From Bacteroidales bacterium (GTDB lineage Bacteria > Bacteroidota > Bacteroidia > Bacteroidales > WCHB1-69): 34,390 nt of DNA. Within the stretch, counting starts at the first letter, position 1, and every line of letters starts with the position of its first letter. The DNA lies in assembly GCA_012519525.1 (NCBI GenBank), contig JAAYQB010000006.1, positions 1 to 34,390 of the forward strand. The letters are read 5' to 3'. This document shows, in pieces, positions 1-34,390 of the stretch. The translations under genes were made by a program, and so were the position numbers. The notes under the pieces are model-generated. The model was given only the letters and a program-made list of their open reading frames with translations. It had not been told where the DNA came from and did not search any database.

Positions 1-1380
1 AGGCAAGCCGGAATTTTCCGTATTATACACCGTCCAATCGGTACCATCAAATTTAATTAAGCCCCTTGCTCCTATCCATTTATTGCCCTGAGCGTCTATG
101 ACAAGAGAACTAATATAAATAGAAGACAAGTCGAATTTACCTGCATTATACACCCTCCAATTAAACCCGTCAAATTTGACCAATCCGCCACCCCAAGTTC
201 CTATCCATTTATCGCCCTCTGCGTCTATAGCAATAGACTCAATATTATTATTAAGCAAGCCGGAATTAGAAGTATTATATACCGTCCAATCGGTACCATC
301 AAATTTAATTAAGCCATACATAGTTCCTATCCATCTATTTCCATAACTGTCGATGGCAATAGAAGTAACAAAATTAGAACTTGAAGGCAAACCCGGGTAG
401 TTTGTATTGATAAAAATCGTTTCACGGGTGTTTTTATTCAATTTTACTAAGCCACTACCATCAGTTCCTATCCATTTATTACCTTGACTATCTATGATAA
501 AAGAAGTAATTCCATTACCAAATAAATCTAAATCAGAAGTATTATATGTTACCCAGTCAACATCATCAAATTTAGCTAAACCACCAAAATAAGTTCCTAC
601 CCATTTATTCCCCTGTGCGTCTATGGCAAGAAAAGTAATCCTATTATCAGGTAAGTCGGAATTATTTTTATTATACACCGTCCAATTGCTTCCATCAAAT
701 TTACTTAAACCATTTCTATCTGTTCCTATCCATATATTTCCCTGAGCATCTATGGCAAGAGAAGTAATTTTATTATCGGACAAGCCGGAATTAGAGGTAT
801 TATACACTGTCCTATTAATGCCATCAAATTTGATTAACCCCTTCCAAGTTCCTATCCATTTATTACCCTGTGCGTCTAAAGCAATAGAAGCAACATAATT
901 AGAAGGAAAACCGGAATTAGAGGTATTATACACCGTCCAATTGACACCGTCGAATTTGGCTAAACCACTCCAATAAGTTCCTATCCATTTATTGCCCTGA
1001 TTATCTATAGCAAGAGAAAGAATCCTATTATCAGGCAAACCGGAATTTTCCGTATTATACACCGTCCAATTGACACCATCAAATTTGACTAAACCAGCCG
1101 AAGTTCCTATCCATTTATTGCCCTTATCATCTATAGCAAGAGAAGTAATCCTAGCATTAGGAAAGCCGGGATGGTTTTTAGTAATAATAATCTTTTCATG
1201 GGTGTTTTTATTGAGTTTTACTAAATTACCTCCTCTTGTTCCAATCCACAAATAATCTCCTTCGATGGCAATGGCTGTTACATGATTCCCATCGGTATTA
1301 TAAGTAATCCATTGCGGATTTTGTGCTTTAGCTATGCATAGCATAAATAAAACAGCAAATAAAAAACTAATTTGTCTCAT
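1..1380 (-). CDS. Secreted two-component-regulator-propeller-like repeat protein, partial (3' end runs off window)
   Basis: Reverse-strand reading from ATG at 1378-1380 gives an uninterrupted frame to base 1 (460 codons): MRQISFLFAVLFMLCIAKAQNPQWITYNTDGNHVTAIAIEGDYLWIGTRGG..., with repeated ~41-43 aa units (NSGLPxNxIxSLAIDxQGNKWIGTxxGGLVKFDGxNWTVYN). N-terminus and repeats are near-identical to the neighbouring ORF 1574..3457. Not in the ORF track because it has no stop inside the window. Confidence 0.93.
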   Translation of the reverse strand, partial: MRQISFLFAVLFMLCIAKAQNPQWITYNTDGNHVTAIAIEGDYLWIGTRGGNLVKLNKNTHEKIIITKNHPGFPNARITSLAIDDKGNKWIGTSAGLVKFDGVNWTVYNTENSGLPDNRILSLAIDNQGNKWIGTYWSGLAKFDGVNWTVYNTSNSGFPSNYVASIALDAQGNKWIGTWKGLIKFDGINRTVYNTSNSGLSDNKITSLAIDAQGNIWIGTDRNGLSKFDGSNWTVYNKNNSDLPDNRITFLAIDAQGNKWVGTYFGGLAKFDDVDWVTYNTSDLDLFGNGITSFIIDSQGNKWIGTDGSGLVKLNKNTRETIFINTNYPGLPSSSNFVTSIAIDSYGNRWIGTMYGLIKFDGTDWTVYNTSNSGLLNNNIESIAIDAEGDKWIGTWGGGLVKFDGFNWRVYNAGKFDLSSIYISSLVIDAQGNKWIGARGLIKFDGTDWTVYNTENSGLP

Positions 1381-1461
1381 AATCAGCATATTTTATCAAC
1401 ATCTCTTAATTTCGTATATTTTAATATGATAGGTGCATTAACATCTTAAAATAACACTTTG

Positions 1462-1469
1462 CAAAAGTA
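1462..1469 (-). promoter_or_regulatory. Bacteroidota -7 box (TACTTTTG) upstream of partial propeller gene
   Basis: CAAAAGTA on + strand = TACTTTTG on - strand, matching the Bacteroidota TAnnTTTG -7 consensus; surrounding sequence is duplicated upstream of the second propeller gene. Confidence 0.55.
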
Positions 1470-1573
1470 AACATTTTTTTATATGCACTACTATTTATTA
1501 CAAAAATTAAACATCATTGTTAGTATCTCATTTATTTAAAATTATTGAAAATCCTAAAAGTGGAAAAAAGGCA

Positions 1574-3457
1574 TCATTTTGTTGAAATAACAACTCCTTT
1601 TTCATTAAACACAACCAAACCGTTATACCAAGTTCCTATCCATTTATTGCCCTGTGCGTCTATGGTAAGAGATTTAACATAATTCAATGGTAAATCGGAA
1701 TTATCTTTATTATATACCGTCCAAGTAACCTCATCAAATTTGGCTAAGCCTACACCATCAGTTCCTATCCATTTATTTTCTTGTTCATCTATAACAACAA
1801 AAGTAATACTATTATTAGGCAAGCCGGAATTTTCCTTATCATATACCGTCCAAGTAACCCCATCAAATTTAGCTAAGCCTCCGCCATTAGTTCCTATCCA
1901 TTTATTTCCTTGACCGTCTACGGCGATAGAACTAATAAAATTATGAGGTAAGCCGGAATTATCCGTATGGTAAATTGTCCATTTGGTCCCATCATATTTG
2001 ACTAAACCAACCGAAGTCCCTATCCATTTATTGCCCTGTGCGTCTATGACTACAGAATAAATATCACTATAAGGCATGCCGGAATTACCTGAAGTATACA
2101 CCGTAGAATTAGTCCCATCAAATTTGACTAAGCCTCCCAAAATTCCTGCCCATTTATTTTCCTGAGCGTCTATGGCAATAGAACTAACACAAATAGAAGA
2201 AAAGTAGAAATTATCTATATTACACATCGTCCAATTAAGCCCGTCAAATTTGACCAATCCTCCGCCCCAAGTTCCTATCCATTTATTTCCTTGTGCGTCT
2301 ATAGCAAGAGACCTAACTTTATTATTAGGCAAACCGGAATTAAAAGTGTTATACACCGTCCAATTATTCCCATCAAATTTAACTAAGCCTCCGCCATTAG
2401 TTCCTATCCATCTATTCCCTTGACTGTCTATGGCAATAGAAGTAATAAAATTAGAACTTGAAGGCAAACTCGGGTAGTTTGTATTGATAAAAATCGTTTC
2501 ATGGGTATTTTTACTCAATTTTACTAAACCACCACCATCAGTTCCTATCCATTTATTTTCTTGACCATCTATGATAACAGAAGTAATAATATTACCGGAC
2601 AATCCGAAATCAGAGGTATTATATACTAACCAGTCAACATCATCAAATTTGGCTAAGCCACCTAAATAAGTTCCTATCCATTTATTGCCCTGAGCGTCTA
2701 TGGCAACAGAAGTAATATCATTATTAGGTAAGTTGGAATTAGAAGTATTATATACCGTCCAATTGGTACCATCAAATTTGGCTAAACCATCTCTAGTTCC
2801 TATCCATTTATTGCCCTTACCATCTATGGCAAGAGACATAACATTATTATCAGGCAAAGCGGAATTATTTCTATTATATATCGTCCAATTAACACCGTCA
2901 AATTTGATTAAACCCCTCCAAGTTCCTATCCATTTATTCCCCTGAGCATCTACAGTAAGAGAAAAAACAGAATGAATAGGCAAGCCGGAATTATCTTTAT
3001 TATATACCGTCCAATTAACACCGTCAAATTTAACTAAGCCTACACCATCACTTCCTATCCATTTATTTCCCTGTGCGTCTATGGCAAGAGATTTAACATA
3101 ATTAGATGACAAACCTGAATTATTTTTATTATACACCGTCCAAGTACTCCCATCAAATTTAACTAAGCCTCCACCGGCAGTCCCTATCCATTTATTGCCC
3201 TTACCATCTATAGCAAGAGAAGTAATCATACAATTAGGGAAACCGGGATAATTTTTAGTAATAAAAATCTTTTTATGGTTTTTTTTATTGATTTTTACCA
3301 AGTCACCCCCTCTTGTTCCAATCCACAAATAATCTCTCTCAATAACAATGCTTGTTACATGATTTCCATCGGTACTATAAGTAATCCATTGCGGATTTTG
3401 TGCTTTAGCTATGCATAGCATAAATAAAACAGCAAATAAAAAAATAATTCGTCTCAT
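1574..3457 (-). CDS. Secreted two-component-regulator-propeller-like repeat protein (14 WIG(T) blades)
   Basis: 627 aa ORF; signal peptide MRRIIFLFAVLFMLCIAKA|Q; 14 occurrences of the W-[IA]-G-[TSI] blade motif with xxxFDGxxWTVYN linkers; no transmembrane/histidine kinase region and no recognisable C-terminal sorting domain. Confidence 0.93.
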   Translation of the reverse strand: MRRIIFLFAVLFMLCIAKAQNPQWITYSTDGNHVTSIVIERDYLWIGTRGGDLVKINKKNHKKIFITKNYPGFPNCMITSLAIDGKGNKWIGTAGGGLVKFDGSTWTVYNKNNSGLSSNYVKSLAIDAQGNKWIGSDGVGLVKFDGVNWTVYNKDNSGLPIHSVFSLTVDAQGNKWIGTWRGLIKFDGVNWTIYNRNNSALPDNNVMSLAIDGKGNKWIGTRDGLAKFDGTNWTVYNTSNSNLPNNDITSVAIDAQGNKWIGTYLGGLAKFDDVDWLVYNTSDFGLSGNIITSVIIDGQENKWIGTDGGGLVKLSKNTHETIFINTNYPSLPSSSNFITSIAIDSQGNRWIGTNGGGLVKFDGNNWTVYNTFNSGLPNNKVRSLAIDAQGNKWIGTWGGGLVKFDGLNWTMCNIDNFYFSSICVSSIAIDAQENKWAGILGGLVKFDGTNSTVYTSGNSGMPYSDIYSVVIDAQGNKWIGTSVGLVKYDGTKWTIYHTDNSGLPHNFISSIAVDGQGNKWIGTNGGGLAKFDGVTWTVYDKENSGLPNNSITFVVIDEQENKWIGTDGVGLAKFDEVTWTVYNKDNSDLPLNYVKSLTIDAQGNKWIGTWYNGLVVFNEKGVVISTK

Positions 3458-3536
3458 AATCAGTATGTTTTATTAACACTTATTAATTTTGTATTTGTTA
3501 ATATACGAGGTACATTAACGTTAAAATAACACCTTG

Positions 3537-3544
3537 CAAAAGTA
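3537..3544 (-). promoter_or_regulatory. Bacteroidota -7 box (TACTTTTG) upstream of propeller gene 1574..3457
   Basis: CAAAAGTA on + strand = TACTTTTG on - strand; same context (TTGCAAAAGTAAACATTTTTTTATATG) as upstream of the paralogue. Confidence 0.55.
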
Positions 3545-3644
3545 AACATTTTTTTATATGTAATACTGTTTTTGTAAAAAAAACTCCTAAAAAAGGAAAA
3601 GTATATCGCACTTTGAGTGAATAGAAATAAGCCGAAAAACAACT

Positions 3645-3676
3645 ATTCATCGGATGATTCAAATCATCCGATGAAT
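3645..3676. repeat. Perfect inverted repeat (15 bp arms, 2 nt centre), REP-like
   Basis: ATTCATCGGATGATT-CA-AATCATCCGATGAAT; arms are exact reverse complements. Confidence 0.9.
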
Positions 3677-3712
3677 GGATAACGCAATAAACTCACAACC
3701 AACTGAAAATCA

Positions 3713-3741
3713 CACCTCCCCTCTTAGAGAGGGCAAGGGTG
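3713..3741. repeat. Imperfect inverted repeat CACC..CCCTCT-TAG-AGAGGG..GGTG, REP-like
   Basis: CACCTCCCCTCTTAGAGAGGGCAAGGGTG; inner 6-bp perfect stem and outer CACC/GGTG pairing. Confidence 0.65.
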
Positions 3742-3931
3742 AGTCAAATCGGGTGGAATCAATAAAAGTAGATGTTAATAAAAGCAAATTGACTAATTTT
3801 GAATTTTTATCGGTCGATAGCATAAGCTAATATTTTTATATACTGATAATTATTATTTTTTTTCATAATTGTATATATCTTTTCAAAAATTTACGTTATA
3901 TAAAACTGAAACATGTAATGATAATACGAAA

Positions 3932-4522
3932 ATGATAGCTTATATTCAAGGAAAATTAATTGAAAAAACGCCTACTTATGCCGTGATAGACTGTAGCGGT
4001 GTAGGTTTTATGCTCAATATATCCCTTAACACCTACTCTGCCCTACCCGATGTCAATCAAGATTGTAAACTATTTACACATTTATCTATTAAAGAAGATG
4101 CACACACTTTGTATGCCTTTGCAAGCGAAGCCGAAAGACAAATTTTTCGCTTACTCATCACCGTATCGGGAATCGGCGTCAATACGGCACGCATGATTTT
4201 ATCTTCTATCAATCATAGAGATTTAGTAACTTACATAAGTTCTGAAAATGCCGATATATTGCAATCCATCAAAGGCATAGGTGCCAAAACTGCACAACGT
4301 ATCATTATTGACTTAAAAGATAAAATACTAAAAACAGATATCGAACCTACGGAAACATTGTTAGCAGCAAACAATAATAACGCCAACGAAGCGTTATCTG
4401 CACTGATATTATTAGGTTTTTCAAAGCAAGTTGCCGGAAAAGCTATTAGTAAAGTTCTAAAGTCATCTTCAGGCGACTTATCTGTTGAAGAACTCATTAA
4501 ACATGCGTTAAAAATATTGTAG
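3932..4522 (+). CDS. ruvA: Holliday junction branch migration protein RuvA
   Basis: MIAYIQGKLIEKTPTYAVIDCSGVGFML..., HhH motifs (LLITVSGIGVNTARMIL, LQSIKGIGAKTAQRIIIDLKDK) and C-terminal domain III. Start re-assigned from 3869 to the internal ATG at 3932, which matches the canonical RuvA N-terminus. Confidence 0.95.
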   Translation: MIAYIQGKLIEKTPTYAVIDCSGVGFMLNISLNTYSALPDVNQDCKLFTHLSIKEDAHTLYAFASEAERQIFRLLITVSGIGVNTARMILSSINHRDLVTYISSENADILQSIKGIGAKTAQRIIIDLKDKILKTDIEPTETLLAANNNNANEALSALILLGFSKQVAGKAISKVLKSSSGDLSVEELIKHALKIL

Positions 4523-4543
4523 TTTTTAGATTAATATATTGAG

Positions 4544-7500
4544 GTGAAAGTAATAAAGAAATCTTACTACATATTTTATATATTATTACATCTGGTAATA
4601 ATATATTCTTTTGTGCAAGTAGCCCATGCTAACAAACTTTTTTTTGATGCTTATATTTTTCCGAACGATACGGGAAAAAAAATAGTTCCACAACCTTCTA
4701 CTAATCCGTTTCAACAAACGCCTTCCAGTCCGTTTTACTTAAAAGACCCTAAAAACTTCTCAACAAAAATTGAGTATGACCCTAAAAACAACAATTACAA
4801 TTTCCAACAAAAAATAGGCAATACCAATTTTGGCAACCCCGGTAGCATGTCTCTCGACGAATACCTCCAATACGATATTCAAAAAGCGATGAGAGATTAT
4901 TGGCGTCAACGTTCCGGCATTGGCATCAACACCGAATCGCAGCAAGGTATTATTCCTCAAATACGTGTGCCGAGCGAAGCCTTTGAACATATATTCGGAA
5001 GCAGTTTAATTGACATTAAACCTTCAGGCTCTGTCGAATTAAAATTCGGTTTAATTCACACCCAAAACGACAACACTTCTTTAAACACGGACGCACGCCG
5101 ACAAACACGCTTCGATTTTGACCAAAACATTCAAGTCAATTTAAAAGCCAGCATAGGCGACAAGATACATTATAACATGAGTTATAGTACTGAAACCTCT
5201 TTTAATTTTGAAAATAAATACAAACTCGGTTATGAAGGAAAAGAAGATGAAATTATTAAATTAATAGAATTTGGCGATGTTAACCTTCCTTTAAACAGTA
5301 CGTTAATACAAGGCTCGCAAACTTTATTCGGTGTCAAAACCCAATTGCAATTTGGAAAAACAACACTCACTACCGTTATTTCACAACAAAAAGGCGACAA
5401 AACCAATATTGTAGTCGAAAACGGAGCCGAAATGACGGAATTTGAGTTTAAAGCCGATGATTATGAAGAAAACAGACACTTCTTCCTTGCTCAATACTTC
5501 TATGATACTTACGGAGAAGCCATGGCAACACTGCCATTAATTAACTCAAAAGTTACGATTACAAAAATCGAAGTATGGAGAACCAATATAGGTTCTGCAG
5601 TACAGGAAAACAGAAATATCGTAGCACTTGCCGACTTAGGAGAAATTAACCCTCATAATGCCAATGTAAAACGTAATGCAGCCTATCGCCACAACTATCC
5701 TGATAGCAATGCAAACGATTTATTGCAAAACATGGACTACAATAAATTGAGAAATATTAATACGGCAAGCACTTATTTGGAAAGCAAAGGAATGGTTGCC
5801 GGCTTGGATTATGAAAAAATAGAATCTGCCAGATTATTAAGTCCCAGCGAATATACTTTTAATAGCAAACTTGGATTTATCTCATTAACTTCCAAGCTAA
5901 ATGCCGACCAAGCATTAGCCGTAGCTTTTCAATACACTGTCATTGGCGACCCTAATATCTATCAGGTAGGACAATTTTCAAACGAAGTACAAACGCCGGG
6001 TTGTGTTATTGTAAAATTATTGAAAAGTACAGCCGTCAACACTAAAATTCCGATGTGGAAATTAATGATGAAAAACGTTTATTCACTCAACGCTTATCAA
6101 GTTTCAGGAGAAGAATTTCGTTTAAATATTCTTTATAAAGGAGAAGAAGGAGGAGTCGGATTAGGTTATTTCTCAGAAGTAAGCGAAGACTTAAAAGGCG
6201 TTTCACTCATACGTATTATGGGCTTAGACCGTCTGAACTATCAACAAGCGGCAATCCCCGACGGAGTTTTCGACTTTATTGACGGAGCTGCCACAGTTGG
6301 AGGAACCATTCAAGCCGAATACGGACGTATTTACTTCCCTACTGTCGAACCTTTTGGTAAAGATTTACGCGAAACATTGAAAAACAGTCCGGGAGCAGGC
6401 GATAAATATGCTTTCGATTCATTGTATACAACCACTAAAACCCTTGCTCAACAATATTCTGAAAAAAACAAATACTATTTGGAAGGACGCTATAAGTCCA
6501 CTTACGGCAACGAGATATCGCTCGGTGTTTGGAACATTGCTCAAGGCTCCGTTACCGTTACTGCCGGAGGTGTTACACTCACCGAAGGAGTCGATTATTC
6601 TGTCGACTACAATGCGGGAACCTTGCGTATATTGAACCAAAACTATTTAAGTTCAGGCACACCCATCAATATTTCCGTAGAAAGCACCAACGTCATGGGA
6701 ACCACAAAAACCATGTTCGGATTGCATGTCGACCATGCCTTAAACAAGGACATGGTAATAGGTGCTACCCTCTTAAATTTACGAGAAAGAACAGAAACTT
6801 TCAAAGTTAATTTTGGAGAAGAACCTATCAATAATACCATTTGGGGATTAAACTTTGCCATGCAAAAAGACGTTCGAGCAATTACAAAAGCTTTGAATTA
6901 TCTTCCTATCTATAAAACCAAGCAAGAATCAAGTATTCAATTCGATGGAGAATTTGCACACTTTATTCCGGGACATACTCGCAGCATAGGTAGAGGCAAT
7001 AAAGCACAACTGTATGTTGACGACTTTGAAGCAGCAAAAACAACCATTAATTTAACTACACCCGGTTTTTGGTTTTTAGCAAGCACACCTCAACACCAAA
7101 CTAAAAAAGGCATGTTTCCTGAAGCAGCATTGGGAAGTGGCTTACAATACGGTTTTAATAGAGCTAAAATAGCATGGTACATTATTGACCCTCTCTTTCA
7201 CAATAATAGCTCTTCAACACCTTCTAATATTACCGCAGACGACAAGTCGGAAATGTATTCACGACGTATTTTAATAAAAGAAGTTTTCCCTTATAAAAGC
7301 ATTGACGCTACAAGTCAAGACCCTTATTTATCCGTATTAAATTTGGCTTTTTATCCGAAAGAACGAGGTCCTTACAATTATGATGCCTTAGGTGTGGCGG
7401 GAATTTCTGCAGGATTAAATAGCGACGGAAGTTTAAAAAATCCGGAAACTCGTTGGGGAGGAATTATGAGAAAATTAGAATCTACTGATTTTGAAACATC

Positions 7501-10500
7501 TAATATTGAATACATTGAATTTTGGATGATGGACCCATTTTATGGAAATCCTAATCACAGCGGTGGAAAATTATATTTTAATTTAGGAGATATATCGGAA
7601 GACATATTACGCGACGGACGGAAAAGTTTCGAACATGGATTACCACCCGACGGAAGTGATGAAAATGTTGATTATACGATATGGGGAAGGGTACCTAATA
7701 CACAATCTATTGTTTCCGCTTTCGATAATTCGGTAGCTTCGAGAAAATACCAAGACGTTGGCTATGACGGACTTTACGACTCTTTGGAACGTATTCATTT
7801 CAGCGATTATTTAGCTACCGTAAAAGGAATCCTTAGTGCCGACGCATACACAGCAATAGCCAACGACCCTTCAGCCGATAATTACCACTACTTCAGAGGA
7901 AGTAAGTATGACAACGATAATATTAAAATATTAGAAAGATACAAATATTTCAACAATACGGAAGGAAATTCTCCTACCGACGATGATAACCCTGAAAAAT
8001 ATCCTACGCAATCCTCATCTTATCCCAATATGGAAGACATCAACAACGACAATACCTTAAGTGAAGATGAACGATATTATCAATACGTCGTTGAATTAAA
8101 TCCTGATAAAATGCAGATTGGCGAAAGCTACATTGTTGATATTATGGAAAACCAAAATGTACGTTTAGAAAACGGCAAAGTAGTAGCTATCAAATGGTAT
8201 CAATTTAAAATCCCGATTCGCAAACCCGACGAAGTGATAGGCAGTATTAGCGATTTTTCTTCTATCCGCTTTATGCGTATGTTTTTAAAAGGATTTAAAG
8301 AAGATGTTGTCTGCCGTTTCGGAACACTTGAATTAGTAAGAGGCGATTGGAGACAATACACAAAAGATCTTAAACAAAACGGAGATTATCCTATAGGAAT
8401 CGTTAACGACAACACTAGTTTCTACGTATCTACTTTAAGTCTCGAAGAAAACTATCATCGCAAACCCATTCCTTATCGTATGCCCGGAGGTTTGGAAAGA
8501 GAAGAGATATACTCCCCTACCAATACCATTAAAGAACTCAACGAGCAAAGTGTTACCATGAAAGTAACCAACTTAATCGACGGCGATGCTCGTGCTATTT
8601 ATAAAAACACCAACTTCGACTTCAGACGATTCAAAGTATTACGCTTTTATCTACATGCCGAAAAAGTATTTGAAGAAGAGCAACTCCAACAAGGTGATGT
8701 TACTTTCTTTATCCGCTTAGGCTCCGATGCTTCCGAAAATTATTACGAATATGAAATTCCTGTTGCTCTAACACCATGGTACACAAAAGACACTGCACTC
8801 ATCTGGCCTTCAGAAAACAACATAGAAATCGAGTTACAAAAGCTAATAGATGCCAAACAAGAAAGAAACATAGCCAACAGAAGCGGTGCCGATTTCCCTC
8901 ACAATGAACCCTATTTGGTAAGAGACGGAAAAAACACCATCCGAGTTGTCGGCGCACCTAACTTAAGCGATATCAACGTTATTGTAATGGGAATTCGTAA
9001 TCCTAAAAAACGAAGCCTTGACGAAAAAGACGATATGCTGCCAAAATCAGTGGAAATATGGGTAAATGAGTTGCGATTAGGCAATTTCGAGGAAAAAGGA
9101 GGTTGGGCGGCAAGAGGTAATTTAAAGGTAAATCTTGCCGATTTAGGCGATGTGTCTTTAGCAGGTAGCATACGAACTGCCGGATTCGGTGCCTTAGAAT
9201 CCAATACTTATACCCGCTTACAAGAAACAATAACGAATTTTGATGTCGCCACTAATTTACAGTTAGGAAAATTTTTACCCGAAAAATGGAGTGTTAGCAT
9301 TCCCTTTCATTACGATTATTCAAGAACTACCAGCACCCCGGAATACAATCCTCTAAATCCGGACGTAAAATTAAAAAATGATTTAAAAACTTATACTTCT
9401 AAACACGATATAGATTCTATTAAAAAACAAACATTAGAAATCGTACAACGTCAAAACTTCAGCTTAATGAATGTCAGTAAAGGCAAAACAGGCAGTGGAA
9501 AAAATTATGTTTGGGGACTTGAAAACTTCGATTTTTCTTATGCTTATACCGAAAAAAACGTACAAGACATTAATTACGAATACGATGATTTAGTTACACA
9601 TAGCGGTGAAATAGGATATACCTATGGCTGGAGTCCGAAAAACTATAAACCCTTTGATAAATTTCAAAAATTAAAATCCATCAAGTGGTTGCAATTACTC
9701 TATGACTTTAATTTTTATCTTCTTCCTAAGTCATTTTCTTTCTCTACCGATATTTATCGTTATTATCAAGAAAGTAAAATACGCAATAAAAGTCGGGGTA
9801 TTATCATAACAGAACCAATGTATGTTAAAGCTTTTGAATGGTCGAGGAACTACACAATAGCATGGGATATCACTCAAGCACTCAAATTTGACTTTTCGGC
9901 TAAAGCCGAATCACTGATTGATGAACCTCAAGGAAGAATAGATACAAGAACAAAAAAAGATTCTATTTGGCACAATGTAGGAAAATTAGGACGAATTAAT
10001 ACTTATTCCCAAAATTTCAACGCCAGCTATCAAATACCTATTAATAAAATACCCTTATTTAGCTTTATAACCAGCAATGTTCGTTATGCTTCTACGTATC
10101 GTTGGGAATTAGCACCTCCTGCCATTGATTATCTTGGTAACAACATAGAAAACTCAAACACCAAACAGTTTAATATCAATGCCGGATTTACAGCTATTTA
10201 CAACAAATCAAAATACCTAAGAAAAGTAAATCAAGGAACTTTCGGAAGCAGTTTATACGATAAACCTATTTTAAAATCAAAGCAAGAACAATGGAATAAA
10301 GAACAACAACAATTACGTGCAAGCAAAAACATCCTCAAAAACGACTCTACTGCCAACGAAGAAGAAGAAGAACCTAAACAAACTAAAAACTACGGTAAGG
10401 AAGTTTTAGATAATTTTCTACGTTTATTAATGTTAGTTAAAAATGTTTCTTTTTCTTATACCGAAGGAAACGGAATTTCCTTACCGGGATATATGCTTAG

Positions 10501-11788
10501 TCCTAATGTTTTCGGCTTATCTGTCAATGACAATTTCGCACCGGGTTTCCTCTTTGTCTTCGGACATCAAGAGCCTGATATTGTCGGCAAAGGTTCTCAA
10601 AACAATTGGCTCACCAATAGCGACTTGCTCAACACCCCTTATATGCAAAAACACAATAAGAACATGCAAATACAAGCTACGTTGCAGCCGTTCAGTAATT
10701 TCAGAATACAGCTTACGGCTACACGCAGCAATTCAACCACCGATCAATTTTATTACCTCGCCGACAGCAATGGCGTTTTCGACAAATACACCCGTCAACA
10801 AATAGGAAGTTTTAGCATAACAACAATCAGTCTTTCTACTCTGTTTGAACCAAAAAGAGAAAAAAATGCCAGCAAAAATTTTGAAACATTCAAATTGTAT
10901 CGTTTAGCAATAGCACAACGATTGGCTGAAGACAGAGCTGCCCGTCAACCGAGCTATACAAAAGGAAATGATAAATTCCCTGACGGATATAGCAACTTAA
11001 GTCAAGATGTATTATTATATTCATTTATAGCAGCTTATGTAGGAAAATCTCCCAAAGAAGTGAATATTTCATCTCCATTTTTCAATATACCGCTTCCTAA
11101 TTGGAACATTAACTACAGCGGATTATCAAAAATTCCGGCATTAAGCAAGTATTTCCAAAACATCACGATTGCACATGCCTACATGTGTACGTATCAAATT
11201 GGAGGCTATGCTACCAATCTCTTATACAATCCCGAAGATGGTGATTTACAAAACATACGCGATGCTTTAAACAATTTTATTCCCGTAATAGAATACGGAC
11301 AAGTGGCAATAGTAGAAAATATGTCGCCGGTAATCTCATTGAATATAAGCATGCAAAACAGCTTTGAGTTCAAAGCCGAATGGAAAAAATCACGTAGCGT
11401 AACCATGAGTACTTCCAGTTTCCAAATATCGGAACAAACCAACAATGAATTCATTGTCGGAACCGGCTATCGAATCAAAGACATAAAAGTAACCTACAAC
11501 TTTTCAGGAGTAAAACGTCAATCAATTAGTGATTTAATACTTAAATTGGATTTTTCTATTCGTGATAATAAAACCATCCTACGTAAAATAGAAGAAGGTG
11601 TAAATCAGCCTTCTGCCGGACAGATAATTTATTCTATTAACTTCCTTGCCGAATACGTGCTGACAAAAAATGTATCGCTGAAAGCCTATTACGACCACGT
11701 ATTCAACAAGCCTGTATTATCGGGGAGCATATCGAGTCTAACTATCAATGCCGGAATTGGAGTGAAAATCAATTTTACTCAAATATAA
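4544..11788 (+). CDS. sprA: Cell-surface/T9SS outer-membrane translocon protein SprA (GTG start)
   Basis: 2414 aa with SprA-type N-terminal region (LQYDIQKAMRDYWRQRS, PSGSVELKFGLIHTQNDN, RRQTRFDFDQNIQVNLKASIGDKI) and large size; located directly after ruvA, an arrangement seen in other Bacteroidota. Confidence 0.95.
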   Translation: MKVIKKSYYIFYILLHLVIIYSFVQVAHANKLFFDAYIFPNDTGKKIVPQPSTNPFQQTPSSPFYLKDPKNFSTKIEYDPKNNNYNFQQKIGNTNFGNPGSMSLDEYLQYDIQKAMRDYWRQRSGIGINTESQQGIIPQIRVPSEAFEHIFGSSLIDIKPSGSVELKFGLIHTQNDNTSLNTDARRQTRFDFDQNIQVNLKASIGDKIHYNMSYSTETSFNFENKYKLGYEGKEDEIIKLIEFGDVNLPLNSTLIQGSQTLFGVKTQLQFGKTTLTTVISQQKGDKTNIVVENGAEMTEFEFKADDYEENRHFFLAQYFYDTYGEAMATLPLINSKVTITKIEVWRTNIGSAVQENRNIVALADLGEINPHNANVKRNAAYRHNYPDSNANDLLQNMDYNKLRNINTASTYLESKGMVAGLDYEKIESARLLSPSEYTFNSKLGFISLTSKLNADQALAVAFQYTVIGDPNIYQVGQFSNEVQTPGCVIVKLLKSTAVNTKIPMWKLMMKNVYSLNAYQVSGEEFRLNILYKGEEGGVGLGYFSEVSEDLKGVSLIRIMGLDRLNYQQAAIPDGVFDFIDGAATVGGTIQAEYGRIYFPTVEPFGKDLRETLKNSPGAGDKYAFDSLYTTTKTLAQQYSEKNKYYLEGRYKSTYGNEISLGVWNIAQGSVTVTAGGVTLTEGVDYSVDYNAGTLRILNQNYLSSGTPINISVESTNVMGTTKTMFGLHVDHALNKDMVIGATLLNLRERTETFKVNFGEEPINNTIWGLNFAMQKDVRAITKALNYLPIYKTKQESSIQFDGEFAHFIPGHTRSIGRGNKAQLYVDDFEAAKTTINLTTPGFWFLASTPQHQTKKGMFPEAALGSGLQYGFNRAKIAWYIIDPLFHNNSSSTPSNITADDKSEMYSRRILIKEVFPYKSIDATSQDPYLSVLNLAFYPKERGPYNYDALGVAGISAGLNSDGSLKNPETRWGGIMRKLESTDFETSNIEYIEFWMMDPFYGNPNHSGGKLYFNLGDISEDILRDGRKSFEHGLPPDGSDENVDYTIWGRVPNTQSIVSAFDNSVASRKYQDVGYDGLYDSLERIHFSDYLATVKGILSADAYTAIANDPSADNYHYFRGSKYDNDNIKILERYKYFNNTEGNSPTDDDNPEKYPTQSSSYPNMEDINNDNTLSEDERYYQYVVELNPDKMQIGESYIVDIMENQNVRLENGKVVAIKWYQFKIPIRKPDEVIGSISDFSSIRFMRMFLKGFKEDVVCRFGTLELVRGDWRQYTKDLKQNGDYPIGIVNDNTSFYVSTLSLEENYHRKPIPYRMPGGLEREEIYSPTNTIKELNEQSVTMKVTNLIDGDARAIYKNTNFDFRRFKVLRFYLHAEKVFEEEQLQQGDVTFFIRLGSDASENYYEYEIPVALTPWYTKDTALIWPSENNIEIELQKLIDAKQERNIANRSGADFPHNEPYLVRDGKNTIRVVGAPNLSDINVIVMGIRNPKKRSLDEKDDMLPKSVEIWVNELRLGNFEEKGGWAARGNLKVNLADLGDVSLAGSIRTAGFGALESNTYTRLQETITNFDVATNLQLGKFLPEKWSVSIPFHYDYSRTTSTPEYNPLNPDVKLKNDLKTYTSKHDIDSIKKQTLEIVQRQNFSLMNVSKGKTGSGKNYVWGLENFDFSYAYTEKNVQDINYEYDDLVTHSGEIGYTYGWSPKNYKPFDKFQKLKSIKWLQLLYDFNFYLLPKSFSFSTDIYRYYQESKIRNKSRGIIITEPMYVKAFEWSRNYTIAWDITQALKFDFSAKAESLIDEPQGRIDTRTKKDSIWHNVGKLGRINTYSQNFNASYQIPINKIPLFSFITSNVRYASTYRWELAPPAIDYLGNNIENSNTKQFNINAGFTAIYNKSKYLRKVNQGTFGSSLYDKPILKSKQEQWNKEQQQLRASKNILKNDSTANEEEEEPKQTKNYGKEVLDNFLRLLMLVKNVSFSYTEGNGISLPGYMLSPNVFGLSVNDNFAPGFLFVFGHQEPDIVGKGSQNNWLTNSDLLNTPYMQKHNKNMQIQATLQPFSNFRIQLTATRSNSTTDQFYYLADSNGVFDKYTRQQIGSFSITTISLSTLFEPKREKNASKNFETFKLYRLAIAQRLAEDRAARQPSYTKGNDKFPDGYSNLSQDVLLYSFIAAYVGKSPKEVNISSPFFNIPLPNWNINYSGLSKIPALSKYFQNITIAHAYMCTYQIGGYATNLLYNPEDGDLQNIRDALNNFIPVIEYGQVAIVENMSPVISLNISMQNSFEFKAEWKKSRSVTMSTSSFQISEQTNNEFIVGTGYRIKDIKVTYNFSGVKRQSISDLILKLDFSIRDNKTILRKIEEGVNQPSAGQIIYSINFLAEYVLTKNVSLKAYYDHVFNKPVLSGSISSLTINAGIGVKINFTQI

Positions 11789-11916
11789 ACCTTAAATTAT
11801 TAAGCTGATACACTAAATATCACTAACTTGTAGGATTAAACTTATCATATCAACTGTTTTTTGATAATTTTTTCTAAAAAAACAAAAAAAAGTTCTTTTT
11901 ATAACGAAATATTTTA

Positions 11917-11924
11917 TACTTTTG
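11917..11924 (+). promoter_or_regulatory. Bacteroidota -7 box (TACTTTTG) of rpmH
   Basis: TTTTATACTTTTGCAATTC about 75 bp upstream of the rpmH ATG. Confidence 0.6.
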
Positions 11925-11998
11925 CAATTCTTAAAAAAGCAGGTATAAAGTCTGTCAAAACATAGCAAGTAATTAGAGAAATATAATACGATATAAAA

Positions 11999-12163
11999 AT
12001 GAAGAGAACATTTCAACCTTCGAATAGGAAAAGAAGCAACAAACATGGCTTTAGAAAAAGAATGTCAACGGCAAACGGACGTCGTGTAATAGCTGCCCGC
12101 AGAGCCAAAGGCAGAAAACGATTAACAGTATCAGACGAAAAATTAGGAGGAAAGAAATTTTAA
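11999..12163 (+). CDS. rpmH: 50S ribosomal protein L34
   Basis: 54 aa: [54 protein letters not shown]. Diagnostic L34 sequence; absent from the supplied ORF track because it is shorter than 60 aa. Confidence 0.98.
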
Positions 12164-12184
12164 TTCGATTTTACATACATGGAC

Positions 12185-12219
12185 AAAGGAGAAAGTAATG
12201 CTTTATTGCTTTCTCCTTT
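12185..12219 (+). terminator. Hairpin downstream of rpmH (probable terminator)
   Basis: AAAGGAGAAAGTAAT-GCTTT-ATTGCTTTCTCCTTT: 15-bp stem with one G.U, 5-nt loop. Confidence 0.75.
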
Positions 12220-12256
12220 CTTATATACCACTAACTCTAAATAGATAAAAGAAAAA

Positions 12257-14671
12257 ATGATTTACCCGGCTAACTTTGAAAAAAAAATAGATTTTCACCA
12301 AATCCGATTTTTTTTAAAAGAAAATTGCATCAGCACTTTGGGTAAAGACAAAGTAGATGACATCGAATTTCAAACCGACATACATCTAATTACTGCTTTA
12401 CAGGAAATTACTGAAGAATTTAGACAAATATTACTCTTCGAACCTTCCTTCCCGACACAAGATTATCTTGACATCCGACAAGCACTATCTCACTTGGAAA
12501 TTGAAGGAACAGCAATTGACATAGAAACTCTTGGAAACTTAAGAGCCGTATTAAAAACCATACAAGATTGTTTGGTCTTCTTTAGAGTAAAAAAAGAAGA
12601 AGAAAAATACCCTTTTTTACAACAGCTTGGCGAAAACATAATAGTAGACAATGCACTTATTCAAAACATTAATGCAATAATAGACAGCAAAGGCAATATA
12701 AAAGACAATGCCTCACCGGAATTGCAAACCATTCGTCAAAAAATAAAAGCCAAAGAAACTGAAATACAAAAACAACTACATAAAATTATCTCACAAGCTA
12801 AAAAAGAAGATATTATAGAATCGGATACAAGTTTTACCGTTCGCGAAGGGCGATTGGTCATTCCTATACCGGCAGCACACAAACGCCGAATGAAAGGTTT
12901 TATTCATGACGCATCGGCAACAGGACAAACTTTTTTTATCGAACCGCAAGAAGTATTTGAAGCCAACAATTATCTTCGTGATTTGCTTTCGATGGAAAAA
13001 AAAGAAATACTCCGCATATTAAAAAACTTCACCGATTTATTGCGACCCGACATTTCTTCTATTAAAGAAGCTTTGAACTACTTAGGACAATTGGATTTTA
13101 TCAGAGCTAAAGCCAAATTTACTTTAACGATAGATGCCGTTAAACCAATCATTAACAATCAATCCATTATCAATTGGAAAAAAGCAAAACATCCCATACT
13201 ATATTTAAACTTTCAACATCAACAAAAAAAAGTCGTTCCTTTAGATATTGCTATTGATAATCAAAATCGTATATTAATCATATCGGGTCCCAATGCCGGC
13301 GGAAAATCGGTCTGCTTAAAAACGGTCGGATTGCTGCAATACATGTTTCAATGCGGACTTTTGGTACCCGTATCGGAACTTTCCGAATTTGGAATATTTC
13401 ATAACTTATTCATTGACATAGGCGACGAACAATCCATAGAAAACGATTTAAGCACCTATAGTTCCCATCTGAAAAATATGGATACTATTTTAAAACATGC
13501 CGACGACCGCAGTCTTTTTTTAATGGACGAATTGGGCAGCGGTACCGACCCCCAATACGGTGGTGCTATCGCTGAGGCTTTTCTTGAAACTTTATCGAAA
13601 AAGAAAACATTAGGCGTTATCACAACACATTTCGGCAATCTAAAAACAATAGCTACCACTACCGAAGGATTACAAAATGCAGCTATGCTCTTCGACGACG
13701 AAACAATGAGTCCATTATTCATTTTAAAATCAGGAAAATGGGGAAGTTCTTTTACCTTTGAAATTGCAAAAAAAATAGGATTTTCACAACAATTACTCGA
13801 CGAGGCTATAAAAAAAATCGGAACCAATCAAATAGATTATGAATTATTGCTGCATCAGCTCGAACAAGAAAAAGTAGTAATCGACAATCAAAAACGCATG
13901 ATAGATGCTGTTGATAATCAATTAAAAGAACTAATTGACAAATATGAAACATTGAACGATACTCTTCGAGAGCAAAAAAATGAAATAGTGAAAAACGCTA
14001 AGATAGAAGCAAAAAAAATTATTGACAACGCCAATAAAATTATTGAAAAAACCGTTAAAGAAATAAAAGAACACAAAGCTGACAAAGAAGTAGTTAAACA
14101 ATTAAAAGAGGAAATAAAAAAAGTAGAAAAAACAATACAGCTCCCCACTACTCTACCCGTTTTGCCTACTTCTATAAAAAAACAAAAAAAAGAAAATACC
14201 ACAATAAAACTATCGGACTATGTAATTATTAAAGATACGAATACCGTAGGACAAATTACAGCCATTGATAATGAAAACATTGTAGTAACATTTAATTCCA
14301 TCAACTTTAAAACAACCATTGACAAAGTCGTAAAAACAAACAATATTCCAAAAACCCAACAACAACACTCTACAACTATTAATAATCAGAATATTTACAG
14401 TGAAATTCATCATAAACTCATTCATTTTACAACCGAATTAGACATTCGCGGGCTAAGAGTGGACGAAGCTTCCGAAAAATTAGAACGCTATATAGATGAT
14501 GCCATTTTATTGCACTTACGAGAAGTAAGTATCATTCATGGAAAAGGCAACGGCGTTTTACGCAGTATAACACGTGACTTACTGTCTAAAAATAAACAAG
14601 TTATAAATTTTCACGATGACGACCCATTGTTAGGCGGAAGCGGAAAAACAATAGTGCAACTTAAAAATTAA
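12257..14671 (+). CDS. mutS2: Endonuclease MutS2
   Basis: 804 aa; Walker A GPNAGGKSV, LMDELGSGTDPQYGGAIAEAFLE (Walker B/signature), long coiled coil, C-terminal Smr domain (LDIRGLRVDEASEKL...HGKGNGVLR). Confidence 0.95.
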   Translation: MIYPANFEKKIDFHQIRFFLKENCISTLGKDKVDDIEFQTDIHLITALQEITEEFRQILLFEPSFPTQDYLDIRQALSHLEIEGTAIDIETLGNLRAVLKTIQDCLVFFRVKKEEEKYPFLQQLGENIIVDNALIQNINAIIDSKGNIKDNASPELQTIRQKIKAKETEIQKQLHKIISQAKKEDIIESDTSFTVREGRLVIPIPAAHKRRMKGFIHDASATGQTFFIEPQEVFEANNYLRDLLSMEKKEILRILKNFTDLLRPDISSIKEALNYLGQLDFIRAKAKFTLTIDAVKPIINNQSIINWKKAKHPILYLNFQHQQKKVVPLDIAIDNQNRILIISGPNAGGKSVCLKTVGLLQYMFQCGLLVPVSELSEFGIFHNLFIDIGDEQSIENDLSTYSSHLKNMDTILKHADDRSLFLMDELGSGTDPQYGGAIAEAFLETLSKKKTLGVITTHFGNLKTIATTTEGLQNAAMLFDDETMSPLFILKSGKWGSSFTFEIAKKIGFSQQLLDEAIKKIGTNQIDYELLLHQLEQEKVVIDNQKRMIDAVDNQLKELIDKYETLNDTLREQKNEIVKNAKIEAKKIIDNANKIIEKTVKEIKEHKADKEVVKQLKEEIKKVEKTIQLPTTLPVLPTSIKKQKKENTTIKLSDYVIIKDTNTVGQITAIDNENIVVTFNSINFKTTIDKVVKTNNIPKTQQQHSTTINNQNIYSEIHHKLIHFTTELDIRGLRVDEASEKLERYIDDAILLHLREVSIIHGKGNGVLRSITRDLLSKNKQVINFHDDDPLLGGSGKTIVQLKN

Positions 14672-14735
14672 ACACTATTTATAATTATTTTTCATTATCT
14701 TTCAAAAAAACATCATTTTATATAAAAAAAAATAG

Positions 14736-14743
14736 TATTTTTG
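14736..14743 (+). promoter_or_regulatory. Bacteroidota -7 box (TATTTTTG) of the rplM-rpsI operon
   Basis: AATAGTATTTTTGCACGC about 100 bp upstream of rplM. Confidence 0.55.
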
Positions 14744-14838
14744 CACGCTTGATAAAAGTCCGATATTATCCACAAACGAAGAAGGTGAAATATTTGTTTG
14801 TAAATAAATTAAAGAAAAAAATTAGATAATTAAAAAAA

Positions 14839-15294
14839 ATGGATACATTAAGTTACAAAACTGTTTCGGCAAATAAAGCGACAGTTGATAAAGAATGGTT
14901 ATTAGTTGATGCAGAAGGCGAAGTATTAGGTCGCTTAGCATCAGTTGTAGCAAAACTTTTAAGAGGAAAACATAAACCGAATTTTACTCCTCATGTCGAC
15001 TGCGGCGACAATATTATTATTATTAATGCTGACAAAGTACGTTTAACGGGAAATAAATTAACCGATAAAGTTTACGTCAGACATACGGGCTATCCCAGTG
15101 GACAGCGCTTTTCCACTCCTAAAGAGTTATTACAAAAACAACCGATTAAAATTATAGAACATGCTGTAAAAGGAATGCTACCTAAAAATAAATTAGGAAG
15201 TCAATTATACAGAAATCTATACGTTTACGAAGGCACTGAACACAAACAAGCAGCTCAACAACCCAAAGTCATCAACATTAAAGATATTAAATAA
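14839..15294 (+). CDS. rplM: 50S ribosomal protein L13
   Basis: 151 aa; WLLVDAEGEVLGRLASVVAKLLRGKHKPNFTPHVDCGDNIIIINADKVRLTGNKL. Confidence 0.98.
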   Translation: MDTLSYKTVSANKATVDKEWLLVDAEGEVLGRLASVVAKLLRGKHKPNFTPHVDCGDNIIIINADKVRLTGNKLTDKVYVRHTGYPSGQRFSTPKELLQKQPIKIIEHAVKGMLPKNKLGSQLYRNLYVYEGTEHKQAAQQPKVINIKDIK

Positions 15295-15299
15295 TAATT

Positions 15300-15686
15300 A
15301 TGAATACTATCAATACCTCTGGCAGAAGAAAAACAGCCGTAGCACGCATCTATATGAAAGCCGGTAATGGCAACATTACCGTCAATGGACGCGACTACAA
15401 AGAATATTTTCCGACAGGAACACTTCAGTATATTGTCAATCAAGCATTTGTTGTTTCTAAAGAAGACAATAAATTCGACGTTAATGCACGTCTGAATGGC
15501 GGTGGCATGACAGGACAAGCGGAAGCATTACGCTTAGCTATTTCCAAAGCACTTTGCGAAGTCGACGCCGAACACCGACATGCATTAAAAGCGGAAGGCT
15601 TATTAAGAAGAGATCCTCGTATGGTCGAAAGAAAGAAACCGGGAAGACCTGGGGCTCGTAAAAGATTTCAATTTAGTAAACGTTAG
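15300..15686 (+). CDS. rpsI: 30S ribosomal protein S9
   Basis: 128 aa; GRRKTAVARIYMKAGNGNITVNGRDYKEYFP ... RRDPRMVERKKPGRPGARKRFQFSKR. Confidence 0.98.
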   Translation: MNTINTSGRRKTAVARIYMKAGNGNITVNGRDYKEYFPTGTLQYIVNQAFVVSKEDNKFDVNARLNGGGMTGQAEALRLAISKALCEVDAEHRHALKAEGLLRRDPRMVERKKPGRPGARKRFQFSKR

Positions 15687-15728
15687 CATTAGCATACAAG
15701 GCATCAATCAATGTTTAGTATCTAAATT

Positions 15729-15759
15729 GCAAAGACTTTTGTTATCAAAACTACTTTGC
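15729..15759 (+). other. Hairpin in rpsI-rpsB intergenic region (possible rpsB leader or attenuator)
   Basis: GCAAAG-AC-TTTTG-TTAT-CAAAA-CTA-CTTTGC: 5-bp and 6-bp stems with an internal loop. Confidence 0.4.
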
Positions 15760-15802
15760 AGTTGCTTAATAAAATAAAGAATGTAAACATAAAAAAAATC
15801 AA

Positions 15803-16684
15803 ATGACAAGAGTAAATTTTGAACAATTATTAGAAGCAGGTGCACATTTCGGACACCTCAAAAGAAAATGGAACCCCAATATGGCTCCCTACATTTTCAT
15901 GGAAAAAAACGGGATACATATTATTGACCTTCACAAAACGGTAATCAAAACCGAAGAAGCATGCAAAGTATTGCAACACATTGCTCGTTCCGGAAAGAAA
16001 ATCTTATTTGTTTCAACAAAAAAACAAGCGAAAGAAATCATTGCCGAACACGTAAAAGCAGTTAATATGCCTTACGTAACGGAACGTTGGGCGGGCGGAA
16101 TGTTAACCAACTTTAACACCATTCGTAAAGCTGTGAAAAAAATGTCAACCATTGACAATTTGATGAAAAGCCCGGAATGGAATAGCATTTCAAAAAGAGA
16201 AAGACTTCAAATACAAAGAGAAAGAGCTAAATTAGAAAAAAACCTCGGCTCTATATCCGATTTAACAAGACTGCCGGCAGCCGTTTTTGTCGTTGACATT
16301 ATGAAAGAACATATCGCCGTAGCAGAAGCACGTAAATTAGATATTCCTATCTTTGCTATTGTAGATACAAATTCCAACCCTAACTTGGTAGACTATCCTA
16401 TTCCTGCCAACGATGATGCTTCTAAATCAATAGCAGTAATTATCAAAGCCGTATGCGAAGCTATACAAGAAGGATTGAACGAAAAATCTTTAGATAGCGA
16501 TAAAGAAGAAGAGGAAGAAATCGTAGAAAAAGACATCATCGACAAAGCCGACGAAGAAGAGGAAGAAGAAAAATCGGAAAGAACAGGAAGAAGACGAAGA
16601 AGAATCGGCGAAGCAAGCGGTGATGCTTCTTCCATGGACGAAAAGAAAAAACGTCCAAGCAAACGACCTGTTTCTAAAAAATAA
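15803..16684 (+). CDS. rpsB: 30S ribosomal protein S2 with acidic/basic low-complexity C-terminal tail
   Basis: 293 aa; NFEQLLEAGAHFGHLKRKWNPNMAPYIF..., ERWAGGMLTNF; tail EEEEEIVEKDIIDKADEEEEEEKSERTGRRRRRIG. Confidence 0.97.
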   Translation: MTRVNFEQLLEAGAHFGHLKRKWNPNMAPYIFMEKNGIHIIDLHKTVIKTEEACKVLQHIARSGKKILFVSTKKQAKEIIAEHVKAVNMPYVTERWAGGMLTNFNTIRKAVKKMSTIDNLMKSPEWNSISKRERLQIQRERAKLEKNLGSISDLTRLPAAVFVVDIMKEHIAVAEARKLDIPIFAIVDTNSNPNLVDYPIPANDDASKSIAVIIKAVCEAIQEGLNEKSLDSDKEEEEEIVEKDIIDKADEEEEEEKSERTGRRRRRIGEASGDASSMDEKKKRPSKRPVSKK

Positions 16685-16712
16685 TGTATAATCTTAAAAT
16701 AATAATATAAAA

Positions 16713-17543
16713 ATGGCAATAACAGCAGCAGATGTCAATAAATTAAGACAAGCTACCGGCTCGGGAATGATGGACTGCAAAAATGCACTCGTCGAAGCCG
16801 ATGGTGATTTTGAAAAAGCAATTGACATATTAAGAAAAAAAGGACAAAAAGTAGCAGCTAAAAGAGCTGATCATAGTGCTAACGAAGGTTTTATCGTAGC
16901 TAAAACTACCAACGACAATAAATTTGGTGCAATAATAGCTTTGAATTGTGAAACCGATTTTGTTGCAAAAACAGAAGACTTCATTAACTTAGCCAATAGC
17001 ATTATCGATTTAGTGATAAAAAATCGCATTAAAACCATAGAAGCGTTAAAACAAAGCACCTTAAACGGTCAAACTGTAGAAGCACTTCTTACCGAAATTA
17101 CCGGTAAAACAGGCGAAAAAATTGAATTAAATCAATTTGCTATTATCGAAAAAGAATTTGTTTCCTACTATAATCACAATGGAAACAGAGTAGCTACTAT
17201 CGTAGGATTCAATAAGAAAGCTAATAATATTGAGGTAGTCGGACACGATATTGCAATGCAAATCACAGCAATGAGCCCCATTAGCGTTAACGAAAACAAC
17301 GTTCCAAAAGATATTATTGAACGTGAATTGGAAATTGCACGCGAACAAATCCGTAACGAAGGAAAACCCGAACACATGGTAGATAAAATAGCACAAGGAA
17401 AATTAAATAAGTTTTTCAAAGAAAACACCCTTGTACACCAAGATTTTATTAAAGACAGCAAAAAAACTGTTGCTCAATACATGAGCGAAAACGACAAAGA
17501 CTTAATCTGTGAAAGTTTCTTCCGTTTTCAATTAGGTGCATAA
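16713..17543 (+). CDS. tsf: Translation elongation factor Ts
   Basis: 276 aa; MAITAADVNKLRQATGSGMMDCKNALVEADGDFEKAIDILRKKG. Confidence 0.98.
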   Translation: MAITAADVNKLRQATGSGMMDCKNALVEADGDFEKAIDILRKKGQKVAAKRADHSANEGFIVAKTTNDNKFGAIIALNCETDFVAKTEDFINLANSIIDLVIKNRIKTIEALKQSTLNGQTVEALLTEITGKTGEKIELNQFAIIEKEFVSYYNHNGNRVATIVGFNKKANNIEVVGHDIAMQITAMSPISVNENNVPKDIIERELEIAREQIRNEGKPEHMVDKIAQGKLNKFFKENTLVHQDFIKDSKKTVAQYMSENDKDLICESFFRFQLGA

Positions 17544-17561
17544 ACAGTTTTTACTAATAAT

Positions 17562-17593
17562 AAAAGCACTCTTTTCGAAAGGGTGCTTTTTTT
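17562..17593 (+). terminator. Rho-independent terminator after tsf (possibly bidirectional)
   Basis: AAAAGCACTCTTTTCGAAAGGGTGCTTTTTTTT: stem AAAGCACTCTTT/AAAGGGTGCTTT plus T-run; lies between convergent genes. Confidence 0.85.
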
Positions 17594-17607
17594 TATTGAC
17601 CTCTCTC

Positions 17608-18189
17608 CTACCTTCCTTCTTTCACCAACACTTCTTCCAACATTTTCTTATACAGCCTTGCTTTTTCGTCCAAGGATTTCGGATAAGCACGAGAAGTGGA
17701 AGGCAAACGATACCAAGACATTTTTCTATCAAGGAAATCAAAAAAAATCGGCTCATTAAAACTCGGCTCTTTTATTTTCAAGACACTCGCTAAAACTTCC
17801 GTTGCCTTTCCGCCTGTAGTAACTATACTGTAACAGTGAGGAATCGACAATAAAACAGCCTCTAAATCTATCGCTTCTACTACTTCTAAAAAATTATCGG
17901 AAGAGTTGTTTTTTGCTCTATGCACTTTTACTGCCGTATCGCCCAAAGCAATTCCCTTATCTTCCAAAAATGCTATTATTTTTTCTTTATCGAATACTTT
18001 TTGAGACGGAAGTAAAAAATGATTTTTATCATTAAAAAACACCAATCCGATGATACGCCACATATCGTTCTGTAAATTAGGATAATAAAAATCCATTGAC
18101 CAACGATTTTTAGTCGGTGGAAAACTTCCCAAGAATAAAACTTTTGCATTTTTCGGCAAAAAAAACGGTAGCGGATGTAGCTCAAACAT
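17608..18189 (-). CDS. Uracil-DNA glycosylase superfamily (Mug-like/DNA-deoxyinosine glycosylase-like) protein
   Basis: 193 aa; N-terminal VLFLGSFPP motif and C-terminal LPSTSRAYP motif fit the UDG superfamily fold. Confidence 0.7.
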   Translation of the reverse strand: MFELHPLPFFLPKNAKVLFLGSFPPTKNRWSMDFYYPNLQNDMWRIIGLVFFNDKNHFLLPSQKVFDKEKIIAFLEDKGIALGDTAVKVHRAKNNSSDNFLEVVEAIDLEAVLLSIPHCYSIVTTGGKATEVLASVLKIKEPSFNEPIFFDFLDRKMSWYRLPSTSRAYPKSLDEKARLYKKMLEEVLVKEGR

Positions 18190-18211
18190 AGACTATGTGT
18201 TTTAAAATATA

Positions 18212-18243
18212 AAAGTTGCCCATTGGGAATAACAGGCAACTTT
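18212..18243 (-). terminator. Hairpin downstream of the DUF1015 gene
   Basis: AAAGTTGCC-14 nt-GGCAACTTT, followed on the - strand by TTTTATATTTT. Confidence 0.7.
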
Positions 18244-18268
18244 CCATGAAAACTATAAACTTAAATGC

Positions 18269-19519
18269 TTACTCTAATTCGTGAATAACTAAACCTGAGC
18301 GTAACTTAGGTTCAAACCACGTTGTTTTTGGCGGCATAATATTGCCCGTATCAGCAATATTAATAAGTTGTTGCATAGAAACGGGATACAATGCAAAAGC
18401 TACTGCCATCTCACCACTATCAACACGACGTTTCAACTCGCCTAAACCTCGTATTCCGCCAACAAAATCAATACGATTCGATGTTCTTAAATCTTTAATA
18501 CCTAATATTTTATCTAAAACCAAATTCGATAAAATAGTAACATCTAACACACCAATAGGGTCGCTATCATCGTAAGTAGACGGCTTGGCTGTTAAACGAT
18601 ACCATTTTCCATCGATATACATACTAAATTCATGTAATTGAGCCGGTTTATAAATGTCTTTTCCCATTTCCTCTACTTTAAAAGTAGCTTTTAGTTTTTC
18701 GATAAACTCTTCTTTCGATAAACCGTTCAAATCTTTTACCACTCGATTATAATCTATGATTTTCAATTGATTATCAGGGAAAATAACCGTCATAAAGTAA
18801 TTATATTCTTCTTTTCCCGTGTGGTTTTTATTTTTCGCTTTTTGTTCTCCTCCTACCAATGCTGCCGCTGCCGTACGATGATGACCGTCGGCTACATATA
18901 AATAAGGAATTTCTTTATCAAAAATATCAACAATACGTTGTATGATTGCTTTGTCTTTTATCACCCATAGGGTATGTCCGAAACCTTCGTCGGCAATAAA
19001 ATCATATTCCGGCTCTTGCGTGGCAACGATATTCGACACTATCTCATCTATCTTTTTATTAGCCGGATAGGTGAAAAACACAGGTTCAACATTCGCATTG
19101 GTATTGCGAATATGTATCATGCGGTCTTCTTCTTTTGCTTTGAGTGTCAATTCGTGCTTTTTAATCTTTTCGCTAAGATAATCATCTCGATGAGAACAAG
19201 TTAATATTCCATACTGTGTTCTTCCATCCATAGTTTGGGCATAGATGTAGAGGTATTCATCTTCGTCTTGAATCAACCATTTATTATCTTTAAACTTTTT
19301 ATAATTTTCCGTTACTTTATCATAGACTTCTTGACTATGCTCATCGGTACCTACAGGAAGGTCTATTTCCGCTTTTGTAATATGTAACAAAGAATAAGGA
19401 TTATTAGCTGCTTCTGCACGTGCTTCTTCCGAATTCAATACGTCATAAGGACGGGATGCTAATTGCTTAACGATTTCTTTAGGTGGACGTAAGCCTTTAA
19501 ATGGTTTTATGATTGCCAT
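18269..19519 (-). CDS. DUF1015 family protein
   Basis: 416 aa; MAIIKPFKGLRPPKEIVKQLASRPYDVLNSEEARAEAANNPYSLLHITKAEIDLP ... YVADGHHRTAAA is characteristic. Confidence 0.9.
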   Translation of the reverse strand: MAIIKPFKGLRPPKEIVKQLASRPYDVLNSEEARAEAANNPYSLLHITKAEIDLPVGTDEHSQEVYDKVTENYKKFKDNKWLIQDEDEYLYIYAQTMDGRTQYGILTCSHRDDYLSEKIKKHELTLKAKEEDRMIHIRNTNANVEPVFFTYPANKKIDEIVSNIVATQEPEYDFIADEGFGHTLWVIKDKAIIQRIVDIFDKEIPYLYVADGHHRTAAAALVGGEQKAKNKNHTGKEEYNYFMTVIFPDNQLKIIDYNRVVKDLNGLSKEEFIEKLKATFKVEEMGKDIYKPAQLHEFSMYIDGKWYRLTAKPSTYDDSDPIGVLDVTILSNLVLDKILGIKDLRTSNRIDFVGGIRGLGELKRRVDSGEMAVAFALYPVSMQQLINIADTGNIMPPKTTWFEPKLRSGLVIHELE

Positions 19520-19585
19520 ATTTCTTAATTTATTTTTATTATTTAATTGATTTTCAATAGTAGAAACTTATTGTTTCATCCGTTG

Positions 19586-19593
19586 CAAAAATA
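19586..19593 (-). promoter_or_regulatory. Bacteroidota -7 box (TATTTTTG) of the DUF1015 gene
   Basis: CAAAAATA on + strand upstream of the start codon at 19519. Confidence 0.5.
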
Positions 19594-19662
19594 CAAAATT
19601 ATTCAATGATAATAAACAGTATTTGAAAAATATTTAAGCATTTATATTTTATTACCTACAGC

Positions 19663-19687
19663 AACAAATAAATGTATATTTTTGCAA
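19663..19687 (+). repeat. 25-bp promoter-like repeat, copy 1
   Basis: AACAAATAAATGTATATTTTTGCAA, identical to copies at 20292 and 20942; contains the TAnnTTTG -7 box (TATTTTTG). Confidence 0.9.
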
Positions 19688-19738
19688 AAAACATGAAATT
19701 AACATGATTAACTAAACCACATTAAAATTCAAAATAAT

Positions 19739-20200
19739 ATGAAAAAATATCTTATAGCTTTTGTTTTAATTTCTACTTTTTATTCTTTTTGTTTTTCACA
19801 AGAGTTTGATCTAGAGGTAGAGTCTGATTATCGAGAATTTCGTTGTGGATGTAAAAAAGGGATTGATACATTTAATATAGTTATTTATGATACAAATATT
19901 CTAAACGAATATATAGGATTTGCTTTGATAGAATTCACTTTAAATAGTATTGCAGCAGATTCTATTGAACTAATTGATGTAAAAATTGTAGGAATTCAAT
20001 TACAAGATATCAATACAAAAGAAATAATTATGACTCTGAAAGACAATAAAGATAGTCTATTTAAGTTGTATGAAAACAAACTTCTTTTAATTTTGAAAGG
20101 ATATAAATGTTGGTTCATTAAAAATGATATTGATAAAACATTTTGTCATAGAGTTTTAGCTTTTTATCCATTAAATGTTAGCAATTCCCCACATAAATAA
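19739..20200 (+). CDS. Small secreted protein of unknown function
   Basis: 153 aa; signal peptide MKKYLIAFVLISTFYSFCFSQ; no recognised domain; preceded by promoter-like repeat copy 1. Confidence 0.7.
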   Translation: MKKYLIAFVLISTFYSFCFSQEFDLEVESDYREFRCGCKKGIDTFNIVIYDTNILNEYIGFALIEFTLNSIAADSIELIDVKIVGIQLQDINTKEIIMTLKDNKDSLFKLYENKLLLILKGYKCWFIKNDIDKTFCHRVLAFYPLNVSNSPHK

Positions 20201-20291
20201 TGTTCCATTTGATACTTTTTTGTTGTTGTTTTTAGAAAACAGAAAGAAAAAAAAACTTCGGTCAAAATACTTTTATTTTTTTATCTACTGA

Positions 20292-20316
20292 AACAAATAA
20301 ATGTATATTTTTGCAA
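20292..20316 (+). repeat. 25-bp promoter-like repeat, copy 2
   Basis: AACAAATAAATGTATATTTTTGCAA, identical to copies 1 and 3. Confidence 0.9.
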
Positions 20317-20405
20317 CATTAAAAAATAAAAATATTAACAAATAAAAAAAACTGTCCTACTATAGGGGGACACTTTACAATTATTGCAACAACAAAATAA
20401 CACAA

Positions 20406-20981
20406 ATGAAAAGAAGTCAAATTAACTATTTTGTTTTTTATATCCTATTTTTATTAATAGGAATGCCGTATGGTTGTAAATTTAAAAATATTGGGAAGAT
20501 GAATTCAAATAAAAATTCTCTTTGTTATTATTTTGGAGATGAATACGTAATTTCAGGAACACTTTTAGTGCGAGATTTATATGGAGCACCAAATTATGGA
20601 GAGACACCTGACGTTGATAAACTTGAAAAATTTTATTTTATAATCATAGATACAGCTATAAATATATTTGTCAAGGATACTATTAATTCTTACAATTTAA
20701 AAAATAAATATTCTCAATCATGTTTTCAAATTTTAGGATATGATTCAATTATCAATGGTAAATTTTGTAGTTATTATTCACTTTATTTAATGAAATTACA
20801 ATCTGGATCAAAAATTTGTCTAAAAGGGTATTTTGATAGTGCAATAACTGGACATCATCATACGGATGTATTATTTATTGTAGAAAAAAATCCCCCGATA
20901 GATAACCCCTCTTCAGTTGCAAATAAAAAAAGAAGAAAGAAAACAAATAAATGTATATTTTTGCAAAACGAAATAATATAA
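20406..20981 (+). CDS. DUF4431-like lipoprotein or secreted protein with atypical C-terminal tail
   Basis: 191 aa; hydrophobic N-terminus ending in GC; SGTLLVRDLYGAPNYGETPDVDK ... KGYFDSAITGHHHTDVLFIVEK resembles DUF4431; the last residues (TNKCIFLQNEII) are encoded by promoter-like repeat copy 3. Confidence 0.65.
   Translation: MKRSQINYFVFYILFLLIGMPYGCKFKNIGKMNSNKNSLCYYFGDEYVISGTLLVRDLYGAPNYGETPDVDKLEKFYFIIIDTAINIFVKDTINSYNLKNKYSQSCFQILGYDSIINGKFCSYYSLYLMKLQSGSKICLKGYFDSAITGHHHTDVLFIVEKNPPIDNPSSVANKKRRKKTNKCIFLQNEII
20942..20966 (+). repeat. 25-bp promoter-like repeat, copy 3 (inside the 3' end of the preceding ORF)
   Basis: AACAAATAAATGTATATTTTTGCAA, identical to copies 1 and 2; no substantial + strand ORF follows. 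Confidence 0.9.
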
Positions 20982-21066
20982 AAAAAATGCACTTAACCTA
21001 TAACGCAATAAAATCGCAATAAGCTGTAAAACAAAGGAAAGCTGAAAGAAGTTACTTCCTTACGTC

Positions 21067-21255
21067 CATTCGTAATTTTTAATTGTCAATTCGTAATTTG
21101 TAATTCTAAATTCTACCTTTTTAACCGCAAAGAACGCAAAGAATTCCGTTTGAAATTTTTCCACTAACTATTAATGCTAATGTATAACATGTGTCAACTT
21201 TTTTCAGGACGCGACACTAAATTCTAATTTCTAAATTCTAATTTCTAATTTTTTT
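21067..21255. repeat. Composite intergenic simple/interspersed repeat block
   Basis: ATTCGTAATTTTTAATTGTCAATTCGTAATTTGTAATTC; ACCGCAAAGAACGCAAAGAA; GTGTCAACTTTTTTCAGGACGCGACAC; (TAAATTCTAATTTC)n. Confidence 0.7.
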
Positions 21256-21271
21256 AGGACATATCAAACAA

Positions 21272-23368
21272 CTATATTTTCACTATCATTTGTAAGTGTA
21301 TATCCGATTTATTATTTCCATTAATGGCATCTAAAGCGGTTCCTATCGTATGTTTGTTTTTATAAAAACTTTGAGCTACTCTCAGCCATAGGTCTATATA
21401 AGAAGTGATTTCTACTTTCATCATCGCATAAAGTCGGCTTCCTATGCCGTAATAAGCAGGAATAGAGGAAGTATACAGCACATCGTTTTCGTAAGCATAC
21501 AAACGCGTATCGTAAGAATCGGTATGAAACAAAGCGTAGCGTCCTGTCAATGTTAGCCATTTGTATTGCCAAGCAATATCTTGATAGATTAAATAACCCT
21601 TCGATTTTTCCTTGTTTTTTTCCGTCTTACACACCACATATTCTAAGCAGCTTTTTAATTGTAAATTGGAAAGAGGTTTATAGATAGCATTGAAACGATA
21701 ATTTTGTTTTTTTACCGCTGTCAATTGATTGTAATATTCCATGGATTCATTGGTGTTTTTATCGGAATGTTTGAACTGAAAATAGCAAGAAAATTTTCTG
21801 TTTACATTACATATCAGCCTTGCCAACACTTTATAAGAACTTGAGGGTGCGTCGCTTGTGTATTTCAGCCACATAAAACGATAATAGTCTATATTGGCAT
21901 TAAGGATTAAGTATTTATTTAAAAACACCTGCGTTCCTATTACTAATCCGTTTTCATTGCCGATATTGGTTGCCTGCCGATAGGCATTGCCTTGTATAGC
22001 CTGATAATCTTTACTGTAATAGCGATGTAAAAGCGTAAAATTCAGTAAAGGGTCTGCATAATAAATCAATCCGTTTAAAAGAGCAAAACCCCCGTAATGT
22101 GTTACTGCATTTTCGCCAAAAACACTTACTTTTTTAATGATTGCATTATAGCTAACACTTGCATTCAACACATCTTGTTGATTGATTTTATAGAAGTTAT
22201 AAGGTTTCGGCTCTACATAAAACGGACGATTGTAATGCGAATAAAACACCCCCGCTCCTACTCTTACCACACGATGGGTGTAATGAGCAAACATTCCCGC
22301 TACTTGTTGGTCAACATTGTTTTTTCTTTCTATTTCCGTCGTAGTGCGATGATAGCCTGTTTCTTGTAAAGAATAAATAAACTCTTGCTCGCTGTTTTCC
22401 ACTTTATTCACATTCGCATCTTTTTGACGATAGGAATAAAATAACGCCAAGCGAAACTTTCTAAATTGCAGTTCCGTAGCAGCACCACGCAAAAAATTAT
22501 TTTCATTGGAAGAAGTATAAGGTGCAACAGCTTTTGCATAACGATAAATTTCCATAGGATTAATGATAGTCGGCGGTTGAAAACCTGTCCACATTGCCAA
22601 TCCTTGTCCAAAACGAATTTGATAATCACCTACAGCTAACGATTTTATACATTTAATGTCTTTCATAAAAAAATGAAAAGAATAAAAATCGAAACCGTAT
22701 CTGTTACTTCCTTTAAAAAACTCTTCTCCCGCATCTTTTTCGGCAGTAAAGCCAAAACGCACTTTAGATGCATAATCAAATTTATACTTAAACAATAAGT
22801 AAGGCTGACTTCCTCTATAAACGGCATTGGGTTTTAATTCCAATAAAGAATCGGATAAGGTAGTGTAACCGACTTGCTTATTCAATACTTGACGGTAACG
22901 CATTAAACAAGTGTTTTTTCCATATTTAAAGACCTTTTTAAAGGTCATTTTTCGACTTTGGTCAACGGGTAACAATACGATATAAGGCAAGAGCATACGA
23001 ACCGTTTCCATCGTAAAACCCTCAACAGCTGCCAATTCGTATAAACTAACCATAGCTCCGTTGACATCTAAATACATTTTAAGATGGTATATTTGATAAT
23101 CCGTTAACTTAAATACCGCCATTAAAACATCGTAATCAGGCTGGTTGATATTGATTTTATTTTCACGATAATAAGCGTATTCTTCTATTATTTCACTATA
23201 ATCTTGCTCTTCTTCCGCTTCTTCGGCTAAATTTTCGAGTTGCAACATAAAATCATCTTCTTGTATCAACTCCTTCTCTTTAAAAACAATCGTATCAATT
23301 TGAGCTAACAAAAAAATACTTTTTTGACAAAGCAAAAACAAACAAGCTATCAATAAGTATTTACGCAT
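21272..23368 (-). CDS. Helix-hairpin-helix domain protein with predicted C-terminal outer-membrane beta-barrel
   Basis: 698 aa; signal peptide; N-terminal ININQPDYDVLMAVFKLTDYQIYHLKMYLDVNGAMVSLYELAAVEGFTMETVRMLLPYI (HhH/ComEA-like); remainder rich in alternating aromatic beta strands ending in KI. Confidence 0.75.
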   Translation of the reverse strand: MRKYLLIACLFLLCQKSIFLLAQIDTIVFKEKELIQEDDFMLQLENLAEEAEEEQDYSEIIEEYAYYRENKININQPDYDVLMAVFKLTDYQIYHLKMYLDVNGAMVSLYELAAVEGFTMETVRMLLPYIVLLPVDQSRKMTFKKVFKYGKNTCLMRYRQVLNKQVGYTTLSDSLLELKPNAVYRGSQPYLLFKYKFDYASKVRFGFTAEKDAGEEFFKGSNRYGFDFYSFHFFMKDIKCIKSLAVGDYQIRFGQGLAMWTGFQPPTIINPMEIYRYAKAVAPYTSSNENNFLRGAATELQFRKFRLALFYSYRQKDANVNKVENSEQEFIYSLQETGYHRTTTEIERKNNVDQQVAGMFAHYTHRVVRVGAGVFYSHYNRPFYVEPKPYNFYKINQQDVLNASVSYNAIIKKVSVFGENAVTHYGGFALLNGLIYYADPLLNFTLLHRYYSKDYQAIQGNAYRQATNIGNENGLVIGTQVFLNKYLILNANIDYYRFMWLKYTSDAPSSSYKVLARLICNVNRKFSCYFQFKHSDKNTNESMEYYNQLTAVKKQNYRFNAIYKPLSNLQLKSCLEYVVCKTEKNKEKSKGYLIYQDIAWQYKWLTLTGRYALFHTDSYDTRLYAYENDVLYTSSIPAYYGIGSRLYAMMKVEITSYIDLWLRVAQSFYKNKHTIGTALDAINGNNKSDIHLQMIVKI

Positions 23369-23369
23369 A

Positions 23370-24224
23370 TTATTTTGTTTGTTTTATGTTATATATCAAT
23401 GATATTCGAGGGCTATATCCCAAAACAAAATGATAACTGAAAGCAAAATCAACCATAAGATAGTTCGTTTTCCAGCCTGCTCCAAGGCTACATTCAAAAT
23501 AAGGGAAACCGCAACCTGTCCGTATCTGTAATTGCTCTAAAATACTATATTCCAATCCGACACGATACACGAATTTTTTATCCAAATCTTTTTCTATTTC
23601 GGCTGCCAATATACATTTTTTCGATAAATCGTACGACAAGCCTAAACGTAAAATAGTAGGAATATACTCTTTGGTATCGTTGTAGGTACACATTTTTAAG
23701 CGAGCCGGATTAAAAGCATGGAATCCCATTCCCAAGCGTTGGCTTATTTGTCCGTAAACTCCTATATCGAAGGTAAATCCATGACAATTACCATAGGTTT
23801 TTTCAGAAAAATAATTCATTAAATAATGAAAACCTAATCCGAAAGAAATAATATTTCCAAACGATTTGGCGTAAGAAAAGCCCGTGTGTAATTCGCCGTA
23901 ATTGACATGTCCGAAATGCGACAACTGCAAGCCAAAAGCCCCCACTTTCTCTACGGGCAAGACAAAACCCAAGCTCGAAGTAGAAGTTTCTTTCAATAAA
24001 AAGCGATTATCGTAATGCAAGCCGACACTTATTTCGTCGCCAAATGCCATTATGGCAGGATTGTTAAACAATGCACTTTTATCTTTTAAAGCCACCGAAA
24101 CACCTCCCATCGCAGCAGTTCGCGCTCCTTTAACCGAAAAATAATTAATAGCATTTAATGATAACACATTGTATACTAAAGCTAAAACTATTAGTATATA
24201 CCTTATTTTTCTATCTGTGTGCAT
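23370..24224 (-). CDS. PorV/PorQ-like outer-membrane beta-barrel protein
   Basis: 284 aa; N-terminal GARTAAMGGVSVALKDKSALFNNPAIMAF motif typical of PorV/PorQ-type (FadL-like) proteins; 1 nt from the downstream gene. Confidence 0.7.
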   Translation of the reverse strand: MHTDRKIRYILIVLALVYNVLSLNAINYFSVKGARTAAMGGVSVALKDKSALFNNPAIMAFGDEISVGLHYDNRFLLKETSTSSLGFVLPVEKVGAFGLQLSHFGHVNYGELHTGFSYAKSFGNIISFGLGFHYLMNYFSEKTYGNCHGFTFDIGVYGQISQRLGMGFHAFNPARLKMCTYNDTKEYIPTILRLGLSYDLSKKCILAAEIEKDLDKKFVYRVGLEYSILEQLQIRTGCGFPYFECSLGAGWKTNYLMVDFAFSYHFVLGYSPRISLIYNIKQTK

Positions 24225-24248
24225 AGCTTTTTAATTAATTTCCAAAGA

Positions 24249-24256
24249 CAAAAATA
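24249..24256 (-). promoter_or_regulatory. Bacteroidota -7 box (TATTTTTG) of the PorV-like/HhH operon
   Basis: CAAAAATA on + strand about 25 nt upstream of the start codon. Confidence 0.45.
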
Positions 24257-24443
24257 ACAAAAAAAACAATAAGTCATAAAATAATCCTGTTTATTTTTCG
24301 TTAAATTTGTAATTATGTTAAATATAAATCGTTTACGCAATTATACACAGAAATAATTTGATTTTTCCCTTTTATTTTAAGTTTGGAAAGATTTTTGATA
24401 CATATAGACAGCGATAAAATATAACAAAAAGAGAGAAGACACC

Positions 24444-24956
24444 ATGAGCGAATATAAATTTCAACAAGACATCATAGCCTTAGAAAGCGCTTTACGCAAC
24501 TTTGCTTTTTCATTAACTCTTAATCAAGACGATGCCGATGATTTATTGCAAGACACTTTCTTAAAGGCTCTTTTATATAAAGATAAATTTGAAGACGACA
24601 CTAATTTAAAAGCATGGTTATACACCATTATGCGTAATACCTTCATCAACAATTACAGACGTAAAACGAAGTCGAATTCTCTGATTCAACAAACGGAAGA
24701 TATGAATTATTTACGCAATATGATTTCTAATCGTTCCGACAATGCAGATATGAAAACTTCGGTAAAAGAAATCACTGAAAACATCAGCAAAATAGAAGAA
24801 AATCAACGTATTCCATTTGAAATGTTTATCGACGGCTATAAGTACAAAGAAATTTCATCTCAAATGGACATATCCATAGGCACCGTAAAAAGTCGCATTT
24901 TCTTTACGCGTAAAAAACTGATGAATTCATTAAAAGATTACGTCCACAGCAACTAA
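24444..24956 (+). CDS. ECF-type RNA polymerase sigma factor
   Basis: 170 aa; region 2 (QDDADDLLQDTFLKALLYKDKFEDDTNLKAWLYTIMRNTFINNYRR) and region 4 (YKEISSQMDISIGTVKSRIFFTRKKL). Confidence 0.92.
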   Translation: MSEYKFQQDIIALESALRNFAFSLTLNQDDADDLLQDTFLKALLYKDKFEDDTNLKAWLYTIMRNTFINNYRRKTKSNSLIQQTEDMNYLRNMISNRSDNADMKTSVKEITENISKIEENQRIPFEMFIDGYKYKEISSQMDISIGTVKSRIFFTRKKLMNSLKDYVHSN

Positions 24957-24966
24957 ACAATATCGT

Positions 24967-26121
24967 ATGAACAAAAATTATCTTTTAATTATCCTACTTT
25001 TTGTCTATTGTGTAGGTTTTTCACAGTATAAAGTAATCAATGTAAAAGAACCTTTAGAGAAATATCCCAAAGAAGCGGGATTTTTCTACTCTTTACCCAA
25101 AAATTTTATTACCCTACACATTACCGTAAAAAAAATCAATAAATACAAAGGACCTTTCAGCGACTATGCTGAAAATATGCTGGGTGTTAACGGCATTCAA
25201 GAAAATCAAAATTTCTATACAATCAGCAATATTGACGTCGTATTGGGCTATCAAGCTGACGTATCGGAAACATACTATGTCAATTACCCGAAAAAAACAA
25301 AAGACCCTCTGTATTACCAATTCATTAAAAACGGATTACTTCTAAACAATACGGCTAACTCCACACAACAAGAGCTTTCCTGTTTACAAATAGATTTCGG
25401 CACTCCCAATACCAAAGAGCAAAGCATGTTCGATATGTATGCTAACTATGGAATGTACGAAAAAATTGATACGATTTACGAATCTCAACTTATTGATTCT
25501 ATTTATGTGCAAGTACCTATCATACGTAGAACAATGGCGGTAAAAACAACAGAAGAAAAGGCGAATGAGACCTTGGAAGAAATAAAAAACATACGTGAAG
25601 CACAGCGTTTACTGCTAACAGGCGAACATGAGGTTGACTACAGCAAATTAGAATACATGATTGCTTGCTTGAAAGAACAAGAAGAATCCTATCTTTCGTT
25701 GTTTACCGGCTTTACGCTTAGCGAAGATATCCGATACACTTATTATTATCCTCTTCCTGAAAAGTCGGATACTGTCCACCTCCCCTTGTTTTCGTTTACA
25801 ATCAACAACGGAATTGATAAAACACTACAAAATGAAGCCGACATATACTCATTGCAACTTATTAACACTCACACCACAGACCCTATACAAACATTCAAAG
25901 AGAATGTTGGCAAGCAGCACCCAAAACAGTCGGAAACCGGCTTCCGTTATCGCATTCCTGAAATATATACCTTTAATCTGTTACGCAATAATATAACAGT
26001 AAATACCATAGGCGAACTTCCCATCAACCAATACGGCATTATCAACACACTGCCTCAAAATGTTATTTCGTTTGAAATCGACCCTCATACAGGTAATGTT
26101 TTGAATACGAAATTCAAATAA
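24967..26121 (+). CDS. DUF4831 family secreted protein
   Basis: 384 aa; signal peptide; VKEPLEKYPKEAGFFYSLPKNFITLHITVKKINKYKGPFSDYAENMLGV... is DUF4831-like. Confidence 0.75.
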   Translation: MNKNYLLIILLFVYCVGFSQYKVINVKEPLEKYPKEAGFFYSLPKNFITLHITVKKINKYKGPFSDYAENMLGVNGIQENQNFYTISNIDVVLGYQADVSETYYVNYPKKTKDPLYYQFIKNGLLLNNTANSTQQELSCLQIDFGTPNTKEQSMFDMYANYGMYEKIDTIYESQLIDSIYVQVPIIRRTMAVKTTEEKANETLEEIKNIREAQRLLLTGEHEVDYSKLEYMIACLKEQEESYLSLFTGFTLSEDIRYTYYYPLPEKSDTVHLPLFSFTINNGIDKTLQNEADIYSLQLINTHTTDPIQTFKENVGKQHPKQSETGFRYRIPEIYTFNLLRNNITVNTIGELPINQYGIINTLPQNVISFEIDPHTGNVLNTKFK

Positions 26122-26122
26122 A

Positions 26123-27643
26123 CTATTTAAGCTGTAATAAAAAATTTAAAAACAGCTTATTATCACGTTGATAATTCAACTGCAAACGACATAAGGCTAA
26201 GTTTTTCTCAATCGAATGAGTCGAAAGTTGATTGTGTTTATTCTTTTTATAATACAAAAAATTACAGCCTTCGCTAAAATAAGTATCCAAAGCCGTAAAA
26301 TTAGTGTCGGCTGATAATAATTCATTGTCTTTTAATAAATTAATATAACGGCTAATAGCTTGTTTTGAGTCTGAAAACAACACATAATCATCAATAACCG
26401 TATAGGCTTTTATGCGTTTTATTTCTTTTGCCATTTGGAAGCGTGTCAGAAAAAAATTAGCCACATCAATTCCTCCTACCATCAAACCATTTTCATAAAA
26501 AGTATCAAGAAGATAAATATTGTTTTCAAAAGCACTATTTAAACAATTGTTCAGATGGAATTTAGCCTCTTCTATATCGTCCGACTTTATCAATATATAG
26601 CTTATCAGCGTATCTTCTTCCTCCAAGTGAAACGAAAAAACGGTATTCGGCTTCATCATCGTCATAAAATCCTCGCTCATACTTCTTTTCGATTGATACA
26701 ATGTAGATAAGGAAACAAAATCTTTTCCGAAAAAACCGGTGATAAAAGTCGTATTTTTAGGTAATAATTTAAGGTGAGTCGTAATCTGATTCGTATATTG
26801 ATAAAATTTATGCTGATGATGAGCCGTATCTAAAAACACATCACCCGAAAAGACTATTTTCCCATTTTTAAAACTCACATCTAATTCAGCCTTCTGAAAA
26901 ACCGATAAATACTCCCATAAATAATCGTCTATAAAACCGTACTTATTTTCAGATATATAATGATTAAAAATTGATTGACGCACCAATAAATGGACTGACG
27001 TATTGGTATTCGTTTTCCACCTCTCCATTGATTTCACAAAAAAAGAAGACGCATTTTCAGGCGGTTCTAACAATTGATTTAACGAAGCATACATAGATTG
27101 TTCGTCCGTTGCAAACAAAAGCAAACCATTGGTATAAGTGTAATAGATAGTTTTTTTATTGACTGTCATCTTCACGACTTCCCAGTGTTTATACAAAAAA
27201 CTTTGATTATTATATCGTTGCTGTAATGAATTGAGAAATTTGTTAATCGTAGCATTGTTCTTTTTTCCTATTTCCCACACATATAAATAAGAGAGCTTAC
27301 TGTCTTTATAAGCTAAAGAAATATACAAAGGATTGTTCCGAGTAATTGAGTGCATATAGGACAAGGAATCCGCATAATTAATGATAAATCGTAGGTCGGT
27401 CGCATTGTTCTTATCCAATAATGCATCTAAGTAAGCATAGTCATCATTATCTAATTCTTTAATTGAACGCAAATTATCGCACTTAACGACCATAAACGTG
27501 GAAGGCGTAATCAGTTCTACCATATCTTTATCCGGAATTTGCAAAAAACGATACGCTTTAACTAAAAAAAATACGATAATGCCTACTATCAATAACGTAA
27601 ACACCAAGGCGATGATTCGGATTGTATTTTTAGTTATTCGCAT
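26123..27643 (-). CDS. Membrane-anchored hypothetical protein (single N-terminal TM)
   Basis: 506 aa; N-terminal TM (IIALVFTLLIVGIIVFFLVKAYRF); TPSTFMVVKCDNLRSIKEL; domain uncertain. Confidence 0.7.
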   Translation of the reverse strand: MRITKNTIRIIALVFTLLIVGIIVFFLVKAYRFLQIPDKDMVELITPSTFMVVKCDNLRSIKELDNDDYAYLDALLDKNNATDLRFIINYADSLSYMHSITRNNPLYISLAYKDSKLSYLYVWEIGKKNNATINKFLNSLQQRYNNQSFLYKHWEVVKMTVNKKTIYYTYTNGLLLFATDEQSMYASLNQLLEPPENASSFFVKSMERWKTNTNTSVHLLVRQSIFNHYISENKYGFIDDYLWEYLSVFQKAELDVSFKNGKIVFSGDVFLDTAHHQHKFYQYTNQITTHLKLLPKNTTFITGFFGKDFVSLSTLYQSKRSMSEDFMTMMKPNTVFSFHLEEEDTLISYILIKSDDIEEAKFHLNNCLNSAFENNIYLLDTFYENGLMVGGIDVANFFLTRFQMAKEIKRIKAYTVIDDYVLFSDSKQAISRYINLLKDNELLSADTNFTALDTYFSEGCNFLYYKKNKHNQLSTHSIEKNLALCRLQLNYQRDNKLFLNFLLQLK

Positions 27644-27691
27644 TTTTTACAAATTCTTATTTATCAGCTATTTTAATATCAATATTTTTCG

Positions 27692-27699
27692 CAAAAATA
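27692..27699 (-). promoter_or_regulatory. Bacteroidota -7 box (TATTTTTG) of 26123..27643
   Basis: CAAAAATA on + strand, about 50 nt upstream of the start codon. Confidence 0.45.
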
Positions 27700-27754
27700 C
27701 ATCTTTTTTCAAAACCTATTTTGAATTTTTAATAAATTTATAAACAAAAAAGTT

Positions 27755-27927
27755 AACAATTACGAATGAACAATTAAAAATTACGAATTGACGCTTACGA
27801 ACTGACGCTTCGAGAACTTCGACAAGCTCAGTAACCAAACCTCAGCGTCCGAAATCGCTACAAGAGGAAAGGCTGGATGGAGTAAAATCTGCTCATTAAG
27901 CAATGCACCTTAATTCATCCGATGAGT
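27755..27927. repeat. Composite intergenic repeat block
   Basis: AACAATTACGAATGAACAATTAAAAATTACGAATTGACG, TGACGCTT(A)CGA x2, GAACTTCGACAAGCTCAGTAACC, ATTCATCCGATGAGT; shares motifs with 21067-21255 and 3645-3676. Confidence 0.7.
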
Positions 27928-28044
27928 GAAAAAACAAACTCTTTCTTCTTTTTCGTATATTACATTTATATTACATTTTCTATAAGTTTGTGAAGTTATC
28001 AGTAAAATTTGTTCTTTTGTAAAAAATAAAAAGCGAAAAAAAAC

Positions 28045-29811
28045 ATGGGTGCCGGAGCAATTATTTTATCGGCAGGACAGATTATCGGAGCTTTAGCTTT
28101 GTTTCTTTTTGGAATAAAATATTTAAGCGAAGCTTTACAAAAACTTTCCGGTGAAAAACTACGACACGCACTGAGTTCTTTTACTTCCAATCGCTTTAAA
28201 GCTGCCCTAACGGGAGTTGTTGTTACAGCTACCATCCTATCTTCAACTGCCTCAACTGTTATGACTATCAATTTTGTCAATGCCGGCATTCTTAATTTAA
28301 CCAATGCTATCGGAGTGATTATGGGAGCTAATATCGGAACATCCGTAACCGCATGGATAATTACCGTATTTGGAGTAAAATACGACATTACGACTCTTAC
28401 CCTACCGATTATTGGTATTGGTTTTATTCTCATGTTCCTAAAACAAAAGCAAATAAAACATATAGGCGAATGTTTAATCGGTTTCGGATTGCTTTTTTTA
28501 GGATTTGTTTATTTAAAAAACGGCATTGGAAGTCTTGACTTAGCCAACAACGAAGCTTTCATTGAATTTACGAAAGGCTTTATCGTTGATGGTTCCGTAT
28601 CTTATAACACTATCTTGCTGTGTGTTTTAATAGGAACGATTGCCACCATTATTTTACAATCTTCGTCGGCTATGATGGCTATTACCATAGTGTTGTGCTG
28701 TGAAAACGTGATTCCTTTCGAGATGGGAGTAGCTTTGGTTTTGGGCGAAAACATCGGTACCACTTTTACCACTAATATAGCGTCAGCCATCGGAAACATA
28801 CAAGCCAAAAGAACAGCACGTTCCCATTTGATATTCAATATTTTTGGTGCTGTATGGGTGTTGATTTTCTTTCGATTAATTATTTCAATTATAGCTAAAC
28901 TTACTTTCAGTATCGAAAATCAATCCCCTTTAACAGAAGCCTGTGTTATGCCTTTCGGACTAGCTTTATTTCACACTTTATTCAACACTGTCAATGCATT
29001 GATACTGATATGGTTTATTCCTCAAATAGAAAAGCTATCCGGCTTCATAGTAAAACGCAAAGCATTGGATGAAGACGAAGTCTTTAAATTAGAATATATT
29101 TCCACCAGATTTGTTGAATTGGGCGAGATAGCGGTTGACCCGGCAAAAAAAGAAATACAAGTCTATGCAGGAAGAGTTTGTCGCATGTATGAGTTTGTTC
29201 CTCAATTGATGGATATAAAAGACAAAAAAACGTATCATCTCTTATTGGAAAGACTCGAACGCTACGAGCTGATTTCCGACCGTATGGAAATAGAAATTGC
29301 CAACTTTCTCACACGCATATCATCCAGTAATATAACTGCCGAAACATCCGTACGCATTAGGACTATGCTAACCATTATAGATAATATTGAAAGCATTGCA
29401 GACCAAAATTTTCAGTTGGCAAAAATGATAGATGAGAAAAACGAAAAGAAAATCTGGTTTAGCCCTGAAATGAGAGACAATCTCAAGAAAATGTTTGACT
29501 TAGTGAGAAATGCTTTGCAAATTATGAATAAAAATCTAAACGAACATTACAGTATGGTTGAAATAACGGCTGCTTTAGAAGCGGAAAACCTCATTAACGA
29601 ATACCGCAACAAATTACGTTTTCAACATTTAGAAGATTTGAAAAACAACGTTTATTCCTACGAAACAGGCATTTACTACAGTGGAATATATGCTTTATTA
29701 GAAAAAATCGGGGACTTTGTCATCAATATTACCGAAGCTATTGTTAATGCTAAACATACCAAAGACAATACAATTAGTCGTACGTTAACTACGAAAGAGG
29801 AAGAAAGCTAA
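28045..29811 (+). CDS. Na/Pi cotransporter family protein with C-terminal PhoU-like domain
   Basis: 588 aa; LFLFGIKYLSEALQKLSGEKLRHALSSFTSNRFKAALTGVVVTATILSSTASTVMTINFVNAG ... ILQSSSAMMAITIVL (QSSSA-type repeats). Confidence 0.92.
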   Translation: MGAGAIILSAGQIIGALALFLFGIKYLSEALQKLSGEKLRHALSSFTSNRFKAALTGVVVTATILSSTASTVMTINFVNAGILNLTNAIGVIMGANIGTSVTAWIITVFGVKYDITTLTLPIIGIGFILMFLKQKQIKHIGECLIGFGLLFLGFVYLKNGIGSLDLANNEAFIEFTKGFIVDGSVSYNTILLCVLIGTIATIILQSSSAMMAITIVLCCENVIPFEMGVALVLGENIGTTFTTNIASAIGNIQAKRTARSHLIFNIFGAVWVLIFFRLIISIIAKLTFSIENQSPLTEACVMPFGLALFHTLFNTVNALILIWFIPQIEKLSGFIVKRKALDEDEVFKLEYISTRFVELGEIAVDPAKKEIQVYAGRVCRMYEFVPQLMDIKDKKTYHLLLERLERYELISDRMEIEIANFLTRISSSNITAETSVRIRTMLTIIDNIESIADQNFQLAKMIDEKNEKKIWFSPEMRDNLKKMFDLVRNALQIMNKNLNEHYSMVEITAALEAENLINEYRNKLRFQHLEDLKNNVYSYETGIYYSGIYALLEKIGDFVINITEAIVNAKHTKDNTISRTLTTKEEES

Positions 29812-29813
29812 AA

Positions 29814-30938
29814 TTATTTTTTCACATCCAAACGTTCGGTAATTGTTTTAATGAAATTATTATTGCCGAAAAACTCTTTGGTAAATACTCTCACAAAAGT
29901 ATAAGCCGGGATTGCCAACATCATACCGGGAATTCCTGCTATCATACCCGCTAATAATACAATCAGAAATATTTCCAACGGATGTGCTTTCACCGACCTT
30001 GAAGCAATAAAAGGTTGTAAGATAAAGCTATCCAATAACCTCCAACCGACCGAACTCAAAGACACTTTTAATAAAACAACAGCAATATTAGCATCACCGC
30101 CAAGGATAAGTGTACTGCTCACAGCGATAAGACAAGCCGAAACAAGAGCAATAATAGAACCTATGTAAGGAATAATAATCATCAAACCGCTGATAACAGC
30201 TATCAATAAGGCATTAGGAATACCCAATAAAGTAAGAGTTACAAACTCTAACAATCCGACAATGAGCATTTCCAAAAACAATCCCACAAAATAATTGGAC
30301 AGCAATCGTTTCGAATTCGACATAATATTGGTTATCTCTGCTTGGTACTCATCGGGTACCATTCTAACTACTTTTTTTTGTACTTTGCCAAAATCAAGTA
30401 ACATAAAAAAAGCAATGAAAAAAATAGAAAATATGGCTAAAAACAAAGAGCCTATGCCTTGCAATACTCCACCGAAAATCGAAGATATATTAATTTTTCC
30501 TAAATATTTAGCCGTACTATCAATAAGTATATCTTTCACATTGTCATTATCATCAATCAAATTATAATCCTTAAGAGTAACATCTATTTTTTCTAAAGGA
30601 GCATCAACGACATTCGAAATCTGAAAATCTTTTATATTGCTCATCAAATTTATTTGATTAATAACGGGAGGAGCAACAACATACACAATGACTCCCAAGA
30701 TAAACATCAAAGCAAGAAGCGACAACATAGTCGTAACAGTATTGGATATACGATGGTTTTTGATGTGAATTTTTGATAAAAGATTTTTAAACGGCGAAGC
30801 TATCAATGCGAATATCAAGCCCAAAATAATATAAATAGTGAGCGTTGAAAAATACCATGCCAAAAAAACAACAATCGCTATTCCTAACAAAAGCGATATT
30901 TTCTTCACATTTAATAATGTACTTGATTTATTTACCAT
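29814..30938 (-). CDS. AI-2E family transporter (PerM-like permease)
   Basis: 374 aa; multiple TM helices; IPNALLIAVISGLMIIIPYIGSIIAL and HPLEIFLIVLLAGMIAGIPGMMLAIPAYTFVRVF. Confidence 0.9.
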   Translation of the reverse strand: MVNKSSTLLNVKKISLLLGIAIVVFLAWYFSTLTIYIILGLIFALIASPFKNLLSKIHIKNHRISNTVTTMLSLLALMFILGVIVYVVAPPVINQINLMSNIKDFQISNVVDAPLEKIDVTLKDYNLIDDNDNVKDILIDSTAKYLGKINISSIFGGVLQGIGSLFLAIFSIFFIAFFMLLDFGKVQKKVVRMVPDEYQAEITNIMSNSKRLLSNYFVGLFLEMLIVGLLEFVTLTLLGIPNALLIAVISGLMIIIPYIGSIIALVSACLIAVSSTLILGGDANIAVVLLKVSLSSVGWRLLDSFILQPFIASRSVKAHPLEIFLIVLLAGMIAGIPGMMLAIPAYTFVRVFTKEFFGNNNFIKTITERLDVKK

Positions 30939-30945
30939 AATATAA

Positions 30946-31968
30946 TTATTTTTTTTGAAGTTTATCCAAACGATTCAATGCCTCTATTGCCGGCATGTAT
31001 TTATCGTCTAATTTCAATGTATAAGCATAATCTTGGCGTGCATTATCGTATTGTTTTAGGTTTTCAAAAGCAATTCCTCTATTATAAATAGCATCAATAT
31101 AATTAGAATCAACTTCTATTGATTTCGTAAAAAAAGCGACCGCTTCGTCGTATTTTTCTTGTTCAACCATATAAATCCATCCTATATTATGCAAAGCATA
31201 TTTATAAGAAGGATTAATTTGTAAAATCATCTTATAGTGAGTAATTGCTTGCTCATCGTCGCCCGTTTCTTGATAAAACATCGCTAAATCATATAGTATT
31301 TGCACATTTTCGGGCTGTATATTAATTGCATTTTTATAATAATTGATAGCAAGCGGGTCTTTTTTACGATGGTACAACAAAGCCAATTCTTCATAAGCTT
31401 CAAAATAATCCGATTGCTGTTCTACCGCCATTAAATAAGAGCGTATAGCAGCATTCGTATCTTTTTCCTCCTTGTATATCCAGCCTCGAATAAAATAAGC
31501 TTTTGGATTATAAGAATCTATCAATAAAACCTTTTCTAAATATTCATGTGCTTTTTCATAACGCTTATGTAAGAAATGCAATTCCGCCAATTTCAGATAG
31601 GCTTCTTGGTTTTTACTATCCATAGCTATTACTTTTTCCAACATTTCTTCAGAGGCATCAATGTTTTTCATTGCAAAGTAAATATCAGACAGTTTTAAGT
31701 AATAAGTTGTATTATTTGAATCTAAACGCACCGCCTTCAGTATGGCATTGAGGGCGCTATCTACCATTAAAGCATTCAAATAATAATCGGAAAGTTCGCT
31801 ATAGTATAAAGGATTATTAGGATGTTTATCTATTTTTTTATAAATCTCAGCCAATGCTTCCGGCATATTTGCATATTTATCTTCCTTATTTTTTGAATAA
31901 CGACAATGAGTGAATGAAAACACAAACAGCAAGATAGCAAGTGTAAACAGCAAATGTTTTTTTAGCAT
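30946..31968 (-). CDS. Tetratricopeptide repeat protein (secreted or lipoprotein)
   Basis: 340 aa; N-terminal hydrophobic segment ending FSFTHC; many TPR units (e.g. AYLKLAELHFLHKRYEKAHEYLEKVLLIDSYNPKA). Confidence 0.9.
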   Translation of the reverse strand: MLKKHLLFTLAILLFVFSFTHCRYSKNKEDKYANMPEALAEIYKKIDKHPNNPLYYSELSDYYLNALMVDSALNAILKAVRLDSNNTTYYLKLSDIYFAMKNIDASEEMLEKVIAMDSKNQEAYLKLAELHFLHKRYEKAHEYLEKVLLIDSYNPKAYFIRGWIYKEEKDTNAAIRSYLMAVEQQSDYFEAYEELALLYHRKKDPLAINYYKNAINIQPENVQILYDLAMFYQETGDDEQAITHYKMILQINPSYKYALHNIGWIYMVEQEKYDEAVAFFTKSIEVDSNYIDAIYNRGIAFENLKQYDNARQDYAYTLKLDDKYMPAIEALNRLDKLQKK

Positions 31969-31970
31969 TC

Positions 31971-32981
31971 TTAGTCTAATTTAATCGCTTCTTTGATTTT
32001 AGTTTCTAATTCCGTCATCATATCGGGATTATCCAATAATACTTGTTTGGAGCTATCTCTCCCCTGCCCTAATTTGATTTCATCGTAAGAAAACCACGAA
32101 CCGCTTTTCTTAACAATATTGTATTCTACTCCTAAATCAATAATTTCGCCCACTTTTGATATGCCCTCTCCATAAATAATATCAAACTCTGCCGTTCGAA
32201 AAGGAGGTGCTACTTTATTCTTTATCACTTTCACTTTCACTCTATTACCAACAGCATTTTCGCCGTCTTTGAGTTGTGATTGTCTTCTTATATCCAAACG
32301 TACGGAAGCATAGAATTTCAATGCGTTTCCTCCTGTAGTTGTTTCAGGATTACCAAAAATTACTCCTATTTTTTCTCTTAACTGATTAATAAAAATACAA
32401 CAACAATTTGTTTTACTTATAGTTGATGTTAACTTTCGCAATGCCTGCGACATTAAACGAGCCTGCAATCCCATCTTTGAATCACCCATCTCGCCTTCGA
32501 TTTCACTTTTAGGTGTTAAAGCTGCTACCGAATCAATTACTATAATATCAATAGCGCCAGAGCGTATTAAATTATCCGTTATTTCGAGTGCTTGCTCTCC
32601 ATTATCAGGTTGCGATATCAATAAATTTTGAACATCAACGCCTAATTTTTCGGCATAAAATCTATCAAAAGCATGTTCGGCATCAATAAAAGCAGCAATA
32701 CCTCCGTTCTTTTGCGATTCTGCAATAGCATGCAATGCCAAAGTTGTTTTACCCGAAGCCTCAGGACCATATATCTCTATAACTCTTCCTTTAGGAAATC
32801 CGCCTACTCCCAAAGCAATATCTAAACCGATAGAACCCGACGATATAACATCCATGTTTTCAGATGGCTTATCACCTAACTTCATCACGGCACCTTTACC
32901 GTAAACTTTTTCTAAACGCTCTAAAGTTGAATGTAAAACTTTTAGTTTTTCCGTATTTTCCGTATTATTTTCTTTAGCCAT
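31971..32981 (-). CDS. recA: Recombinase RecA
   Basis: 336 aa; GPEASGKTT Walker [85 protein letters not shown]. Confidence 0.98.
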
Positions 32982-33020
32982 AATTATTTATCTTTTAATG
33001 TACATTAATTTGTGTTTCTA

Positions 33021-33028
33021 CAAAAGTA
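33021..33028 (-). promoter_or_regulatory. Bacteroidota -7 box (TACTTTTG) of recA
   Basis: CAAAAGTA on + strand, about 40 nt upstream of the recA start. Confidence 0.5.
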
Positions 33029-33111
33029 TAAAATAATATTACACTTTTTCACTATTTAATCAAATTTTAATGTTTTTTATTGTTTTACCATCAATTTCAT
33101 CGTTCATTGAA

Positions 33112-33131
33112 TTAGATAAAAAACTATCTAA
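33112..33131. repeat. Inverted repeat TTAGATA-6 nt-TATCTAA
   Basis: Exact 7-bp arms in the recA/carbonic-anhydrase divergent intergenic region. Confidence 0.55.
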
Positions 33132-33176
33132 AAAGCATTTTCTTTCATTATTTCAACTATTTGAACCATTTCAAGA

Positions 33177-33209
33177 CATTTAAAAAAAGTAGTCTTACTT
33201 TTTTAAATG
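33177..33209. repeat. Long inverted repeat CATTTAAAAAAAGTA-GTCT-TACTTTTTTAAATG
   Basis: 14-15 bp arms with one bulged A, 4-nt loop. Confidence 0.75.
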
Positions 33210-33262
33210 CAATTATTTTTTTAAAATTCACTTCTATTGACTATGAATTCAAAATAAAATAC

Positions 33263-33270
33263 TATTTTTG
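33263..33270 (+). promoter_or_regulatory. Bacteroidota -7 box (TATTTTTG) of the carbonic anhydrase gene
   Basis: ACTATTTTTGCAAAAAATA about 115 nt upstream of the ATG. Confidence 0.5.
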
Positions 33271-33382
33271 CAAAAAATATATCTACTATTAAAAGATATT
33301 AAACAGGCTGACATTAAAGGTCATATTAAAAAAAGAAAGAAAAATAATCAATAGCTGTGTTAAACAATAAAAAAAGAGGATT

Positions 33383-34009
33383 ATGAAAAATTTAAATGAA
33401 GGTGCCGTCGCTTTTAGAAAGAAAGATTTTGACAAACATAAAGATTTATTTGGAGACTTAAGTAGTTCTCAAAAACCTCACACCATTTTTATTGGATGCT
33501 CGGATTCTCGTTTAGTACCATCGCTTATTACTTCTACTATTCCGGGCGAGTTATTTATAATACGTAGCGTTGCCAACATCATCCCGCCTTACAAAAAAGG
33601 CTCAAGCTATCCTGCTATCAGTGCGGCGATAGAATATGCCGTCTTAGCCTTAGGAGTTGAAAATATTATTGTCTGCGGACATTCGAATTGCGGAGGCTGT
33701 GCAGCTTTGTATAAAAGTGAAGAAGAGTTACAGCATTTACCCCATACCAACCTTTGGCTCGAATTATCGCGTCCGGTAAAAAATAAGGTAACGCAAATGA
33801 TTCCCAACGCCACACAAGCCGAACGAGAGTGGATGACTGAACAAATGAACATCGTACAACAAATCAGCCATTTATTTACTTATCCGTATATACTAGAGCG
33901 TTATAACAACGATACATTAAAAATCTTCGGATGGTATTATATCATTGAAACGGGCGAAATTTATAACTACGACGTTGATAAAGGTTATTTTGAATTGATT
34001 AATGGATAG
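33383..34009 (+). CDS. Beta-carbonic anhydrase
   Basis: 208 aa; zinc-site motifs GCSDSRLVP and CGHSNCGGC; SVANIIPP. Confidence 0.95.
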   Translation: MKNLNEGAVAFRKKDFDKHKDLFGDLSSSQKPHTIFIGCSDSRLVPSLITSTIPGELFIIRSVANIIPPYKKGSSYPAISAAIEYAVLALGVENIIVCGHSNCGGCAALYKSEEELQHLPHTNLWLELSRPVKNKVTQMIPNATQAEREWMTEQMNIVQQISHLFTYPYILERYNNDTLKIFGWYYIIETGEIYNYDVDKGYFELING

Positions 34010-34390
34010 CATTGTATAATTTAATAAAAGATTGAAACATTAAATACAAACTACTATATAAGCTATAAGCAATAGCAGATTCAGTGCAAAATTTAGACTT
34101 TGTAACCAAAAAAACAGTAGTGATATGCCGACAAAAAAACAAGAACAATCAAAGTTTACATAGAAATTCTGCATATAGTAAAGAAAAATAAGAAAAAATA
34201 GTAGAAAAAAATAAATGTGCAATAATTTAAATCAATCTGATAGACAATATTATGTCAATAAGAACAACTTTTTCGACTTGATATAAATAAAAATATCATA
34301 TATTATACTACTAAATATCAAACACATATAAACTAAACTAATTTTTTTTCAAAAAATATATAAATTCTCAAATAATATATAAAAAAAAAC

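What the first reader, a model, noticed from the sequence alone, without database searches (positions are those of the whole stretch)
19663..20966. A 25-bp promoter-like sequence repeated identically three times in a small accessory island
AACAAATAAATGTATATTTTTGCAA occurs at 19663, 20292 and 20942, about 630-650 bp apart, always on the + strand, with no noticeable similarity in the flanks. It includes the Bacteroidota -7 box (TATTTTTG) and spans the region up to about -32, with no obvious separate -33 TTTG. Copies 1 and 2 each precede one small secreted/lipoprotein gene, giving a promoter-gene-promoter-gene-promoter layout. This resembles a cassette array or a mobile promoter-type mini-repeat and could be a recombination target for swapping small secreted-protein genes.
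Basis: partly seen in the sequence, partly recalled or inferred. Interest (0 to 1): 0.75.

Follow-up and report, generated by a model that had tools for sequence, protein, structure and literature searches.

The report
Shared promoter of orphan toxin-immunity cassettes
The thrice-repeated 25-letter sequence is one of about 50 copies, in this uncultured Bacteroidales genome, of a lineage-specific promoter that drives short bacterial-warfare modules (a small Rhs toxin plus an immunity gene), and the two small secreted-protein genes here are probably leftover immunity genes whose toxins have been lost, with a dead toxin start behind the third copy.

Summary
The three exact 25-mers are real and not chance, but they are not a local curiosity. 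The genome carries about 50 copies of one element (consensus AACAAATAAAAGTATA[C/T]TTTTGCAA), absent from 54 genomes outside the genus. Copies usually head a single small secreted or lipoprotein gene (34 of 39 with an N-terminal signal). Left and right flanks fall into a few recurring modules that combine freely around the core, so the core is a mosaic junction. In sister species, and at three G000 contig ends, the core stands before short orphan Rhs-core/toxin genes followed by a small secreted immunity-position gene. Several G000 genes behind the core are homologs of those immunity genes without the toxin; one is 97.5% identical with no synonymous change, its toxin cut away to just before the immunity start codon. 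Copy 3 precedes a mini-Rhs start killed by a stop at codon 12; copy 2 an IS3-like right end. Best reading: promoters of mini-Rhs toxin/immunity modules, here reduced to two probable orphan immunity genes. Tyrosine recombinases are only XerC/XerD-like, so shuffling is more likely homologous or illegitimate than site-specific. Closest known: orphan Rhs/CDI modules, immunity arrays, rAID.

The parts
19663..19687 (+). Repeat copy 1, promoter core with -7 box TATTTTTG; heads ORF1
19688..19738 (+). Leader of ORF1 (ATGAAATTAA..TAACTAAACCACATT type), resembling leaders behind other core copies (C149:703, C132:12379; by eye)
19739..20200 (+). ORF1, 153 aa, signal-peptide-like N terminus; probable orphan immunity gene (inferred); no Pfam family; no convincing homolog in 99 other genomes of the family
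20271..20291 (+). Left module of copy 2 (TTTATTTTTTTATCTACTGA type, resembling C26:1075 and C37:12662)
20292..20316 (+). Repeat copy 2, promoter core; heads ORF2
20317..20375 (+). Right module 'Dhp': leader ending in ACTGTCCTACTATAGGGGGACACTT (hairpin 20352-20375); matches the right end of an IS3-family element seen intact in a relative of another genus
20406..20981 (+). ORF2, 191 aa frame; first ~170 aa 72% identical to a gene in another genus (dN 0.15, dS 0.92); secreted/lipoprotein-like N terminus; probable orphan immunity gene (inferred). Homology spans 20372-20895 only; the last ~25 codons read through copy 3
20910..20941 (+). Left flank of copy 3 resembling left module 'UC' (TTCAGTTG..AAAAAAAG..AAAGAA)
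   Evidence: by eye; below the clustering threshold
20942..20966 (+). Repeat copy 3, promoter core; no intact gene downstream
20967..21034 (+). Right module 'DL': 5' leader and start of a mini-Rhs gene, ATG at 20987, reads MHLTYNAIKSQ* (stop 21020-21022) then AVKQ; intact G000 copies read MHLTYNEINSQYAVKQSLPLGGDLEG

Best explanation
The 25-mer is the core of a genus-specific promoter (Bacteroidota -7 box TAnnTTTG) that heads short, stand-alone Rhs-core/toxin genes and their downstream secreted immunity genes. In this genome the modules have been duplicated, moved and trimmed many times, so the promoter now often drives an immunity gene without its toxin. The window island is a reduced array: two probable orphan immunity genes (ORF1, ORF2), each with its own copy, and a third copy in front of a dead mini-Rhs start. 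Shown: genome-wide family, genus restriction, association with small secreted genes, modular flanks around the core, mini-Rhs start behind the core in sisters and at three G000 contig ends, toxin-less homologs of immunity-position genes in G000, one clean toxin-deletion junction. Inferred: promoter activity, that ORF1/ORF2 are immunity proteins, and that rearrangement is by homologous or microhomology recombination, helped by an IS3-like right end whose outward promoter shares the GTATATTTTTGCAA stretch.
For: Genome-wide: 54 hits up to 3 mismatches, reversed control 0; up to 2 mismatches only in the genus, G000 50, G005 9, G002 7, G004 1, 0 in 54 genomes of other genera. 40 of 50 cores have a co-oriented ORF within 320 bp, median 63 bp; 34/39 of these have an N-terminal hydrophobic signal against 104/268 other ORFs in the same stretches (Fisher 7e-9). 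Flank modules: UA x Dhp, UA x DL, UB x Dhp, UB x DL all occur. Mini-Rhs: TIGR03696 in all six genus genomes, 25 in G005, 13 in G002, 4 in G000; arrays of mini-Rhs plus small secreted gene in L231, L233-L236; core directly before MNQTYKA starts in L182, L184, L185 and before intact MHLTYN starts at G000 contig ends C114, C77, C58. Orphan immunity: L031:217-819 is 97.5% identical to the gene 2 bp behind a mini-Rhs in G005, 0 synonymous differences in 108 sites while DUF1015 has dS 1.93; junction resolved. Further homologs of immunity-position genes: C7 58%, C53 58%, C93 35%, C151 61%.
Against: ORF1 has no convincing homolog and ORF2's homolog (G006) is not next to an Rhs gene in the stretch seen, so their immunity role is by position and type only. 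Only 6 of 40 first genes have any homolog in the sister stretches fetched, 3 of them in immunity position (Fisher p 0.027). A few cores head housekeeping-type genes (rubrerythrin-like at C9, HydF-like GTPase at C158, nucleotidyltransferase at C34; names by eye). No VipB (T6SS) in the genus, so the delivery route is unknown. G000 is a fragmented MAG that breaks at these repeats (17 of 50 cores within 500 bp of a contig end), so Rhs counts are lower bounds. No RNA data.
Confidence: 0.68

Rival explanations
1. The 25-mer is only the ordinary housekeeping promoter of this lineage; the identity reflects strong promoter constraint and the gene association is incidental.
For: Contains the general -7 box TAnnTTTG (PMC7366714); some cores precede housekeeping-type genes.
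Against: 54 genomes of the same family and order, presumably with the same sigma consensus, have none at up to 2 mismatches; flanks up to 60 bp each side are shared in families, beyond any promoter; strong bias to small secreted genes.
Confidence: 0.1
2. The 25-mer is a site-specific recombination site (integron- or rAID-like): cassettes of gene plus flank are excised and inserted at it by a recombinase.
For: Single-gene spacing in several arrays, free combination of left and right modules around the core, same-locus indel starting exactly at the core in G002 versus G005, palindromic centre AAAAGTATACTTTT in the C-variant.
Against: Only XerC- and XerD-like tyrosine recombinases in G000; none near the island; the resolved junction is a microhomology outside the core; many modules start or end at other dispersed repeats. 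Serine and other recombinases were not searched.
Confidence: 0.1
3. Mobile promoter: the core plus flanks is a MITE-like or solo-end derivative of an IS3-family element inserted upstream of genes.
For: Right module Dhp equals the right end of an IS3-type element intact in G022 (rve E 2.5e-25), and such ends occur before unrelated genes at C4, C38, C45, C55, C104, C141.
Against: About half of the core copies lack Dhp; copies 1 and 3 in the window have other right sides; no matching left end found beside the cores; the core is also found with the mini-Rhs start in sister genomes that have no Dhp.
Confidence: 0.12

Closest known systems
Orphan rhs-CT/rhsI and cdiA-CT/cdiI modules (PMC3150448)
   Same: Detached toxin C-termini carrying the end of the Rhs core, each followed by a small immunity gene, in tandem; modules exchanged between strains; immunity genes kept.
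   Different: Here many mini-Rhs genes have their own conserved promoter, leader and start codon, are scattered over the genome, and the promoter itself is a junction between flank modules; in the published cases most orphan CTs lack translation starts and the tested one is co-transcribed with the main gene.
Immunity gene arrays after effector displacement (Vibrio cholerae T6SS, PMC5361080)
   Same: Toxins lost, immunity genes retained in arrays and highly similar to effector-linked ones elsewhere.
   Different: No T6SS VipB in this genus; genes are separately promoted, not strings behind one effector.
rAID, recombinase-associated acquired interbacterial defence of Bacteroidales (described in PMC12247911)
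   Same: Co-oriented short genes of about 100-300 codons, orphan immunity, conserved intergenic motifs, Bacteroidales.
   Different: No adjacent tyrosine recombinase; many small scattered arrays; the intergenic motif is a promoter shared with mini-Rhs genes.
IS3-family elements
   Same: Right module Dhp matches the right end of an intact IS3-type element in a relative.
   Different: In G000 only ends without an assembled transposase were found.

Membership tests
Orphan Rhs toxin/immunity modules | Rhs-associated core directly before a variable C-terminal domain | tested here: met
   For the element family: TIGR03696 over cut-off in all six genus genomes, two intact genes in G000 L231. In the window itself only a dead start remains.
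Orphan Rhs toxin/immunity modules | Small gene immediately downstream of the toxin | tested here: met
   For the family: L231, L233-L236.
Orphan Rhs toxin/immunity modules | Window ORF1/ORF2 neutralise a cognate toxin | not testable with these tools
   No cognate toxin identified; the ORF2 homolog in G006 has no Rhs neighbour in view.
rAID | Adjacent predicted tyrosine recombinase | tested here: not met
   Only two Phage_integrase proteins in G000, XerC/XerD-like, on C104 and C61.
[quoted passage not shown]
   Window and contigs C57, C93, C149, C160.
Integron gene cassettes | Integron integrase | tested here: not met
   No tyrosine recombinase beyond the XerC/XerD-like ones; attC structure not tested.
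IS3 family (module Dhp only) | OrfA/OrfB with rve core and terminal inverted repeats | tested here: inconclusive
   Intact element in G022 L243 with an imperfect end match; no OrfB found in G000.
Bacteroidota primary-sigma promoter | -7 TAnnTTTG and -33 TTTG | tested here: inconclusive
   -7 present in the core; -33 not evident; no transcription data.

The most novel reading that the evidence does not exclude
The 25-mer is a true exchange point: a lineage-specific system in which promoter-bounded immunity and toxin cassettes are shuffled at a 25-bp promoter by an unidentified recombinase, giving an integron-like library of immunity genes that are each expressed on arrival.
Probability: 0.1. 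Interest if true: 0.78.

Novelty: new variant of a known kind. Interest (0 to 1): 0.52.

Why it matters
It gives a concrete picture of how a Bacteroidales lineage may turn a toxin arsenal into a library of separately expressed orphan immunity genes: the toxin is cut away and a common promoter is left in front of the immunity gene. The repeated promoter is also a search handle for immunity genes that no family model recognises, and it makes the question of how orphan immunity genes stay expressed after losing their toxins directly testable.

Tried and rejected
Rfam: no RNA family for the leader or hairpin; hairpin folding only modestly better than shuffles (z from -0.3 to -2.0), so no riboregulator is claimed. 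AlphaFold models of ORF1 and ORF2 without alignment were unusable (mean pLDDT 35-37), so no fold search was run. Pfam of 50 core-headed or neighbouring proteins: nearly all unknown. IS3 OrfB not found in G000; absence may be assembly collapse. The viral-contig scan gave no answer. An early idea that the hairpin is an attC site or a regulatory RNA was dropped once the IS3-type element in G022 was seen. Comparison of the DUF1015-HhH interval: none of 85 DUF1015 loci from relatives has the HhH gene, ORF1 or ORF2 in the stretch held, so no empty site for this island could be defined.

Full report
Observation. The 25-mer is present exactly at the three stated places, on the + strand, with none expected by chance. 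The layout copy-ORF1-copy-ORF2-copy between a DUF1015 gene (18269-19519, -) and a long gene (21272-23368, -; weak T2SSK/helix-hairpin-helix-type match) is as described. Copies 1 and 2 share upstream sequence as well.

Genome-wide family. In the window's own genome (G000, 1.96 Mb, 169 contigs; the window is contig C156) there are 54 matches with up to 3 mismatches and none for the reversed control. The consensus is AACAAATAAAAGTATA[C/T]TTTTGCAA; the window form with T at position 11 and T at 17 is exact only in the window. Of 60 genomes searched at up to 2 mismatches, only same-genus genomes have it (G000, G002, G004, G005; none in G001 and G003, both about 70% complete, nor in 54 genomes of other genera). 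It is therefore a lineage-specific repeat, not the general promoter of the order.

What it heads. Of 50 cores with up to 3 mismatches, 40 have a co-oriented ORF within 320 bp (median 63 bp). These ORFs are short (median 181 aa) and 34 of 39 have a hydrophobic N-terminal signal by a simple rule, against 104 of 268 other ORFs in the same stretches (Fisher 7e-9). Pfam recognises almost none. Cores occur in series on several contigs, and 17 of 50 lie within 500 bp of a contig end (expected at most 8.6%), so the assembly breaks at this repeated material.

Modular flanks. Clustering the 60 bp on each side gives a few left modules (UA, 21 copies including a subgroup; UB, 9; others) and right modules (Dhp, a leader that in full copies ends in ACTGTCCTAATAGAGGGGGACACTTAA; DL; and smaller ones). 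UA x Dhp, UA x DL, UB x Dhp and UB x DL all occur, so left and right sides have recombined around the core. Left modules lie at the ends of upstream genes or run into dispersed intergenic repeats.

Mini-Rhs genes. In sister genomes the core stands in front of short genes starting MNQ[TS]YKA.. and containing ..KYPSISPYTYCANNPVMFVDPTG.., the RHS-associated core, followed by a variable C-terminus and a small secreted or lipoprotein gene, often in tandem arrays. TIGR03696 hits at E up to 0.001: G005 25, G002 13, G003 5, G000 4, G004 2, G001 1. In G000 contig C16 two intact mini-Rhs genes start MHLTYNEINSQYAVKQSLPLGGDLEGF.. or nearly so. Module DL is exactly this start; contigs C114, C77 and C58 end inside such a start right behind a core. 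Copy 3 in the window is followed by the same start, broken by a stop at codon 12 (MHLTYNAIKSQ*AVKQ; 20987-21022) and then by unrelated sequence. Other G000 stubs: C149:2992 joins a secreted-protein gene after a few codons; C53 and C169 diverge early.

Orphan immunity genes. blastp against the sister loci pairs several G000 core-headed or second genes with immunity-position genes: C29 97.5%, C7 58%, C53 58%, C151 61%, C93 35%. For C29 the DNA junction is clear: G005 has toxin..AAAATTTTAACA-ATGAGAAATTTG, G000 has core-TGTTAAAAAATAAAAATATTAACA-ATGAGAAATTTG; the toxin is gone to just before the immunity start, at a short shared TTAACAATG. That pair has 0 synonymous differences in 108 sites, and C53, C60, C34 have dS 0.55-0.74, while DUF1015 between the same species has dS 1.93, which points to horizontal exchange after the species split. 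There is one control gene only, so this is suggestive.

The window's own genes. ORF2 is 72% identical over 167 codons to a gene in G006, another genus, with dN 0.15 and dS 0.92, so it is under constraint; the homologous block starts at 20372, the end of module Dhp, and ends at 20895, before copy 3. G006 has a different upstream sequence. No same-genus genome has ORF2. ORF1 has no convincing homolog. Their role as immunity genes is inferred from position, size, signal and the behaviour of the family.

Module Dhp. The same end occurs in other genera before unrelated genes; in G022 it is the right end of an element with OrfA and OrfB of IS3 type (rve, E 2.5e-25). In G000 several contigs start just downstream of a similar reading frame (..TPEELFKKIV* at C4) with a core-like outward promoter and Dhp. 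I propose, without proof, that deletions between the mini-Rhs promoter and this outward promoter, which share GTATATTTTTGCAA, made the frequent core-Dhp-immunity arrangement.

Same locus in two species. G005 C60 and G002 C123 match at 94.9% up to the end of the 25-mer, then differ by about 0.29 kb containing degenerate promoter/start copies, then match at 98.8% through toxin and immunity gene, and G002 has two further toxin/immunity pairs. Gain and loss thus happen at the promoter and in the conserved mini-Rhs start.

Mechanism of shuffling. G000 has only two tyrosine recombinases, both XerC/XerD-like. With the microhomology junction above, homologous and illegitimate recombination in repeat-rich DNA is the simpler reading; serine recombinases were not searched. 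No VipB was found in the genus, so how the toxins are delivered is open.

Comparison with known systems. Orphan rhs-CT/rhsI modules (PMC3150448), effector displacement leaving immunity arrays (PMC5361080) and rAID (PMC12247911) are the nearest. rAID membership fails on the recombinase. The new features are the conserved separate promoter of many modules, its spread over the genome, and its place as a junction of exchange.

Noticed in passing
G000 cores with C at position 17 (for example L013:916-940): The C-variant core contains a 14-bp perfect palindrome AAAAGTATACTTTT over the -7 region, which could be an operator for a common regulator.
   Followed up: no
window 21040-21260; many G000 loci: Intergenic DNA is a patchwork of dispersed short repeats (AACCGCAAAGAACGCAAAGA.., CTCCCCATTTGGGGAG.., TAATTTCTAAATTCTAATTTC..), typical flanks of these islands.
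   Followed up: partly
L069 (G000 C130) 6113-7423: An IS3-like right end precedes a VbhA-type antitoxin plus Fic gene, and a second copy of the left flank and core precedes a DUF1016-like gene.
   Followed up: partly
L243 (G022 C33): Intact IS3-type element with a -7-like outward promoter near its right end; related ends in G009, G022, G035.
   Followed up: partly
L071 / G005: Locus L071 (Bacteroidales bacterium isolate STF1_159) is identical over 9417 bp to G005, which names that sister genome.
   Followed up: yes
G000 C29 gene, L031:217-819: 97.5% aa identity to G005 with five nonsynonymous and no synonymous differences: recent transfer.
   Followed up: yes
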